In this document: positions 1 to 64,000 of the stretch, piece after piece
Position numbering within the stretch: the stretch's first letter is position 1
Layout of the letters: each line of letters begins with the position of its first letter
Assembly (NCBI GenBank): GCA_005954745.1
Contig: CP040678.1
Location: forward strand, 1,612,001-1,676,000
Source of the DNA: Halostella pelagica
GTDB taxonomy: Archaea > Halobacteriota > Halobacteria > Halobacteriales > Natronoarchaeaceae
Reading direction: 5' to 3'
Length of the DNA: 64,000 bases
Translations under genes and position numbers: made by a program
The notes under the pieces: generated by a model
Databases searched by the model: none
What the model saw: only the letters and a program-made list of their open reading frames with translations
Told to the model about the DNA's origin: nothing

Positions 1-19
1 GATCAAGTTGACGTAACAC

Positions 20-664
20 ATGTATTCTATCGACACCGACTTTCCGGTCGATTCGATCCCATCCGGCACGAACCTGCTGATCACGGGTCCGCCGATGACG
101 GGGAAGTACGACCTGCTCGTCGAACTCCTCGCCGACAGCTATCGATACGACGAGCGTGCCGTCTTCATCACAACCCAGAAGAGCCCGGACCAGATTCACG
201 CTGATTTCGCTGCCGGACTCGGAGTCGACTCTGTGACTGATCTCGGAATCGTCGACTGCGCGGGGCAGGAACGGTCAGGGAAACATGCCGACGACGAGCA
301 TATCCGCTCCGTCTCCTCGCCCGCAGACCTCACCGGCATCGGGATGGCGAGTTCGGAACTGATAGAAACGTTCGGCGACCGGGGCCACAGAGTTCGGACG
401 GGACTGTCGTCGCTGTCGCAGTTGCTGATGTACGCCGACGTGAAGACGGTGTTTCGCTTCCTGCACATCCTCACCGGTCGGATAAGTTCGGCTGACGGGC
501 TGGGACTGTGTACGTTAGACAGCGATGTCCACGACGACCAGACGGTCAACACGGTCAAACAGTTGTTCGACGGAGCGATCGAGACGAGAAACGAGGGGGA
601 CGATTCACGGGCGTTCCGCGTTCTCGGCCTCCCGGACGCCGACGACCGCTGGATCGACTTTTAA
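20..664 (+). CDS. KaiC/RecA-like P-loop protein (haloarchaeal)
   Basis: This 214-residue protein has the layout of the haloarchaeal RecA/KaiC-like family (DUF7504-like, from memory). A hydrophobic strand leads into a P-loop, GPPMTGKY, at residues 23-30. A second hydrophobic strand ending in LDSD near residue 168 may carry the Walker B acid. The usual Thr/Ser after the P-loop lysine is Tyr30, so ATP hydrolysis may be weak or absent. Relatives often act in signalling with HTH or histidine-kinase modules, but none is adjacent, and no DNA-binding domain is visible. The start is the first ATG, 19 bases into the window, so the promoter lies outside. It converges with the gene ending at 683. The fold is fairly sure; the role is unknown. 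Confidence 0.75.
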   Translation: MYSIDTDFPVDSIPSGTNLLITGPPMTGKYDLLVELLADSYRYDERAVFITTQKSPDQIHADFAAGLGVDSVTDLGIVDCAGQERSGKHADDEHIRSVSSPADLTGIGMASSELIETFGDRGHRVRTGLSSLSQLLMYADVKTVFRFLHILTGRISSADGLGLCTLDSDVHDDQTVNTVKQLFDGAIETRNEGDDSRAFRVLGLPDADDRWIDF

Positions 665-682
665 GCCGGAACCGTAACGCCG

Positions 683-1156
683 TTACAGTTCGACGCCGCT
701 CGGAATGAGACTGTGCTGTCGGAGCAGGTTTCCTTCGCTGTTGTACACGAGAAACGTCCGCTTGTCGTAGACGACGAGTTCCTCGCCGTCGACGTAGATG
801 CGGACTTCGTAGCGGCCGTCCGAGTCGGACGCCTCCTCGCCGTACCGTCTGGCGGCCCGAATGAAGGCGAGTACGTTGTCTGCCTCCTCGTTGAGTTCGA
901 TGATGAAATCTCCCGTGACCCGGTTAGTGACGCTGACGACGCCCGTGGCGTCCGGGTCATCGAGCGCTGATTGAAGCCGGTACGCGACGTCAGTGCCCTC
1001 CGTTTCGAGGAAGTCGCCTTCCGGGCCTGTGAGGCGCTCTTTGAGCGTCGATGCAGGCCCCTCGAAGTCGATCTCGACGGTCGGTTTCGCGGGCTCGCCG
1101 TCCTCGTCCACCCAGTCTACGTTGCTCACGTCAAGCGTGAAATAGTCGCGCCTCAT
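683..1156 (-). CDS. Conserved haloarchaeal protein (DUF5793-like)
   Basis: This 157-residue soluble, acidic protein is predicted to be rich in beta strands. It begins MRRDYFTL and resembles a conserved haloarchaeal family that I recall as DUF5793; no function is known. No catalytic motif, signal peptide or membrane segment is visible. Its last codon lies 18 nt from the end of the convergent gene at 664. Between them sits a small inverted repeat, GTAAC-GCC-GTTAC (674-686), which could terminate transcription from either side. The start at 1156 is the first ATG and matches the conserved family N-terminus. Confidence 0.75.
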   Translation of the reverse strand: MRRDYFTLDVSNVDWVDEDGEPAKPTVEIDFEGPASTLKERLTGPEGDFLETEGTDVAYRLQSALDDPDATGVVSVTNRVTGDFIIELNEEADNVLAFIRAARRYGEEASDSDGRYEVRIYVDGEELVVYDKRTFLVYNSEGNLLRQHSLIPSGVEL

Positions 1157-1278
1157 TCCCTATGATACGCTACGTTCTCACCGAGTATGAACGTAACGCC
1201 CGGGGCGGGAACGGCCCGAGTCGGCAGGAGCGCGTCAGTCTTCGATAGCTTTTAGACCTACCGCTTTCCCCACCAACC

Positions 1279-1905
1279 ATGGACCTGGTTCGATCCGAGT
1301 ACGCCGAGGAGGCCGCCGTACTTTTCGCCTGGCTATCGGCGCTACTCCCCTGGTCGCTGACGTACGGGACGCCCGCAGGCTCCCGGTATGTCGTCATCAG
1401 GTTCCCTTTCCTGATGTACGAAAACCTCGCCGGATTGGCGGAGGAACTGGACGGGACCCGACTCGTCACGCCCATCGACGCGCTCGAACGAAGCGTCTCG
1501 CTCGGCCTGACACAGACGTTTTCGAGCGCCGAACTGGAATCGCGCTACGGGACGACGGACGTTTCGCTCACTATCGAGACGGTCAGCGACGCGCTGGCCA
1601 CGTCCAACGGGGGGCAGGTGCTGGCGTATCTCACCTGGACGTTCGGCGTCGTCGTCCTGTTCCTCGCCGTGGCACTCAGCGTTCTGATGTACGTCGAGGC
1701 GGACGTTCTCGACACCGCCCCAGTCGACGCCGTCAGACTGATGGGTCTGTTACTTGGCGTCGTCGCCGTCTCGTACGTCGCCGCGACAGTTCTGCTTTAC
1801 CGGAACTTCCCCGGAACGTTGCTTAACCTCGACCAGTTGTTTCTCCCGCTCGGACCGATGATTTACGTCGTCTTCGCCGGCGTCTTGCTGACAGTCGACC
1901 GATGA
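1279..1905 (+). CDS. Polytopic membrane protein, unknown function
   Basis: This 208-residue protein has about four membrane segments: near residues 12-30, 113-140, 155-180 and 185-207. The stretch between the first two is a polar external or cytosolic domain. No enzyme motif is seen. A TATA-like CTTTTA (1249-1254) lies 25-30 nt before the ATG, which supports this start and a leaderless transcript. The family looks conserved in haloarchaea, but I cannot name it securely. It precedes the pilus ATPase gene by 84 nt. That gene has its own TATA-like box, so co-function is not implied. Confidence 0.7.
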   Translation: MDLVRSEYAEEAAVLFAWLSALLPWSLTYGTPAGSRYVVIRFPFLMYENLAGLAEELDGTRLVTPIDALERSVSLGLTQTFSSAELESRYGTTDVSLTIETVSDALATSNGGQVLAYLTWTFGVVVLFLAVALSVLMYVEADVLDTAPVDAVRLMGLLLGVVAVSYVAATVLLYRNFPGTLLNLDQLFLPLGPMIYVVFAGVLLTVDR

Positions 1906-1920
1906 CCGAATCGGCCGCCT

Positions 1921-1981
1921 GATTTAAGTCCGGTCGACTGATATCCGGTAAGTGAAACGTACCGGTCCCGCTCGGGACCGG
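1921..1981 (+). promoter_or_regulatory. pilB promoter with leader hairpin
   Basis: A TATA-like TTTAAG at 1923-1928 lies about 62-67 nt before the pilB ATG. This implies a leader of roughly 35-40 nt rather than a leaderless mRNA. Inside that leader is a perfect hairpin: CCGGTCCC (1962-1969), a 4-nt loop, and GGGACCGG (1974-1981), ending 8 nt before the start codon. It could gate translation, or it could be a terminator for the preceding gene. The promoter assignment is by position only. Confidence 0.45.
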
Positions 1982-1989
1982 AGATACCA

Positions 1990-3693
1990 ATGGTAGGAAA
2001 CCCAGACAACCAGTCGGGCGATACGTCGCCGCGCGGGGAACCGACGCAGGCCGACCGAAACGGCGCGCCCGACCAGTCGGACCCCGGCAGTCAAACGCGG
2101 GTCGAGGCCGTCAGACGACAGATCCGTCGGACGGTGGAAATGCTTCGGGGATCGACGATATCTCTGGAGAACTACGATCCGTCGCGCCACGAACGACTCG
2201 TCACGTTCGACGGTGTCGACGGCTGCGAAGAAGTCGATCGGTACTGGGTGAACGCCCCCTTTGCGTTCGTATCGATACAACGGGACCCGAAGGAGAACGA
2301 CCACCAGTATCACGTGGTCGAACCTGAACTCGAAGACCAGGAGTACGCCCTGCTCGAAGCGCTGTTCGACGACATCCGGGACCCGCTCGTCTACCGGAAG
2401 GAGGTCGACGACGGTGACGTCGAATCCGTACTCAAAGAGGAACTCAGAGAGCATCTGGAACGGTACGGTGCCGAGGTCGACATGCGGACGTTCTACAAGC
2501 TGTTTTACTATCTCTACCGGGCGTTCCGCGGCTTCAACAAGATAGACCCGATCATGCGTGACCCTCACATAGAGGACATCTCCTGTGACGGGTACGACCT
2601 GCCGATCTTCGTGTACCACGACGATTACACGGACATCGAGACGAACGTTTCGTTCAGCCAGGAAGCGCTGGACAACTTCGTCATCCGACTGGCCCAGCAC
2701 TCCGGGCGACACATCTCTATCGGCGACCCGATGGTCGAGACGATACTCCCCGACGGGAGCCGCGCCGAACTCGCGCTGGGCAAGGAGGTGACGCCGCGGG
2801 GCTCCGCCTTCACGATCCGGAAATACGCTGACGAACCGTTCACCCCCGTCGACCTGTTAGAGTACGGCACGTTCACCGTGGACCAGATGGCGTACCTGTG
2901 GCTCGCGATCGAGAACAACAAGAGCCTCATCTTCGCCGGCGGGACGGCGTCCGGAAAGACCACCTCGATGAACGCGGTTTCGATGTTCATCCCGCCGCGC
3001 TCGAAGGTACTCACCATCGAGGACACGCGCGAGTTAGCGCTGTATCACGACAACTGGCTCTCCAGCGTCACGCGGGACCGCATGACCGAAGGGAGCGACA
3101 TCACGATGTACGACCTGCTCCGGTCGGCGCTCCGACATCGCCCCGAGTACATCGTCGTGGGCGAGGTCCGGGGCGAGGAGGCGATAACGCTGTTCCAGGC
3201 GATGAACACCGGCCACACGACGTACTCGACGATGCACGCCGACAGCGTCCGAACGGTGATAAACCGCCTCGAAAACGAGCCTATCAACGTCCCGCGGGCG
3301 ATGGTCCAGAGCCTCGACATCCTCTGTGTCCAGACGCTCACCCGGTTCGAGGACGAACGCGTCCGCCGGAACAAAACTATCGCCGAGATCGAAGGGATCG
3401 ACCAACGAACCGGCGAACTCGACTACTCGAACGCCTTCGTCTGGAACCCCGACGACGACTCCGTCTCGCGGGAGGACAGCGAAGTGCTCGACGATATCCG
3501 CGACGACAACGGGTGGAGTCAGTCCGAACTGCTGCGGGAACTCCAGCGGAGACGCGACTTCCTCCGGTCACTGTGGGACAATGACGTGAACGACTACCGC
3601 CGGTTCACCGCCATGGTAAACGAGTATTACGCCGATCCGGAAGCGGCGATGGCGTCGATAGAGGACGGACCGGAACCGGCGACTACGGACTGA
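1990..3693 (+). CDS. pilB: Type IV pilus / secretion ATPase (PilB, GspE-TadA superfamily)
   Basis: This 567-residue cytoplasmic ATPase would power assembly of archaeal type IV pili. After an acidic, polar N-terminus (1-35) comes a regulatory N-domain. The T2SSE core has Walker A GGTASGKT at residues 317-324, an Asp-box-like segment (IEDTRELAL), the Walker B region IVVGEVRGEE near 388-397, and a His-box MHADS following TGHTTYST. Length and motifs match haloarchaeal PilB. The next gene encodes the membrane platform PilC, which fits a pilus-assembly operon. No prepilin or prepilin peptidase gene is next to it. The start at 1990 is the first in-frame ATG after the leader hairpin. Confidence 0.93.
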   Translation: MVGNPDNQSGDTSPRGEPTQADRNGAPDQSDPGSQTRVEAVRRQIRRTVEMLRGSTISLENYDPSRHERLVTFDGVDGCEEVDRYWVNAPFAFVSIQRDPKENDHQYHVVEPELEDQEYALLEALFDDIRDPLVYRKEVDDGDVESVLKEELREHLERYGAEVDMRTFYKLFYYLYRAFRGFNKIDPIMRDPHIEDISCDGYDLPIFVYHDDYTDIETNVSFSQEALDNFVIRLAQHSGRHISIGDPMVETILPDGSRAELALGKEVTPRGSAFTIRKYADEPFTPVDLLEYGTFTVDQMAYLWLAIENNKSLIFAGGTASGKTTSMNAVSMFIPPRSKVLTIEDTRELALYHDNWLSSVTRDRMTEGSDITMYDLLRSALRHRPEYIVVGEVRGEEAITLFQAMNTGHTTYSTMHADSVRTVINRLENEPINVPRAMVQSLDILCVQTLTRFEDERVRRNKTIAEIEGIDQRTGELDYSNAFVWNPDDDSVSREDSEVLDDIRDDNGWSQSELLRELQRRRDFLRSLWDNDVNDYRRFTAMVNEYYADPEAAMASIEDGPEPATTD

Positions 3694-3719
3694 TGGCAGA
3701 ACACACGGTGAGTAACTGA
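3693..3719 (+). other. 8-codon mini-ORF linking pilB and pilC
   Basis: An ATG at 3693 shares its A with the pilB stop codon (TGATG). It opens a reading frame of eight codons (MAEHTVSN) that ends in a TGA whose last base is the A of the pilC ATG at 3719, so a second TGATG is formed. The 25-nt gap between the two long genes is thus exactly bridged by stop/start overlaps. This looks like a termination-reinitiation relay for translational coupling, though it could be chance. The peptide itself has no recognisable role. Confidence 0.4.
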
Positions 3720-5815
3720 TGTCTCTCGCGAACTACGTCCCGCTCGTCGTCGCTGTTCTCGTCTTACTTCCGGTCGCCCTCGCGCCGGTTAGCAACCGGG
3801 CCGACCGGGTTGTCACGCGGTTCGCGATGTCCCTGTTCGGCGGCTACGTCAGCGATGTCGGACGACGGCGCGCCAAGCGCCGCCAACTGCTCCGCGCCGC
3901 ACACCTGCCGACGACGTTTCGTATCTACGCGGCAAAGACGCTGCTGTACGCCGCTCTCATCGCTCTCGCGGGAAGCGTTCTCGCGACGTACGTCATCTGG
4001 GGGGGCCTCGAACTCCTCGCCATCGACCCGGAGACGATTCGCGCAACCCTGCCGGACCAGCTATCGATACTCGCTACGTTCGGCGGCGTGACGGTGGTGT
4101 CACTCGAAAAGTTGTTCGTTCTCCTACTCGTTGCCGGGGGTACCCTGGGGACTGCGGGCGGGATCTTCACGTACTGGCTCCGCTGGTACTACCCGCGCCA
4201 CATCGCCGACCAGCGCGCCGACCGGATCGACGTGAGCATGCCCCAGACCGTCGCGTTCATCTACGCCCTCTCCCGGAGCGGCATGGCGTTTCCAAAGGTG
4301 ATGCGGACCCTCTCCGAAAACCGATCCGTGTACGGCGCTTCCGCCGACGAAGTGAGCGTCGCGGTCAGGAACATGGACATGTTCGGAATGGACATGATCT
4401 CCGCGATCAAGACGATGTCCCGCCGGACGCCCAGCGAGGGGTTCAAGGAGTTCAGCGAGAACCTGACGAGCGTCCTGCAGAGCGGACGTAACCTTTCGGA
4501 GTTCCTCCATCAGCAGTACGACCAGTATCAGGATGAAGCCGAGGCCCAACAGGAGCAGTTGCTCAACCTCCTTGCGACGATGGCGGAGGCGTACGTGACC
4601 GTCCTCGTCGCGGGGCCGCTCTTTCTCATTACGATTCTCGTCATTATCGGCATCACCGTCACCGATACGTTGCCGATGTTACAACTGATCGCGTACTTCG
4701 CGTTACCGATCATCAACATCGCTTTCATCCTCTATCTCAGTACGGTGATGGAATCGATGACGGGTACGAACATGTCGGACGACAACACGGAGGGGCCGTC
4801 GGAGCTAACGGGGATCCGTCGAACTGAGACGGTGAGGCAAGACGGCGGAGGCCCCGAGAATCGTCACCCGAACGTCCAGCGCCTGTCGGCCCATCGGCGG
4901 TTTCAGTGGATCCGAACGAGGATCGGCCAACCGGTACAGACGATCCTCGACCGTCCCATCACCCTCCTGTGGGTCACCGTACCGATCGCTGTCGCCGTTA
5001 CGCTCTGGCGACTGCCGGAGGCGACCACGGGCGGTCAACTGACGGCCGCCGGCGTGGACGACCTGTTTATTCAGGCGGGACTGTTCGTCGTAGGGACGTT
5101 CGCGATAGCCTACGAGATCCACGACCGCCGCATCGAAGCTATCGAGGCGTCGATACCCGACTTCCTCGACCGTCTCGCGAGCGTCAACGAGGCCGGGATG
5201 ACCGTCGTCGAGAGCCTCGACCGCGTCCGCGGAAGCGAACTCGGCGCGCTCAATCAGGAACTCGACCGCGTCTGGGCCGACATTCAGTGGGGTTCGGACG
5301 TGGATACGGCGCTCCGGCGATTCGAGGCGCGGATGCGGACGCGAACCGTCTCTCGGATAGTCACGCTGGTGACGCAGGCGATGAACGCGAGCGGGGATCT
5401 AGCGACCGTCCTCCGCATCTCCGCCGCACAGGCGAAAGCAGACCGGCGGCTCAAGCGTGAGCGGCGACAGGAGATGCTCACCTACGTCGTCGTGGTGTAC
5501 GTCTCCTTCGGCGTGTTCCTGGTCATCGTGGCCGCGCTGAACAACGTGTTGATACCGAGTCTCCCCGAGGGGAGCGTCGTTCCAAACGCCACGAGCGAGG
5601 CGGCAGGTAGCATCGGTGCGATCGATACCGTCAGCAACCTCGGAACGATCAACGAGGAGGCGTACACGCTCGTGTTCTTCCACACGACGCTCATCCAGGG
5701 AGTCCTCTCCGGCCTGGTCGCCGGACAGATGAGCGGCGGTGACGTCCGCGCCGGCGCGAAACACGCGGCGATCCTGCTCGCACTGTCGTATGCCGGATTC
5801 ATCATCATCCTCTGA
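3719..5815 (+). CDS. pilC: Type IV pilus membrane platform protein (PilC/TadC type, two T2SSF domains)
   Basis: This 698-residue integral membrane protein would be the platform on which PilB acts. It contains two T2SSF-like helical bundles, near residues 172-270 and 476-585. Groups of membrane helices lie near 1-25, 70-150, 295-345, 410-460 and 595-698. The duplicated T2SSF layout and length match haloarchaeal PilC. A charged linker (345-410) separates the halves. It follows pilB by 25 nt through the mini-ORF described separately, and is almost certainly co-transcribed with it. No pilin gene follows, so the pilins must lie elsewhere. Confidence 0.92.
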   Translation: MSLANYVPLVVAVLVLLPVALAPVSNRADRVVTRFAMSLFGGYVSDVGRRRAKRRQLLRAAHLPTTFRIYAAKTLLYAALIALAGSVLATYVIWGGLELLAIDPETIRATLPDQLSILATFGGVTVVSLEKLFVLLLVAGGTLGTAGGIFTYWLRWYYPRHIADQRADRIDVSMPQTVAFIYALSRSGMAFPKVMRTLSENRSVYGASADEVSVAVRNMDMFGMDMISAIKTMSRRTPSEGFKEFSENLTSVLQSGRNLSEFLHQQYDQYQDEAEAQQEQLLNLLATMAEAYVTVLVAGPLFLITILVIIGITVTDTLPMLQLIAYFALPIINIAFILYLSTVMESMTGTNMSDDNTEGPSELTGIRRTETVRQDGGGPENRHPNVQRLSAHRRFQWIRTRIGQPVQTILDRPITLLWVTVPIAVAVTLWRLPEATTGGQLTAAGVDDLFIQAGLFVVGTFAIAYEIHDRRIEAIEASIPDFLDRLASVNEAGMTVVESLDRVRGSELGALNQELDRVWADIQWGSDVDTALRRFEARMRTRTVSRIVTLVTQAMNASGDLATVLRISAAQAKADRRLKRERRQEMLTYVVVVYVSFGVFLVIVAALNNVLIPSLPEGSVVPNATSEAAGSIGAIDTVSNLGTINEEAYTLVFFHTTLIQGVLSGLVAGQMSGGDVRAGAKHAAILLALSYAGFIIIL

Positions 5816-5875
5816 TAGGGTGGCCCCGTCAGGTCTGATCGCCGGGGTTTACGGGTTGCGCGTCGAACGTCCGCC

Positions 5876-6514
5876 ATGGACCGGCGTCCCGTCGACGTTC
5901 GAGACACTTACGACCGGATCGCGGGTCACTTCGCCGAGACGCGCGAATACCCCTGGCCAGAGGTCGAATCGTTCGTCGAGGACGCCCCTCGCAGCGAGGT
6001 CGCCCTGGACCTCGGATGCGGTAACGGACGCCACGCCGAACTCCTCGCCGCACATACCGATCGGGTCCTCGCCTGCGACATCAGTCGCGGCCTCCTAGCT
6101 ACGGCACGGAGCCGTCTTTCCGAGCGAAATATCGACGCCGACCTCCTTCAGGGAGACGCAGGCGCCGTACCGCTCGCCGACGACTCCGTCGGCCTGGCGG
6201 TGTACGTCGCGACGCTCCATCACCTCCCTACCGGCGACGCTCGCCTGGCCAGTCTCGACGAACTCGCCCGCGTACTTTCCACGGAGGCTCCCGGACTCGT
6301 CAGCGCGTGGAGTACCGCTCACGACCGGTTTGACGCCGGCGAGGGGTTCGACACGACGGTCGACTGGACGCTTCCGGGCGGCGAGACGGTCCCGCGTTTT
6401 TACCACGTGTACTCGCCGGACGAGTTCGAGTCGGACCTGGCCGAAAGCGACCTCGGCGTTCGGAGTGCGTTCGTCTCCAGCGGGAACTGTTACGCCGTCG
6501 TCGAAGGAGCGTAA
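5876..6514 (+). CDS. Class I SAM-dependent methyltransferase, Trm9-like
   Basis: This 212-residue protein is a Rossmann-fold methyltransferase. Motif I is LDLGCGNG at about residues 43-50. The N-terminal stretch YDRIAGHFAETREYPWP and the later LHHLPTGDARLASLDELARV match the Trm9/ALKBH8 subgroup, whose members modify wobble uridine in tRNA with a Trm112 partner. The substrate in this organism is inferred only. TTTACG (5848-5853) lies 23-28 nt before the ATG and supports a leaderless transcript and this start. It stands alone between the pilus operon and a flavoprotein gene. Confidence 0.8.
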   Translation: MDRRPVDVRDTYDRIAGHFAETREYPWPEVESFVEDAPRSEVALDLGCGNGRHAELLAAHTDRVLACDISRGLLATARSRLSERNIDADLLQGDAGAVPLADDSVGLAVYVATLHHLPTGDARLASLDELARVLSTEAPGLVSAWSTAHDRFDAGEGFDTTVDWTLPGGETVPRFYHVYSPDEFESDLAESDLGVRSAFVSSGNCYAVVEGA

Positions 6515-6597
6515 CGCCGGGGCGCTCGCGGTCGTTCGCCTCGGTCGCACGACTGCTCTGAGTTTTTATCCGTCGACCGTCTACGATCTGGCACTTC

Positions 6598-7617
6598 ATG
6601 ACTGAACGACCCCCTGAGTACGAAGTAGCGGTCGTCGGGGGCGGTCCCGCGGGCCTCACGACGGCGCTGTACACGACCAGACTGGGCCACGACACCGTCC
6701 TGATCGACCGCGGCGGCGGCCGCGCCGCAATGATGAAAGACACTCACAACGTCATCGGTATCACCGAGGACGTGTCGGGCAACGACCTCCTCGGTCGCGC
6801 GAGGGATCAGGTCGAGGGGTACGGTGCGGATAGCCGTCAGGCGTTCGTCGAGGGCGTGACTGCCGTCGACGGGGACGACGCCCGGTTCAGACTCGAAGCG
6901 GGCGACGAGTCGTATCTCGCGGATCGCGTTGTCCTCGCCACGGGGTTTTCGGACGCTCGGCCGGATCCGCCGCTTCCCCGAACTGGGCGCGGCCTGCACT
7001 ACTGTCTGCACTGCGACGCCTACATGTTCGTCGACGAATCCGTGTTCGTGATGGGCCGCGGCGAGAGCGCCGCACACGTCGCCATGATCATGCTGAACTT
7101 CACCGACCGGGTGGACCTGCTGCTCGACGGCGACGACCCGACCTGGGGCGACGAGACGGACGAACTGCTCCGCGCTCATCCCATCGATATCGTCGAGTCT
7201 GAGGTCACTGGCGCGTTTCAGGACGAGAACGACCCCGAATGGCTCGGCGGCTTTGAGTTCGCCGACGGTACCGTTCGCGAGTACCGTGGCGGGTTCCCGA
7301 TGTACGGGTCGAACTACAACAACGAACTCGCCGCCGACCTCGACGCGGAGATCAACGACGACGGCACCGTCGCCGTGGACGACCACGGCCGCACCAGCGT
7401 CGACGGCCTGTACGCAGTCGGCGACCTCACGCCCGGCCACAACCAGATCCCCGTCGCCATGGGCCAGGGGGCGAAGGCAGGCATCGCGATCCACAAGAGC
7501 CTCCGGACGTTCCCCAAATCCCTCGACGAACTCGAAGACGGCACAGTCGACGAGACGGACGTTCCCGCTATCTCTCCCGGCCTCCGCGACGCCGCCCGTG
7601 CTCACGGTGACGACTAG
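6598..7617 (+). CDS. Thioredoxin-reductase-like FAD/NAD(P) oxidoreductase
   Basis: This 339-residue flavoprotein has an N-terminal FAD-binding GGGPAG (residues 13-18) and a redox-active-type pair C136-L-H-C139 in the NAD domain, at the position of the CxxC of bacterial TrxB. A C-terminal FAD motif, GDLTPGHNQIPVAMGQG, completes the fold. The likely role is NAD(P)H-dependent reduction of thioredoxin or another disulfide carrier. The partner is not encoded nearby. TTTTTAT (6563-6569) lies 29-35 nt before the ATG. The stop is followed by a perfect small hairpin (7619-7633) and TTATT, a possible terminator. Confidence 0.87.
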   Translation: MTERPPEYEVAVVGGGPAGLTTALYTTRLGHDTVLIDRGGGRAAMMKDTHNVIGITEDVSGNDLLGRARDQVEGYGADSRQAFVEGVTAVDGDDARFRLEAGDESYLADRVVLATGFSDARPDPPLPRTGRGLHYCLHCDAYMFVDESVFVMGRGESAAHVAMIMLNFTDRVDLLLDGDDPTWGDETDELLRAHPIDIVESEVTGAFQDENDPEWLGGFEFADGTVREYRGGFPMYGSNYNNELAADLDAEINDDGTVAVDDHGRTSVDGLYAVGDLTPGHNQIPVAMGQGAKAGIAIHKSLRTFPKSLDELEDGTVDETDVPAISPGLRDAARAHGDD

Positions 7618-7618
7618 A

Positions 7619-7636
7619 AAGGGTAACACCCTTATT
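7619..7636 (+). terminator. Hairpin after the TrxR-like gene
   Basis: AAGGGT (7619-7624), a 3-nt loop and ACCCTT (7628-7633) form a perfect short hairpin followed by TTATT, directly after the stop codon. It could be a terminator. Its T-rich tail is short, so the call is tentative. Confidence 0.4.
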
Positions 7637-7755
7637 GCAGGGCGATTTAGCGGTGGGTGAGCGCCCGACGCACGGTCTGGGCGTGAGCGAACGAGCGCCG
7701 GTGTCTGACCGAGCGTAGCGAGGTCAGGGACGGCGTGAACGAACGCAGTGAGTGA
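7637..7755. repeat. tRNA upstream region with short repeats
   Basis: This 119-nt stretch is built from short GAGCG/CGAGCG-type words common in haloarchaeal spacers. It includes the inverted repeat TGACC-N11-GGTCA (7706-7726) and a near copy of the tRNA-Gly 5' end: GAGCGCCGGTGTCT at 7693-7706 compared with GAGCGCCGGTGGTCT at 7754-7768. No open reading frame or clear tRNA promoter could be assigned. Confidence 0.5.
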
Positions 7756-7826
7756 GCGCCGGTGGTCTAGTGGTAGGACCTGAGCCTTCCAAGCTCATGG
7801 CCCGGGTTCAAATCCCGGCCGGCGCA
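7756..7826 (+). tRNA. tRNA-Gly (anticodon UCC)
   Basis: The cloverleaf folds cleanly. The acceptor arm GCGCCGG (7756-7762) pairs with CCGGCGC (7819-7825), and the discriminator A is at 7826. The anticodon stem TGAGC/GCTCA (7781-7785/7793-7797) holds the loop CTTCCAA, giving anticodon TCC at 7788-7790. The T-arm CCGGG/CCCGG (7802-7806/7814-7818) holds TTCAAAT. CCA is not encoded, which is usual for haloarchaea. It reads GGA/GGG glycine codons. Just upstream (7693-7706) is a partial copy of its 5' end. Confidence 0.96.
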
Positions 7827-7903
7827 CTTTCTGAACGGAACCAACAGGTAGCTGTCGGGCTACGAACGGCGTGGAGACGAAGGACGGAACGTGAGAATCC
7901 GGG

Positions 7904-8350
7904 CTATCGCAGTTCCTTTCTCATGCAAACCGCCGAAGCGGGACAGAGGTCCGAGAACTCTGTCGTCGCCTGAATACTCGACGGCGCGGCCTCCCGGTCG
8001 ATCGCCTCGTACCCGCACCGTCGGAAGAACTCGGATGCGGTCGTAGTCAGGAGATACAGCGTCTCTACTCCGTTTTGGCGCGCACGAGCCTCTAACGCGT
8101 CACAGAGCGCCGATCCGTACCCTCCGCCACGGTTCGCTTCGGTAATCACCACCGACCGGAGGAGCCCGTCTGAACCGTGTGTTTCGACGCCGCCGATGCC
8201 GATTCGCTCCGTATCAGCGTCGGCGACGAAGAAACACTCCGGCTTCGTTCGCACGTCCTGATACGGGAGGTCGTTCGCTCGCAACACGGCTTCGATGCGG
8301 TCTAAGTCCTCCGTATCCGCCTGCCGTACAGTTATCGAAGCGTCGGTCAT
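7904..8350 (-). CDS. arsN2: GNAT acetyltransferase, ArsN2-like
   Basis: This 148-residue GNAT-fold protein carries an acetyl-CoA loop region around RGGGYGSAL (residues 73-81) and the C-terminal FFRRCGYEAIDREAAPSSI pattern seen in the ArsN2 family. Members of this family are found in arsenic gene clusters and are linked to resistance to arsenicals; the exact substrate here is not established. The gene lies on the same strand as arsR-arsM and downstream of them, separated by a small membrane-protein gene, which supports the call. A general GNAT of other specificity cannot be excluded. It converges on the tRNA-Gly gene. Confidence 0.78.
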   Translation of the reverse strand: MTDASITVRQADTEDLDRIEAVLRANDLPYQDVRTKPECFFVADADTERIGIGGVETHGSDGLLRSVVITEANRGGGYGSALCDALEARARQNGVETLYLLTTTASEFFRRCGYEAIDREAAPSSIQATTEFSDLCPASAVCMRKELR

Positions 8351-8464
8351 ACGGTCACAGTGAAACCCCTTTCGCGAGGACGGGTTCTGGGGCCGTGCTG
8401 CGTTCGCCAGTGAACCATCGATGGGTAAACCGTTTCGGAGAGTCCTATCGTTCGGGTCATCGAT

Positions 8465-8737
8465 TTACGGCTGCGCGACGGTGATCCGGACTTTCCCACC
8501 GAGGTCGACGGTGAACCCCTGGCACTCGTAGAAGCAACGAACCAGGACAACGGCGCGTCGCGCCCCGGTTATCAGGGTGACGGTGGTCAGGACGGTAACG
8601 GCCCCTGCCAGCGGGTTACTTATGACCCAGAGCAACAGCGGAAACGCAGCCACTACGGCGTAGGCCGCGAGGATGCTCTGTAACGTGGGTTCGTCCGGAG
8701 CCAGGTGATATCGTGGATCGGGTGGCGGTGAGTTCAT
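8465..8737 (-). CDS. Small membrane protein in the arsenic group
   Basis: This 90-residue protein has a polar N-terminus (1-20), two predicted membrane segments (about 22-42 and 45-65) and a short C-terminal tail with one Cys pair spaced by three residues (RCFYEC). I do not recognise the family. It lies between arsM and the ArsN2-like gene on the same strand, with about 110 nt spacers on each side, so co-transcription is possible but not clear. There is no evidence that it is an arsenic transporter: known ArsB/Acr3 proteins are far larger. Confidence 0.55.
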   Translation of the reverse strand: MNSPPPDPRYHLAPDEPTLQSILAAYAVVAAFPLLLWVISNPLAGAVTVLTTVTLITGARRAVVLVRCFYECQGFTVDLGGKVRITVAQP

Positions 8738-8845
8738 TGGTCTTCTGATAGCGGATGGTGGCTATTGTGGTTGCGCCGGTCGACACGTACGGTAGCAGTC
8801 GCTCTCTTGATGACTTCGGGTGTGAGTCCAGTACTCATGCTGTGA

Positions 8846-9652
8846 TCAGGACCTCGTTTTCGGCTTCTCGCCTTCGATCCTTGCTGCGATGACGTAGTCA
8901 CTCAGATCGCGGTCGTCGCTCCAGTCGCGAATGAACTCTTCGCTGTCCCCCTTCGGCTCGATAGCGACGTCGGTAAAGCCGGCGTCGGACAGCATCGATT
9001 CGAGCGCGGGGATCGACGACGCGCCGCCGATGCAGGCGGCCACCGACGACGGATCCGCGCGGAGGTCGGTCGGGAGTTCGGTGGTCAACACGACATCAGA
9101 GATGGCGAGACGGCCGCCCGGCCGAAGGGCGCGAAACGCTTCGCGGAACACCTGTGACTTGTCCGCCGAGAGATTGATGACGCAGTTCGAGAGGATCACG
9201 TCGACTGACTCGTCGGCGACCGGAAGGTGTTCGATCTCACCGAGTCGAAACTCGACGTTCGCCACGTCGTTCGTCTCGCGATTGTCGCGGGCCTTCTCGA
9301 CCATCTCCGGCGTCATATCGACGCCGATGACGCGACCGGTCGGACCCACTTCCCGTGCCGCGAGGAAACAATCGAATCCAGCGCCGGATCCGAGGTCGAG
9401 AACGGTATCGCCCTCGTCGAGGCTGGCGATCGCGGTCGGGTTGCCACAGCCGAGGCCCAGATCCGCACCCGCGCCGACGGCGTCGCGGTCGTCGTCCGAA
9501 TAGCCGAGTTTGCGCGACTGGGCCGTACCCGTATCGTCGCAACACGACGACGACTCCGTCGCGATGCGCGCGTATCGCTCTCGTACGGCGGTACGCTGTT
9601 CCGCGTCGTCGAGATGCGAACCGTCCGTCGGAGTCGGAGTGTCGTCAGTCAT
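8846..9652 (-). CDS. arsM: Arsenite methyltransferase ArsM
   Basis: This 268-residue SAM methyltransferase would convert As(III) to methylated arsenicals. The SAM motif LDLGSGAGFD is at about residues 85-94. The cysteines expected for As(III) binding are present: C69 in LGLGCGNP, C157 in SNCVIN and C207 in AACIGGA, plus a C37-C38 pair near the N-terminus and C95. An in-frame extension up to 9757 exists. I chose the ATG at 9652 because it overlaps the end of arsR by 8 bp (9645-9652), as expected for a coupled operon, and gives the normal family N-terminus. It would be transcribed from the arsR promoter. Confidence 0.92.
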   Translation of the reverse strand: MTDDTPTPTDGSHLDDAEQRTAVRERYARIATESSSCCDDTGTAQSRKLGYSDDDRDAVGAGADLGLGCGNPTAIASLDEGDTVLDLGSGAGFDCFLAAREVGPTGRVIGVDMTPEMVEKARDNRETNDVANVEFRLGEIEHLPVADESVDVILSNCVINLSADKSQVFREAFRALRPGGRLAISDVVLTTELPTDLRADPSSVAACIGGASSIPALESMLSDAGFTDVAIEPKGDSEEFIRDWSDDRDLSDYVIAARIEGEKPKTRS

Positions 9653-10019
9653 CGTCGAGTGACCTCGTGTCGTCGAGGACGCGTAGGATCCGCTCCGCGC
9701 GCGGCGTCGCGGTGTAGTAGCGCCATCGGCCTTCTTTTCGCCGTTCGACCAATCCATCGCTGAAAAGCCGTGACAGCGCCTGGCTGACCGCGCCCTGGCT
9801 CACTCCGAGCGACGGCTCTATCTCGCAAACGCAGACGTCGTCGTCGGCCTCGGCGATGAACCGAAGCGCCTCGTATCGGGTGTCGGTTCCGAGGGTCGCG
9901 AGGATCTGAACGTCGGCGGCTACCTCTTCGTCCGTCAAGGAGTGGCCGACCGAACAACAGTCAGCCTCCTGTATCCCGTGCGAACCCGCTGTCTCGTTCC
10001 CTGTTTGTTGGCCCTTCAT
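9645..10019 (-). CDS. arsR: ArsR-family metalloregulator
   Basis: This 124-residue winged-helix repressor heads the arsenic operon. The recognition helix region GVSQGAVSQALSRL is at about residues 72-85. The strand before it carries DVCVCE (C63, C65), which matches the ELCVCDL arsenic-binding motif of classic ArsR. A second pair, C21-C22, lies near the N-terminus and could add a third thiol ligand. The gene is immediately downstream of an AT-rich promoter with a palindrome, and its 3' end overlaps arsM. It is expected to release DNA on binding As(III) or Sb(III). Specificity is inferred from the motif and the neighbour. Confidence 0.92.
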   Translation of the reverse strand: MKGQQTGNETAGSHGIQEADCCSVGHSLTDEEVAADVQILATLGTDTRYEALRFIAEADDDVCVCEIEPSLGVSQGAVSQALSRLFSDGLVERRKEGRWRYYTATPRAERILRVLDDTRSLDDD

Positions 10020-10057
10020 CTTAGTACATGCTAATATTAGTGCCAGCTAATATAATG
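10020..10057 (-). promoter_or_regulatory. arsR promoter and candidate operator
   Basis: Read on the minus strand, a TATA-like ATTATATTAG (10047-10056) lies 28-37 nt before the arsR start. Between it and the start is a perfect palindrome, CTAATATTAG (10031-10040), placed where a repressor would block initiation. The word GCTAATAT also occurs as a direct repeat at 10030-10037 and 10046-10053, so a second site may overlap the TATA box. The leaderless start and the operator are inferred from position. Confidence 0.6.
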
Positions 10058-10136
10058 GTTGCGGTGAATACGGCAGTACTCGGAGATCAGGCAAGGGTTT
10101 GAAACGGTGACCGTGCTCAGAGCGTTCGGGTACCAG

Positions 10137-10319
10137 TCAGATGTCGAGAACCGTCCAGTGGGGCCGAATTCGCGCAACGACACTCACTTCTAGTTCTTTC
10201 TCGATGACGTCTCCCCCGCAGAGAAGGCACAACTCGTCTCGGACCTGGAAGAAGGGCTCGCGGTGATACCGCAGGTGCGAGACTGTCCGAAAGTGGTATC
10301 GGCCACGATATAAGTCTGT
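10137..10319 (-). pseudogene. Remnant of a small zinc-knuckle-type protein
   Basis: One minus-strand frame is open for about 60 codons from a TAA at 10320-10322 to a TGA at 10137-10139, with a sensible haloarchaeal protein composition (LRYHREPFFQ...ELCLLCGG). It has no ATG or GTG and contains a single CxxC. It looks like the C-terminal end of a lost or truncated gene. It overlaps the promoter of the divergent gene at 10344. A start on TTG is possible but would discard most of the reading frame. The rest of the 324-nt gap (10020-10343) holds only the arsR promoter and this gene's upstream box GATATAAG (10307-10314). Confidence 0.3.
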
Positions 10320-10343
10320 TTAGGTAGTAGGAAGCACGTAGCA

Positions 10344-11039
10344 ATGTCTCGGCCAGACGTAGACGACATCGTCGACGTGGCGGCGGCGGAGAAACAGGAG
10401 GTACAACGGGACCTGAAACAGGTTTTCCTGTCGGGGGTGGTACTCACTATCCCGTTTTTCATCACGGTACTTATCCTGATCTGGGTCCTGAACGTCGTTT
10501 CGAACGCGCTCACGCCGCTTTCCGACCTTCTGGTCGTTCTGGGACCCGGCGACGGAATGAATCCGCTTATCGTGGAGAGCATGGCCGCAACGCTGGTGTT
10601 CGGACTCATCTTCGTCGTCGGCCTCGCCGCACAACACGGGCCGGACACCAATCTCGGGAAGCGGGTCGATACGCTCATGGCCGATCTCCCGGGAATCGGG
10701 TCGATCTACACGGGCGTCGAACGCATGAGCGACGTCATCGTCGAGGGCGACACCGAGAGCTTTCAGGCGGTCAAGATAGTCGAGTTCCCACGCGAAGGCA
10801 GCTTTTCGCTCGCCTTTTTGACCGCTGACACGCCGCCGGAGATCGAGGAAGCCACCGGGGAAGACGAGATGCTGACCGTCTTCGTTCCGATGGCTCCGAA
10901 TCCGGTGATGGGCGGACACCTCCTGAACCTCCCGCGGGAACGCGTACACGATGTCGACCTTTCCGTCGAGGAGGGGATGCAGGCCATCATGACCACCGGT
11001 CTGTCACTCGACGAAAGCGTCCAGACGGAGACGACCTGA
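10344..11039 (+). CDS. DUF502 family membrane protein
   Basis: This 231-residue protein matches DUF502 proteins of bacteria and archaea, whose function is unknown. The N-terminus is a charged helix. Two membrane helices follow, near residues 25-52 and 80-100. The soluble part contains the conserved stretches LPGIGSIYTGV (about 114-124) and VFVPMAPNPVMGGHL (about 178-192), which are diagnostic. GATATAAG at 10307-10314 lies 30-37 nt before the ATG, so the transcript is likely leaderless. It converges with the sugar dehydrogenase gene, with a 15-nt gap. Confidence 0.88.
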   Translation: MSRPDVDDIVDVAAAEKQEVQRDLKQVFLSGVVLTIPFFITVLILIWVLNVVSNALTPLSDLLVVLGPGDGMNPLIVESMAATLVFGLIFVVGLAAQHGPDTNLGKRVDTLMADLPGIGSIYTGVERMSDVIVEGDTESFQAVKIVEFPREGSFSLAFLTADTPPEIEEATGEDEMLTVFVPMAPNPVMGGHLLNLPRERVHDVDLSVEEGMQAIMTTGLSLDESVQTETT

Positions 11040-11054
11040 CCGGCTTCCCGGCTA

Positions 11055-12119
11055 TCAGAGCGAGACCCTCGTACCGGATTCGGCCGACTCATACGCGCTC
11101 TCTATGATCCGGAGATCGGTCACTCCCTCGTTGCCGTCGGATTCGCACTCGCCGCCGTCGAGGATACAGTCGGCGAAGTAGTCGAACTCCTCGCACACTT
11201 CGTCGACGGCGGGACCGGTGTAACTCGTCTCGGACTCCCCACTTGCGATGACGACTCCCTCCGAAACGTGTCCACCGAACGGCGAATGTATCACTATTTG
11301 GCCGTCCGTGCCGAGGATCTGCAGACGGCTGTCGTGGTGAGCGTTGAAACTCGCCGTACACGACGCCGTCGTTCCGGACGGGAACGCGAGCAGAAACGAG
11401 ACGTGTTCCTCGACCCGGTCGAACGGTGGGCCGGACGAGACGGTTTCTGTCCACACGGACACGGGGTCGGCGTTCAGGAGGAACCGACTCGTGTTCAACG
11501 GATACACGCCCAGGTCGATCAGTGCGCCGCCGCCAGCGACGCCGGGATCGAGTCGCCACGAGTCAGCCCCGACGTTCGCGAGTAACTTCGACGAGAACCC
11601 GGCGTGGATCTGAACGGGGTCGCCGATGACCCCGTCACTGATCGCCTCTCGCATACGGCGGATCGCCGGTTCGGTTCGGAGGCGGTAGGCCGTCATCAGC
11701 ACGACGCCGGCGTCGGCGCACGCGTCGACCATCTCACGTGCACCTTCTAACTCCGAAGCCAGCGGTTTCTCACACAGTACGTGCTTGCCGAATCTCGCCG
11801 CAGACACTGCGTATTCGCGGTGGTACGCCGGCGGGGTTGCGATGTACACCGCATCGTACATGTCGGTGTCCTCGCCGTCGTGAAACGCCTCGTATGAGAT
11901 CGCTCGGTCGACACCGTACTCGCCGGCGAGAGCGGCCGCCTTGTCGGGCGACCCGCTGACGAGGACGGTTGCCTCGCAGAACTGTCCGTTCCGGATCGCG
12001 GGAAGCGCTCGATTGCGCGCGAACCCCCCGAGTCCGACCACCGCGATACGGACGGTACCGTCGTCGACCGTCTGCCAATCGCGTCGAGTGAAATTCTCGA
12101 AGTACGGTCCCAGGTCCAC
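11055..12119 (-). CDS. gfo6: Gfo/Idh/MocA oxidoreductase, D-xylose 1-dehydrogenase type
   Basis: This 354-residue enzyme has an N-terminal Rossmann domain (VGLGGFARNRALPAI from about residue 28), the catalytic-lysine motif CEKPLAS near 115-121 and the substrate-domain motif GGGALIDLGVYPLN near 206-219. It resembles the haloarchaeal NADP-dependent D-xylose 1-dehydrogenase (first step of oxidative pentose degradation) more than other members I recall. The rest of the xylose pathway is not nearby, so another aldose or inositol substrate is possible. It stands alone and converges with DUF502. No promoter could be called with certainty. Confidence 0.78.
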   Translation of the reverse strand: MDLGPYFENFTRRDWQTVDDGTVRIAVVGLGGFARNRALPAIRNGQFCEATVLVSGSPDKAAALAGEYGVDRAISYEAFHDGEDTDMYDAVYIATPPAYHREYAVSAARFGKHVLCEKPLASELEGAREMVDACADAGVVLMTAYRLRTEPAIRRMREAISDGVIGDPVQIHAGFSSKLLANVGADSWRLDPGVAGGGALIDLGVYPLNTSRFLLNADPVSVWTETVSSGPPFDRVEEHVSFLLAFPSGTTASCTASFNAHHDSRLQILGTDGQIVIHSPFGGHVSEGVVIASGESETSYTGPAVDEVCEEFDYFADCILDGGECESDGNEGVTDLRIIESAYESAESGTRVSL

Positions 12120-12270
12120 CGCTCTACGTTGGACGTTCAGCGGCTAATGTGTTGGGCCTTGTCACACCGACCTGATACTACCGGGCTATGAACTACGGCC
12201 TGACCGAGAGGTGGATATCGGTGGATCGTCTCTGTCGTCGGCGCGGTACGGCGTCACGTTGTTCGTCGGT

Positions 12271-12699
12271 TTACCCCATGTTCTGCCCGTACCGGGAATC
12301 AGAGGGGCTGTCAGCCGCCCCGTAAGAGGCGTCATCGGATGCGAGATCACGGGCGTACTCGGAGATCCATTCCCACGAGTAGTGGTCGGCGGCGTACACT
12401 GGGTCAGCGTCGTCGTCGACGATATCGTCGAGATACGTACCGACCGACCGCAGGTACTCTCCCGGGCCGCCGGTCACGTCGTCGGTTTGGACGATACCTA
12501 CGGTTTCGTACTCCGTGTTCAGGACGGCGTCGCCGTTCTCTCGGCTCAGAATGCGGTTCTTCTCCATGACCTCGATGCGGTCGCCGCGCCAGTAGTGAGC
12601 GTGATGGTAGGCGTCGATACCGAGAAGGCGTTTACCCTGGAATTCGGTGGGGTAATCGGGTGCCTGTTCTCTTACGGGAATAGGGTCCTCGTCGAACAT
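12271..12699 (-). CDS. Hypothetical acidic protein
   Basis: This 142-residue soluble protein is acidic, with a mixed first half (GIDAYHHAHYWRGDRIEVMEK) and an acidic helical tail (DIVDDDADPVYAADHY). It has no cysteine, no membrane segment and no motif that I recognise. The ATG at 12699 is the first start, and a palindrome overlaps the expected promoter (12715-12736), which argues for a real, regulated gene. It has no operon partner: the neighbours are a sugar dehydrogenase on the same strand 152 nt downstream and uridine phosphorylase on the other strand. Confidence 0.6.
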   Translation of the reverse strand: MFDEDPIPVREQAPDYPTEFQGKRLLGIDAYHHAHYWRGDRIEVMEKNRILSRENGDAVLNTEYETVGIVQTDDVTGGPGEYLRSVGTYLDDIVDDDADPVYAADHYSWEWISEYARDLASDDASYGAADSPSDSRYGQNMG

Positions 12700-12714
12700 T
12701 TGAATACTGTCGGT

Positions 12715-12736
12715 TATACTCTGGCAGTAGAGTATA
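12715..12736 (-). promoter_or_regulatory. Palindrome over the promoter of the 12271-12699 gene
   Basis: TATACTCT (12715-12722), a 6-nt spacer and AGAGTATA (12729-12736) form a perfect 8-bp inverted repeat, 16-37 nt before the minus-strand start. Each half contains a TATA-like core, so the site would overlap the basal promoter. The remainder of the 343-nt gap (12700-13042) holds only the TATA-like CTATTT at 13011-13016 for the next gene. Confidence 0.5.
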
Positions 12737-13042
12737 TCCTCTGTTCATTTGGAGGGGTTGCTCACGGATAAACACCACGCTCGAACAGCCGTGAGAAACC
12801 AGCCCGTATTCGGAGGTTATCGGGCGACTGCGTGACCGTTAGACCAGGCGTGCGTCATGGGACTTACGAGAGGTACTGGGAACGTGACGAAGATCCGATC
12901 CGGTCCACTCCCACTGTGGATACCGTCGGACGCATCTGTTTCAGACTGGGACGCTCCGCTATCGTGTTCGAGTCAGCCGCCAGTGTACAGTTCCGCTCGA
13001 GGCCACCGGGCTATTTGTCCGTCCCCTGCGAACCTCCGGGCG

Positions 13043-13864
13043 ATGCCAGGAGACAGCGAGGACCCGAACGAGGACGTACAGTACCATCTGGAGGTCGGGC
13101 CGGACGACGTCGCGAACGCTGTGTTGCTGCCCGGTAACCCCGAACGCGTCGACAAGGTCACGGCGCTGTGGGACGAGTCAGAAGAGAAGGGCTACCACCG
13201 CGAGTACCGCACCGCCACGGGCACCTACGAGGGCGCGCCGATAAGCGTCACCTCGACCGGTATCGGCAGTCCCTCCGCGGCCATCGCCGTCGAGGAACTG
13301 GCGCGCATCGGCGCGGACACGTTCCTCCGGGTCGGGTCCTGCGGGGCCATCCGGCCCGAAGCGGAAGTGGGCGACTTGATACTCACCACCGGCGCGGTCC
13401 GACAGGAGGGAACGAGCGACGAGTACGTCCGCGAGGACTACCCGGCCACCGCCGACCACGAAGTCGTCTCCGCGCTCGTCGCCGCCGCGGAGCGCCTCGG
13501 CTACGACTATCACACCGGGATCACCGCGAGCACCGACAGCTTCTACGCCGGGCAGGGCCGACCCGGGTTCGAAGGGTTCGAAGCCGCCGGCAGCGACGAA
13601 CTCGTCAAAAACCTCAAGGACGCGAACGTGATGAACTTAGAGATGGAGGCGAGTTCCATCCTCACGCTCGCCAATCTCTACGGTCTCCGCGCCGGCGCGG
13701 TCTGTACCGTGTACGCCAACCGCGAGACCGGCGAGTTCCGAACCGAAGGCGAGTCCCGCGCCGCGGAAACCGCCTCGCTCGCGGTCAAACTGCTCGCGCA
13801 GATGGACGAGAAGAAGGCAGAGGCGGGCGTCGATAGCTGGCACGCCGGGATGAGTTTGGACTAA
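13043..13864 (+). CDS. udp: Uridine phosphorylase / nucleoside phosphorylase family
   Basis: This 273-residue enzyme of the PNP_UDP_1 family would cleave nucleosides with phosphate to a free base and ribose 1-phosphate. Visible family signatures are LLPGNPERV near residues 29-37, the phosphate/ribose-site RVGSCGAIRPE near 97-107 and the purine/pyrimidine-site segment NLEMEAS near 194-200. An in-frame extension to 12857 is rejected: the ATG at 13043 has a TATA-like CTATTT 27-32 nt upstream and gives the family N-terminus. Uridine specificity is inferred from overall similarity; other nucleosides are possible. It is a single-gene unit. Confidence 0.87.
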   Translation: MPGDSEDPNEDVQYHLEVGPDDVANAVLLPGNPERVDKVTALWDESEEKGYHREYRTATGTYEGAPISVTSTGIGSPSAAIAVEELARIGADTFLRVGSCGAIRPEAEVGDLILTTGAVRQEGTSDEYVREDYPATADHEVVSALVAAAERLGYDYHTGITASTDSFYAGQGRPGFEGFEAAGSDELVKNLKDANVMNLEMEASSILTLANLYGLRAGAVCTVYANRETGEFRTEGESRAAETASLAVKLLAQMDEKKAEAGVDSWHAGMSLD

Positions 13865-14233
13865 CGGCCTGTCTATCGTCGTTCGGCCGCGAGGATCCGC
13901 TTCGCCGCGCGAAGCGTGTTCCGAGTCGGGGGAGGGTAGGCCGTCTTTGATGATTGTCCGCACGAGCGGAGCGGGGGCGGTGCACCGCGAGCTCCGGGGC
14001 GCGAGCGGACTTACGGGGATCGTGAATTTCCGTGATGCCAAGGATCGCTGATTCTCAAGTACGACGACTGAACGGAGCGAAGGAGGAGTGGTTTTGGTCG
14101 AGGGTTTGCCGAGGACGACGAGCAGTCCGCCGCCCGCGGACTGTTCGTCACGCCGTGGTTCGAGACGGCTTCGCCGTCTCGTCATCGCGGAAATCACGGA
14201 ACGATTTCCGAACGACAACGCAAACGGTCGCGT
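13865..14233. repeat. Convergent intergenic region with three hairpins
   Basis: This 369-nt spacer separates two convergent genes and carries no convincing gene. It contains three perfect hairpins: CGCTTCGC/GCGAAGCG (13898-13916), CAGTCCGC/GCGGACTG (14123-14143) and CGAGACGGC/GCCGTCTCG (14161-14181). The first may terminate uridine phosphorylase transcription, and the last two transcription of the flavoprotein gene on the other strand. None has a long T tail. Such palindromes are common in haloarchaeal spacers. Confidence 0.55.
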
Positions 14234-15388
14234 TTACAGATCAGACCACGCCGTCATCGCACGCTTCCACGAGGTGATGTCGGCGATCCAGCGCGCGGCG
14301 ATCAGCTTCTTCAGGTTCTCCGCGGGGAACGAGCCGAACGTGTTGATGGGCACGCCCATCACGTCGTGAGCGACGGCCTTGTCGCCGATCGAGATGACCG
14401 TTCCTTTGTCCTTGTGCGTCCAGCGCTTCATGGGCCGGTTTTCGATCGCTCGTGCGACGTTCTTGCCCGCAACTTCGGCGGCCTGCCAGGCGGCCTGGGC
14501 CGTCGGCGGAGCGGGGTTGTCGTTCTGCTCGATTATCGCCGAGTCGCCGATGGCGAACACTCGGTCGTCGCTGGTCTGGAACGTCGCGTCGGCGTTAACG
14601 CGGTTGTGCTCTTTCTCCAGGTCAGCGCCGTCGAGCGCGTCGCGACCGGTGATCCCGCCGGTCCAAAGGAACACGTCGTAGGAAAGCGGGTCGCCCTCGT
14701 CGAAGTGGATGGCGTCCTCGGTGGCCTCGACGATGGGGTCGTCGGTCATGATCTCGATGTCCGCCTCCTGAAGCCGCTTGCGGAGCGCACCCTGCACTTC
14801 GGGGTCGTTCCCGGGGAAGATCTCGTCGAGCGCTTCGACGAGGTAGATGTCGATCGGCGCGCGGTGTTCGTCGCGGAACTTCGCTATCTCGCCGGCGCTC
14901 TGGATGCCGGAGAGACCGGCACCGCCGACGACGACCTTCGCGGGATCGTTCCGGGTAGCGTCCTTGGCGGCAGTTTTGACGGCCTGATGGATCTCCAGAG
15001 CGTCGTCAAGGCTCTTCAGCGTCAGGGAGTTCTCCCGCATGCCGTCGATACCGTAGTAGGCGGTCTGGCTGCCGAGCGTGACGAGTACGTAATCGTAGTC
15101 GATAGTGTCGCCGTCCGTCAGTTCGACCGTCTGGTCGTCGACGTGGAGGTCCACGACCTCGCTCTGAATGAAGCGGGTCGAGGGTGATTTTATCTCCTCG
15201 ACGGGGATAGTGATGTTCTCCTGCACCGACGGATCGCGGATGCAGCGGTGTGATTCGTGGAGGACGAGGTGGTAGTCCGTATCCGAGACCCACGTTAGTT
15301 CTGTAGTGCTATCGAGTTCTTCCTCGAGTTGGTTGATAGCACCTGCACCGGCATAGCCTGCGCCGAGAACGACGACCTTCGCTGTCAT
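14234..15388 (-). CDS. NDH-2-like NAD(P)H dehydrogenase (FAD)
   Basis: This 384-residue flavoprotein belongs to the pyridine nucleotide-disulfide oxidoreductase group of the type II NADH dehydrogenase kind. The FAD motif VLGAGYAG is at residues 7-14, the NAD motif VVGGAGLSGIQSAGEI near 152-167, and the second FAD motif VFAIGDSA near 285-292. It would pass electrons from NADH to quinone at the membrane surface; the C-terminal amphipathic segment fits membrane attachment. GATACAAAG (15411-15419) read on the minus strand is a TATA-like box 23-31 nt upstream. Sulfide:quinone reductase is an alternative, but no matching cysteines are seen. Confidence 0.82.
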   Translation of the reverse strand: MTAKVVVLGAGYAGAGAINQLEEELDSTTELTWVSDTDYHLVLHESHRCIRDPSVQENITIPVEEIKSPSTRFIQSEVVDLHVDDQTVELTDGDTIDYDYVLVTLGSQTAYYGIDGMRENSLTLKSLDDALEIHQAVKTAAKDATRNDPAKVVVGGAGLSGIQSAGEIAKFRDEHRAPIDIYLVEALDEIFPGNDPEVQGALRKRLQEADIEIMTDDPIVEATEDAIHFDEGDPLSYDVFLWTGGITGRDALDGADLEKEHNRVNADATFQTSDDRVFAIGDSAIIEQNDNPAPPTAQAAWQAAEVAGKNVARAIENRPMKRWTHKDKGTVISIGDKAVAHDVMGVPINTFGSFPAENLKKLIAARWIADITSWKRAMTAWSDL

Positions 15389-15555
15389 GCGTCGAACTCG
15401 GGTATCCTCTGATACAAAGGCTTTGAAAGACGAATACCATTGATGCGTGGTACCATACGGCGGTTTTCCGGCGTAGCGCAGTCGCTACACTCCCCTCTCA
15501 GCGACGGGACAGAGGAGACGGGAGAAATCCGAGAGACGAGTTTCCGGACTCAGAG

Positions 15556-15624
15556 GAACTTGTAATTCAGTTCTGTAATTCGCCGACGCGAGGTCGGCGA
15601 ACACCGGCATACAGTTACAAGGGC
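15556..15624 (+). repeat. Dispersed palindromic element, copy B
   Basis: This is a nested palindrome. The outer arms are CTTGTAA (15559-15565) and TTACAAG (15615-15621); the inner hairpin is CGCCGAC (15581-15587), 5 nt, GTCGGCG (15593-15599). It aligns along nearly its whole length with the reverse complement of 45449-45518: both share TTGTAA, TCA, TTC, TCGCCG, GGTCGGCGAA, ACCGG and ACAGTTACAA in the same order. It sits 5 nt beyond the stop of the minus-strand regulator gene, so it may act as its terminator. The rest of the 15389-15628 spacer contains only the flavoprotein promoter. Confidence 0.75.
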
Positions 15625-15628
15625 CCCC

Positions 15629-16162
15629 TCAGTGTTCAGGGTCGCCAGCCGGAGCTTTCATGCCCTCGATACGCAGGATGAGGATGTTGCTGGTGTCGTC
15701 CTTTCCGTCGACGATGCCGTCGACGACGAGTTTCGAAAGCGGCGTCGGGCCGACGGTCACGGCGTCGCCCTCGTGGAAGTCCCGGACGGAACCCTGAAGG
15801 TGGATCTCCGCGCGGCAGAGTTCGGGGTGGTGAACGCTGCTGAGATCGATCTCTTCGACGTTAGCGTCTTCGACGGGTTCGCCCTCGTGCTGAAGCGGCA
15901 CGGCCGCGGGCTCGTCCATCTGCTGGATCTCGAGCGCCTCGTACGCCGTCGCGGTGGGCTTGTAGCCGCCTTTCGGCCCGGGCACGCCCTCGACTAGCTG
16001 GAGCGCTTTGAGACTCTGCATCTGGTTCCGGATAGTCCCCGGGTTCCGGTCGACCTCCTCTGCGATGTCTTCGCCTTTGACGGCGTCTTCCGTCTCCCTG
16101 TGGAGATTAATAAGTGCGTTGAGAATTGTTTTCTGACTGGGCGTCAGTTCGATCGATGACAT
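15629..16162 (-). CDS. HTH transcriptional regulator with C-terminal sensor-like domain
   Basis: This 177-residue protein starts with a winged helix (TPSQKTILNALI..GEDIAEEVDRNPGTIRNQMQSLKALQLVEGVPGPKGGYKPT, residues 6-68) of the Rrf2/MarR-like kind. It ends with a beta-rich domain (about 95-177) that ends GMKAPAGDPEH. The family is conserved in haloarchaea, but I know no tested role. A frame extension to 16303 is rejected: from the ATG at 16162 a TTAAA box (16188-16192) lies 26-30 nt upstream, a very good leaderless promoter. Copy B of the palindromic element follows its stop. Confidence 0.8.
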   Translation of the reverse strand: MSSIELTPSQKTILNALINLHRETEDAVKGEDIAEEVDRNPGTIRNQMQSLKALQLVEGVPGPKGGYKPTATAYEALEIQQMDEPAAVPLQHEGEPVEDANVEEIDLSSVHHPELCRAEIHLQGSVRDFHEGDAVTVGPTPLSKLVVDGIVDGKDDTSNILILRIEGMKAPAGDPEH

Positions 16163-16388
16163 GCCGAAACCTTCGTAATTGATTTCCTTAAATCCGACGG
16201 AAAGCCCGTTCTTCGGGAAAATTGGCGGAGAACGGTCATCGTATCCGACTGATCGGTACCGGGCGGTCGCGGTAGTTTCTCCAGTCATTTCCCAAAGCGA
16301 CACGTTACCGAGGAAACGGGCCGAACGGGAGACCTATCAGTGCGGTTAGAGCGATAGCCATTTGGCGGTGGCCGTCGGTTCCGCGAAC

Positions 16389-17300
16389 ATGAAGGAGAAA
16401 CGTGTCCTCGTCACCGGCGGCGCAGGGTTTATCGGATCGAACCTGGCGAACCACCTCTCCGAGGACAACGACGTGACCGTCGTCGACAATCTCCATCTGG
16501 GGACGCCGCAAAACCTCGATGACGACGTGACGTTTCACGAAGCGAGCGTTATGGACGACGACCTACCGACGGACGTGGACGTCGTCGTCCACCTGGCTGC
16601 ACTGTCTTCGAGGGCGATGCTCGAAGACGAACCCCGAACCGGCGCGCAGGTCAACGTGGAAGGGTTCGTGAACGTGGTCGAACAGGCGTACGCCGACGGC
16701 TGTGACACATTCGTGTACGCCTCCACCTCTTCCATCTATGACGATGACCTGCCGTCCAGCGAGGACGAGGCAGTCGCGGCCGACACCGGATACGACGCGT
16801 CGATGCTCTCCCGGGAGCGGTACGCGGAGTACTACAACAACTTCTACGACGATATCGCCGTCGCGGGGACGCGTTTCTTCTCCGTCTATCAGGGGTACGG
16901 CGGCGCGGAGGAACACAAGGGAGAGTTCGCCAACACCGTCTCCCAGTTCGCGGACCGAATCGCTAACGGCGAGTCCCCAGTACTGTGGGGTGACGGGACG
17001 CAAACCCGTGATTTCGTCCACGTCAGCGACGTCGTTCGGGCGATCGTCCGCATCGCAGAAGAACGTCTCGACGGCGTGTACAACGTCGGCACCGGCGAAA
17101 ACTACACGTTCAACGAAGTGATCGACCAGATAAACGAGGCCATGGGTACGAGTATCGAGCCGGAGTACGAGCCCGTTCCGCTGAAGAATTACAACTACCA
17201 GCAGCGCGCTGACGCATCGAAACTCCGCGAAGCGACGGGATGGGAACCCGCCGTCGATTTCGAGGACGGCGTAAGGATGGTCTGCGATCCCTACCGATGA
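16389..17300 (+). CDS. NAD-dependent epimerase/dehydratase-like protein, catalytic Lys replaced
   Basis: This 303-residue extended SDR-family protein has the NAD motif TGGAGFIG near residues 9-16 and a full nucleotide-sugar epimerase layout, including ASTSSIY near 114-120 and GDGTQTRDFVHVSD near 200-213. The catalytic YxxxK motif is altered: Tyr135 is followed at +4 by Met139 (codon ATG at 16803-16805) in place of Lys. Enzymatic activity is therefore in doubt. The ATG at 16389 is preferred over 16362 because a TATA-like CATTTGG lies about 27-33 nt upstream. It is a single-gene unit with no surface-glycan genes beside it. Confidence 0.85.
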   Translation: MKEKRVLVTGGAGFIGSNLANHLSEDNDVTVVDNLHLGTPQNLDDDVTFHEASVMDDDLPTDVDVVVHLAALSSRAMLEDEPRTGAQVNVEGFVNVVEQAYADGCDTFVYASTSSIYDDDLPSSEDEAVAADTGYDASMLSRERYAEYYNNFYDDIAVAGTRFFSVYQGYGGAEEHKGEFANTVSQFADRIANGESPVLWGDGTQTRDFVHVSDVVRAIVRIAEERLDGVYNVGTGENYTFNEVIDQINEAMGTSIEPEYEPVPLKNYNYQQRADASKLREATGWEPAVDFEDGVRMVCDPYR

Positions 17301-17340
17301 GACCGCCGGATTTACTTTCCCCGCTCGGAGAGAGATCATC

Positions 17341-18261
17341 ATGAACGATTCAGTACGTATCATCGGCGTCCCGGCCGATTACGGTGCGAACCGACGCGGC
17401 GTAGACATGGGTCCGTCTGCGATCCGATACGCGGGGTTGGCCGAGTCGGTGAAACGTATCAGAGGCGACTGCGTCGACGCCGGCGACCTCGCCGCACCGC
17501 GCGCGGAGGAACGAGACCCCGACCGGCGGGCCCCGGACACCGGCGACGCGAAGTTCCTCAACGAAGTCGAGGATATCAACCGTCGCCTCTCCGACGCGAC
17601 GGCGGAGGCTATCGCCGACGGTGCAACGCCGCTGGTACTCGGCGGCGACCACTCCGTCGCTATCGGTTCGATCGGCGGCGCAGCGCGCGACGCAGAGGTC
17701 GGCGTCGTCTGGTTTGACGCCCACGGCGACTTCAATACGCCCGCGACCTCGCCCAGCGGCAACGTCCACGGGATGCCTCTCGCGGCCGCGCTCGGCCACG
17801 GCGAGATCGGTGAGATGGAGTGGGCACGCGCCGCCGGACTGGCGGAGGAAAACGTCGCGATCGTCGGTCTCCGAAGCGTAGACGACGCGGAGAAGCGTGC
17901 GATCCGGGAGAGCGACGTCACCGCCTTCACGATGTCGGATATCGACGAACGCGGCGTCACCGACGTGGTAGAGGACGCCCTCGATGTCGCGACCGACGGG
18001 ACGGACGGGATACACGTGAGCCTCGACCTCGACTGGCTCGACCCGAAGGAAGCGCCCGGCGTCGGCACACCGGTTAGAGGCGGAGTCAGTTACCGCGAGG
18101 CGCACTCCGCACTGGAGAAAGTCGCCGAACTCGACGAGACCGACGACGTGCTTCGCTCTCTCGAACTCGTCGAGGTCAACCCCATCCTCGACGAGCACAA
18201 CGAGACGGCGGAACTCGCTGTCGAACTGGCGGCCAGCGCGCTGGGCGAGCGGATCCTGTAG
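17341..18261 (+). CDS. rocF: Arginase
   Basis: This 306-residue ureohydrolase would split arginine to ornithine and urea. All binuclear Mn ligand motifs are present: H104 in GGDHS, D126-x-H128-x-D130 in WFDAHGDFN, and D229-x-D231. The stretch NTPATSPSGNVHG (132-144) is typical of arginases rather than agmatinases, as is the C-terminal ELVEVNPILDEHN. ATTTACTT (about 17310-17317) lies 24-31 nt before the ATG. No ornithine-using gene is next to it. The family assignment is firm; arginase over agmatinase is likely but rests on motifs. Confidence 0.88.
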   Translation: MNDSVRIIGVPADYGANRRGVDMGPSAIRYAGLAESVKRIRGDCVDAGDLAAPRAEERDPDRRAPDTGDAKFLNEVEDINRRLSDATAEAIADGATPLVLGGDHSVAIGSIGGAARDAEVGVVWFDAHGDFNTPATSPSGNVHGMPLAAALGHGEIGEMEWARAAGLAEENVAIVGLRSVDDAEKRAIRESDVTAFTMSDIDERGVTDVVEDALDVATDGTDGIHVSLDLDWLDPKEAPGVGTPVRGGVSYREAHSALEKVAELDETDDVLRSLELVEVNPILDEHNETAELAVELAASALGERIL

Positions 18262-18322
18262 CGGTTCATCGTCGTATTCATTGGCTCGTTGTCCCCGTTC
18301 GTCCGCCGTCGAACTCGGCTGG

Positions 18323-18955
18323 TTACCCGTCAGCCGCCGAACCGGGCGTATCGTGCCGTTCCAGTTCGAGCGTCTCCGGGTCCATCGTGTAGTAACTCTC
18401 CCACACCGGTTCCAGCCCCACGAGCCGCGTGTCTTCGAACCGCCCCTCGGCGTGGCGGTGGTGGTGACCGACGAGACAGAGTTCCGGGCGAAGCGCCCGC
18501 AGGATGTCATCGACGTGTGCGCACCCGCGCCCCATGAACCCCTGAGGCGGTTCGTGTGTGAGGAACACGTCGACGTCGGACAGTTCAATCGCCGACCTGA
18601 CGTCCTCGTGGGTGAAGTGCCGCCGCCGGTCGCCGGAGAGTTCGTCGCGGGATTTCTCGTACCGCGTCGGCGCGTAGTTCCCGGAGAGGCCGGCGACGCG
18701 GAGGCCCGATACCTCAACCGCCGTACTCGCAAGCAGGCGAGCATTTCGGTCGCCGAGCGTCGCGTTTTGCCGCATCGATTCGACGACATCGAAATCCTCG
18801 TTGTTGCCGGCGACGAAGTACGTCGGGACCGGCAGGTCGTAATACTCCAGGTCGCCGACGTGGAGTGCGACATCAGCGTCCGCGGCGTCATAGGCCGAGC
18901 GCAGCGCCTCGCGGTTCTCCGGGTCGGCGGCGTGTGCGTCACCGAGGACGAGCAT
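18323..18955 (-). CDS. Metallophosphoesterase (YfcE/calcineurin-like)
   Basis: This 210-residue enzyme has the five blocks of the calcineurin-like fold: LGDAH near residues 4-8 (D-x-H), HVGDLE near 33-38, GNNED near 49-53, THEPPQG near 132-138 and GHHHRHAEG near 162-170. A two-metal phosphodiesterase or phosphatase activity is expected; the substrate is unknown. The ATG at 18955 gives the motif at the very N-terminus as in the family, so the longer frame to 18994 is rejected. It converges with arginase. Confidence 0.85.
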   Translation of the reverse strand: MLVLGDAHAADPENREALRSAYDAADADVALHVGDLEYYDLPVPTYFVAGNNEDFDVVESMRQNATLGDRNARLLASTAVEVSGLRVAGLSGNYAPTRYEKSRDELSGDRRRHFTHEDVRSAIELSDVDVFLTHEPPQGFMGRGCAHVDDILRALRPELCLVGHHHRHAEGRFEDTRLVGLEPVWESYYTMDPETLELERHDTPGSAADG

Positions 18956-19079
18956 ACGGCTCCTACGGCCGCAGGTGGGATAATCGTCCGGCAAGCGCGT
19001 GGAGTACTACCCCCAGTGCGGGGTCGTGGACGTGCGCGAGTTGAGTGTGGATGGCTCCGAGAAAAGCGGCCGAGACAGT

Positions 19080-21569
19080 CTACTCTTCGTTACCGCTCGA
19101 CTCCTCAATACCGGATTCGTCGTCGCTACCGCCGGGAATGACGTCGACGCTAGCGACGCAGTCGCCCTCTTCTAAGTCCATCACCGTGACGCCCATCGTG
19201 TTGCGGCCGACCGATGACACGTCGGCTGCACGGGTCCGCATTATCTGTCCCCGGTCGCTCATGGCGACCAGGTCGTCGGCTTCGCTGACGGACTTGGCCG
19301 AGACGACGCCGCCGTTCCGGCCGCCGGTCTTGATGTCGATGAGGCCCTTTCCGTAACGGGACTGCGTCCGGTACTCGGAGAGGGGCGTGCGCTTGCCGAA
19401 CCCGTTCTCCGTGACGGTCAACAGAGCGCGGCCGTCGCTCTCGTCGGTGGCGACGAGGCCGGCAACCTGGTCGTCGCTGTCGAGTTTGATCGCGCCGACG
19501 CCGCGGGCGTTCCGTCCCATCTCACGGACCTCGGACTCGTCGAAGCGGATGGTCATGCCGTTGCGCGTGGCGACGACGAGATCGTTCGTGCCGTCGGTGA
19601 CGGCGACGTCTACCAGTTCGTCGTCGCCGTCCAGGTCTGCGGCGATGATACCCGTCGAGAGGATGTTCTCGAACTCGTCGCAGGCAGTGCGCTTGATATA
19701 CCCGTCGCGGGTGACGGTCGTGACGCACTCGTTGCCGCCGAACTCGTCCGTGGCGACGACGGCGGTGATCTCCTCACCGTCGTCGAAGTCGATGAGATTC
19801 ACCGCCGATTTGCCCCGAGCGGTCCGGCTCATCTCGGGTATCTCGTAGGTTTTCAGGCGATACACCTGGCCGTGGTTTGTGAAACAGAGCAGGTAGTCGT
19901 GCGTGTTCGCGCGGAACACTTTCGAAACGCGGTCGCCCTCCTTCACGTCGACGCCGATGATCCCCTTCCCGCCGCGGTTCTGCGGGTCGAACCGGTCGAC
20001 GGGCATCCGCTTGACGTAGTCGTCCTCCGTGACGACCACGACGACGTCTTCCTCGGGGATGAGGTCCTCGTGGGTGACGGTGCCGTGGTCCTCGACGATG
20101 CTCGTCCGACGGTCGTCGTCGTACTCGTCTTTGATCTCCTGCAGTTCCTCCTTGATGACGGCGAACAGTTCGCTCTCGTCGTTGAGGATCGTTTCGAGGC
20201 GCTCGATCCGCGCCTGCACCTCCTCGTACTCCGTCTCGATCTCCGTGGACTCCATCGAGGTGAGGCTGCCGAGTTGCATCCGGACGATGTGGTCGGCCTG
20301 GTCCTGCGAGAAGTCGTACGCCTCTATAAGCGCCTCCTTCGCGGCGTCTCGGTCCTCGGAGTTCTGGATTCGCTCGACGACGTCGTCGACGTTTTCGAGC
20401 GCTGTCAGTCGGCCTTCGAGGATGTGTGCGCGGTCCTCTGCCTCGGCGAGGTCGAACTCGCTGCGCCGGCGGACGACCTCCTTGCGATGGGCGACGTACT
20501 CCTCTAAGGTCTCTTTCAGCGTCAGCACCTTCGGCTGGCCGTCGACCAGCGCGAGGTTGATGACGCCGAAGGTGGTTTCGAGGTGGTGTTCGAGGAGTTG
20601 GTTCTTCACGACGTCGGCGTTCGCCCCTCGCTTGAGTTCGATGACGATGCGGACGCCCTCGCGGTCGGACTCGTCGCGCAGGTCGCGGACGCCCTCGATC
20701 TTCCCCTCGTTGACGTCCTCGGCGATCCGCTCGACGATGCGCGCCTTGTTCGCCTGGTACGGCACTTCCGTGATGACGATCCGTTCGTCCTCCTCGACTT
20801 CGAACTCCGCTCGGACGCGGAGTCGGCCGCGGCCGGTCGCGTACGCCGAGTAGATGGCGTCGCGGCCGACGATGTTCGCGCCCGTCGGGAAGTCGGGGCC
20901 TTTGATGTGCTCCATCAGGTCCTCGACCTCGCAGTCGGGGTTGTCGATGAGGTGGACCGTCGCGTCGATCACCTCGCCGAGGTTGTGCGGCGGTATCTTC
21001 GTCGACATCCCGACCGCGATACCGGACGAACCGTTGACGAGCAGGTTCGGGAACGCCGAGGGGAGCACCTCGGGTTCCGTGAGGCGGTCGTCGTAGTTGG
21101 ACTGGAAGTCGACGGTGTCTTTCTCGATGTCCTCCAGAAGCTCCTCCGAGATGGGGCTCATCCGGGCCTCGGTGTAACGCATGGCGGCCGCGGGGTCGCC
21201 GTCCATCGACCCGAAGTTCCCCTGGCCGTCGACCAGCGGGTACCGCATCGAGAAGTCCTGTGCCATCCGGGTCAGCGTGTCGTAGATGGGACCGTCACCG
21301 TGGGGGTGGTAGTCACCCATCGTCTCGCCCACCACGGACGAGGACTTACGGTGGCTGGACCCGCTGGTGACGCCCATCTCGTGCATGGCGTAGAGGATGC
21401 GCCGGTGGACGGGTTTGAGGCCGTCGCGGACGTCCGGCAACGCGCGTCCGGCGATGACGCTCATCGCGTAGTCGATGTAACTCTGCTCCATCTCGTCTTC
21501 GATGCGGACGCGGTCGACGCGCGCGGCGTCGGCGTCCACGTCCGTCGGGTCTGGCGCTTCAGAACTCAT
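19080..21569 (-). CDS. gyrA: DNA gyrase subunit A
   Basis: This 829-residue breakage-reunion subunit introduces negative supercoils with GyrB. The catalytic tyrosine is Y132 in [10 protein letters not shown]. The quinolone-determining region reads [10 protein letters not shown], with Gly93 at the position of E. coli Ser83 and Asp97 at Asp87. The C-terminal beta-pinwheel begins after about residue 505 and has the GyrA-box-like NRGGKG, so true gyrase rather than topoisomerase IV is likely. The ATG at 21569 is one base after the gyrB stop, which defines the start and shows coupling; the longer frame to 21638 is rejected. The tail after about 800 is highly acidic. Confidence 0.96.
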
Positions 21570-21570
21570 A

Positions 21571-23747
<2,177 letters not shown>

Positions 23748-26186
23748 ATGACCTCGTTCCAGTCGACGCTCGGCGAGGAGTCGGAGATCGCAGAGGAGTT
23801 GGCCGAGAGCCAGCGCCAGATCTCCATCGCCGAGTTCTTCGAGAAGAACAAGCACATGCTCGGGTTCGACAGCGGGGCCCGAGGGTTGGTTACCGCCGTG
23901 AAAGAGGCCGTCGACAACGCTCTCGACGCGGCGGAGGAAGCGGGCGTCCTCCCCGACATCTACGTCGAGATCGAGGAGGTCGGCGACTACTACAAGCTCG
24001 TCGTCGAGGACAACGGGCCGGGGATCACGAAGGAGCAACTCCCCAAAGTGTTCGGGAAACTGCTGTACGGGAGCCGCTTCCACGCCCGGGAACAGAGTCG
24101 CGGACAACAGGGTATCGGTATCTCCGCCGCCGTTCTCTACTCGCAGTTAACCAGCGGGAAGCCCGCGAAGATAACGAGTCGGACACAGGGTTCGAGCGAG
24201 GCCGAGTACTTCGAGCTGATCATCGACACGGACAACAACGAACCCGAGATCAGCGTCGAGGAGACCACCTCTTGGGACCGCCCGCACGGGACCCGGATCG
24301 AGATGGAGATGGAGGGGAACATGCGCGCCCGCCAGCAACTCCACGACTACATCAAGCACACTGCGGTCGTCAACCCCCACGCCCGCCTCGAACTCCGCGA
24401 ACCGAAAGAGCACTTCAAGTTCGAGCGCGCGACCGACCGGCTACCGGACGAAACCGAGGAGATCCGCCCGCACCCCCATGGCGTCGAACTCGGCACCGTC
24501 CTGAAGATGCTGGAGGCGACGAACTCCCACTCTGTCTCCGGGTTCTTGCAGGAGGAGTTCACGCGAGTCGGCTCAAAAACCTCCGACAGCGTCATCGACA
24601 ACTTCCGAGACCGCCACTTCGGTCGCGAGATGGCGTGGGAGCCGCCGCGTGACGGCGCGGATATCGCGGCCGCGGTCTCGGACGCCACCGCTAACAAGGG
24701 TGCCGACGCGACGGACGCCTTCGCCGAGGAGATAGCGGAGGCGCTCACCGACCACGACCGCGTCGCATACCATCAGATAGTCGAGACGGTTTCGGACGCC
24801 GCCGAGGCTGTCGGCGACGGGTTCGGCGTGACGTTCGGCTCGACGGTGCAGGAAAACGCCGTCGAGGCCGCCTGGGACGCGGTTCTTGGCGTGAGCGACG
24901 AAGCGGACGAGGACGTCCCCGACGGCCGGCGACGCGCCGACCTGTACGGACTCGTCGATGAAGCGACGAGCACGCGGAAAGACGACGCGACGGTCGAGTC
25001 GCTCGCCTCTCGGATCGCGAACCGCTTTCGTAACGACGAGGACGACCGCGACCGCCTGACGCACGACGAACTCGCCGAGTACGTCGACTGGGCGGCGGAG
25101 CGAACCGCCGAACGGGAGGACGCAAGCATCGGCGACACCGCGCGCGAGAACGTCGTTGAGGCCGTCTGGTCGGTGATGGAGCGCGTCCCCGACGAGGTGC
25201 CGAAGGTCAGCGACCTCGCCGATAACCGCGACGCGTCGAGCGAACTGCTCGACGCGATGCGCGCGACCGACATCATGGCACCGCCGACGAACTGCCTCGC
25301 GCCGATCACCGACGAACTCGTCGAAGCCGGCTTGAAAAAGGAGTTCGACGCGGACTTCTACGCGGCGGCGACCCGCGACGCCGAAGTCACCGGCGGTGAC
25401 CCGTTCATCGTCGAGGCGGGCATCGCCTACGGCGGCGAACTCCCGACCGACGGCAAGGCCCAGGTGATGCGCTTTGCGAACCGCGTGCCGCTGGTCTACC
25501 AGCGGGGAGCGTGTGCGACGACGGACGTGGTCAAGGATATCGGCTGGCGGAACTACAATCTGGACCAGCCGGGCGGCAGCGGTATCCCGAACGGGCCGGT
25601 CGTCATCATGGTCCACATTGCCTCCACGAACGTCCCGTTCACCAGCGAATCGAAAGACGCCGTCGCCAACATCCCCGAGATCGAGGACGAGATCGAACTG
25701 GCTATCCGGGAGGCCGCTCGCGACCTGAAGAGCTTCCTGAAAAAGCGCCGCTCGATGGAGAAACGCCGGAAGAAACAGGACGTGCTGACGAACATCCTGC
25801 CGGAGATGGCCGAGAAGGTGTCCGACGTGACGGGCAACGAGCAACCGGACATCAGCGACGCGATGGCCCGGATCATGAACAACGTCCGGGTCGGACGCGA
25901 CCTGAAGGAAAACGGCGACGGCCAGAAGGTGTCCGTCACCGTCGAGAACCACTCGAACGCGAGCGAGTCGCTGGAAGTGACGGACATCGTCACTGCCGAA
26001 CCAACCGGCCTGTCGGACGGCGCGACCGCCGTCGAGATGGACGGCGAGTGGTTCGTCAAGTGGTCGGTCGACGTCGGAAGCGGGGACGACGCTACGCTCA
26101 CCTACGAGACCGACACTGACGCATCGTTCGACCTCGACGTAGACGGGGTCGAGACGGAGAAACTGACTGTCAACAATGAGCACTGA
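23748..26186 (+). CDS. top6B: DNA topoisomerase VI subunit B
   Basis: This 812-residue GHKL ATPase is the subunit of the archaeal type IIB topoisomerase that relaxes and decatenates DNA. ATP-site residues E53 and N57 lie in EAVDNALD, followed by VEDNGPGI near residues 85-92 and [11 protein letters not shown] near 120-130. It is much longer than crenarchaeal Top6B (about 530 residues). An acidic insert at about 320-500 separates the ATPase part from the transducer domain. Within it, residues 335-386 and 433-484 are similar to each other. The C-terminus carries an Ig-like extension. It overlaps top6A by 11 bp. Confidence 0.96.
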
Positions 26187-27267
26187 TACGAACGCCGACG
26201 CACGGGAACAACTGATCGAACTCGCCGCGGAGTTCTACGACCAGTTCGAGGAGGGCGACGTCCCGCAGATGACGCTGCCGACCCGGACGAAAAGCAACAT
26301 CGAGTACGACGAGGACGAGAACGTCTGGGTGTACGGCGACCGCCAGAGCACGCGGTCGGCAAAGAGCGTCCGCGGCGCGCGCAAACTGCTGAAGGCGATC
26401 TACACGATCGACTTCCTCGCCGAGCAACTGGACGAGGACCGCTCGTCGACCCTGCGTGAGCTGTACTACCTCTCGGAGTCGTGGGAGACCGACGAAGCGC
26501 AGTTCAACAACCAAGACGAATCGAACCAGCTCATCGAGGACCTGGAGATCGTCTCAGAGGTAAAACGCGAGGACTTCCATATGCGCCCGGAGGAGTCCGG
26601 GGCCAAGGTGATGGGGCCGCTGCTCCTCCGCGAGCAGACGAACCGCGGCGACCGGGATATCCACTGCCAGAAAGACGTTGGCCAGGGCGGCTACCAGATC
26701 CCGAACAACCCGGACACCATCGAGTTCCTCGACAACGACGCGGAGTTCGTCCTCTGCGTGGAGACCGGCGGCATGCGCGATCGGCTGGTCGAGAACGGCT
26801 TCGACGACGAGTACAACGCGCTGGTCGTCCACCTCGGCGGTCAGCCCGCCCGAGCAACCCGACGGCTCATCAAGCGCCTGCACGACGAACTGGATCTCCC
26901 GGTCACGGTGTTCACTGACGGTGACCCCTGGTCGTACCGCATCTTCGGGTCTGTCTCCTACGGGTCGATCAAGAGCGCGCATCTCTCTGAGTATCTCGCC
27001 ACGCCCGAGGCCCAGTTCATCGGCATCCAGCCGGAGGACATCGTGGAGTACGACCTGCCGACGGACCCGCTCGCGGACTCCGACATCAACGCGCTTGAGA
27101 GCGAACTCGAGGACCCCCGGTTCCAGACGGACTACTGGGAGGAGCAGATCGAACTGCAGCTAGATATCGGGAAGAAGGCAGAACAGCAGGCGCTCGCGTC
27201 ACGTGGGTTGGATTTCGTGACGGAGACGTATCTGCCTGAACGACTCTCCGAGATGGGTGTCCTATAA
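26176..27267 (+). CDS. top6A: DNA topoisomerase VI subunit A (Spo11-like)
   Basis: This 363-residue DNA-cleaving subunit carries the winged-helix catalytic tyrosine pair Y97-Y98 in LRELYYLSE, one of which attacks the DNA. The TOPRIM domain shows the metal-binding Glu in CVETGG and the DxD of [10 protein letters not shown]. Length and motifs match archaeal Top6A, the relative of eukaryotic Spo11. It starts inside the end of top6B (overlap 26176-26186), so both subunits are made from one coupled message. The ATG chosen gives the usual N-terminus. Confidence 0.96.
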
Positions 27268-27340
27268 GGAGACGCATCGAGCAGCGGTTTCGGAAGACTG
27301 TGAGCAACGACTGACCGAGCGAACGTTCTTCGAGCGCGTA

Positions 27341-27724
27341 TCAACAGGAGACGGGACAGCCGCGGTCGATCCAGTTCTGAGTCGTTTCGATCACGTCGAA
27401 CAGTTCCGCTTCGTTCTCGGTGTCGATGCTGACGAACACGCCCTCGTGCTCTCCTAACGGGAACTGGATGGACATCGCATCGTCCGTATCGTAGATGATC
27501 CGCCGCAGTTCCCCCACGTGCGTGAAGTCGGTGAGCCTGTTTTTACCGAGCGCGAGGACGATGATCTCGCGCCGAAGACGCTCGATATCCGACTGAGAGT
27601 ACTCGTTCCGAAGTTCCTCGTCGAGGTAAATGTGTTTGTACCGGGTTTCTTCGTACACGAGAGCCATACGAAGTCTATCGTCGAGCGTCTCTCGAAGGTC
27701 GTCTACCAGTTCGAACCCACCCAT
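27341..27724 (-). CDS. Conserved haloarchaeal protein, unknown function
   Basis: This 127-residue soluble protein has a helical N-terminal half (ETLDDRLRMALVYEETRYKHIYLDEELRNEY) and a beta-type second half. It ends in RGCPVSC with two cysteines. No family with a known role is recognised. The sequence looks conserved and well formed, and ATG at 27724 is preceded by an AT-rich region with a plausible GTTAAC box near -28. It converges with top6A, 73 nt away, and lies downstream of the zinc-ribbon gene on the same strand. Confidence 0.65.
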   Translation of the reverse strand: MGGFELVDDLRETLDDRLRMALVYEETRYKHIYLDEELRNEYSQSDIERLRREIIVLALGKNRLTDFTHVGELRRIIYDTDDAMSIQFPLGEHEGVFVSIDTENEAELFDVIETTQNWIDRGCPVSC

Positions 27725-27801
27725 AGTGAGCCGATCAACGCCGGGAACAATGAATGTTAACGTACATCATAGTATATATCTCAAACACATCCGGAACGTG
27801 T

Positions 27802-28779
27802 TTATTCCGTCTCGTAATCAGCTCTCGCCGCCTCTTCGTCCCGGATCTCGTTCGCGACGTCGGCCGTGTGGTCGTGAGTGCGCCCGGACACGCAGTCCCG
27901 ACAGTACTCGTTCGTACCGCTCTCGTAGGTGTAGACGGGGACCCCGAAGACGACGAACTCGTCGCGGTAATCCCGCTCGACTCCCTCTTCGACCGGGTCG
28001 AAACAGACCGAACAGGGTCGTTCTCCCCCGCGAAGTACCGTCTCTTCCACGCGCTGGTGGCGGCCGAAGGTTGTGATGGGGTGTTCGCTCCGGACCCGCT
28101 CGCGTACAGGCGGAATGAAATACAGGCCGAGGAGGAGCACGATTATCGCGCCAAAGAGAGCGGTTACACCGCTAGCTTCCGTGGTCGCAGCGACGCCAAC
28201 GAGCGTCAGAAACACGCCAAAGATCCACTGAAACGTCGACCCGCCGGAGTCACCGCCGACGTCCGCATCCGTTATCGACCGGTTGGTCGTCGAACCACTG
28301 GCGTTAACGGTTCGGACGCCGCAGTGCGGGCAGATATCAGCGCTGGCGTGTATCTCCGTCCCGCAGGACCGACAGAACAGTTCGTTGGAGATGGATCGCC
28401 CGCTTGAAGCCGTATCGTCGTACACGACCTGTCGGTCGACATCGACGAAGTATTTGTAGGCGGCGTAGGCGGCGTTGCCGATCCCGCCGGTCCACCAGAC
28501 GGTAAAGAGCGCGATCATGACGTGGGTTCCGGCCGACCCGACCGACCGCCTGACGAGCACCGCTCCGTCGCTGTATCGGTCCTCGACTTCCCACCCCTGA
28601 GCCTGGAGGTTCATCAGACGGTGTTGGGTCGCGGTGTCGGTCGTCCCCGCGCCCATGTTCCGTTCGACGCCGCAGTCCGGACAGATAACCGCCTCGGAGT
28701 GGACCACTGCACCGCAACTCTGGCAGAACTCCTCGTCGGGTCCTGGGTCGTCTGCGCGTTCGGCACCGCCGTTGGTCAT
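27802..28779 (-). CDS. Zinc-ribbon membrane protein
   Basis: This 325-residue protein has three cysteine modules. They are CQSCG...CPDCG (about residues 19-37), CRSCG...CPHCG (about 136-153) and a C-terminal pair CSVCFDP...CRDCVSG (about 260-300). Two pairs of hydrophobic helices lie between them (about 85-112 and 185-228). The layout suggests a membrane protein with cytosolic rubredoxin-like zinc ribbons, in which the first two are repeated. The function is unknown; such ribbons often mediate protein contacts. The stop lies within an AT-rich spacer. The neighbours do not suggest a pathway. Confidence 0.72.
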   Translation of the reverse strand: MTNGGAERADDPGPDEEFCQSCGAVVHSEAVICPDCGVERNMGAGTTDTATQHRLMNLQAQGWEVEDRYSDGAVLVRRSVGSAGTHVMIALFTVWWTGGIGNAAYAAYKYFVDVDRQVVYDDTASSGRSISNELFCRSCGTEIHASADICPHCGVRTVNASGSTTNRSITDADVGGDSGGSTFQWIFGVFLTLVGVAATTEASGVTALFGAIIVLLLGLYFIPPVRERVRSEHPITTFGRHQRVEETVLRGGERPCSVCFDPVEEGVERDYRDEFVVFGVPVYTYESGTNEYCRDCVSGRTHDHTADVANEIRDEEAARADYETE

Positions 28780-28835
28780 GTCCGGACGGTGGGCCGACGC
28801 GGGCTTATTTGTTCCGACGGATCGGCGAGCCGAGA

Positions 28836-29594
28836 TTAGTTCCCCGGCGACTCGTCGAGCGCGACCGGAACGCCGCGGCTCGCGACGTCGGCGGCGAACG
28901 CCCGCGAGTCCGTTTCGAGTGCCTCGAACGTGTCGTAGTGGATCGGGATAGTCAGTGTCGGGCTGAGCGCCGCCGCCAGGTCAGCCGCGCTGTGGCGGTC
29001 CATGGTGAAACTACCGCCGATAGGAGGGAGGAAGACGTCGACATCGAACTCCTCGTGGCCCGGGAGAACGTCCGTGTCGCCCGGCCAGAACACGCGAGTG
29101 TCGTCGATTGTGAGGTGGAATCCGATGCCGAACCCTTCGGGGTGGTACGGCTCCCCGTTCTCTCGGGTGTGCGGCCCGTCGGGATCGTTGTAGGCGGGGA
29201 GCGACCGGACTACCACGTCCGCGAACAGGTCGTCGTCGTGTTCCCCGACGCGGACCACCTCGCCCGGCAGGTCGTCGAGTGACGCGACGTCGCGGTCTAT
29301 CCCGGGGGGATACACCGCCTCGTACACCGCGACGGTCGTGTCGTCGTTCGCGACCCGTTCGATACCGTCGGAGTCGTAATGGTGGTCGTGGGTGACGCAG
29401 ACGAGGTCGGCGTCGCCGGGCGCGTAGTCACGCGGTTCCGGGTGGACGACACCCGGCGTGTCCGGTTCCCACTCGCCCGTGAGCACGCCGTACCGGCCTG
29501 GGTCCAGATACACTACCGTTCCGTCGCCGGACTCGATTCGGACGGTCGCGTAGCCGAGCCAGTCGATCGCGAGGCTCTCGACGGAGACTGTCAT
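28836..29594 (-). CDS. Metallo-beta-lactamase-fold hydrolase
   Basis: This 252-residue MBL-fold protein is of the UPF0173/UlaG-like group. The metal motif is VTHDHHYD near residues 67-74, a small variant of HxHxDH. Other ligands are likely the Asp of WPGDTD near 170-175 and the His of IPIHYD near 217-222. The substrate is unknown; relatives hydrolyse lactones or phosphoesters. It lies 50 nt downstream of the ligase gene on the same strand, so co-transcription is plausible but a functional link is not shown. Confidence 0.82.
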   Translation of the reverse strand: MTVSVESLAIDWLGYATVRIESGDGTVVYLDPGRYGVLTGEWEPDTPGVVHPEPRDYAPGDADLVCVTHDHHYDSDGIERVANDDTTVAVYEAVYPPGIDRDVASLDDLPGEVVRVGEHDDDLFADVVVRSLPAYNDPDGPHTRENGEPYHPEGFGIGFHLTIDDTRVFWPGDTDVLPGHEEFDVDVFLPPIGGSFTMDRHSAADLAAALSPTLTIPIHYDTFEALETDSRAFAADVASRGVPVALDESPGN

Positions 29595-29644
29595 GTCCCT
29601 CGCTACTGCGGATCCGTGGAAAAGGGTTCGGCTATCGGACGGCG

Positions 29645-31348
29645 TTACTGTTGCTCGGCGAGGCGCTCGACGCGCTCCAGCGAGTCGGCGTCGGACGGGT
29701 CGACGTCGTCTCGGACGGCGACGAAACGGGGGAATCGCAGGGCGTAGCCCGAAGAGTAGGTCGGCGATTCCTGGATCTCCTCGTACCCAACCTCGAAGAC
29801 GACTGCAGGTTCGAGGTCGATGTCCTGACCGTCCTCGGACAGAATGTGGGGTTCGAGCAGATCTGTCAGTTCCGCCAGTTCTTCGTCGGTGACCCCCGTC
29901 GCCACCTTTCCGAGCGTCTCGTAGCCGGCGTTCGTGACCGTTTCGCTGGCGTCAGCGGCGTTTTTACCCTCAGTCCGGGCCGAGAGCAAGAACGTGCCGA
30001 GGACGTTCGCGCGGCGGCCCTCCCCCCACTCCGCGCCGGTGACGACGAGATCCAGCGTCTCTACGTCGGGTTTGCGCTTCCGCCAGTTCCGCCCGCGACG
30101 GCCCGGGGAGTACGTCGATCCGGGGTTTTTCAGCATGATCCCCTCATGGCCGGACTCCAGCGAGTCCGTCTCGACCTCGGCTATCTCGTCCGGGTCGTCA
30201 GTAGTCCACAGTTTCGAGAGCCCCTCGCTGCCGTCAAGCACGGATTCGAGGCGTTCGTGTCGCTCGGTCAGCGACGCGTCGAGCAGATCGGTCCCGTCCG
30301 CGTGCAGGCAGTCGAAGAAGACTGGGCGTACCTTGACCGCCTCGCGGGCGGCGGCGACGTCGTGTTTGCGCCGGAAGCGCCGCAGAACCTCCTGAAACGG
30401 GAGCGGATCGCCCTCGTCGTCGACGGCGACGACTTCGCCGTCGAGGATGACCAACTCGTCTACGTATTCGTCGGCGAACTCGACGACTTCCGGGAGCGCG
30501 TCCGTCACGTCCTCCATGTTCCGGGAGTAGACGCTGGTCTCGTCGGCGTGCGGGTCGTGATGTAACTGGACCCGCGCCCCGTCGAACTTCCACTCTACCG
30601 CCGCTTCCTCCCAGTCGTCTAGCGCGCCGCGGACGGTGCCCGTCTGGGCGAGCATCGACTGGACGGGCCGGCCGACCGCCAGGGTCATCGCGTCCAGTCC
30701 GTCGCGTCCTTCGTCCCGGGCGACGACAGCCACCTTGCCGAAGTCGTTGGACACCTGTAGCGCGCGTTCGACGGATTCCACCGGGATGTCGAACGCGCCC
30801 GCGATAGCGTCGCGGACGGTCCCCTCCCCGACGCCGATGCGCATCTCCGAGAGAACGATCCGCGCGACGTAGCGTGCTTCCGCCGGATCGCAGCGGTTGA
30901 ACAGGCCGAACAGGCTGTCTATCTTCGTGTCCTGACTCCCGTCGCCCGAGACGGCGGCGAGCGACGCAAGTTCATCGGCGACCTCGCCGACTGTCAGGCC
31001 GTCCTGCCCGCCACCACCGAACGCGTCAAGCCCCCGCTGGCCGCCGAAATCGTAGCTGGCGGCTACCTCGCCGATCTCTCCCCGTTCCGCGAGTCGGTCT
31101 TCCACGTCGTCAGCCGAGACGTTCCGCCCGGCGGCGCGAGCGATGGCCTCGTAGCAGTAGTTCGGCCCGATGTCAAGCGTCGTCGATTCCCACGCCGGAA
31201 AGACCCGACCCTGTACGAAGCGAGCGACTATCGGCAGGTCGTCGTCGGCCGCTCGCAGGAGGTCGGTGACGTGGTCGACGATAGCCAGGTCGGCAGGTTC
31301 GTCCTCTATCACCGCCGCGTAGCGGGCGAACTCGTCGAACTCCATCAC
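29645..31348 (-). CDS. ligA: ATP-dependent DNA ligase
   Basis: This 567-residue ligase seals nicks during replication and repair. The N-terminal DNA-binding domain (about 1-215) is followed by the nucleotidyltransferase motif I WKFDGARV with the adenylated lysine K254, motif III near ILDGEVVAV (about 299-307), motif IV EGIMLKNP near 400, and motif V WRKRKPD near 420. The OB domain ends the protein. It is the archaeal replicative type, and no NAD-dependent ligase is seen in the window. Two adjacent ATGs (31348 and 31345) cannot be told apart. Confidence 0.95.
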   Translation of the reverse strand: MMEFDEFARYAAVIEDEPADLAIVDHVTDLLRAADDDLPIVARFVQGRVFPAWESTTLDIGPNYCYEAIARAAGRNVSADDVEDRLAERGEIGEVAASYDFGGQRGLDAFGGGGQDGLTVGEVADELASLAAVSGDGSQDTKIDSLFGLFNRCDPAEARYVARIVLSEMRIGVGEGTVRDAIAGAFDIPVESVERALQVSNDFGKVAVVARDEGRDGLDAMTLAVGRPVQSMLAQTGTVRGALDDWEEAAVEWKFDGARVQLHHDPHADETSVYSRNMEDVTDALPEVVEFADEYVDELVILDGEVVAVDDEGDPLPFQEVLRRFRRKHDVAAAREAVKVRPVFFDCLHADGTDLLDASLTERHERLESVLDGSEGLSKLWTTDDPDEIAEVETDSLESGHEGIMLKNPGSTYSPGRRGRNWRKRKPDVETLDLVVTGAEWGEGRRANVLGTFLLSARTEGKNAADASETVTNAGYETLGKVATGVTDEELAELTDLLEPHILSEDGQDIDLEPAVVFEVGYEEIQESPTYSSGYALRFPRFVAVRDDVDPSDADSLERVERLAEQQ

Positions 31349-31504
31349 TTCCTCGTACGGGAGCGGGCACGTAAACGGCGTGGATCGGGAGAGCCGTTGG
31401 ACCGTGAACGGATGAGAGACGACCGGTCTATCCGTGCGAAGGAAGCCCGAATTATCCCGGGGTAGCCGCGGGTTTCAAGGAAGTCCGAAGCACATGGACT
31501 CCGT

Positions 31505-33076
31505 ATGGTTGGCGACCTGGCGGGCGCGGTTGACGATATCCTCGATGTCGATGCCCGGGCGTTTCAGGCGCGCGTCGAAGACGACGTCGACGTGATCGTC
31601 GAGGAGTTACGCGACGGGACGTTCGACAACCCGCAGGCGATTTTGGGTCTGGAATACGAGTTCTACGCGGTGTCGGAACCGCGGCCGGACGCCCGGCGGA
31701 CGAACCCGGAGACGGAACCGGTCGACACCTGCTCGCTGATGCGGGTTCCCCGGCGGATGCTCGAACTCATCGGATTCGAGAAGGAACTCGGACTGCACAA
31801 CGCTGAGATGACGGTCAGTCCGCAGCCCATGAACTCACACGGCATCGCCGCACAGGAGTCGGAGGTGAAAGCGCGCCTATCGACCGCGCTCTCGACCACC
31901 CGCGCCGAGGGGATGCGCCTGATCAGCGACGGTCTCTGGACCATCCCGCCCGAAGGTGAGACGGCCCGTTCGTATCTCACGGACAGCGTCGAGGACCGCG
32001 GAATTCGGATCGCGTCGAACATGAGCGACTCGGTGCGATACCACGCGATGGCGAACACCGACCGCGCCGACGCCGCGGGGATGCGTCACGACGCGCCACA
32101 CGTGACGCTCGACGCGGACACCGTGATGCCGGAGAGCCTGATCACCTCGATCCAGCCGCACTATCAGGTCCCGCAGGCGGTCGACCTGCCGGAGTATTTC
32201 CGGTACGCGCTCCGCATCGCGGGCCCGGTGCTCGCTCTCGGCGTCAACTCCCCGTTTTTCCCGCCGGACCTGTACGACGAGGACGCTGATCCCGAATCCA
32301 TCCTCGCCGATGCGTGGATGGAACACCGTATCAACGCGTTCGAGACGGTGCTGAACGCCGAACACGACACGGCGGGGAAGGTGCGGTTCCCGCACGATAT
32401 CGACAGCGTTGAGGGGGCCGTCAGACGCGTCGCCGAAGACGACACGTTCGTCCCGATGCCAGTCGCAGAGGGCGACCGGTTCGACGACAAGTTCGCGCAC
32501 TTCCGACTAAAACACGGGACGTTCTGGCGGTGGGTCCGCCCGGTGTTCGGCGGCCCGGACCGGTCCTCGGCCAACGCTCGGATCGAGTTTCGGCCGGTCC
32601 CCGCCCAGCCGACGGTTCGGGACTCCATCTCCGTCCTCGCGATGTTCGCCGGACTCATGGAAAGCCTGCCGCGGCTGGAACACCCCGTCTCGGACCAGGA
32701 CTGGGCCATCGCGCGAGACAACTTCTACGCCGCCATGCGGGACGGTCTGGACGCCGACCTCCGCTGGATCACGAACGACGGTCACGAGACGCAGGCGTAC
32801 GACGACATCTACGCCGACCTGTTCGACCACGCCGAAGCGGGCCTGCAGTCGCGCGGTCTCTCCGACGAAGAAGTCGCGAAGTACCTCTGGCCGCTCCGCC
32901 AGCGCGCGCGCCATCGGCTGACGCCCGCCGGATGGAAACACGAACAGGTGCGCGAGCGGCTATCCGACGGGTCGACGTTCGAGGAGGCCGTCTACGGGAT
33001 GCAGCGCCGCTACATCGACCGCCAGCGCGACACGCTGATCGACGGGAGCTTCGCTGACTGGGTCGACGACCGCTGA
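31505..33076 (+). CDS. GCS2-like carboxylate-amine ligase (glutamate-cysteine ligase family)
   Basis: This 523-residue protein has features of the gamma-glutamylcysteine synthetase-2 fold. These are an early GLEYEFYAV (about residues 47-55), a metal-binding-type acidic motif, [14 protein letters not shown] near 100-113 and [14 protein letters not shown] near 357-370. Haloarchaea use gamma-glutamylcysteine as their main thiol, but the characterised haloarchaeal enzyme is, as I recall, a shorter, different protein. The substrate here is therefore open. It lies 61 nt upstream of cofD on the same strand without an obvious link. The C-terminal helical region after about 430 looks specific to this family. 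Confidence 0.7.
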
Positions 33077-33137
33077 ACCGGATGATACGCGGATGTGGCC
33101 GGAAACGATTAGGCACCTCCGTGAAATATCGGGACGT

Positions 33138-34148
33138 ATGGTCACGTTTCTCTCCGGTGGCACTGGAACGCCGAAGCTCCTCGACGGTGCCGCGGCCGCG
33201 TTCTCCCCGGACGACACGACAGTTATCGCGAACACGGGTGACGACGTCGAACTCGGCGGTCTCATCGTCTGCCCTGACCTCGATACGCTCCTGTTTCAGG
33301 GCGCTGGCATTCTCGACAGGGAATCGTGGTGGGGTATCGGCGGCGACACCGAACGGACGAACTCGGCGCTCGACGACCTCGCGAGCGCGTTCGACCTCGA
33401 AACGGGGCCGCACTTCCTCGACGACGAGTTACAGACCGAGGGGCGGCCGCTCGCGGCGTGGCGACGGTTCTCCGGCGTCGCGGAGTTCATGACTATCGGC
33501 GACCGGGACCGCGCGTTCCACATCACCCGGACCAGTCTACTGGACCAGGGCCAGAGTCTCTCGGAGGTGACACAGACGTTTGCGGACGGCTTCGACCTCT
33601 CCGTCGACCTGCTGCCGATGAGCGACGACCCGGTCGCGAGCCTCATCCACACGCCCATGGGGAAGATGCACTTCCAGGAGTACTGGGTCGCCCACGGGGC
33701 CGAACCGGAGATCGAACAGGTCGAGTTCCGCGGCGCGTCCTCGGCGGAACCCGCGCCGGGCGTGCTCGACGCGCTCGAAGACGACGTCGTGATCGGCCCG
33801 TCGAACCCTGTGACCAGCATCGGCCCGATGCTATCGATCCAGGGTATCGGACAGAAGCTTCAGGAAGCGACCGTCGTCGCCGTCTCGCCGTTCGTCGGAG
33901 ACGAACTGTTCTCCGGTCCGGCGGGGAAGCTCATGGAGGCGGTCGGCGGCGAGGCGTCGACTGCCGGTCTCGAAACGGCGTACCCCTTCGCCGACGCGTT
34001 CGTCCTCGACGAGGACGACGCGACGGAGTTCGAGCAACCGGTCGTCCGGACCGACACGGAGATGAACGATCCGGAAGACTCTGCCCGCGTCGCCAGGGCC
34101 GCGGCGGAGGCGCTGGAGGAAGCAAAGGCCCTGGAGGAGGCACCGTAG
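33138..34148 (+). CDS. cofD: 2-phospho-L-lactate transferase (CofD)
   Basis: This 336-residue enzyme joins the phospholactyl-type group to FO to make F420-0, a step in coenzyme F420 synthesis. The N-terminal [14 protein letters not shown] (residues 4-17), NTGDD near 32-36, the WWGIGGDT segment near 65-72 and [13 protein letters not shown] near 218-230 match the CofD family closely. The ATG at 33138 is preferred over 33093 because the glycine-rich loop should begin within the first residues. The stop codon TAG shares its G with the GTG start of the next gene, so the two are coupled. Confidence 0.93.
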
Positions 34149-34900
34149 TGTTCACCCCCCGTATCGCGCTGGCCAGCCTCAGCGGCGAGTCGGACGCCGC
34201 GTGGGCGCGGGCCGTCGAGGATCATGCCGGGGCGGCGTTTCTGGGCGGCATCGCACTGGACGACGCCGCCCGCGACGCCGCCCGCGAGATAGTGCGGGAC
34301 CGCGACCGCAACGAGTTCCTGCCGCCCGACCCGTACGTGTTCATGGACGAGCAGCTCGCGGCGCTCGACGACGCGCCGCTCCGGCCCGGGTTCAACGTCA
34401 GAAGCTCTACCGCCGAGCCCGTTCGAAGGGCCGCCGCGATCTGTGCCGACCACGACGCTGTCATCGAGATAAACGCCCACTGCCGGCAGGCGGAACTCTG
34501 CGACGCGGGCTGTGGCCAGACGCTCCTCCGGGACGCGGATAGGCTCTGTAGGTACGTCCGGACCGCGTCCGAAACGGGCACAGCGGTGAGCGTGAAGGTG
34601 CGAACCGAAGTCGCTGGCGTCGACCTGCCGACGACCGCCCGACGCCTAGACGAGGCGGGCGCAGATATCGTCCACGTGGACGCGATGGACTCCGAGGGCG
34701 TCGTCGCGGACATCGCCGACGCGACCGACGCGTTCGTCGTCGCTAACAACGGCGTCCGCGACCGGGAGACGGCAGTCGAATATCTGGAGTACGGCGCGGA
34801 CGCGGTGAGCGTCGGGCGGCCGAGCGACGACTCGGAAGTGCTGTCGCGGGTTCGGACGGCGGTGGAGGACTGGTTTTCCGCGAGCGCCGTTCAGTCGTGA
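34148..34900 (+). CDS. tRNA-dihydrouridine-synthase-like TIM-barrel flavoprotein
   Basis: This 250-residue protein starts with GTG at 34148, overlapping the cofD stop by one base; a longer in-frame run to 33326 is only the shadow of cofD. It is a shortened FMN-binding TIM barrel like Dus enzymes: NAHCRQAELCDAGCGQ near residues 101-116 replaces the usual NxGCP motif, VKVRTEV is near 150, and the phosphate-binding end is NNGVRDRETA...GADAVSVGRP. It lacks the C-terminal tRNA-binding helical domain of true Dus, so another substrate is possible. The coupling to cofD hints at a role with a deazaflavin or related cofactor. Confidence 0.75.
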   Translation: MFTPRIALASLSGESDAAWARAVEDHAGAAFLGGIALDDAARDAAREIVRDRDRNEFLPPDPYVFMDEQLAALDDAPLRPGFNVRSSTAEPVRRAAAICADHDAVIEINAHCRQAELCDAGCGQTLLRDADRLCRYVRTASETGTAVSVKVRTEVAGVDLPTTARRLDEAGADIVHVDAMDSEGVVADIADATDAFVVANNGVRDRETAVEYLEYGADAVSVGRPSDDSEVLSRVRTAVEDWFSASAVQS

Positions 34901-35157
34901 TTTCGGACGGGACGCGCGGCCGATAGTCGCCAGTGACAGTCATTGTACACTCGATCACCTGCTATCGGACGGTCAATATGAGCCGTTTCACTGGCTACTA
35001 CAGTGTCGGCAGGACGGATAGCCCAGTGTCTCTCTCAGGCCAGGACAACTCGACTCCGAATACCGTAGCAGTACGTTATACTTCCAGCCTCTCCGGCGGC
35101 ACTGTTTGGCGGGGACAGCCGACAGTATAAGTAGTCGCACGGGAAAACGCTCATGCC
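34901..35157. other. Spacer before the CitG-like gene
   Basis: This 257-nt gap holds no convincing gene. A TATA-like TATAAG (about 35128-35133) lies 25-30 nt before the next ATG. A separated 8-bp inverted repeat, GCCAGTGA (34929-34936) and TCACTGGC (34988-34995), is present; its meaning is unknown. The small plus-strand frame at 34933-35130 has poor codon use and is not called. Confidence 0.4.
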
Positions 35158-35991
35158 ATGAGAACGCCCGCGCAGAACGCGGAACTCGCACTCTTGCTCG
35201 AAGTAGCGGGAACGCCGAAGCCCGGAAACGTCGACCGCGAGCGGGAGTACCCTGACCTCCGGTTCGAACATTTCCTTGCGGGTGCGGTCGGTGCCCGCCC
35301 CGGACTCGAAGACGCGGCTGACGGCGCGCCAGTCGGCGAAGCGTTCGAGCGGGCGGTCCGCGGGATGAGCGACCAGAGCGGCGGTAACACGCAGTTCGGC
35401 GCGCTCTTGCTTCTCACCCCCCTGGTCCGGACCGCCGACGCCCTGTCGCCCGAGAACGCCGCCGCCGTCGCCGGAGACACGACCGTCGAAGACGCCGCGA
35501 ACTTCTACCGCGCGTTCGACCACGTGGACGTGTACGCCGGCAATCTGCCGGACGAAGCGGACGCCCTCGACGTCCGCAGAGGAAGCGATGCCGTCCCCGA
35601 TATCCGGGACCGCGGACTCACCCTCTACGACGTGATGGCGGAGAGCGCCGACTACGACGGCGTCGCCCGGGAGTGGGTCGACGGCTTCGAGCGCACGTTC
35701 CGCGCCGCAGACCGCATCGCCGACGCCGACGGACCCGTGTCGGCCCGCGCGGCAGACACGTTCCTGTGGATGCTCTCGCGGGAACCAGACACGTTCGTCG
35801 CCAAGCAACACGGCACGGAGGCGGCGCGGAGCGTCATGGTACGCGCACAGGAGGCCCGCGAGGACGGTCCCGCGCTCGTCGACGCGTTCGCCGAATCGCT
35901 GGTCGAGTCCGGCGTCAACCCGGGGACGACCGCCGATCTCACCGCTGCGGCGCTGTTCGTCGCACTGGAACGCGACGAGGTCGAGGTATGA
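35158..35991 (+). CDS. CitG/MdcB-like triphosphoribosyl-dephospho-CoA synthase family protein
   Basis: This 277-residue protein has the CitG-family motifs TPKPGNVDR (about residues 19-27), GNTQFGALLLLTPL near 79-92 and the C-terminal NPGTTADLTAAALFV near 258-272. Bacterial members make the prosthetic-group precursor for citrate or malonate lyase. Archaea without those lyases also carry it, so the role here is likely another phosphoribosyl or triphosphate transfer. Its stop overlaps the next start by 4 bp (ATGA at 35988), which ties it to the DUF447 protein. A TATA-like box lies about 25-30 nt upstream. Confidence 0.82.
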   Translation: MRTPAQNAELALLLEVAGTPKPGNVDREREYPDLRFEHFLAGAVGARPGLEDAADGAPVGEAFERAVRGMSDQSGGNTQFGALLLLTPLVRTADALSPENAAAVAGDTTVEDAANFYRAFDHVDVYAGNLPDEADALDVRRGSDAVPDIRDRGLTLYDVMAESADYDGVAREWVDGFERTFRAADRIADADGPVSARAADTFLWMLSREPDTFVAKQHGTEAARSVMVRAQEAREDGPALVDAFAESLVESGVNPGTTADLTAAALFVALERDEVEV

Positions 35992-36575
35992 GCGACCCCT
36001 GGCCCGTCGAACTCCGGGGGGTCACGGAGTCGCTCGTGACTACGCTCGGCCCGAACGACCGCTGGAACGTCGCGGCGCTCGGCCTTCACGCCGGCGACCC
36101 GGTGACGGCGACGACGTGGGGCGACACTCGAACGCGCCGGAACTTCCACCGGCAGGGCGGCGGCTACGTCCAGTTTTCCCGCGACCCCGAGACGTTCGTC
36201 GAGGCCGCGCTCTCGATTCACGAGGTCGACGGTCCCGTACTCGACAGTGCGGACGCGTGGGCCGAGGTGACAGCGAACCGATCGGACGCGGGCGACGACG
36301 GCGACACGCGCTGGGAGACGTGGGAACTCAGGCCGGCGGACTCCGGCGTCGAGCGCGAGACCGTTCCGACGACCAACCGCGGCTACTACGCCGTCATCGA
36401 GGCGACCGTCGCGGCGTCGCGGCTGGACGTCGACGCCTACGACACCGCCGCCCTCCGGGACCGGCTCGCGTACTTCGAGGAGATAGTCGAAACCTGCGGC
36501 GGCGACCGCGAACGGGCCGCGTTCGAGCGCGTGACGGAACTCTCCGGGTGGAAATCGGAGAACGAATCCTTTTAG
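35988..36575 (+). CDS. DUF447 family protein (flavin-reductase-like split barrel)
   Basis: This 195-residue protein matches the archaeal DUF447 family, which resembles FMN-binding split barrels. Typical features are the early ESLVTTLGPNDRWNVAALG, the HRQGGGYVQFSRDP block near residues 47-60, and NRGYYAVIEATVAASRLD near 127-144. The ATG at 35988 overlaps the CitG-like stop, which defines the start; the long in-frame run before it is a shadow. From memory, DUF447 and CitG-like genes also occur together in tetrahydromethanopterin gene clusters, but no function is proven. The S17e promoter overlaps its 3' end. Confidence 0.82.
   Translation: MSDPWPVELRGVTESLVTTLGPNDRWNVAALGLHAGDPVTATTWGDTRTRRNFHRQGGGYVQFSRDPETFVEAALSIHEVDGPVLDSADAWAEVTANRSDAGDDGDTRWETWELRPADSGVERETVPTTNRGYYAVIEATVAASRLDVDAYDTAALRDRLAYFEEIVETCGGDRERAAFERVTELSGWKSENESF
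36569..36574 (+). promoter_or_regulatory. rps17e TATA-like box
   Basis: The CTTTTA run at 36569-36574, at the end of the DUF447 gene, lies 26-31 nt before the rps17e ATG at 36600. It fits a leaderless promoter, so the ribosomal protein gene can be expressed independently of the genes upstream. Confidence 0.5.
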
Positions 36576-36599
36576 GGCCAGTCCGGGCAAGGACAGGGT

Positions 36600-36788
36600 A
36601 TGCCGATCAAACCCGACTACGTCAAGAAGACCGGGACCATCCTCCTGGAGCGGTACCCGGACGCGTTCAACGACGACTTCGAGCAGAACAAAAAGAGCGT
36701 GCAGGAACTGACCAACATCGAGGCGAAGGGCGTCCGGAACCGCATCGCCGGCTACGTCACGAAAAAACAGAACACCGCCGAAGCGTAG
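36600..36788 (+). CDS. rps17e: 30S ribosomal protein S17e
   Basis: This 62-residue basic/acidic small protein matches archaeal S17e over its full length. The start MPIKPDYVKKTG and the conserved NKKSVQELTNIEAKGVRNRIAGY are diagnostic. It belongs to the small ribosomal subunit and is found only in archaea and eukaryotes. Placement after the DUF447 gene by 24 nt allows readthrough, but it has its own TATA-like box. A compact spacer of 157 nt follows before asd. Confidence 0.96.
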   Translation: MPIKPDYVKKTGTILLERYPDAFNDDFEQNKKSVQELTNIEAKGVRNRIAGYVTKKQNTAEA

Positions 36789-36945
36789 TTCGGCCCGATT
36801 CTGGCTCGATAGAAGACGAACGACGGTCCGTAGCGATGCGTTTCTCTCTCCCGGATTCCGGGCCGTCGGCCGCGCGAGATAGAACTGCCAGCAAATCGTG
36901 GCCTGACCCAAATGGTTTTGCGTCGCCGTTGCCGAAGGTACGTCA

Positions 36946-37980
36946 ATGTCTGTACGCGTAGGCGTTTTAGGTGCAACCGGTGCGGTCGGGCAACGACTCA
37001 TCCAACTACTCGACCCGCATCCCGAGTTCGAAATCGCAGCGCTCACCGCCAGTGAAAGCTCCGCCGGACGAACGTACCGCGACGCGGCCAAGTGGCGCGT
37101 CGACAGCCCGATCCCGGACGGCGTCGCCGACATCACTGTCGGCGCGACGGACCCCGACGAGGTTCCGGACGACGTCGATCTCCTCTTTTCCTCTCTCCCG
37201 TCGAGCGTCGGCGAGCAAGTCGAACCCGAGTTCGCCGACGCGGGCTACATCGTCTCGTCGAACTCCTCGAACGCGCGACTGGCCGACGACGTGCCGCTCG
37301 TCATCCCGGAGGTTAACCACGACCACCTCGACCTGATCGAGGTCCAGCGCGACGAGCGCGGGTGGGACGGGGCGCTCATCAAGAACCCGAACTGCTCGAC
37401 GATCACGATGGTCCCCTCCCTCGCGGTGCTCGACGGGTTCGGCCTCGAGCGCGTCACCGTCTCGACTCTGCAGGCCGTCTCGGGGGCCGGCTACGACGGC
37501 GTCTCGTCCATGGAGATCATCGACAACGTCCTCCCGCACATCGGCGGCGAGGAGGAGAAGATGGAGACCGAATCCCGGAAACTCCTCGGCGAGTTCGACG
37601 GGAGTGAGGTGGAGTGGCACGGGATGGACGTCGCCGCCTCGTGTAACCGTGTGCCGACGCTCGACGGCCACCTCGAAAACGTCTGGGCCGAGACCGAGGA
37701 GTCGGCGTCGCCCGAAGCGGTCGAGGAGGCGTTCCGCGACGCGTCCGGCCTCGATCTTCCCTCCTCGCCCGACCAGCTCATTCACGTGTTCGACGACCCC
37801 AACCGCCCCCAGCCGCGTCTCGACCGCAACATCGACGACGGCCAGGGGATCGCCGTCGGACCCGTGCAGGAAACGTCCGACGGCGTCCAGTACGACTGTC
37901 TCGCACACAACACCATTCGCGGTGCCGCCGGCGCGAGCGTACTGAACGGAGAGTTGCTGGTCGACCAGAACTACATCTGA
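36946..37980 (+). CDS. asd: Aspartate-semialdehyde dehydrogenase
   Basis: This 344-residue NADPH enzyme reduces aspartyl phosphate to aspartate semialdehyde, leading to threonine, methionine and lysine. The NADP loop LGATGAVGQRL is at about residues 8-18. The catalytic cysteine lies in NPNCSTITM near 147-155, and the substrate His/Arg region includes AASCNRVPTLDGHLEN near 230-245. It is the archaeal/fungal type. TGGTTTTG (about 36911-36918) may be the promoter, 28-35 nt upstream. A strong hairpin plus T-run follows the stop. Confidence 0.94.
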   Translation: MSVRVGVLGATGAVGQRLIQLLDPHPEFEIAALTASESSAGRTYRDAAKWRVDSPIPDGVADITVGATDPDEVPDDVDLLFSSLPSSVGEQVEPEFADAGYIVSSNSSNARLADDVPLVIPEVNHDHLDLIEVQRDERGWDGALIKNPNCSTITMVPSLAVLDGFGLERVTVSTLQAVSGAGYDGVSSMEIIDNVLPHIGGEEEKMETESRKLLGEFDGSEVEWHGMDVAASCNRVPTLDGHLENVWAETEESASPEAVEEAFRDASGLDLPSSPDQLIHVFDDPNRPQPRLDRNIDDGQGIAVGPVQETSDGVQYDCLAHNTIRGAAGASVLNGELLVDQNYI

Positions 37981-37989
37981 AAGCCCCGA

Positions 37990-38018
37990 CAGCAGCACGG
38001 TGGCCGCTGCTGCTTTTT
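37990..38018 (+). terminator. Hairpin terminator after asd
   Basis: CAGCAGC (37990-37996), a 9-nt loop and GCTGCTG (38006-38012) form a perfect 7-bp stem, followed by CTTTTT (38013-38018). The position 10 nt after the asd stop and the T-run make this the clearest terminator in the window. Confidence 0.7.
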
Positions 38019-38142
38019 CAACGCCCCCGGAGCGGCGAGTTCACGAGCCGTCACTGGCGATGAAACGCACTTCGACCTCTGGGCAGTCAGACGGTGCGGA
38101 TGAATGCAAGTGTTTTTCGTTACGCCGTTCCTAGCCGAAACT

Positions 38143-38979
38143 ATGGCCGAGCGACGGGTGACGTGGTCACTCGGATCCGGGAACTCGCGGATGGCCCGCG
38201 GGTTCTGCTACCTCCAGATCGCCGTCTTCGGTGGGATGGCGCTGGTGATCGCCGGCAGCATCGTGGGCCTGTTCGCGCTCACGCTCTGGAGCGGCAACTA
38301 CCGGGTATTGGGCCTGCTCGTTCTCCTGACGCTCGTCGGCGGGCCGTTCTCGCTGCTGTATCTCCTGCCGCTTCTCACCGACCCGGAGCAGCGGCTGCCG
38401 ATGCCCGAGACCTGGCGGGAGTTCCGGCGCTTGAGCGTCGGCGGGACGGTTGTCGCAGCCACACTGGGCGCGGTTGCGCTCGTCGCCGCGTTCGCCGTCG
38501 GTTCGCCGGCGCTGCTTGCGTCGATGTTCGTGGTTTTGCTCGCCGCCTTCGCCGCCGGGAAGTGGCTCACGAGCGACGGCGTGTTGGATCCGGACGTCGG
38601 GTCACTCACGTACGCTAACAGCGAGATAGACATCGACGCCATCACAGATGTCCGGCGGCGTGATATCGGCGGGTACGCCGTCGTGACCCTCTCTCACGAT
38701 GCAGGTGTCGGGACGCCGCGGTGGCTAGTCCTCCCGGGTACAGTGGCCGACGAAGTGGTCCCCGTGCTCGACCGATCCGCCGAGGACGCGGAAGCGGCCG
38801 ACACCCAGTCGCTCGCCGCCACCGCGGCGCTCGTCGCGCTAGGGCTGGGGACCATCGCCGGCGGCGCGGGGCTGGCGGTGCTTGGCAGAAACGCCGACAA
38901 GCCGGTCGCGCTCTACTGGATAGCTGCGTGGGTCGTCGCGGTCGGCTGTCTCTTCCTCTGGATCGCGTGGATAGAGTGA
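38143..38979 (+). CDS. Polytopic membrane protein, unknown function
   Basis: This 278-residue protein has about six membrane helices in three pairs (about residues 20-45, 50-75, 95-118, 122-140, 220-245 and 252-275). A beta-type soluble domain lies between them (about 145-215), with TPRWLVLPG. The ATG at 38143 is preferred over 38104 because a T-rich TATA-like element lies about 27-33 nt upstream and the shorter form starts with a typical polar MAERRVTW. The family is not recognised. It stands between asd and a divergent metabolic gene. Confidence 0.68.
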   Translation: MAERRVTWSLGSGNSRMARGFCYLQIAVFGGMALVIAGSIVGLFALTLWSGNYRVLGLLVLLTLVGGPFSLLYLLPLLTDPEQRLPMPETWREFRRLSVGGTVVAATLGAVALVAAFAVGSPALLASMFVVLLAAFAAGKWLTSDGVLDPDVGSLTYANSEIDIDAITDVRRRDIGGYAVVTLSHDAGVGTPRWLVLPGTVADEVVPVLDRSAEDAEAADTQSLAATAALVALGLGTIAGGAGLAVLGRNADKPVALYWIAAWVVAVGCLFLWIAWIE

Positions 38980-39023
38980 CTTCGGTGACGACACCGGACA
39001 GATGAGCAAGACACGAACCGTCG

Positions 39024-39977
39024 TCAGATCACTCGGTTCTCCAGGTCCTCGTCGCCCGCGGCGTATCGCTCGGCGTTACCGGCGACTACGTCCGCCAGAC
39101 GCTCGTAGTAGTTGGGGGTGTGGCCCGCGTTGTGCGGCGTTATCTGGACGTTCTCGAGGTTCCACAGCGGATGGTCCTCGGGGAGCGGTTCGGGGTCCGT
39201 GACGTCCAGTGACGCCCCGCGGATCCACCCTTTCCGGAGCGCCGTCTCCATCGCTTCAGTGTCGACGACTGGCCCGCGAGCGACGTTGACGAGGACGGCA
39301 CTCGGCGGGAGCGTGACGAACTCCTCGTGGCCGACGATACCGCGCGTCTCGTCGGTCAGCGGGCAGGCCAACACGAGGTAGTCCGTGCGGGCCGCAACCT
39401 CGCCCAGGTCGTCGAAGCCGAACACCTCGTCGGTTGGACCGCCTTTTTCGGGGCTGTAGCGGACGCCGACGGTGTCGACGCCGAACGGTTCCAGCCGTTC
39501 GACGACGGCCCGGCCGATAGCGCCGAGGCCGACGACCGTGACCGTACTCCCGGCCAGTTCGTGAGTCTGGTAGTGACGCCACTCGCGGCGCTGTTGCCGA
39601 CGCCACCCCTCGTGGAACCGTCGGGTGAACGAGAGTATCGCACCCAGAACGTGTTCGCCCATGTTCGGCCCGTGGACGCCCGAAGCGTTCGTCACGGCGA
39701 CGTCTCGGTCAGCAAGGGCATCGAGCGGCAGGTGGCCCGTCCCGGCGTACGCGCAGGCGAACACGTCGAGTTCGTCAGCGCGTTCCAGCACGCGCTCGTC
39801 CAGTTCCATCCCGGTGACGTATCGGGCGTCCCGAATCAGTTCCCGTTCCTCGTCCGGCGTTCGAGCCAGCGTCACGGTTCCGTCCGGCAGTCGGTCACGG
39901 AGCGCGTCGGCGTACTGTTCGACCGGATCGCCGTGAGTTCCCTTCCGCAACACCAGAACCTCGGGAGCGTCGACCAT
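39024..39977 (-). CDS. D-2-hydroxyacid dehydrogenase
   Basis: This 317-residue NAD-dependent enzyme has the nucleotide loop VVGLGAIGRAV near residues 142-152, the catalytic Arg in NVARGPVVDTEA near 223-234, Glu in DPEPLPEDHPLW near 252-263 and His in ITPHNAGHT near 269-277. It would interconvert a 2-oxoacid and a D-2-hydroxyacid. The substrate cannot be read from the sequence: glyoxylate, hydroxypyruvate and phosphoglycerate are all possible. It lies upstream of nothing on its strand and is a single gene. The first ATG is used. Confidence 0.87.
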   Translation of the reverse strand: MVDAPEVLVLRKGTHGDPVEQYADALRDRLPDGTVTLARTPDEERELIRDARYVTGMELDERVLERADELDVFACAYAGTGHLPLDALADRDVAVTNASGVHGPNMGEHVLGAILSFTRRFHEGWRRQQRREWRHYQTHELAGSTVTVVGLGAIGRAVVERLEPFGVDTVGVRYSPEKGGPTDEVFGFDDLGEVAARTDYLVLACPLTDETRGIVGHEEFVTLPPSAVLVNVARGPVVDTEAMETALRKGWIRGASLDVTDPEPLPEDHPLWNLENVQITPHNAGHTPNYYERLADVVAGNAERYAAGDEDLENRVI

Positions 39978-40042
39978 ACATCGACTCTCTGCGGGGAACC
40001 GCTTAATTGTTGAGAAGAGCGGCTCGCCGGCGGATACTCGAC

Positions 40043-40831
40043 TTACTCGCCGGTGAAACCGGGCTCGTCAGCCCCGAAGAACGCGTCGTGACCTCGCGCG
40101 TAATCCGACGTTCTCGATAGATCGGAGATGGAGTCGGTTTCGGCGGCGAGCTGGGCCGGGAGGTCCCGCGCGTAGCTCTTGTTCAGCAGGCGTTTCGTCG
40201 CGCCGTATGCCCGCGTCGGCCCGTCGGCGAGCGTCGCTGCCAGTTCCGCGAGGCGGTCGTCGAACTCCTCTGCCGGGACGAGTTCCGTCGCGAGGCCCAT
40301 CTCGACAGCCTCCGCCGGGGGGATCGGTTCGTCGAGCAGGGCGATCTCTCGCGCCCGGCGGTGACCCACCAATCGTGGGAGGAAGTACGTCGACCCGCCG
40401 TCGCCGGAGAGCGCGATCTCCGGGTAGGCGAACTCGAAGCGAGCGTCGTCTGCGACGAGGACCAGATCGCCGGACAGCGCGAGGCCGAACCCGCCGCCGG
40501 CCGCGACGCCGTTGACGCCCGTCACCGTCGGCATCTTCGCGGTGGCGACGTTCCGGACCGCGCCGTGTAGTCGGCTCGCGAGAGCGTGCAGGCGACGCCC
40601 GTCGGTCGCGTCGCCCTCGAACGTCGAGAGGTCGGCTCCGGTGTTGAACGTGCCGCCGGATCCCGTGAGGGCGAGACAGCGAACCTCGTCGTCCTCGGCG
40701 AGGTCGTTCGTCGCGTCGCGGAGTTCGCCCGCCATCTGAACGGTGAGCGCGTTGTGGTGGTCGGCGCGTTCCATCGCGATCCGTCCGACGCCGTCAATGC
40801 GCTCGACTGAGAGATACTCGTACGTCGACAT
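40043..40831 (-). CDS. Enoyl-CoA hydratase/isomerase (crotonase family)
   Basis: This 262-residue crotonase-fold protein has the oxyanion-hole segments NALT near residues 27-30 with GADLS near 65-69, and GVAAGGGFGLALSGD near 108-122. The first catalytic Glu of hydratases is Gly116. The second is kept as E138, and an extra Asp (D144 in SGDGGS) occupies the place used by PaaG-type isomerases. Isomerase rather than hydratase activity is likely. The ATG at 40831 gives the normal N-terminus, so the 9-residue extension is rejected. No other fatty-acid genes are adjacent. Confidence 0.85.
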   Translation of the reverse strand: MSTYEYLSVERIDGVGRIAMERADHHNALTVQMAGELRDATNDLAEDDEVRCLALTGSGGTFNTGADLSTFEGDATDGRRLHALASRLHGAVRNVATAKMPTVTGVNGVAAGGGFGLALSGDLVLVADDARFEFAYPEIALSGDGGSTYFLPRLVGHRRAREIALLDEPIPPAEAVEMGLATELVPAEEFDDRLAELAATLADGPTRAYGATKRLLNKSYARDLPAQLAAETDSISDLSRTSDYARGHDAFFGADEPGFTGE

Positions 40832-40960
40832 GCGTGCTACTGCGCGGGGGACCGGCAAAAGTCCCCCTGCCTGGGGACCGCCGCTCCGCGGCCGAACCGG
40901 ACCGGACGAGCGTCGCGGAGTCAGGGGAATTTAATACCGCCCAACCAGTCGGGTTCGCGT

Positions 40961-42331
40961 ATGGAACGGACAGACGTGGCCGTCGTCGGTGGGGGTCCGG
41001 CCGGCACCGCCGCGGCGTTGCAGGCGGCCCAACGCGGCGCGGACGTCGTCGTCTTCGAGAAGGGCGTCCCCCGAGAGGACAGGGACGGCCCGGGACCGGA
41101 TTCGACGGACGCCGCGGGAATGCTGGACTACTGGGTCGACATCATGGACGTCGATTACCGGGAGATACCGGACGAGGTTATCTTACAGGAACTGGAGGAC
41201 GTCGACTTCATCGGTCCGACCGCGTCGTGCACCCTCGGTCGGACGGGGATCGACTCCTCGTACCCGCACTTCGGATTCGCCTTCCACCGCGCCCGAATGG
41301 ACGACTGGTGGCGCGAGAAAGCGGAGGACGCCGGGGCCGAGTACCGCGTTGGCACTAGCGTTGGGACCGTGGAAACGGATCTCTCGGGCCCGACACATCA
41401 CCTCACGCTGGCTGACGGCGGCGAGGTCGAGGCGGATTACCTCGTTCTCGCGGACGGTCCACAACGGACCGTGACCAACCGCGTACTAGACCAGTTCACG
41501 CCCGAGGACCGGAGCATCACCGACGTGCTGGCGTCGACCGACGCGAACCACATCGCCTATCAGGAGTACCGACGCTTCCCGGAGGACGCCTTCGACGACG
41601 ACACGCTGAAGTTCTGGTGGGGTGTGATGCCCGGCGAGACGGCCTACCCGTGGGTGTTCCCCAACGACGGCACGGTCGCCCGCGTCGGCCTGACCATGCC
41701 TATCGGCATGGACATCGACGACGTCGAGAATCCGGAAGAGTACGACCTGCTCCGGCCGGACGACGAGGAGATACCCCGCGGCGGCGAGTACATCCGCCGC
41801 CTGCTCGAACGCGAGTACGGCGACGAGTACGACATCGAGGAGGACTTCCCGATCGTCGAGGACCGCGGAAAGACGAAGGGGACAGAGACGTACCCGATCT
41901 CTTCGACTCGCCCCATCGACTCGCCGACCGCGGCCAACGTCGCCGTCGCCGGCGGCGCGATGGGGACCACCTCGGCGTTCCACGAGGGCGGCTACCACGT
42001 CGCCATCCGCTCGGGCAAGATAGCTGGCGAACTCGCCGCGACGGATTCGATGTCGCGGTACAACGACGCCTGGAAGGAAGCCATCGGCGACGAGATACTG
42101 CGAAACGTCACCTTCGCCGACATCGTCGCAGAGTACGAACCTGACGACTGGGACCGTACCTTCTCCGTGGCCACCGACATGCTCTCCGACGACCGTAGCG
42201 GTAGCCTTCTCAAGCCGCGGATCCGGAGCGGCGTCAGAGGCCTCAAACTCTACGGCAAGTACAAGTCGACGAAGCGGAAGTACCGAAACGGCAAGTACGT
42301 CCAGTTCGACGAATCCGAGTACACACTGTAA
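40961..42331 (+). CDS. Geranylgeranyl-reductase-like FAD oxidoreductase
   Basis: This 456-residue flavoprotein has the FAD motif VVGGGPAGTAAALQA near residues 8-22 and a second glycine-rich FAD motif VAVAGGAMGTTSAFHEGGYHVAI near 327-349. The layout is that of the geranylgeranyl reductase superfamily, whose haloarchaeal members saturate isoprenoid chains of lipids or quinones. It lacks an obvious full lipid-reductase signature, so its substrate is open. The basic C-terminal tail (YGKYKSTKRKYRNGKY) may contact the membrane. ATTTAATA (about 40927-40934) lies 27-34 nt before the ATG. Confidence 0.8.
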   Translation: MERTDVAVVGGGPAGTAAALQAAQRGADVVVFEKGVPREDRDGPGPDSTDAAGMLDYWVDIMDVDYREIPDEVILQELEDVDFIGPTASCTLGRTGIDSSYPHFGFAFHRARMDDWWREKAEDAGAEYRVGTSVGTVETDLSGPTHHLTLADGGEVEADYLVLADGPQRTVTNRVLDQFTPEDRSITDVLASTDANHIAYQEYRRFPEDAFDDDTLKFWWGVMPGETAYPWVFPNDGTVARVGLTMPIGMDIDDVENPEEYDLLRPDDEEIPRGGEYIRRLLEREYGDEYDIEEDFPIVEDRGKTKGTETYPISSTRPIDSPTAANVAVAGGAMGTTSAFHEGGYHVAIRSGKIAGELAATDSMSRYNDAWKEAIGDEILRNVTFADIVAEYEPDDWDRTFSVATDMLSDDRSGSLLKPRIRSGVRGLKLYGKYKSTKRKYRNGKYVQFDESEYTL

Positions 42332-42837
42332 CGGACTGACGGAGACGCAGTGACGGTTTTCGGCACGGTATAGCTGTTTAGGGCATTCGAAAGGGGTTAA
42401 CCCGTTGCGCTCCTTGAGACATGTGCGCGCCACAAGTCCCCGCCCGAGTTTTCCCGTCAGGGAGCGATGACAGTGCGGAGAACCCAGGCACGCGATAGAT
42501 TCGGCGCTGCGGACGCCGTAGCGCTGGCCCGGCACGAGGGTTTCCCGACTGACCCGGCACGCCGCCAGGAGTGACGTCGGTCGTTAGTGTTCCGGGCCTA
42601 CATTACGACCTTTTGCAGCGCTCGCTTCGTTGGACGAGTGACGCGCAAGTCGTCCGTTCGACCCGCGAGACGCGGCGCGTCCGGCGCTGCTCGCTTGCAA
42701 AAACTCGAGCAAACGGACTCCTCGAGCAAGCGTGCAACCACATACAGAACGCATTGCTGTCTCCAAAGTTTCTAAATAAATGAAAGTTAATGTATTCTTC
42801 ATGCGTAATTATCGGACCGGACAAGTCAGTGATCACA
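42332..42837. repeat. 506-nt intergenic region with a direct repeat and nested inverted repeats
   Basis: No gene is supported here. It holds GGGTTAACCC (42394-42403), copy 1 of a 20-bp direct repeat (42585-42604), then a block bounded by TTTTGCA (42611-42617) and TGCAAAA (42696-42702). Inside that block are smaller inverted repeats: GCAGCGC/GCGCTGC (42615-42621/42684-42690) and GGACGA/TCGTCC (42632-42637/42650-42655). The last 70 nt are AT-rich and contain the box AATTATC (about 42812-42818) for the GIDE gene. The small minus-strand frame through this block looks spurious. Confidence 0.6.
42585..42604. repeat. 20-bp direct repeat, copy 1
   Basis: TAGTGTTCCGGGCCTACATT occurs here and again, identically and in the same orientation, at 43817-43836. 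The copies enclose the GIDE-domain gene. They may be scars of an insertion, or binding sites that precede each of two genes. Confidence 0.75.
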
Positions 42838-43599
42838 ATGGCTGAAATCCCACAACCTGTCGTCGGCGCCGCAGCGCTCGCCCTCGTTGCCGTCGGCGCG
42901 TATATCACCTACCAAGCACTGGGGAACCTACAGAGTGGCTGGACCATCTGGCAGAGCGACCCGATCGATGCAGGGGACGTCGAGTACGAGGACGGTGTCG
43001 TCGAGGTACAGGGGAAAGTCGAGCAACTCGAAGCGGGGTTGCTCACCACGAAGTACACCGACACACCCGCCGTGGCCCACGAGTACAAACTCCAAAGGCA
43101 CGAGGAGAACCGGAGCACCGAAAGCGGAGCCGAGTGGCAAACCGTCGATAGCGGCACAGAGACGCAACCGTTCTACGTGACCGACGAGACCGGGAGTGTC
43201 GCCGTCGATCCGGACGGGGCGACCGTCTCGCTGGACACGGAGAAGATCTCGGGGGGCTCCGAAATAGATATCGGACCAGTGGACGCCTCGACGAACAAGC
43301 GGTACGAGGGACGACTGGCACCCGGGGATCGTGTGCACGTGTTCGGCCAGAAGCGCCACGCCCAGGGAGATGGTCCGGACGGTGAACGGTTCTACATCGG
43401 TGACGGTGGTGAGACGGACACGTTCTCCGTCTCCGATACGACGGAGACCCGAACCATGGTGCGGTACATCGGCGGTGGCCTCACGTCTTTGCTATTGGGT
43501 CTGGCTGCACTCGCAGCGGGTGGGTTCCTGGCGCTCGTACTGCTCGGGTACCTCGAATTTTCTGACATCGTCTTACAGTTGGTCGCCCCTCTGGCATAG
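42838..43599 (+). CDS. GIDE-domain membrane protein
   Basis: This 253-residue protein has a membrane helix at about 7-28, a beta-rich GIDE-like domain (about 50-205) and a C-terminal helix pair (about 215-250). The domain begins with VEVQGKVEQL and includes AVAHEYKLQRHEEN, PFYVTDETGSVAVDP and LAPGDRVHVFGQKR. GIDE domains are known from the mitochondrial E3 ligase MUL1, but there is no RING here, so no ligase role is implied. The ATG at 42838 fits an AATTATC box about 20-26 nt upstream; the 16-residue extension is rejected. The protein is flanked by the 20-bp direct repeats, with a secreted protease gene downstream. Confidence 0.75.
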   Translation: MAEIPQPVVGAAALALVAVGAYITYQALGNLQSGWTIWQSDPIDAGDVEYEDGVVEVQGKVEQLEAGLLTTKYTDTPAVAHEYKLQRHEENRSTESGAEWQTVDSGTETQPFYVTDETGSVAVDPDGATVSLDTEKISGGSEIDIGPVDASTNKRYEGRLAPGDRVHVFGQKRHAQGDGPDGERFYIGDGGETDTFSVSDTTETRTMVRYIGGGLTSLLLGLAALAAGGFLALVLLGYLEFSDIVLQLVAPLA

Positions 43600-43909
43600 C
43601 CAGGTCCGTAATGAGTAGCCGACAGACGTATCCTCTATATTTAATATACGGCTCACGACAACGACTCACTGAGAATCTAATGGCTCGTACCTGTCGTACT
43701 CACACCATCACGGCAGCAGAGAGACACACTTCTGCAAGTATGCCTACTTAACCGGATGCAATATATAGCAGAGTCGATTTCGGTTTCACCGAGTCTACTA
43801 GTAGAAACTCGCCCGGTAGTGTTCCGGGCCTACATTTAATCCCTTAGTCGTCTCTTTTCGGTGTCCCGTTCTGGCAACGATTCATTACGCGCGGCGTTGT
43901 AGGGCTGAC
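43600..43909. other. 310-nt spacer before the protease gene
   Basis: This gap has no supported gene. It includes an AT-rich stretch (about 43635-43650), the palindrome CTACTAGTAG (43795-43804), copy 2 of the 20-bp direct repeat (43817-43836), and a TATA-like TTCATTAC (43881-43888) 22-29 nt before the GTG start of the protease gene. Confidence 0.45.
43817..43836. repeat. 20-bp direct repeat, copy 2
   Basis: This is identical to 42585-42604 and in the same orientation, 1232 nt apart start to start. It lies 74 nt before the protease start codon. Confidence 0.75.
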
Positions 43910-45076
43910 GTGACAGACGAAGAGCGACCCGATACCGACGACTCGGAGAATCAGGGCTCCGAACCGGACAGCGGCGTCCGTCGTCGCCAACTGTTACGGA
44001 CCGGTGTCAACGTCAGCGTGGCGGGTGCGCTCGTCTTCGGTTTCGGTGCGAACTACGTGTCGTCGAACGACCTCGACAGCATCACTTACGCGATGGCCCG
44101 GCCGGAACCGGGGGCGACGACGCTCGAACCCCGAACGAAGGAAGTGCCGGTCGCGTGGCACGAGAGCCTGCGGATAGCGTTACGGGTACAGGAGGAGATC
44201 CGCTCGTCGAGCCTGTCGCCGGTGAAGGGTTCGTTCATCGTCCCGGGCAGTTACGACGACCCCCAGGCATCAGTCTCCGTCGACGCGACGGAGGAGAACA
44301 TCTCCGACTCGCTGGGGAACCTGACGGAGGAGGTCCCCGTCGAGGTGAGTCTCGTCGACGAGATCCCCCCGAAATCCGGAACGGACCACGACTCGGAGGA
44401 CGCCTACCAGGTGTCCGAACTCGACCCGGCCCACGTTCCCGGTGGCGTCGTTTGTCAGGCTGGAGAGAACTTCGGCACTCTCACCCCGGCACTGTTCGAC
44501 GCCGAAACCGGCTCTCGGTTTTTCGCCACGTCGAATCACGTGTTCGGCGCTTCGGGGACGAAATCGACCGAACATCAGGGCGAGTCGCTGTTTCTCCTCC
44601 ACGACGGGGAACAGCATCAGATCGGAACTGTGGAGCGAGGATATCCGGAGGCAGATATCGGCCAGATCGCCCCGGCCGAGGAGTACCGTCCGTCGACGGA
44701 GATCGAACGGGCGTCGCCGTCGCAGGTCATCGGCCACTACACCAAGATGGGTCTGGCTGACCTGAGTGCACGGGGGGAATCACTCAGGAAAGTCGGTGCG
44801 CTGTCAGACGACTCCGCGGGCCGGATCAAGGGGATCGACGGCGTGACCTGTTACACTGGAGCGGTCTGTAAATCCGGACAGCTCAAGTGGGGCGACGAGG
44901 GCGATCTCGTCGACGGCGACAGCGGGTCGGTGAACTTCCATCAGGACCCCGAAAACCCGGACGACTACCTCCTCGTCGGCGGCATCAACAACGCCCGGAC
45001 CTGGTGGCCCGGGTCGAACTTCGCCTGGGGAACCGCCGCGCACCACCTGTACTCCGAGTACGGCCTGCATTTCTAA
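43910..45076 (+). CDS. Tat-exported trypsin-like serine protease
   Basis: This 388-residue protein begins at GTG 43910. A charged acidic N-terminus leads to a twin-arginine signal, RRRQLL (residues 24-29), and a hydrophobic segment (about 33-50), as in Tat-exported haloarchaeal proteins. The catalytic triad of the chymotrypsin fold is visible as H210 in TSNHVFG, D249 in EADIGQI and S338 in DGDSGS. Three cysteines (C182, C314, C320) may form a disulfide. It would act outside the cell or at the membrane surface. A pro-region of about 130 residues lies before the catalytic part. The nearby GIDE membrane protein is a possible partner, by position only. Confidence 0.83.
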   Translation: MTDEERPDTDDSENQGSEPDSGVRRRQLLRTGVNVSVAGALVFGFGANYVSSNDLDSITYAMARPEPGATTLEPRTKEVPVAWHESLRIALRVQEEIRSSSLSPVKGSFIVPGSYDDPQASVSVDATEENISDSLGNLTEEVPVEVSLVDEIPPKSGTDHDSEDAYQVSELDPAHVPGGVVCQAGENFGTLTPALFDAETGSRFFATSNHVFGASGTKSTEHQGESLFLLHDGEQHQIGTVERGYPEADIGQIAPAEEYRPSTEIERASPSQVIGHYTKMGLADLSARGESLRKVGALSDDSAGRIKGIDGVTCYTGAVCKSGQLKWGDEGDLVDGDSGSVNFHQDPENPDDYLLVGGINNARTWWPGSNFAWGTAAHHLYSEYGLHF

Positions 45077-45180
45077 CCAGCGGATCAGCGACCGAGTTCG
45101 CCGGATCGACCGGTGACTGACGCACAAACAGTTACAGCCGGCAGTGTACTTTTACTACCGAGAACGTCCACAGAGTAACT

Positions 45181-45405
45181 ATGGCGTTGACCGGGCTGTC
45201 GCGGCTACCGCGGCTCGTTCTCGGATCCCTTCCCTGGCGTGTACTGGTGCTGGATCTGGTGGTCATCGTCGCATGGGTCGGCGTCGTAACGTTCGCCTTC
45301 GAGGGCGCGGGCTGGCCAATATGGCTGTACTACGCCGTGATATTCAGCGGCGTGATCATGTACTCGGTTGGTATCGGTCCGTTGCTGTCACGGCGTGGGT
45401 CGTGA
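45181..45405 (+). CDS. Small two-helix membrane protein
   Basis: This 74-residue protein has two predicted membrane helices (about 20-42 and 48-68) and basic ends. No family is recognised. A T-rich TATA-like ACTTTTACTA (about 45148-45157) lies 24-33 nt before the ATG, which argues for a real gene. It follows the protease gene by 104 nt and ends before a palindromic element (copy A). Confidence 0.55.
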   Translation: MALTGLSRLPRLVLGSLPWRVLVLDLVVIVAWVGVVTFAFEGAGWPIWLYYAVIFSGVIMYSVGIGPLLSRRGS

Positions 45406-45448
45406 CACAGAGCCCCGGGAGCGGGCATCGCGGTCGTACTCCTTTAGA

Positions 45449-45518
45449 GACTGTTGTAACTGTGGACCGGTATTCGCCGACCCGTGACGGCGACAGGCCG
45501 AAATGACTTACAACAGTC
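45449..45518 (-). repeat. Dispersed palindromic element, copy A
   Basis: GACTGTTGTAA (45449-45459) and TTACAACAGTC (45508-45518) are perfect 11-bp arms. The interior holds the smaller stem TCGCCG/CGGCGA. Read on the minus strand it aligns with 15556-15624 in order and spacing (see copy B). It lies between convergent genes, 30 nt beyond the stop of the minus-strand Bat-type regulator, so it may terminate transcription from one or both sides. Confidence 0.75.
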
Positions 45519-45548
45519 CCTATCAGGGGGTCGGTCGAGGCACCGACG

Positions 45549-47717
45549 TTATAGCGACCCCTCGTGGAAGAGTTTCTCACAGAGTTTCCGCTGGGCCGCG
45601 CGGAGGTGGTTGTTGAACGTCGGCTGAGAGATACCCATCGACTCGGCGACTTCGACTGCGGTGCGCTCGCGCGGCGTCTCGAAATACCCGCCGAAGTATG
45701 CAGTCTGAAACGCCTCTAGCTGGCGGTCAGTCAGCGCCTCGGTCAGCGAGGCTCGCAGTCCAGTGGTCGACTGGTGGGGGCGTTCCTTGTTCCGCTGGGC
45801 GACCAGTTCCGAGTTCTGATACTTCGTCTGAAACATGTCGACGAACTCGCGGATGGCCGCATCGGCGGCTAGGTCGACCGTCACTGTGGCGACCCCGTCT
45901 TCAACGTACAGTTTGTGCATCCGTCCGCCGTGATCCAGCACGGTCGTTGCGAGGCTCTCGGCGGAGAGGTCAGCCTCGAACAAACTGATTCGAACGCCGT
46001 CTTCCTCGTATTCAGAGATCACAGTGAGGTCGAACGCCGGGAAGCGGTGGGTGTATTCGAGGACGTCGTCCGCCGGCACCCCGCGCGTCGAAAAGAAATA
46101 CCGAACCCCGCCGGCCGACCGCGGGACCACGTTGTCGACAGTGATATCGCAGTCGAGGTCCCGAGCCAACTCAACGAAGGTGAGAGAAGAGTCAGTTACG
46201 GAGAACCGCAGTCTCGTGATCTCGTCGTTTACGAGCGCCTTCTTGCTCTCGACCGCGTTGATGGCGTACGCGATGGTGTCGGCCAACTCCGTCAGTACAG
46301 TCTGTTCCAGTTCGTTGAACACGCCGGATTCCCCTGCGTAGACGTTGAGGACACCGTACAGCGTGTTTTCGTAACTCAACGGCAGCGCAATGGTGGCGTG
46401 GTAGCCCCGTTCGAGCGCCTCCTGACGCCACGGACCCAGCGAACGGTCTACGACGACGTTGTTGACGACCTGAGGTTCGCGTGTCTTCACCGCCTCAGCG
46501 GTGGGGTTTTGCGTCTCAGGGAGGTCACCCACGTTTAAATTGACGTTTTCGAGGAACCCCCTCTCGTCGCCGGCGAACTCCCGGGGTGAGAGTTCTTCGG
46601 CCATCGCATCGCGTTCGCCGACCCAGGCGAGTTCGTACGGACCGACGTCCGCCAACTGTTCGCAGACGACCGTCTCTATCTCCTGTCTGGTGGACGCCTG
46701 AACGAGCGACTGAGCGATGGTCCGAATGATGTCGTTGACCCGGTTCAACCGTTCGAGCGTCTGGTTCTGCGCTTCGAGCGTTTGTTCTCTCTCGTACAGT
46801 TCCCGTTCGCGGTCCACCCGGTCGAGCGTGGCCGTAACGTTTCCGGCGACCGTTTCGCCGAACTCGAAATCGGTCGCATTGAACCCGCCGGACTCGGTCG
46901 CCCCCGTTATGAATACGCCGTGTTTCGAGAGGGGGAAGATAGCCAACTCGGTAGCCAACGGGTGATCCGGACTCTCCCCGTCGTCGGGCGGGACGGATAC
47001 GCGGCGCGTGTCGTTCTCGATGAACGCCTTCCAGCCGGACCCCTCGCCGATGTCGAGTATCGAGGTGTCACGCAAGACCTCTGCGGCGTCGTCCGTCATC
47101 CTGGACGGGCGGAGGTCGCCTTCCTGGTCGTCGTAAAGGGCGATAGCCGTCACGGGGAGACCGAGCGTCTCCGCGGCCGCCTCGACCACGAACTCGCTCA
47201 CCTCGTCCGCCGTCTCGGCGTCGGTGAGGGCACGGTTTAGCGTGTTGAGCGCTTTCAGTTGCTCGTGTCGTCGCGTCCGGTCGCGTTCCTGACGGTTCCG
47301 CTCGATAGCGTGGTGGATCGACCGAACCAGCAGGTCGCTCGTCACGTCGTCTTTCACGAGGTAATCCTGTGCGCCGTGCTGGATCGCCTCGATCCCGACC
47401 TGCTCGTCGCGGAGTCCCGTGAGGACGACTATCGGGACGAACTCCGTCGCATCGACCATCGTACTGAGCGTGTCCAGACCGGTACTTTCCGGCAGGCCGA
47501 GGTCGAGGAGGACCACGTCGATATCGGAGTCAGTCAACCGTGCGAGGCCGTCGGAAATGCGCTTTTCGTGGTAGATCCGCGAACCGTTTGCAGTTGTCTG
47601 GCCGAAGTCGACACGCTGAAGCAGTTCCTCCGCGTTTCTGAGCATCTCTTCGAACAGTCGCGCGTCCCCGGGGTTGTCTTCGATCAGGAGGACGTTGAGC
47701 GCGTCGGAAGAACTCAA
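45549..47717 (-). CDS. Receiver-GAF-Bat/HTH_10 regulator
   Basis: This 722-residue protein starts with a response-regulator receiver domain (residues 8-125) with acidic pocket IEDNPGD and phospho-acceptor D72. GAF-type sensor domains follow (about 150-300 and 330-480), with a coiled-coil linker between (about 300-330). The Bat-type module and HTH_10 helix-turn-helix (TDRQLEAFQTAYFGGYF..., about 655-722) end the protein. Such proteins are haloarchaeal transcription factors of the bacterio-opsin-activator type. Its start overlaps the stop of the upstream response regulator by 4 bp, so phosphorelay control is plausible. The signal is unknown, and no histidine kinase is beside it. Confidence 0.9.
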   Translation of the reverse strand: MSSSDALNVLLIEDNPGDARLFEEMLRNAEELLQRVDFGQTTANGSRIYHEKRISDGLARLTDSDIDVVLLDLGLPESTGLDTLSTMVDATEFVPIVVLTGLRDEQVGIEAIQHGAQDYLVKDDVTSDLLVRSIHHAIERNRQERDRTRRHEQLKALNTLNRALTDAETADEVSEFVVEAAAETLGLPVTAIALYDDQEGDLRPSRMTDDAAEVLRDTSILDIGEGSGWKAFIENDTRRVSVPPDDGESPDHPLATELAIFPLSKHGVFITGATESGGFNATDFEFGETVAGNVTATLDRVDRERELYEREQTLEAQNQTLERLNRVNDIIRTIAQSLVQASTRQEIETVVCEQLADVGPYELAWVGERDAMAEELSPREFAGDERGFLENVNLNVGDLPETQNPTAEAVKTREPQVVNNVVVDRSLGPWRQEALERGYHATIALPLSYENTLYGVLNVYAGESGVFNELEQTVLTELADTIAYAINAVESKKALVNDEITRLRFSVTDSSLTFVELARDLDCDITVDNVVPRSAGGVRYFFSTRGVPADDVLEYTHRFPAFDLTVISEYEEDGVRISLFEADLSAESLATTVLDHGGRMHKLYVEDGVATVTVDLAADAAIREFVDMFQTKYQNSELVAQRNKERPHQSTTGLRASLTEALTDRQLEAFQTAYFGGYFETPRERTAVEVAESMGISQPTFNNHLRAAQRKLCEKLFHEGSL

Positions 47718-48205
47718 TTGTTCTCACCCGTAGACGGTGGAAGCCCGTTCTCGCCCGCATACGGCGGAAGGCGGATGACCGAGAGCCAAAACGTCTGCAA
47801 CGTCTTCACGGTGTCTATGAACTTGTTCGGGTCGACTGGTTTCGTGAGATACGCGTTCGCGTCGAGTTCGTAGGACCTGACGATGTCTTCCTGTGCTTCC
47901 GAACTCGTCAGAACGACCACGGGGACGCGCGAGAGTTCGGGATCGCTGTTTATCTCTTCGAGCACCTCGTCGCCGTCTTTTCGCGGGAGATTGAGGTCGA
48001 GCAGGACGATATCCGGGCAGGGGGCGTCCGCGTGGTCCCCGCGCCTGTAGAGGAAGTCGAGCGCTTCGACCCCGTCGTTTACGACGTGGAGCGTGTTTGC
48101 GATCCTGCCGTCTTCGAACGCCTCCTTCGTCAGGCGGACGTCGCCCGGGTTGTCCTCGACGAGCAGGATGTCCGCCGGATCGCTCGAACTGGCCCGTTCA
48201 CTCAT
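47714..48205 (-). CDS. Single-domain response regulator (Rcp1-like)
   Basis: This 163-residue receiver protein has the acidic pair in LLVEDNPGD (residues 14-22), phospho-acceptor D70 in IVLLDLNLP and the conserved Lys in YLTKPVD (about 128). It has no output domain and is like cyanobacterial Rcp1-type regulators. The ATG at 48205 overlaps the end of the preceding small gene by 8 bp, and its own stop overlaps the Bat-type gene, so three genes form one coupled unit; the longer frame to 48346 is rejected. It may pass phosphate to a kinase encoded elsewhere. Confidence 0.9.
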   Translation of the reverse strand: MSERASSSDPADILLVEDNPGDVRLTKEAFEDGRIANTLHVVNDGVEALDFLYRRGDHADAPCPDIVLLDLNLPRKDGDEVLEEINSDPELSRVPVVVLTSSEAQEDIVRSYELDANAYLTKPVDPNKFIDTVKTLQTFWLSVIRLPPYAGENGLPPSTGENN

Positions 48206-48449
48206 CGTCGGGATTTGTGGTGTCGGCAAGCGTTTCGTCCGGGATGGTTCGGTCCGTGGCACGCTGTTCGGTGTTACATTCGAGAGGAGAAACGCAGTCG
48301 TCGCGTGGAAGGTAACACATACCGAGAATATTCCCGCACCCGGCAATTACCTCGACGGCGTCGTTGGTCGTGCCGAAGCGATCGAGAGGTCCGGTTTCGC
48401 CCGCATCTCGACAGAGGACCCTCCCTGTGTCCCCGACCCGTTCAGTCAT
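48198..48449 (-). CDS. Small protein leading the response-regulator operon
   Basis: This 83-residue protein has five cysteines in its middle (RVLCRD, AGCGN, MCYLP, DDCVS, LECN) and an acidic tail. I do not recognise the family; metal or disulfide binding is possible. The ATG at 48449 is chosen over 48494 because CTTATCC (about 48472-48478) on the minus strand lies 23-29 nt upstream. It overlaps the next gene by 8 bp, so it is the first gene of the operon and probably acts with it. Confidence 0.6.
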   Translation of the reverse strand: MTERVGDTGRVLCRDAGETGPLDRFGTTNDAVEVIAGCGNILGMCYLPRDDCVSPLECNTEQRATDRTIPDETLADTTNPDDE

Positions 48450-48624
48450 ATATTCGGTACAGGGCCCCGAAAGGATAAGTTTCCCTATTAGCATCCCTCT
48501 GACGGCCTGTTATGACAATTTTCACTGTATACTTGTATGATGTATTCGGCTGGTCCGACCGGTTACCGGAGGTCCGGCGACGCGAATAGCAGGGCACTTA
48601 TCCGGGTAGTTCGCAGGGGAAGGT

Positions 48625-49710
48625 ATGGAGATCAAGAGCCGGGATCGCGCCGAGGAGGGCCGAACGCGGATCACCCTCGTCCCGGAGAGCCTGGACGACC
48701 TCTGGCACCTGCAGTACGTGCTCGAACCCGGTGACTCCGTCTCGGGCGACACGACGCGGCGCATACAGCGCGACGACGACAAGATGCGCGATACCGGCGG
48801 ACAGCGCGAACACATGTACGTCACCATCGAGGTGGACTCCGTCGAGTTCGCCAAGTTCGCCAACCGCCTGCGGGTCGGCGGGGAGATAGTCGACACCTCC
48901 CGCGAGGACCAACTCGGCTTCCATCACACGCTCAACGTCGAAGAACGCGACGAGATAACGATCACCAAGCGGTTTCAGCCGGACCAGTTGGAACGCTTAG
49001 AGGAGGCCGTCGAGGCGACGGACGCGCCGGACGTCGCCATCGCAACCGTCGAAGAGGGCGAAGCGCACATCCACACAGTCGCCCAGTACGGCACCGACGA
49101 GTACGGGTCGTTCACGGGGACAACTGGCAAAGGAGAGTACGCACGCTCCCGCGACGAACTGTTCGGCGAGGTCACCGCCGCGCTGAAGCGACTCGACGTC
49201 GACGCGATCATCCTCGCCGGTCCGGGGTTCACGAAGCGGGACCTGTTAGATTTCGTCGAAGAGGAAGCGCCCGACATGGCCGAGAGGGTCACGACCGTCG
49301 ACACGAGCGCGGTCGGCGACCGGGGCGTCCACGAGGTGCTGAAACGCGGGGCCGTCGCGGACGTGCAACAGGAAACCCGTATCGCCGAGGAAGCGGAATT
49401 CATCGACGCCCTCACTCAGCGGATCGGCGAGGGCGCGAAAGCGGCATACGGTCCCGAACAGGTCGCGAAAGCCGCCGACTTCGGCGCGGTCGAACAGTTG
49501 CTCGTGCTGGACGAGCGCCTCCGAAAGGAGCGCGGCGCAGTGAGCGAGGACGAGGAGGGGGCCGAGTGGGATGTCGATGTCAACGAGATAGTCAGAGACG
49601 TCGAGCAACAGGGCGGCGACGTGACCGTCTTCTCCTCGGACTTCGCGCCCGGCGAACAACTCGCGAACCTCGGCGGCATCGCGGCGCTGCTTCGATACCG
49701 CCTCGAGTGA
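48625..49710 (+). CDS. pelA: Pelota (Dom34), ribosome rescue factor
   Basis: This 361-residue protein matches archaeal aPelota, which with aABCE1/aEF1-alpha frees stalled ribosomes. The N-terminal Sm-like domain (about 1-125) has [20 protein letters not shown] and the [14 protein letters not shown] loop. The central eRF1-2-like domain has [14 protein letters not shown] near 151-164 and [14 protein letters not shown] near 195-208. The C-terminal eRF1-3-like domain ends [21 protein letters not shown] (48598-48602) lies 23-27 nt before the ATG. It is not in an operon. It converges with a TrmB-type gene. Confidence 0.95.
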
Positions 49711-49732
49711 GACGGGCGGTCCCGGCGAACGG

Positions 49733-50503
49733 TCACACCTTCCGGTCGAACGAGTCGAAACTGGAATTCATCAATTCGATCAGGGCGGACGCGAAGTTCG
49801 TCTCGACGCTCCAGAACGCCGTCTCCCGGTTGATGCCCGAAACGTCTTCTTCTCCGAGCACGGAGAGGAGGACGCCTTTCCCGTCAACCCGAACGACTCG
49901 ACCGATGCTCGTGTCGCCGCTAAACGGCGGCGGCGGGACAGTAGTGAGGACCGCATCGTCGGCAAACCGGTTCCGGACCCCCTCGTCGACGCTGACGACG
50001 CCCACGTACAGGCCTGCTTTCTCCCGGTCACGAAGCGCCGTCTCGATAGTCTCGGTCATCAGGTCTGGGTCTGGCGTTCCGAAGATGACGCTCTCCTCTG
50101 CCTCGCGAATCAGTTCGACGATCCGGTCTTCCACGTGTTCCTGACCGCGGACAGTCCAGATGTCCTCCTGTTCCTCCCCGTCGTCGCTGTGTTCCTCTCG
50201 AACGCCCTCGACGTAGTCGAACGCCCGCTCCTGTTCACGCTCGAAGCGCTCGCGCAGGATCGACCGGGCCGTCTCGATGCTGACCGGCCGGTATCGCATC
50301 GGGTTCGACTGTTGGACCTCGACGAGACCGCGCTCTTCGAGGTTCTCGGCGGCGCTGTACACCTGTGACCGGGGCACCTCAGCGACCCTGTGAACGTCGC
50401 GTGCGGTGCCGGAACCGAGTTTCTGCAAGGCGATGAACACTCTCGCCTCGTAGCCGGTGAGCCCAAGGCGTTCGAGCGACGACACCGCGTCGCTCTCGGC
50501 CAT
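49733..50503 (-). CDS. TrmB-family transcriptional regulator
   Basis: This 256-residue protein has an N-terminal winged helix (LERLGLTGYEARVFIALQKL...VHRVAEVPRSQVYSAAENLEERGLVEVQ, residues 8-70), a coiled-coil-like linker (about 80-115) and a C-terminal phospholipase-D-like ligand domain (about 120-250), as in TrmB and related regulators. Its ATG at 50501-50503 shares a base with the stop of the exporter gene upstream, so the two are one transcript. It likely controls that exporter and itself; the ligand is unknown. A palindrome upstream of the exporter promoter is the obvious candidate site. Confidence 0.87.
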   Translation of the reverse strand: MAESDAVSSLERLGLTGYEARVFIALQKLGSGTARDVHRVAEVPRSQVYSAAENLEERGLVEVQQSNPMRYRPVSIETARSILRERFEREQERAFDYVEGVREEHSDDGEEQEDIWTVRGQEHVEDRIVELIREAEESVIFGTPDPDLMTETIETALRDREKAGLYVGVVSVDEGVRNRFADDAVLTTVPPPPFSGDTSIGRVVRVDGKGVLLSVLGEEDVSGINRETAFWSVETNFASALIELMNSSFDSFDRKV

Positions 50504-53500
50504 CAGTTCTCACCACCGTCGGGATGAATCGACGCGTCCGTGTCGCCGGTTTCGGCCGTGCGGTCCTCGGGTGCGAGATACCTCGTCCAGACGACGAGCA
50601 GACTCGGCAGGACGACCACGGACGCGATGAACGCGTAGATGATCGTCAGCCCGGTGATGATACCGAACTGCTGGAGCGCCGGGAAGATGGCGAGGGAGAG
50701 GACGCCGAACCCGCCGACTGTCGTCGCGGCGCTGCCGAGCAACGCCCCGCCGGTGCCGGTGATGCTCGTGTCCATCGCCGCCCAGATGTTGTCCCGACGC
50801 TTGCGTTCGAGGTTGAACCGCTCGCTCAAGTGGATGCTGTAGGCGACGCCGAGTCCGATGGTCAGGCTGGTTATCATCCCGGTCAGGACGTTAAAGGGCA
50901 TCCCGATCACGTGCATCGTCCCGAGGATCCACGAGACGGACAGCGCGACCGGCATGAGGGTGACGACGCCCAGTGAGGCGCTGCCGTGCGTGACCCGGTA
51001 GGCGATCATCAGGAACCCGAACACGGCGACGAGCGTGATCATCAGGCTCTCGATGACCGTGTCGAGCAGTTGGTCCTGGACGATCTCGTTGACGATCGGC
51101 GACCCGGTCGCGGTGGCCGTCCAGATATCGCTCTCGCCGTCGTCGTCGACAGCGCCCGCGGCGTCTCGCATCCGGTCGGTGGTCTCGGCCGTCGACAGAC
51201 CGCCGCGAACGGACACCTCGACCTGGGCGGCGCGGTACTCGCCGTTATCGCGGTAGATCACCTGCCCGGCCTGGCTGGGTGCCACCTCGTACAGCGTATC
51301 GTACACGGCCGTCAGGTTCTCGTCGGGGATGCCGTCGCCGTCGGTGTCAGTCTCGTTGACGACCGCCGCCATCGTCCCGTTGCGATCTGCGACGGACCTG
51401 ATCACCGAGTTGGGACTCGTCACCGACGGGTTGCCTCCGGAGGTGACGAACGCCACGTCGTTTTCCTTGATGCGTTCCTCGGTCCGGTTGACGCGTTCGA
51501 GGGTGTCCGGGTGAGTGATATCACCCTCGACCAGCACCTGCGCGACCTGGTCCTCGCGCTGGAAGTTGTCGTTGATGTAATCGAGGTTCTTCTTCACGGA
51601 GTACTCGCCGGGACGGAACGGTTCCGGCAGGTCGTACATGTACTCCGGCGGGTCGTCAGCGATGAAGTCCTCGTTGGAGAAACTGGTGTCGACCTGCGTC
51701 GCACCGTACGCGCCCGCGACGCTGACAGTCAGGGCGAGAGCGATGACGACAAACGGGGCGACCTTCGCGGCCGTCGACCCGACCGAAAGCACTCGGCTAA
51801 ACCGGCCTCCCCCGGTACCGAACGCACGTTTCCGGCGGTCGATGCCGCGCTGTTCCAGCGCACCGTCTATCTCTACTTTCAGCGCCGGAATGAACGCGCC
51901 GAACACGAGCAGCGCGACCGCGATGCCGAACGAACTCACGATCCCGAAGTCCTGGATCGGTCCAAGCGGGCTGATGAGATTCGACATGAATCCGATGACC
52001 GTCGTCGCCGTCACCCATATCAGGGCGACGCCGACGCCGACGAGCGCCGCTCGCATCGACCCGCGGACGCTTTCGCCGTCGCTGGTCCCGCGCTCCTGAC
52101 GCTGTTCGCGGTGACGCATGAAGATGTGGATCGCGTAGTCGATAGAGAGCCCGATGAGCAACACGGGCACCGCGATCATGATCTGGTTGAACGTGATGTC
52201 GGCCCAGCCCATGAACCCGAACGTCCAGATGAGGACCGTGAAGATGCCGACGAACCCGAGAACGATATCCAGCAGGTCCCGGTAGGCGATCAGGAGGGTG
52301 AGGAGAACGAACAGCAGCGCGAGCGGCCCGACGATGGCGAGACTGTCGCCCATCGACTGGTCGGTCTCCTCGCTGATGATGCCGAAGCCGAAGACGATGT
52401 ACTGTTCCCCGTTGCTCTGACGCTCGGCCTGGTCGCGGATGGCCAACTGAGTGTCGACTAGATCATCTGAAACCTCTCCCGCGTTCTGAACGTTCGACCC
52501 GGTGGACTGGAACACGACCATCATCCGCGCGTCCGCGGTTGTCGAGCCGGGGTCGTAGTTCGACGCCATCAGTGCGAGCGGCCCGCCGTTCCCACCGTTG
52601 TCGCCGCTCAGAAGCGTCTCGACGACGGACTCGACCTGAGAGTCGTTCATCGACTCTACCTGGTCGATCTGCTCGTCGAGGGGCGGGAGAGCGCCCGCCT
52701 GAATCGCGGCCTGTCGCTCTTTGAGCTGTTGGCCTCGTTCGGTGAGGGTCTCGCGCCGCTGCTGGAGTTCGTCCGCTCGGTCCCGAACGGCCGCGTACTC
52801 CTCGCTGAGGACGCTCTCGTTGCCGGGACCGGCGTAGGTGGCGACGGCGTACGCCAGACGTTGCTCCTCGTCGGTCTCCGCGTTCCGAACCAACCGCGCC
52901 GCCCGCTCGAACGTCTCGGCGTCGTCGTCGCTCAGATTCACCGGCGTGTCCCGTCGGACCGATTCGAACACGGCTCGCGGGTCGGCGGACTCATTGCGTG
53001 CAACGCCTGCGAGTGCGGCTTCGAGGTCGCTAGCCGTCTGGTTCAGCTTCTCCTGTTGCCGCCCGAGCGCGGCGTAGTCGGCCTGTAAGCTCTCGTTCTC
53101 GGCCTCGATAGCGCGCTGTTCCTCCTGAATCCCACCGTACGCGGCGACGTAGTTCGAGACTCCCAGAACGGGGTCCTCGTCGTCGAGCGACTCGTTTATC
53201 GTTTCGTTCTCGCGGAACGACTGCTGGAGCCGCAATGAGCGAAGCAACGACTCCTTCGTGAGTACGTTCCCGGTCTCGTTTCGGACTATCACCTGTACCG
53301 ACGTCGTGTTCTCCCGTCCGGAGGTGAAGTTCTGCTCGACGTAGCTCTGCTTTGCCTCCTCGACGGACCCGGTCTCGAACTGGGCTAGCGACGAAGACTG
53401 TTCCACCATCCCGGCACCGCCCCCGACGACAGCGGTGAGGACGATCATCACCGCGATTACGATACGAGTGTGCGTCGCGATCGCGTTCGTGATCGAGTCG

Positions 53501-53520
53501 GTCAGACCCACGTCGACCAC
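50503..53520 (-). CDS. MMPL/RND-superfamily exporter
   Basis: This 1005-residue membrane protein has two similar halves. Each has one N-terminal helix, a large extracytoplasmic loop (about 37-380 and about 620-780) and a bundle of five helices with SSD/MMPL character (for example LLIGLSIDYAIHIFMRHREQR near 455-475 and TIGLGVAYSIHLSERFNLERKRR in the second half). The first loop is acidic and rich in coiled-coil. It would export lipids or hydrophobic compounds using the proton or sodium gradient. The start is GTG at 53520, 21-30 nt after the TATA-like GGTTATATCG (53541-53550). The downstream TrmB-type gene likely regulates it. Confidence 0.88.
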   Translation of the reverse strand: MVDVGLTDSITNAIATHTRIVIAVMIVLTAVVGGGAGMVEQSSSLAQFETGSVEEAKQSYVEQNFTSGRENTTSVQVIVRNETGNVLTKESLLRSLRLQQSFRENETINESLDDEDPVLGVSNYVAAYGGIQEEQRAIEAENESLQADYAALGRQQEKLNQTASDLEAALAGVARNESADPRAVFESVRRDTPVNLSDDDAETFERAARLVRNAETDEEQRLAYAVATYAGPGNESVLSEEYAAVRDRADELQQRRETLTERGQQLKERQAAIQAGALPPLDEQIDQVESMNDSQVESVVETLLSGDNGGNGGPLALMASNYDPGSTTADARMMVVFQSTGSNVQNAGEVSDDLVDTQLAIRDQAERQSNGEQYIVFGFGIISEETDQSMGDSLAIVGPLALLFVLLTLLIAYRDLLDIVLGFVGIFTVLIWTFGFMGWADITFNQIMIAVPVLLIGLSIDYAIHIFMRHREQRQERGTSDGESVRGSMRAALVGVGVALIWVTATTVIGFMSNLISPLGPIQDFGIVSSFGIAVALLVFGAFIPALKVEIDGALEQRGIDRRKRAFGTGGGRFSRVLSVGSTAAKVAPFVVIALALTVSVAGAYGATQVDTSFSNEDFIADDPPEYMYDLPEPFRPGEYSVKKNLDYINDNFQREDQVAQVLVEGDITHPDTLERVNRTEERIKENDVAFVTSGGNPSVTSPNSVIRSVADRNGTMAAVVNETDTDGDGIPDENLTAVYDTLYEVAPSQAGQVIYRDNGEYRAAQVEVSVRGGLSTAETTDRMRDAAGAVDDDGESDIWTATATGSPIVNEIVQDQLLDTVIESLMITLVAVFGFLMIAYRVTHGSASLGVVTLMPVALSVSWILGTMHVIGMPFNVLTGMITSLTIGLGVAYSIHLSERFNLERKRRDNIWAAMDTSITGTGGALLGSAATTVGGFGVLSLAIFPALQQFGIITGLTIIYAFIASVVVLPSLLVVWTRYLAPEDRTAETGDTDASIHPDGGEN

Positions 53521-53540
53521 GCTCCGTTCCCGTGGTAGCT

Positions 53541-53589
53541 GGTTATATCGTGCATTGTAAGCACTGTTGTTATGAGACTACTAACAACA
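53541..53589 (-). promoter_or_regulatory. Exporter promoter with upstream inverted repeat
   Basis: On the minus strand the TATA-like GATATAACC (53541-53550) lies 21-30 nt before the GTG start. Upstream of it is a perfect 8-bp inverted repeat with a 9-nt spacer: TGTTGTTA (53565-53572) and TAACAACA (53582-53589), 45-69 nt before the start. A site upstream of the TATA/BRE region would fit an activator such as the TrmB-family protein encoded in the same operon. Confidence 0.55.
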
Positions 53590-53655
53590 CGCCGTCCTTA
53601 AGGGTGATGGTTTCGTTCGAACTGTCGGAAAATCATCGTTCTCGACCGCGGAACG

Positions 53656-54390
53656 TCATTCGATCCGTAACGTCGTGAGATCGCTTGCGACCCGAACGTC
53701 GCCGTCGAATCGCTCGCGAACCGAGGCGACCATCTCATCGTGTCTCCCTTCGGTGTGCGGGTAGAGGTGAGTGAGGTAGAGCCGTCCGATCTCGGTGCCG
53801 GCGAACGCGTCGCCGAGCTGTGACGGGGTGGGATGATTCGACACGTCGACGTCGTCCGGAAACGAGCAGTCGTGCGCGAAGACGGCGACCCCGTCCGCGA
53901 AGGTCGCCAACCCTTCGAACGCCTCGGTGTCTCCGCTGAATCCGAACGCGTCACCGAAGCGGTACGCGAGACAGGGAGTCGAATGGCGCGTCTCGTACCC
54001 CTCGATATCGAACTCCGCGACCGAGAACTCGTGCGGGCCGACCTCCCGTATCTGAAGGTCGACGCGGCCGTCGAGGTAGTCGAACACGTCGATCAGATCG
54101 TCGACCAGCGCCTTCGTGCCGGCCGGACCGACGACCTCCAGATGCGTTTCGCCGGCCAGCCATCTGGCTTTCAACAGGGGAAGTAGGTCGGCGACGTGGT
54201 CGAGGTGGTGATGCGTCAGGAGCACCGACGAGATGCCCTCGTAGCCGGGGTCGGTCTGCGAGAGACGATTGAGAACGCCGCTCCCGCAGTCGACGAGGAG
54301 GCGTCGGCCGTCGTCTTCGAGGAGGATTCCGGTCTGGGACCTGTCTCCGGCCGGCATCGCGCTACCGGTGCCCAGGAAGGTGACGTCCAT
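53656..54390 (-). CDS. RNase Z-like metallo-beta-lactamase-fold hydrolase
   Basis: This 244-residue MBL protein has TFLGTGSAMPAGDRSQTG at the N-terminus, as in RNase Z/ElaC relatives, and metal ligands H60-x-H62-x-D64-H65 in LLTHHHLDH. Later ligands are GFSGDT near residue 150 and HLYPHTEG near 217. It lacks the exosite arm of true tRNase Z, so the substrate is uncertain. The ATG at 54390 begins exactly at the conserved MDVTFLGTGS; the frame continuing to 54900 is the shadow of the divergent helicase gene. Confidence 0.87.
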   Translation of the reverse strand: MDVTFLGTGSAMPAGDRSQTGILLEDDGRRLLVDCGSGVLNRLSQTDPGYEGISSVLLTHHHLDHVADLLPLLKARWLAGETHLEVVGPAGTKALVDDLIDVFDYLDGRVDLQIREVGPHEFSVAEFDIEGYETRHSTPCLAYRFGDAFGFSGDTEAFEGLATFADGVAVFAHDCSFPDDVDVSNHPTPSQLGDAFAGTEIGRLYLTHLYPHTEGRHDEMVASVRERFDGDVRVASDLTTLRIE

Positions 54391-54534
54391 GCCTGTGCCT
54401 GCGGAGAGCGGAGCGAAAAGGGTTGTGTCGTCCGGCCGGCGTTGGACCCGACTCGCCGACCGCGGACCCGTCCTCCGCTTCACTTTCACTCCGCCTTCCA
54501 AACCCTCTTGCCGGGCGACCCCCTGGATCCGCTG

Positions 54535-57345
54535 ATGGATGGGAACCGGCTGCCGGTCGAGAACGCGGACCTGCCGTTCGACCCCGACCGGGCCGAGATC
54601 ACGGACGCGGACGTTCTCGAACTGCTGGAACCCGCGGTCAGGGAGTGGTGGGTCGAAGAGTTCGGCGAGTTCGTTCCCGAGAACGAGGGCTTTTTCACGC
54701 CGCCGCAGGAGGGCGCGATCCCCCTGGTCCACGAGGGGACGAACGCGCTGATCGCAGCGCCGACCGGGTCCGGCAAGACGCTGGCTAGCTTCACCGCGAT
54801 CATCAACGAACTGTTCCGTCGAGAGAAGGAGGCGGGGTTGGAAAACTCCGTCTACTGCCTCTACGTCTCCCCGCTGAAATCGCTCGCTAACGACATTCAC
54901 CGGAACCTGGAGGTCCCGCTGGACGGTATCACCGAAATCACGGAACGGCGCGACGAGTCACAGGACGTGGGGAAAGTGCGTCACGCCATCCGCCACGGCG
55001 ACACCGACGACAGCGAGCGCCGGAAGATGCTGGAGGAGACGCCGCACATACTCAACACGACGCCCGAGACGCTCGCAATCTTGCTGAACTCTCCGAAGTT
55101 CCGCGAGAAGCTCCGCACCGTCGAATACGTCGTTGTCGACGAGATACACTCCATCGCGGGCGGGAAGCGCGGCACCCACCTGTCGGTCAGCCTCGAACGC
55201 TTAGAGCGACTCGCGCACACCTCGCCGACGCGGATCGGGTGTTCCGCGACCATCGAACCGCTGGAAGACGTCGCGGAGTTTCTAGTCGGGTGCGAGACGC
55301 AACGAGTCTCGGACGGAGCGAGTGAGCAACGCCCGCAGGCTGATTCGTCCGGCGGTGACACGCGCGACTACGAGATAGTCGACGCGCGCTTCGCCCGCGC
55401 GTTCGACATCGAACTGCACTGTCCGACCGACGACCTGATCAACACCCCGCCGGACGTCGTACAGGAGCGGTTCTACGACGAACTCCACGAGATGGTGCAG
55501 GATCACACGAACACGTTGGTGTTCGCAAACACCCGCTCCGGAGCCGAACGCATCCTCCAGAACCTCCGGGAGCGGTACGACGCGTACGACGAGGACAACT
55601 CCGGCTGCCACCACGGAAGTCTCTCGAAGGAGGCACGACAGGGGATCGAGGAGCGTCTGAAGGAGGGGTCGCTCGACGTTGTGACGTCCTCGACCTCGCT
55701 CGAACTCGGCATCGACATGCCCCACGTCGACCTCGTGGTGCAGGTCGGGTCCCCGAAAAGCGTCGCCTCGCTGCTCCAGCGCGTCGGCCGCGCCGGGCAC
55801 CGCGTCGGACAGACGGTCACCGGGCGCGTCGTCGCGCTGGACCGCGACGAACTCGTCGAGTGCGCGGTGATGCTCAAGAAGGCCGAAGAGGGGTTCGTCG
55901 ACAGCGTCTCGATCCCCGAAAACGCTCACGACGTCGCCGCACAGCACGTGTACGGGATGGCGATAGCGGAGGTCCGTCCGGAAGCCGAGATCAAAGCGGT
56001 CCTCCGGCGAGCGTACCCCTACCGGAACTACGACGGGAGCGACTGGGACCGGCTCATGCGCTATCTCACGGCCGACTACGAGGGGCTAGAAGAGAAAAAC
56101 GTCTACGCGAAGGTGTGGCGCGACGGCAACGACCCGCCGGACGGCGAGTACCACTACGACGAGTTCGAGGTCGGCGAAACGCTGATGGGCAAGCGCGGGC
56201 GACTGGCGCGGGTCATCTACATGACGAACATCGGGACGATACCGGACTCGTTCACCTGCGATGTCTACACTCGCGCCAGCAACGAGTGGGTCGGCAACTT
56301 GGACGAGAGCTATCTCGACACGCTGGAGAAAGGCGACGTGTTCGTCCTCGGCGGCCAGAACTTCGAGTTCAGCTACCGTCGCGGGTCGAAGGTGTACGTC
56401 GACCCGACGAGCGCTCGGCCGACGGTTCCGTCGTGGTTCTCCGAGCGCCTGCCGCTGTCGTACGACCTGGGCCGGGAGATACTCGCCTTTCAGGGGGAAC
56501 TGCTCGATCGCCTCGATTCGGGCGGCCCGCCGGCGGTTCGGCAGTGGCTCAGGGAGTATCCGCTGGACGACGACAGCGTGCGGGCCGTCGCCCGGATGTT
56601 CGACCAGCAGGTCCGCTTCGCCGGGAGCGAGAGCGTCAGCACCGACCGCCGGATAGCCGTCGAGCAGGAGAAAGACCGCGACGAGTACGAACGCCACTAC
56701 TACGTCCACTCCAACTACGGCCGGCGGTTCAACGACGGACTCTCCCGACTCCTCGCGTACCGCTGCGCACAGGAGGCAAACGCCAACGTCTCCGTCGCGG
56801 TGGCGGACAACGGGTTCACGCTCTCGATGCCGCTGAACCGCAAGGTCGACATCGCGGGGATCCTCCGCGACCTCGACCCTGACGAGGTGCGGGCGCTCCT
56901 ACGGGAGAGCCTAGACGGCACCGAACTGCTCCAGCGGTACTTCCGGATCAACGCGACGCGGTCGCTGATGATCCTGAAGCGCTACAAGGGGTACGAGAAA
57001 TCCGCACAGGAGCAACAGGTCTCCAGCGAGATGCTACTCGGCTTCGCAGAGGACTTAGAGGAGTTCGCCGTCATAGAGGAGACCTACCGCGAGATACTGG
57101 AGGACAAACTGAACGTCGACGAGATCGAGGCGGTCGTCGCGGCGATAGCCGACGGCGACGTGACTGTCGCCGAGCAGACGGTCGCCTCGCCGACGCCCCG
57201 GTCGTTCGGCCTCGCCACGCTGATGGCGAGCGACGTCGTCCTCGCGGAGGACGAGAGCGCGGCACTCCAGTCGTTTCACGAGCGCGTCGTCGAAGAGATC
57301 GGCGACGGCGCCGATGCGGGCGGACCGCTGGCGGCCGACGAGTGA
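54535..57345 (+). CDS. Lhr-type large DEAD/DEAH helicase
   Basis: This 936-residue superfamily 2 helicase has Walker A APTGSGKT (residues 75-82), motif II VVDEIH near 202-207, motif III SATIEP, HHGSLSKEAR and the motif VI region LQRVGRAGHRVG. The long C-terminal part with the winged helix and core is typical of Lhr proteins, which unwind nucleic acids in repair. At about residues 251-278 it carries a stretch (GCETQRVSDGASEQRPQADS) whose DNA contains CGAGAC-N7-GTCTCG, like an intergenic palindrome captured in frame. The ATG at 54535 is the first start that gives the family N-terminus; the run before it has intergenic composition. Confidence 0.88.
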   Translation: MDGNRLPVENADLPFDPDRAEITDADVLELLEPAVREWWVEEFGEFVPENEGFFTPPQEGAIPLVHEGTNALIAAPTGSGKTLASFTAIINELFRREKEAGLENSVYCLYVSPLKSLANDIHRNLEVPLDGITEITERRDESQDVGKVRHAIRHGDTDDSERRKMLEETPHILNTTPETLAILLNSPKFREKLRTVEYVVVDEIHSIAGGKRGTHLSVSLERLERLAHTSPTRIGCSATIEPLEDVAEFLVGCETQRVSDGASEQRPQADSSGGDTRDYEIVDARFARAFDIELHCPTDDLINTPPDVVQERFYDELHEMVQDHTNTLVFANTRSGAERILQNLRERYDAYDEDNSGCHHGSLSKEARQGIEERLKEGSLDVVTSSTSLELGIDMPHVDLVVQVGSPKSVASLLQRVGRAGHRVGQTVTGRVVALDRDELVECAVMLKKAEEGFVDSVSIPENAHDVAAQHVYGMAIAEVRPEAEIKAVLRRAYPYRNYDGSDWDRLMRYLTADYEGLEEKNVYAKVWRDGNDPPDGEYHYDEFEVGETLMGKRGRLARVIYMTNIGTIPDSFTCDVYTRASNEWVGNLDESYLDTLEKGDVFVLGGQNFEFSYRRGSKVYVDPTSARPTVPSWFSERLPLSYDLGREILAFQGELLDRLDSGGPPAVRQWLREYPLDDDSVRAVARMFDQQVRFAGSESVSTDRRIAVEQEKDRDEYERHYYVHSNYGRRFNDGLSRLLAYRCAQEANANVSVAVADNGFTLSMPLNRKVDIAGILRDLDPDEVRALLRESLDGTELLQRYFRINATRSLMILKRYKGYEKSAQEQQVSSEMLLGFAEDLEEFAVIEETYREILEDKLNVDEIEAVVAAIADGDVTVAEQTVASPTPRSFGLATLMASDVVLAEDESAALQSFHERVVEEIGDGADAGGPLAADE

Positions 57346-57386
57346 GGTGAGGACTCGCAGACGCTACTATAGTACGACCACCGGCA

Positions 57387-58625
57387 TCACGTAGCCGACA
57401 CCAGCAACGTGTTCAACGCGTCCGGCACGACCAGAACGTTGCTCCCCGGTTCGACCGCCTCGTCGATGGACGGGCGGGCGTTCATCAGACACTCTTCGAC
57501 GACCGACGGCGAGTCGCTGTTCGTCACGTACACGTCGTACTCGCGGAGAACCTGCGCTACCACGAACGCTCGTTGGGCACCGGGGGCGTACCCCTCTCGC
57601 ATCTCCTCGAACAGCACAGCAGCGCTCTCAGCCCCCGAGAGTCGGTTATAGAAGCGCCGTTCCCCAGTTCCCCGTCCCGCGCCCTCGGAGAGCGTCGCCG
57701 GAAGCACGATCCGCCCGCCCTCGCGGAGCGGGTTCTGGTCGCCGAGCGCCACGTACGTCGCGGCCCGCGTCGTCTGGTAGAGGTTCGCGTCCTTCGGCGC
57801 GCCGACGCCCGCGATGACCGCGTCGTAGTCGGCCGCGACGGGGACGGACAACGCGTCGCGGGCCGTCGCCGCCAGATCCCGGACGACGGCGCGGTGGTCG
57901 CCGGCCGCGGCGTCGAGGATCCCGCTCGGCCCGTGGGTGACGTTCAGGCAGAAGTCGACGCCGGCCACGTCGCCCGCCCGGTCTATCGTCTCGCGGAACG
58001 GGTTCCCCTCGACGCGGCCGAGGCGGACGCCCTCGCGGGCGAGCATGTCGGGACCGTGCGTGTGCCGGATGATGGGCTCGCCACCCGCACCGACGACGAC
58101 GGTCTTCGCGCCGCCGGAGAAGCCGGCGTACTGGTGCGGTTCGACCATCCCGGTCGAGACCACGTGGTCCGCCGCGGCGACCGCTGGATGGAGTTCGACG
58201 GAACAGCCGTCCACGTCGCCCACCTCGACGGCGGCGTCGGCGTCGTGGTTGACCGCCAGGTCGGCGTGGTCGCCGAGCGCCGCCCGGATCTCGTCGTCGC
58301 CCATCGGGCGGTGGAGGCCGAGGCCGATCACGACGGTCACGTCGGCGCGGTCGACGCCGCCCTCGCGGAGCTCCGCCAGTAGCACGTCCAGAAGCGCGTC
58401 GTCCGGCGTGGCCCGGGTCACGTCCGTCACGACGACCGCCACCTCGTCGCCGGGCGCGACGCGCTCCGAGAGGGGTGGGCCGTGCGGATCCGCGACGGCG
58501 CGGTCCGCGGCCTCGCGGGGGTCGACGGCGTCGCCGCCGGGCGGGTCGGCGACGGTCGCATCGGAATCCGGAAGCGAGATGTAAATTTGACCGTCACCCA
58601 GTAGAAGGTCACTTCTGGCGTTCAT
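57387..58625 (-). CDS. LarA-like nickel-pincer racemase/epimerase
   Basis: This 412-residue protein matches the LarA (lactate racemase) family. The expected residues are present: H105 in GLHRPMGDDE, H164 in VEPHQYAGFSGGAK with the cofactor-binding K174, and H188/H190 in RHTHGP. The pincer cofactor is made by LarB, LarC and LarE, none of which is next to this gene. Family members act on several 2-hydroxyacids, so lactate is not certain. The ATG at 58625 is preferred over 58649 and 58673 (shorter N-terminus, TATA-like ATTTTC about 27-35 nt upstream). Its promoter lies only 44 nt from the IS6 element. Confidence 0.83.
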   Translation of the reverse strand: MNARSDLLLGDGQIYISLPDSDATVADPPGGDAVDPREAADRAVADPHGPPLSERVAPGDEVAVVVTDVTRATPDDALLDVLLAELREGGVDRADVTVVIGLGLHRPMGDDEIRAALGDHADLAVNHDADAAVEVGDVDGCSVELHPAVAAADHVVSTGMVEPHQYAGFSGGAKTVVVGAGGEPIIRHTHGPDMLAREGVRLGRVEGNPFRETIDRAGDVAGVDFCLNVTHGPSGILDAAAGDHRAVVRDLAATARDALSVPVAADYDAVIAGVGAPKDANLYQTTRAATYVALGDQNPLREGGRIVLPATLSEGAGRGTGERRFYNRLSGAESAAVLFEEMREGYAPGAQRAFVVAQVLREYDVYVTNSDSPSVVEECLMNARPSIDEAVEPGSNVLVVPDALNTLLVSAT

Positions 58626-58668
58626 CCGGGGAGAAGTAACGGTACCGATCATGAAAATGCTCCGACCG

Positions 58669-59414
58669 GGCACTGTCTAGTTTAGCACCTCGTCTGCTGG
58701 CGTCTTTCCGTCGAGCGATTGGTGCGGTCGCTGGCGGTTGTAGTAATGTACGAACTGTTCAAACCATTCGCGGACGCTCGCCCGACTGCCCACCCACGAG
58801 TTATGGAAACGGTCGATACGCATCTTGAGTGTGTGAAACCATTTTTCGATAAGGTTTCTGTCGGTATAGTCCACACGACCGTTCAACCCTATCCGAGCAA
58901 GGGAAGTCCAATAGCCGAACTGGTCGACGAGGAACGTTGCGTTGGAGAGATCGTGTTTGTCACGGAGTCCATGCAGGAACGCCGCCGCTGGATCAGTGCC
59001 GTGGTGTCCAAACAAAGCCACGTCGAGGATGAGCTTTGTATCGACGTCTATTGCAGCGTACAACCAAGACCACTCGCCGTTGATCTTGACAGCGGTTTCG
59101 TCGACGGCGACCCGCGACGGCTGCGCCGTCGGCGGGTCGCAAACGCTGTCAGCGAGCCGATGTACCCAGTTCCAGACTGCTCCATGAGACCGTTCAACGC
59201 CTAATTCAGCGAGAATCGTTGTTGTTTCTCTGAGTGAACACCCGGTCGCGTGGAGGCGGACGGCGAACGCCCTAACGGGCGTCTCCGTCCGCTCGTTCTC
59301 CCACGATTCTTCAAAATCCGCCGCATAGCTCTCGCTGAGCAGGTCTGCGAGCATTCTAGTCCAATTCACTCAACGACCTGCTCACTTCTCAAACTGGCTC
59401 AACTAGATAGTGCC
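58669..59414. mobile_element. IS6-family insertion sequence
   Basis: This 746-bp element carries one transposase gene. Its ends form terminal inverted repeats: GGCACTGTCTAGTTTAGC from 58669 inward, and GGCACTATCTAGTTGAGC from 59414 inward on the other strand, with 16 of 18 matching. IS6 elements normally duplicate 8 bp of target. The flanks here (TCCGACCG and TATGAGGT) do not match, so the copy has probably recombined with, or deleted to, another site. The element separates normal GC-rich DNA on the left from an AT-rich patch on the right. Confidence 0.9.
58677..59369 (-). CDS. IS6-family DDE transposase
   Basis: This 230-residue transposase has an N-terminal HTH region (SLRETTTILAELGVERSHGAVWNWV, about 45-69) and the catalytic triad D90 in VAVDETAV, D149 in LVDQFGY and E175 in NLIEKWFH. 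The C-terminal RQRPHQSLDGKTP is typical of the haloarchaeal group. The gene is intact, with no frameshift. The stop overlaps the left terminal repeat. It belongs to the ISH-type IS6 elements that move by replicative transposition. Confidence 0.93.
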   Translation of the reverse strand: MNWTRMLADLLSESYAADFEESWENERTETPVRAFAVRLHATGCSLRETTTILAELGVERSHGAVWNWVHRLADSVCDPPTAQPSRVAVDETAVKINGEWSWLYAAIDVDTKLILDVALFGHHGTDPAAAFLHGLRDKHDLSNATFLVDQFGYWTSLARIGLNGRVDYTDRNLIEKWFHTLKMRIDRFHNSWVGSRASVREWFEQFVHYYNRQRPHQSLDGKTPADEVLN

Positions 59415-59930
59415 TATGAGGTGAAAATATAACTTATAAATAATGTTAAATTATGGCATTGCTATCTCTATCGTATAATACTTACTCTTGTATCTTATAT
59501 GATTGTAATCAGCGATCTCAGGCCTGCTTTCTTTTGTAACTCCATCCTGTTCTAGTCCTGTTTTGAATTCTCTCTGCTCAGACTCTGTGAGATTATCGAA
59601 TCTTACATAATCAACAATATCACTATCATTTGTTTGCTCTACATAATATGTTACTTCATGGCCTGTCTCAGTTTGCTGTCTTGGTGGAATTGATATCATT
59701 ATTGATGGAATCACAACTATAATAACTACTACAAGAAAAATTATTTTTGGTAGCTTTTTCATGTATATTCTAATTCTTTGCATAAGAATATAAGTACTTT
59801 GGGGAGAATGATATTTATGTTATATTATTATATAGTAATTTAAATATAAGTTATAATATACGATGGCCAAAGGGTCAATAAGCCTGTCTTGACAGAAACC
59901 GATAATGCCACCGAGAAGTACGTTGGCACC
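59415..59930. other. AT-rich patch of foreign composition
   Basis: From the right end of the IS element to the start of the DUF2071 gene, base composition drops sharply: runs such as TTATATTATTATATAG near 59819-59834 contrast with the GC-rich surroundings. The patch holds one gene (59451-59762) and an AT-rich spacer (59763-59930). It is likely acquired DNA, brought in or trapped by the IS6 element. Confidence 0.7.
59451..59762 (-). CDS. AT-rich orphan gene, membrane-anchored protein
   Basis: This 103-residue protein has a basic start and one strong hydrophobic helix (about 5-24, KIIFLVVVIIVVIPSIMI), then a soluble domain that ends KYYTIEIAMP. The soluble part resembles small haloarchaeal membrane-anchored proteins with YY-x-I endings, but I cannot name the family with certainty (DUF7979-like is a guess). 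Codon use is far more AT-rich than elsewhere in the window, a sign of transfer. The ATG at 59762 is preferred over 59783 because an AT-rich CTTATATTC box (about 59785-59793) lies 23-31 nt upstream. Confidence 0.6.
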   Translation of the reverse strand: MKKLPKIIFLVVVIIVVIPSIMISIPPRQQTETGHEVTYYVEQTNDSDIVDYVRFDNLTESEQREFKTGLEQDGVTKESRPEIADYNHIRYKSKYYTIEIAMP

Positions 59931-60662
59931 ATGAATATACATATGACTACGCTCGGCTCCATGCAGTGGCGGGACCTGCTGTTCGCCCACTACCCGGTCG
60001 CGCCGGACCGGCTCCGGCCGCACCTGCCCGACGCCGCGACGCTCGACACGTTCGACGGGCAGGCGTGGCTCGGCGTCGTCGCGCTGACGATGACCGACGT
60101 CCGCCCCCGATTCGCGCCGTTCGGTCTCACGTTTCCGCAGGTGAACCTCCGGACGTACGTCACCGTCGACGGCGACCCGGGCGTCTACTTCCTCAGCATG
60201 GACGCGGACGAGCGTCTGGCTGTCACCGCGGGCCGGCGGACTCTCGGGATACCCTACTACCGTGCTGAGGCGTCAGTACGCCGTGACGGCACCGACGTCC
60301 GCTTCGAAAGTGAGCGCATCCAGGCCGGGGAACCGGACGCGCGGTTCCGAGCGACGTACGGCCCGAACGGGTCACTCGAATCCGTCGAACCCGGTTCGTT
60401 CGAGGCGTTCGCCATCGACCGCTACCGGTTCTACCTCCCCGGCCGGTCCGCACTCTACACCGGCGTCGTTGACCACGACCCCTGGCGGCTCCGCACGGCT
60501 GCGGCGACCGTCGACGAGAACACGCTGTTCGCCGCTGCTGACATCGGGAGACCGGCCGCGGAACCGCATCTCCACGTTGCACCCCCACGGGCCGTGACGC
60601 TCGGAAACGTCGGCCGGCGGCCGATACGCGCCAGCCCGATCAACGAACCGGTCCGGGTCTGA
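59931..60662 (+). CDS. DUF2071 (YqjF-like) family protein
   Basis: This 243-residue protein matches the DUF2071/YqjF family, which resembles acetoacetate-decarboxylase-like folds; its function is unknown. Conserved blocks are WRDLLFAHYPV (after MQ), RPHLPDAATLDT, GQAWLGVVALTMTDVRP and the LNLRTYV-like VNLRTYV. The start is unclear. ATGs at 59931, 59943 and 59958 and a TTG at 59889 are all in frame, and the DNA changes from AT-rich to GC-rich about here. I chose 59931; homologs usually begin just before WRDLLFAH. The natural promoter may have been replaced by the foreign patch. Confidence 0.75.
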   Translation: MNIHMTTLGSMQWRDLLFAHYPVAPDRLRPHLPDAATLDTFDGQAWLGVVALTMTDVRPRFAPFGLTFPQVNLRTYVTVDGDPGVYFLSMDADERLAVTAGRRTLGIPYYRAEASVRRDGTDVRFESERIQAGEPDARFRATYGPNGSLESVEPGSFEAFAIDRYRFYLPGRSALYTGVVDHDPWRLRTAAATVDENTLFAAADIGRPAAEPHLHVAPPRAVTLGNVGRRPIRASPINEPVRV

Positions 60663-60688
60663 GAACGGCTCACGCCGCCCCGACTGTA

Positions 60689-63337
60689 CTACGCCCGCGC
60701 CCATTCGACCATCCGGGCGTACACGTCGTCGGTCGACAGGGCGTTCGAATCGCCGACGAGTATCAGCGACCGTTTGGCGCGCGTAAGCGCCACGTTCACC
60801 CGGCGGTAATCCTCGAAAATAGGGCTGTCGAGGTCGCCGCTGGCGACGAAGGAGACGAGAATGACCTCCTTGGACGAGCCCTGAAACCGGTCGACAGTGT
60901 CGACGGTGACGCCGTCCGGAACGCCACGGGATATCTCCGCGACCTGCGCGCGGAACGGGGCGATGACGCCTATATCGGCCAGTTCCACGCCCGCGTCCGC
61001 GAGAGTTCCGACGATCTCCGCCACCTCGTCGGCCTCCTCGGCGTCCGTGTGGCGCGCGCCGTCGCCCGGCACGTCGACCATCGTCACCGGGTCCTGCAGG
61101 TGGTCGGGGAGCGCGTCCACGTCGACGCCGGACAGGTCAGAGAGTTGCTGACTCGCCACGTCGCCGGTCGCGGGACGCAACGCGCCGTCGTAGAACTCCC
61201 GTGACGCGTACGCCTGGATGCGCTGGGCCATCCGGTACTGGCGGTCGAGCATCACACCCGCATCCGGGTGGTCCTCGATGAGGCGCTCGAACAGCGACTT
61301 CGTCAGGTCGTTTTCGGTCCTGACGACCGGTGGTAACTGCTCGTGGTCACCCACGAGAACGAACCGGTCCGCGAGGTTGATCGCCGCGAGCGTCTCGGGT
61401 TCGGTTAGCTGGGCCGCCTCGTCGACGACGGCCACGTCGAACGACTGCTCCCGCATGACGCGCGACCCGCAGGTCGATGTCGTCGCGGCGACGACCGGAG
61501 CCTCTCGGAGTTCGCGGGTACGTTCGCCGGGGTCGCCGCGCTCGGCGAGCCGGACGTCCTGCATGTCTTTGCGGATGCCGCTTTCCGTGCCGACGCGGAG
61601 GACGTCCTGAAATCCCTGATCCCGCACCGCCTCCAGGGCGTTGTCCACCGCGCGGTTGGTAAAGGCCGAGAGCAGCACGCGGTCGCCGCGCTCCACGAGC
61701 GCCCTGACGGTCCGGGCGATGGTGTAGGTCTTGCCCGTCCCCGGCGGACCGTGAACCAGCGCGAAGTCCTCGGCGGCGACGGAACGCGTCACCGCATCGT
61801 TCTGAGCCTCGTTGTTGTCGATGAACGTCTCGGTCCCCTCGCGGAATTCGGGGTCTGAGCGGGCGAAGAGTACGTCTTTGCGGCGTTCGCCGCCTTTGAG
61901 CAGGCCGTCGTGCAGCGCCGTCAGCATCCGATCGGCCGAAAGCTCAGAAGGATACACGTCGAGCCGTCGGAGTTCGACGGGTTCGTCCGCGGTGACGACC
62001 ACTTCCTCGTCGAGGCGTTCGACGCGTGCAAGTTCCGCGTGGCCGGTAACGGGGTGGCCGTCGCTCGCCAGCACCACGTCGTCCTCGCGGATCTTCGACA
62101 CCGCATCGTCAGTTCGGTCGGCGCGGAGTTCCCAGCGGCCGCCGTCGAGTTGCCGGCGGTCGGTCGGTTCGAGGTTGATCAGCGCCCGGTCGTCGTCCGC
62201 TCGCTCCTCGCCGGTCTGTTCCCATAGCTTCGCGTACTCGCGGTGTGTCGCGCGGCGCTCCTCCTCGATAGCCCGGTAGAACCGGTCGAAGTACTCGCGT
62301 TCCTCCTCGGGGATCGGCCGACCGATCTGGCCAGCTTTGGACTCCTGGTCGAGGCGGCCCGAGACGACCTGGCAGGTGTCCTGTTCGAAGCAGTAATCGC
62401 AGACTGCGTCCGCCTCGTGCCCCGTCGGGACGCTCACGTCGTGTTCCATCGCCGCTATCTCGTTGCGCGTCCGGACGACGAACTTCAGCAGTCCGTCGCC
62501 GACCGAGAACTCCTTGGCGGGCGAGAGGTCGCCGGTCGCCTCGGAGCGGTCCAGCGCGGAGTTTTTGGTGTACAGCAGCGTTCCTGTGTCGACCGGGACG
62601 CCGCGCTCCTGCAGGATGAGCGCGTAGCAGGCAGCCTGGATCTTGTCGTGGAACCGCGGGTCGCGCTTGGTGTTCTTGCCCGTTTTGAGTTCGACGGGCA
62701 TACCGCGCCTGATGGCGTCGGCACGGCCCTTGATGCCGAATCTCTGGCTGATGAGGGTCTGCTCGCTCCGCCACTCGTCCTGGTCGGTCAGGACGCCCTG
62801 TTTCAGCCACCCCTCTATTGCCATCGCGTTCTGGCGGACCTCCTCCTCGACCTCCTCGGCCGTCTTGCCCAGCAGTCCGAGTTCGAGCCCCGCCTCCTCG
62901 ACGCGGTCAGCGATGGAGTCGTCGAGGTCGCGCCCGCGGAGGAGGTCACCGAACACCTCGTGGACGATGGTCCCCTTGACGACGGGGTAGACCAGCGGAA
63001 TGCCCGATAGCTTGTTCAGATAGTACATCCGCGGGCACTGCACCCACGAGCGGACGTCGGTGACGTCCACGAGGAAGTCCGGTTCGAGCACGACGTAGGA
63101 GTCGCCCGTCGTCGCGTAGCCGCCGTCGTAGTCGTCCTCCTCGGCGTCCGTGACGCAGAGCTCCATCCCCGGTTCGACGAGTTCGGCCGTCTCGGTCCAC
63201 TTGCCCCATAGCGTCACCGGCACAGGGTCGGCGCCCTCTTCGAGTCGCAGGTCGACCTCCGCGAGGTCGCTCTCGCCGTACTGCGTGGAGACTGTCCGTA
63301 CCTCCGCTTCGCCGACGGCGGTCCCCCGTATATTCAC
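60689..63337 (-). CDS. Dna2-like nuclease-helicase with Fe-S cluster
   Basis: This 882-residue protein has a Cas4/Dna2-type nuclease in its first half. Cys101, Cys313, Cys316 and Cys322 would hold a 4Fe-4S cluster; H126, D207 (GRADAI), E216 and K218 (VELKTGK) form the nuclease site. The second half is a UPF1/Dna2-type SF1 helicase with Walker A GPPGTGKT (530-537), motif II VVDEAAQL, motif III VGDHEQLPP and motif VI VALTRAKRSLILVGD. It probably processes DNA flaps or double-strand ends. The start at 63337 gives a short N-terminal beta domain. The next gene is divergent. It is not near any CRISPR array. Confidence 0.9.
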   Translation of the reverse strand: MNIRGTAVGEAEVRTVSTQYGESDLAEVDLRLEEGADPVPVTLWGKWTETAELVEPGMELCVTDAEEDDYDGGYATTGDSYVVLEPDFLVDVTDVRSWVQCPRMYYLNKLSGIPLVYPVVKGTIVHEVFGDLLRGRDLDDSIADRVEEAGLELGLLGKTAEEVEEEVRQNAMAIEGWLKQGVLTDQDEWRSEQTLISQRFGIKGRADAIRRGMPVELKTGKNTKRDPRFHDKIQAACYALILQERGVPVDTGTLLYTKNSALDRSEATGDLSPAKEFSVGDGLLKFVVRTRNEIAAMEHDVSVPTGHEADAVCDYCFEQDTCQVVSGRLDQESKAGQIGRPIPEEEREYFDRFYRAIEEERRATHREYAKLWEQTGEERADDDRALINLEPTDRRQLDGGRWELRADRTDDAVSKIREDDVVLASDGHPVTGHAELARVERLDEEVVVTADEPVELRRLDVYPSELSADRMLTALHDGLLKGGERRKDVLFARSDPEFREGTETFIDNNEAQNDAVTRSVAAEDFALVHGPPGTGKTYTIARTVRALVERGDRVLLSAFTNRAVDNALEAVRDQGFQDVLRVGTESGIRKDMQDVRLAERGDPGERTRELREAPVVAATTSTCGSRVMREQSFDVAVVDEAAQLTEPETLAAINLADRFVLVGDHEQLPPVVRTENDLTKSLFERLIEDHPDAGVMLDRQYRMAQRIQAYASREFYDGALRPATGDVASQQLSDLSGVDVDALPDHLQDPVTMVDVPGDGARHTDAEEADEVAEIVGTLADAGVELADIGVIAPFRAQVAEISRGVPDGVTVDTVDRFQGSSKEVILVSFVASGDLDSPIFEDYRRVNVALTRAKRSLILVGDSNALSTDDVYARMVEWARA

Positions 63338-63463
63338 AGTACCGATACAGACGCGGCGGTCGAAAAACGCTGTCGGTTGGGGCGAGCGCCGGCCGAGATA
63401 GCGACAAAACCGTACGAGGGCGGAAGGGAACGCTTTTCCGAACGACCGGCCTGACGACAGGTC

Positions 63464-64000
63464 GTGTCGCGTTCGCTCGTCGCGCTCGGACTGGCATTGC
63501 TGGGAACCGCTGCCGTCGGACTGACCGCCGTCGGGGCAGTGAACGCGCTGACCGGCGCGACGCCGGTCGCCCTCGGCGGCGTCGCCGGTCTGACTGTGCT
63601 CGGACAGCTCCGCGTCGTTTCCGCGGAGGGAGGCCGGCTGTACCGATCGGGCACCCGGACGGAGTTCGACCGCGGCGGCGCGCTGACCGCCGGCGCGGTC
63701 GTCGCCGGCGCGCTCGTGACCTACCCCCTCAGCGTCGACGCGGGCCTCGGACCGGTCGTCGCCGCGGCGCTTGTCGGCGTCATCGCTCCCTTCGTCACCG
63801 AGTACGATGTGTCGGCGTACTGCGGCGCGTTCGTCGGAATGGCCTCGGGATCGCTCGTCGGCTACGGGGGACTGGTGCTCGCTGCGGTCGTCGCGGGCGT
63901 CGCGTACGTCGTCTCCGGCGACGCGTTCGGCGGGTTCGGCGGCAAACTCGGTACCGTCGCGTTCGTCGGGTGCACGGCGGCCGTCGCGGCGACCGGCGCG
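63464..64000 (+). CDS. Polytopic membrane protein, cut by the window end
   Basis: A reading frame starts at GTG 63464 and stays open to the last base (179 codons seen). The product is very rich in Ala, Gly and Val, with about six predicted membrane helices (near residues 3-25, 29-50, 75-95, 100-118, 130-155 and 165-179) and short polar loops. GAACGCTTTT (63428-63437) may contain the promoter, 27-36 nt upstream. The family is not recognised. The C-terminus is missing from the window. Confidence 0.6.
   Translation, partial: MSRSLVALGLALLGTAAVGLTAVGAVNALTGATPVALGGVAGLTVLGQLRVVSAEGGRLYRSGTRTEFDRGGALTAGAVVAGALVTYPLSVDAGLGPVVAAALVGVIAPFVTEYDVSAYCGAFVGMASGSLVGYGGLVLAAVVAGVAYVVSGDAFGGFGGKLGTVAFVGCTAAVAATGA

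Follow-up and report, generated by a model that had tools for sequence, protein, structure and literature searches.

A family of short, MITE-like hairpin transposons in haloarchaea, frequently inserted at stop codons

Introduction

Why does one nested palindrome recur, in diverged form, near the ends of two regulator genes of Halostella pelagica? The question arises from a 64,000-nucleotide stretch of this genome (contig CP040678.1, positions 1,612,001 to 1,676,000), referred to here as the window, in which a sequence-only reading had pointed out two copies, A and B, and had suggested a mobile miniature element, an RNA-level terminator or processing site, or a protein-binding site. We report that the element is transposable, and that it belongs to what appears to be a large and widespread MITE-like haloarchaeal family, new as far as the searchable literature shows, with unusual insertion at stop codons and a mobility-linked hairpin. 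The family provides a concrete case in which the target motif of a transposon coincides with stop codons, so that a 3-bp duplication repairs the insertion damage. Its unannotated 80-bp insertions alter 3′UTRs and gene ends, and annotation pipelines may misread them.

Copies A and B in the window

Both copies were matched by two covariance models, the first built from 11 home-genome copies that share outer arms and the second from 29 diverse relatives. Copy B, 76 bp long with the ends GAGGAACTTGTAA...TTACAAGGGCCCCC, occupies 15553..15628 on the plus strand and scored 81 bits with the first model and 49.2 bits (E 1.7e-10; match span 15550-15631, plus) with the second. Its outer ends are partly decayed, and its inner hairpin, TTCGCCGAC-gcgag-GTCGGCGAA at 15579..15601 on the plus strand, forms a perfect 9-bp stem according to sequence and fold. 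Copy A, 78 bp long with the ends TAGAGACTGTTGTAA...TTACAACAGTCCCTA, lies at 45445..45522 on the minus strand, scored 87 bits with the first model and 68.2 bits (E 1.5e-15; match span 45442-45525, minus) with the second, and bears an inner hairpin of TCGCCG/CGGCGA plus loop at 45474..45493 (minus strand; sequence and fold). The shared blocks first noticed in the sequence are present in both copies in the order described, and the outer inverted repeat and inner hairpin are borne out, with folds that surpass those of shuffled sequence by a wide margin in both copies (z about −3.2 to −4.9). An unfiltered scan of the window with the 29-relative model matched copies A and B only. No curated Rfam family matched the element in the window scan, in which the sole Rfam match is a tRNA gene at 7756-7826 on the plus strand.

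The sequence-only reading gave slightly narrower limits for both copies and placed them just beyond the stop codon of a minus-strand regulator gene; limits and placement are corrected here. Copy B is flanked by the two copies of its 3-bp target duplication, on its distal side by TCA at 15550..15552 (sequence and covariance-model match; no strand assigned) and on its gene side by a second TCA at 15629..15631, which on the minus strand is itself the TGA stop codon; the assignment follows from the ORF end and from the same stop position in four element-free congeners. The gene that it closes (15629..16303, minus; start uncertain, at 16288 or 16303) encodes a winged-helix regulator of the HrcA-DNA-binding/Rrf2-like type (Pfam PF03444 HrcA_DNA-bdg, E 2.7e-37). 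Copy A, on the other hand, follows the TAA stop (45549-45551) of a BAT/HTH_10 regulator (Pfam PF15915/PF04967) after 23 nt; it retains one TCA at 45523..45525 (minus strand, from sequence), and the distal flank has decayed to CTT at 45442..45444 (sequence and covariance-model match; no strand assigned).

A dispersed family in the Halobacteriales

A pattern taken from the inner hairpin occurs at 13 places in the home genome, and in 11 of these the outer arms are shared as well. Searched with the first model, the 3.94-Mb genome yielded about 77 distinct places at E<=1, with E values that are almost all far under 0.01. Both copies of the original description are thus real, and the count of two has to be raised: they are members of a family of about 75 copies dispersed across the genome, so that a lack of further copies, named at the outset as grounds for refutation, does not apply. 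With the second model the element was found at E<=1e-6 in 41 of 117 sampled Halobacteriales genomes and in 22 of 48 genera, with per-genome counts in several of these genomes that are lower bounds, and none was seen outside the Halobacteriales in a phylum-wide genome sample. One genome, G111, holds at least 180 terminal-repeat matches, and judged from this number some haloarchaeal genomes probably carry about 100 copies. Haloarchaeal DNA is GC-rich, and two ordinary GC-rich hairpins might look alike by chance; the copy number, the target duplications, the covariance-model matches and the stem covariation described below leave this explanation a negligible probability.

Two plasmid records match the element, and one home-genome copy has exactly the sequence of a copy carried by a Salinibaculum litoreum plasmid. 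Carriage by phages or viruses was dropped as a candidate, since phage records and viral contigs gave no match. A Mobilitalea sibirica match to the pattern of the terminal inverted repeats (TIRs) was judged coincidental, being an AT-rich hairpin without TSA flanks.

Anatomy of the element

The consensus of 79-80 bp reads TSA, TASGGACTGTTGTAA, GTCATT(T/N)CCGG, an inner hairpin of about 25 nt, CCGGTAAACAGTTACAACAGTCCSTA and TSA. It contains three tiers of pairing, namely 15-bp TIRs, a middle CCGG stem and the inner hairpin, and is too short for a transposase gene, with no coding capacity. In young copies the TIRs match at 13-15 of 15 positions. Between genomes the TIR sequence varies, and the internal box (GTCATT-CCGG / CCGG-TAAACAGT) is better conserved.

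The interior is variable in several ways. The inner loop occurs both ways round relative to the outer arms (ACGGG vs CCCGT, e.g., L015 versus L018), with 18 home copies in the "flip", 7 in the "flop" and 7 in neither orientation, which suggests inversion by hairpin replication or recombination, by analogy with the flip/flop of viral terminal hairpins. In home copies L063 and L083 the arms are similar but enclose an unrelated inner hairpin (CGACCGCACG..CGTGCGGTCG), and further different inner hairpins are found in Natronomonas and Halorientalis (L161, L162). L165 (2001-2109, genome G046) is a 109-bp form that keeps these terminal repeats around a different interior, and a nearly duplicated gene end (GACGACTGA...GACGACTGA) lies ahead of it.

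Target duplication, empty sites and target motif

The flanks of the element carry the signature of transposition. Among 40 young, near-identical copies from genomes G111, G108 and G102, the 3-bp flanks are identical in all 40, as TCA/TCA or TGA/TGA. The 70 home copies show the same two pairs or versions decayed on one side, and an intact TCA opposite an intact TGA never occurs among them. Around the duplicated TSA, the 40 recent insertions show preferences for G, W and C on both sides, defining a 9-bp palindromic target, GWC-TSA-GWC. Models of a group II intron, a BHB intron or an attC site were dropped in view of this clean 3-bp duplication with its symmetric target.

Congeners preserve empty sites. 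At locus L027 all four congeners lack the element, and their sequence matches the joined flanks contiguously (86% over about 421 bp), the duplicated position holding just one stop, TGA or TAG. Contiguous matches to joined flanks were also found for L020, L014 and L067 in one or two congeners, and at the copy B locus the element is absent from all four congeners, which retain the identical TCA stop. The option of a mobile miniature element is thereby upheld by target duplications, empty sites, bursts of identical copies and a dispersed family.

Some insertions in G108 are compound. At L222, L223 and L224 the first element contains a second one, again a hairpin (TACTGCCGGCTGTAA...TTACAGCCGGCAGTA and variants), inserted at the same site with a TAA direct repeat. 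The resulting 160-bp composites still bear outer TCA duplications, which indicates that element length is not critical. At L224, two elements share one TCA (TCA-E1-TCA-E2-TCA).

Insertion at stop codons

Of the 70 home copies, about 47 (50 with looser edges) sit exactly at a stop codon, nearly always TGA, according to gene calls from a home-made codon-usage finder that accepts any stop codon. The expected share is lower: stops make up 12.8% of the comparable motif sites in non-coding DNA (another count gave 36 vs 266), a figure that rises to 20.7% after weighting by the target motif, against which the excess in the home genome has a binomial p of about 7e-17. Young copies lie at stops in 13 of 40 cases by gene calls and in 16 of 40 by in-frame coding score, a weak excess over the motif-weighted expectation (p 0.055-0.004), so active stop targeting is not needed. 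An initial view of strict stop-codon targeting was weakened by these young copies and by the motif-weighted background.

The target GWC-TSA-GWC overlaps a common haloarchaeal gene end (...GAC TGA), and the element therefore often splits the stop codon and regenerates it. Among 45 cleanly read stop copies the gene-side TGA is intact in 42 and the distal TGA in 17 (p 2.5e-8), an asymmetry that is partly built in, since a stop codon is required for membership of the class, though any stop was accepted. The gene's own TGA thus persists as the distal one erodes. The simplest reading of the stop bias is motif overlap at insertion together with longer survival of insertions that rebuild the stop, to which extra active targeting may be added. 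Such targeting, by which the mobile element would be directed to stop codons or 3′ ends through transcription or translation termination or a host factor, beyond the DNA motif, would suit the 47-50 home copies at TGA stops against 13-21% expected, as well as the 13-16 young copies. We nevertheless regard it as rather unlikely, because the palindromic motif accounts for part of the bias (5 of 10 strong non-coding motif sites are stops) and because stops account for a smaller share of insertions in young bursts than in the home genome (33-40% vs 67%, p 0.009), a difference that gradual enrichment of stop insertions by selection would produce, bearing in mind that different genomes are compared.

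Two loci deserve mention here. At L037 (1500-1600), decay has turned the gene-side TGA into AGA, and the reading frame is closed instead by TAG, the first codon of the element; the terminal TAG can in this way provide a fallback stop. At L056 and L058 the element sits in the stop codons of two genes that appear to be homologous (common C-terminal motif AINYYRF...GKWxSIS).

Hairpin covariation and decay

Pairing is maintained between lineages. Across the 29 relatives, 20 of the 27 pairs have changed on both sides; double-changed cells number 127, compared with 44 after shuffling, and sliding the pairing partner destroys this signal. The covariation includes the inner hairpin, whose sequence is wholly replaced in some lineages. 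Among the home copies, on the other hand, single changes dominate, with 264, 109 and 129 in the outer, middle and inner stems against 32, 2 and 10 compensated ones. The compensatory changes anticipated in the stems are present between lineages. In the outer stem of the home copies, compensated changes do exceed shuffles (32 vs 16), to which inherited subfamily differences (TAGGG/CCCTA vs TACGG/CCGTA) contribute.

These patterns bear on whether the host maintains the element as an RNA signal, such as a bidirectional transcription terminator or an mRNA 3′-end stabiliser. The strong hairpin, its covariation between lineages and the position at gene ends, with only 2 of 70 home copies in divergent intergenic regions, are what such a signal would look like. 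Against it stand the perfect 3-bp duplications and empty sites, the many copies away from gene ends in recent-burst genomes, and the decay of stems in individual copies, where stem-breaking single changes far outnumber compensated ones. In addition, sense-strand mismatches are about equally often G.T (90) and A.C (80), giving no clear RNA-strand-specific wobble bias in home-copy stems. A host-maintained RNA element is accordingly very improbable, and the terminator or processing-site option of the original description finds no support. Because stems covary between lineages and copies decay without wobble bias, hairpin pairing looks necessary for mobility and not for terminator function; the hairpin appears to be kept in active lineages and to drift after insertion, under selection on mobility and not on host RNA.

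Mobilising enzyme and proposed mechanism

No transposase-bearing element with these ends was found, as judged by inverted TIR pairs of IS length, in the home genome or G108 or among the G111 matches listed. In G108 every terminal repeat could be assigned to a 79-bp element, a 160-bp element or a remnant, and in other genomes TIR partners within 2 kb of the matches occur at element length only. The sole long pair, 1,384 bp in the home genome (G000:C1:1484366-1485749; L081, 1508-2891), was rejected as a transposase carrier, as it is an 80-bp element split by another insertion with the ends GGCTCTGTTGAAA and an 8-bp direct repeat, AAATGACT. The coding content of this insert is a small helix-turn-helix-like protein and some membrane-protein-like ORFs, with no obvious transposase, and its ends are reminiscent of IS6-family elements.

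From the dispersed copies, 3-bp duplications, empty sites, palindromic target, recent bursts, exact TGA-stop insertions and covariation of outer and inner stems, we consider it very probable that the element is a non-autonomous, MITE-like hairpin transposon of about 80 bp that is mobilised in trans. Almost wholly one imperfect hairpin, it would be moved by a putative, probably DDE-type, transposase, which would insert it at GWC-TSA-GWC and duplicate the central TSA (TGA or TCA). The stop bias would then arise from overlap of the motif with the gene end GAC-TGA and from the harmlessness of stop-rebuilding insertions, which would make them the longest-lived, and hairpin pairing, the inner stem included, would be kept for mobility rather than for a host function. 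As a lead on the transposase family, a 3-bp duplication with a palindromic target recalls what we take to be a trait of IS5-type (IS1031/ISL2) or IS30 elements, a duplication of 2-3 bp at a palindromic target, and the element shows it as TSA within GWC-TSA-GWC.

Alternatively, the element might move as a folded single strand, in the manner of IS200/IS605-REP or integron attC sites. The whole element is a hairpin whose inner stem covaries, which is more than terminal-repeat recognition alone would require; yet IS200/IS605 and attC reactions are not known to make target duplications, whereas 40 of 40 young copies have one, and we judge this route quite improbable beside a DDE-type transposase. 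A bolder proposal, speculative and on balance unlikely, is that of a pan-haloarchaeal transposon lineage without a TIR-matched autonomous partner, in which the enzyme would read the folded hairpin (structure and internal box) instead of a fixed TIR and regenerated stops would serve as a safe harbour. The young bursts in G108, G111 and G102 offer a direct way to test which enzyme mobilises haloarchaeal mini-elements that lack a partner, and whether that enzyme reads a DNA hairpin.

Relation to known elements

Several known systems share features with the element. REP/BIME elements, associated with RAYTs, are likewise small extragenic palindromes that often follow stop codons; REPs, however, measure 20-40 bp and are not known to make a target duplication, and the present element makes one. 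By mechanism the element is MITE-like: as in prokaryotic MITEs (Tourist-like, RUP, Correia/NEMIS), it is short, bounded by TIRs (here of 15 bp), flanked by a target duplication (here fixed at 3 bp), multicopy and dispersed with empty sites in relatives, and without coding capacity. It departs from them in that no autonomous partner was found, that nearly its full length is a covarying hairpin, that its TIRs differ between genomes more than its internal box does, and that it frequently inserts exactly at stop codons. A 2024 review on MITEs of prokaryotes does not mention stop codons, according to a term search, and cites haloarchaeal MITEs from Halobacterium and Haloquadratum only (PMC10969869). 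No description of the family was found in the literature searched, a search to which most subscription papers and ISfinder were external.

Within the haloarchaea, the IS605-derived PATEs of Haloquadratum are also palindrome-bearing and transposase-free, but they lack TIRs and target duplications (PMC3119063), both of which are present here. The closest described kind is the small mobile repeats (SMRs) of Haloquadratum walsbyi, SMR-A and SMR-B, elements of about 100 bp with prominent TIRs unrelated to known transposons, no transposase and an enigmatic mobilisation (Dyall-Smith et al., 2011, PMC3119063). The two kinds have in common their haloarchaeal host, short length, prominent TIRs, lack of a transposase and strong target preference. 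By their description, SMRs are nevertheless set apart: SMR-As, about 110 bp long, leave their target unduplicated and enter palindromes of IS605-type elements (PMC3119063), whereas the present element is about 80 bp long, duplicates 3 bp (TSA) and prefers GWC-TSA-GWC sites, stop codons included.
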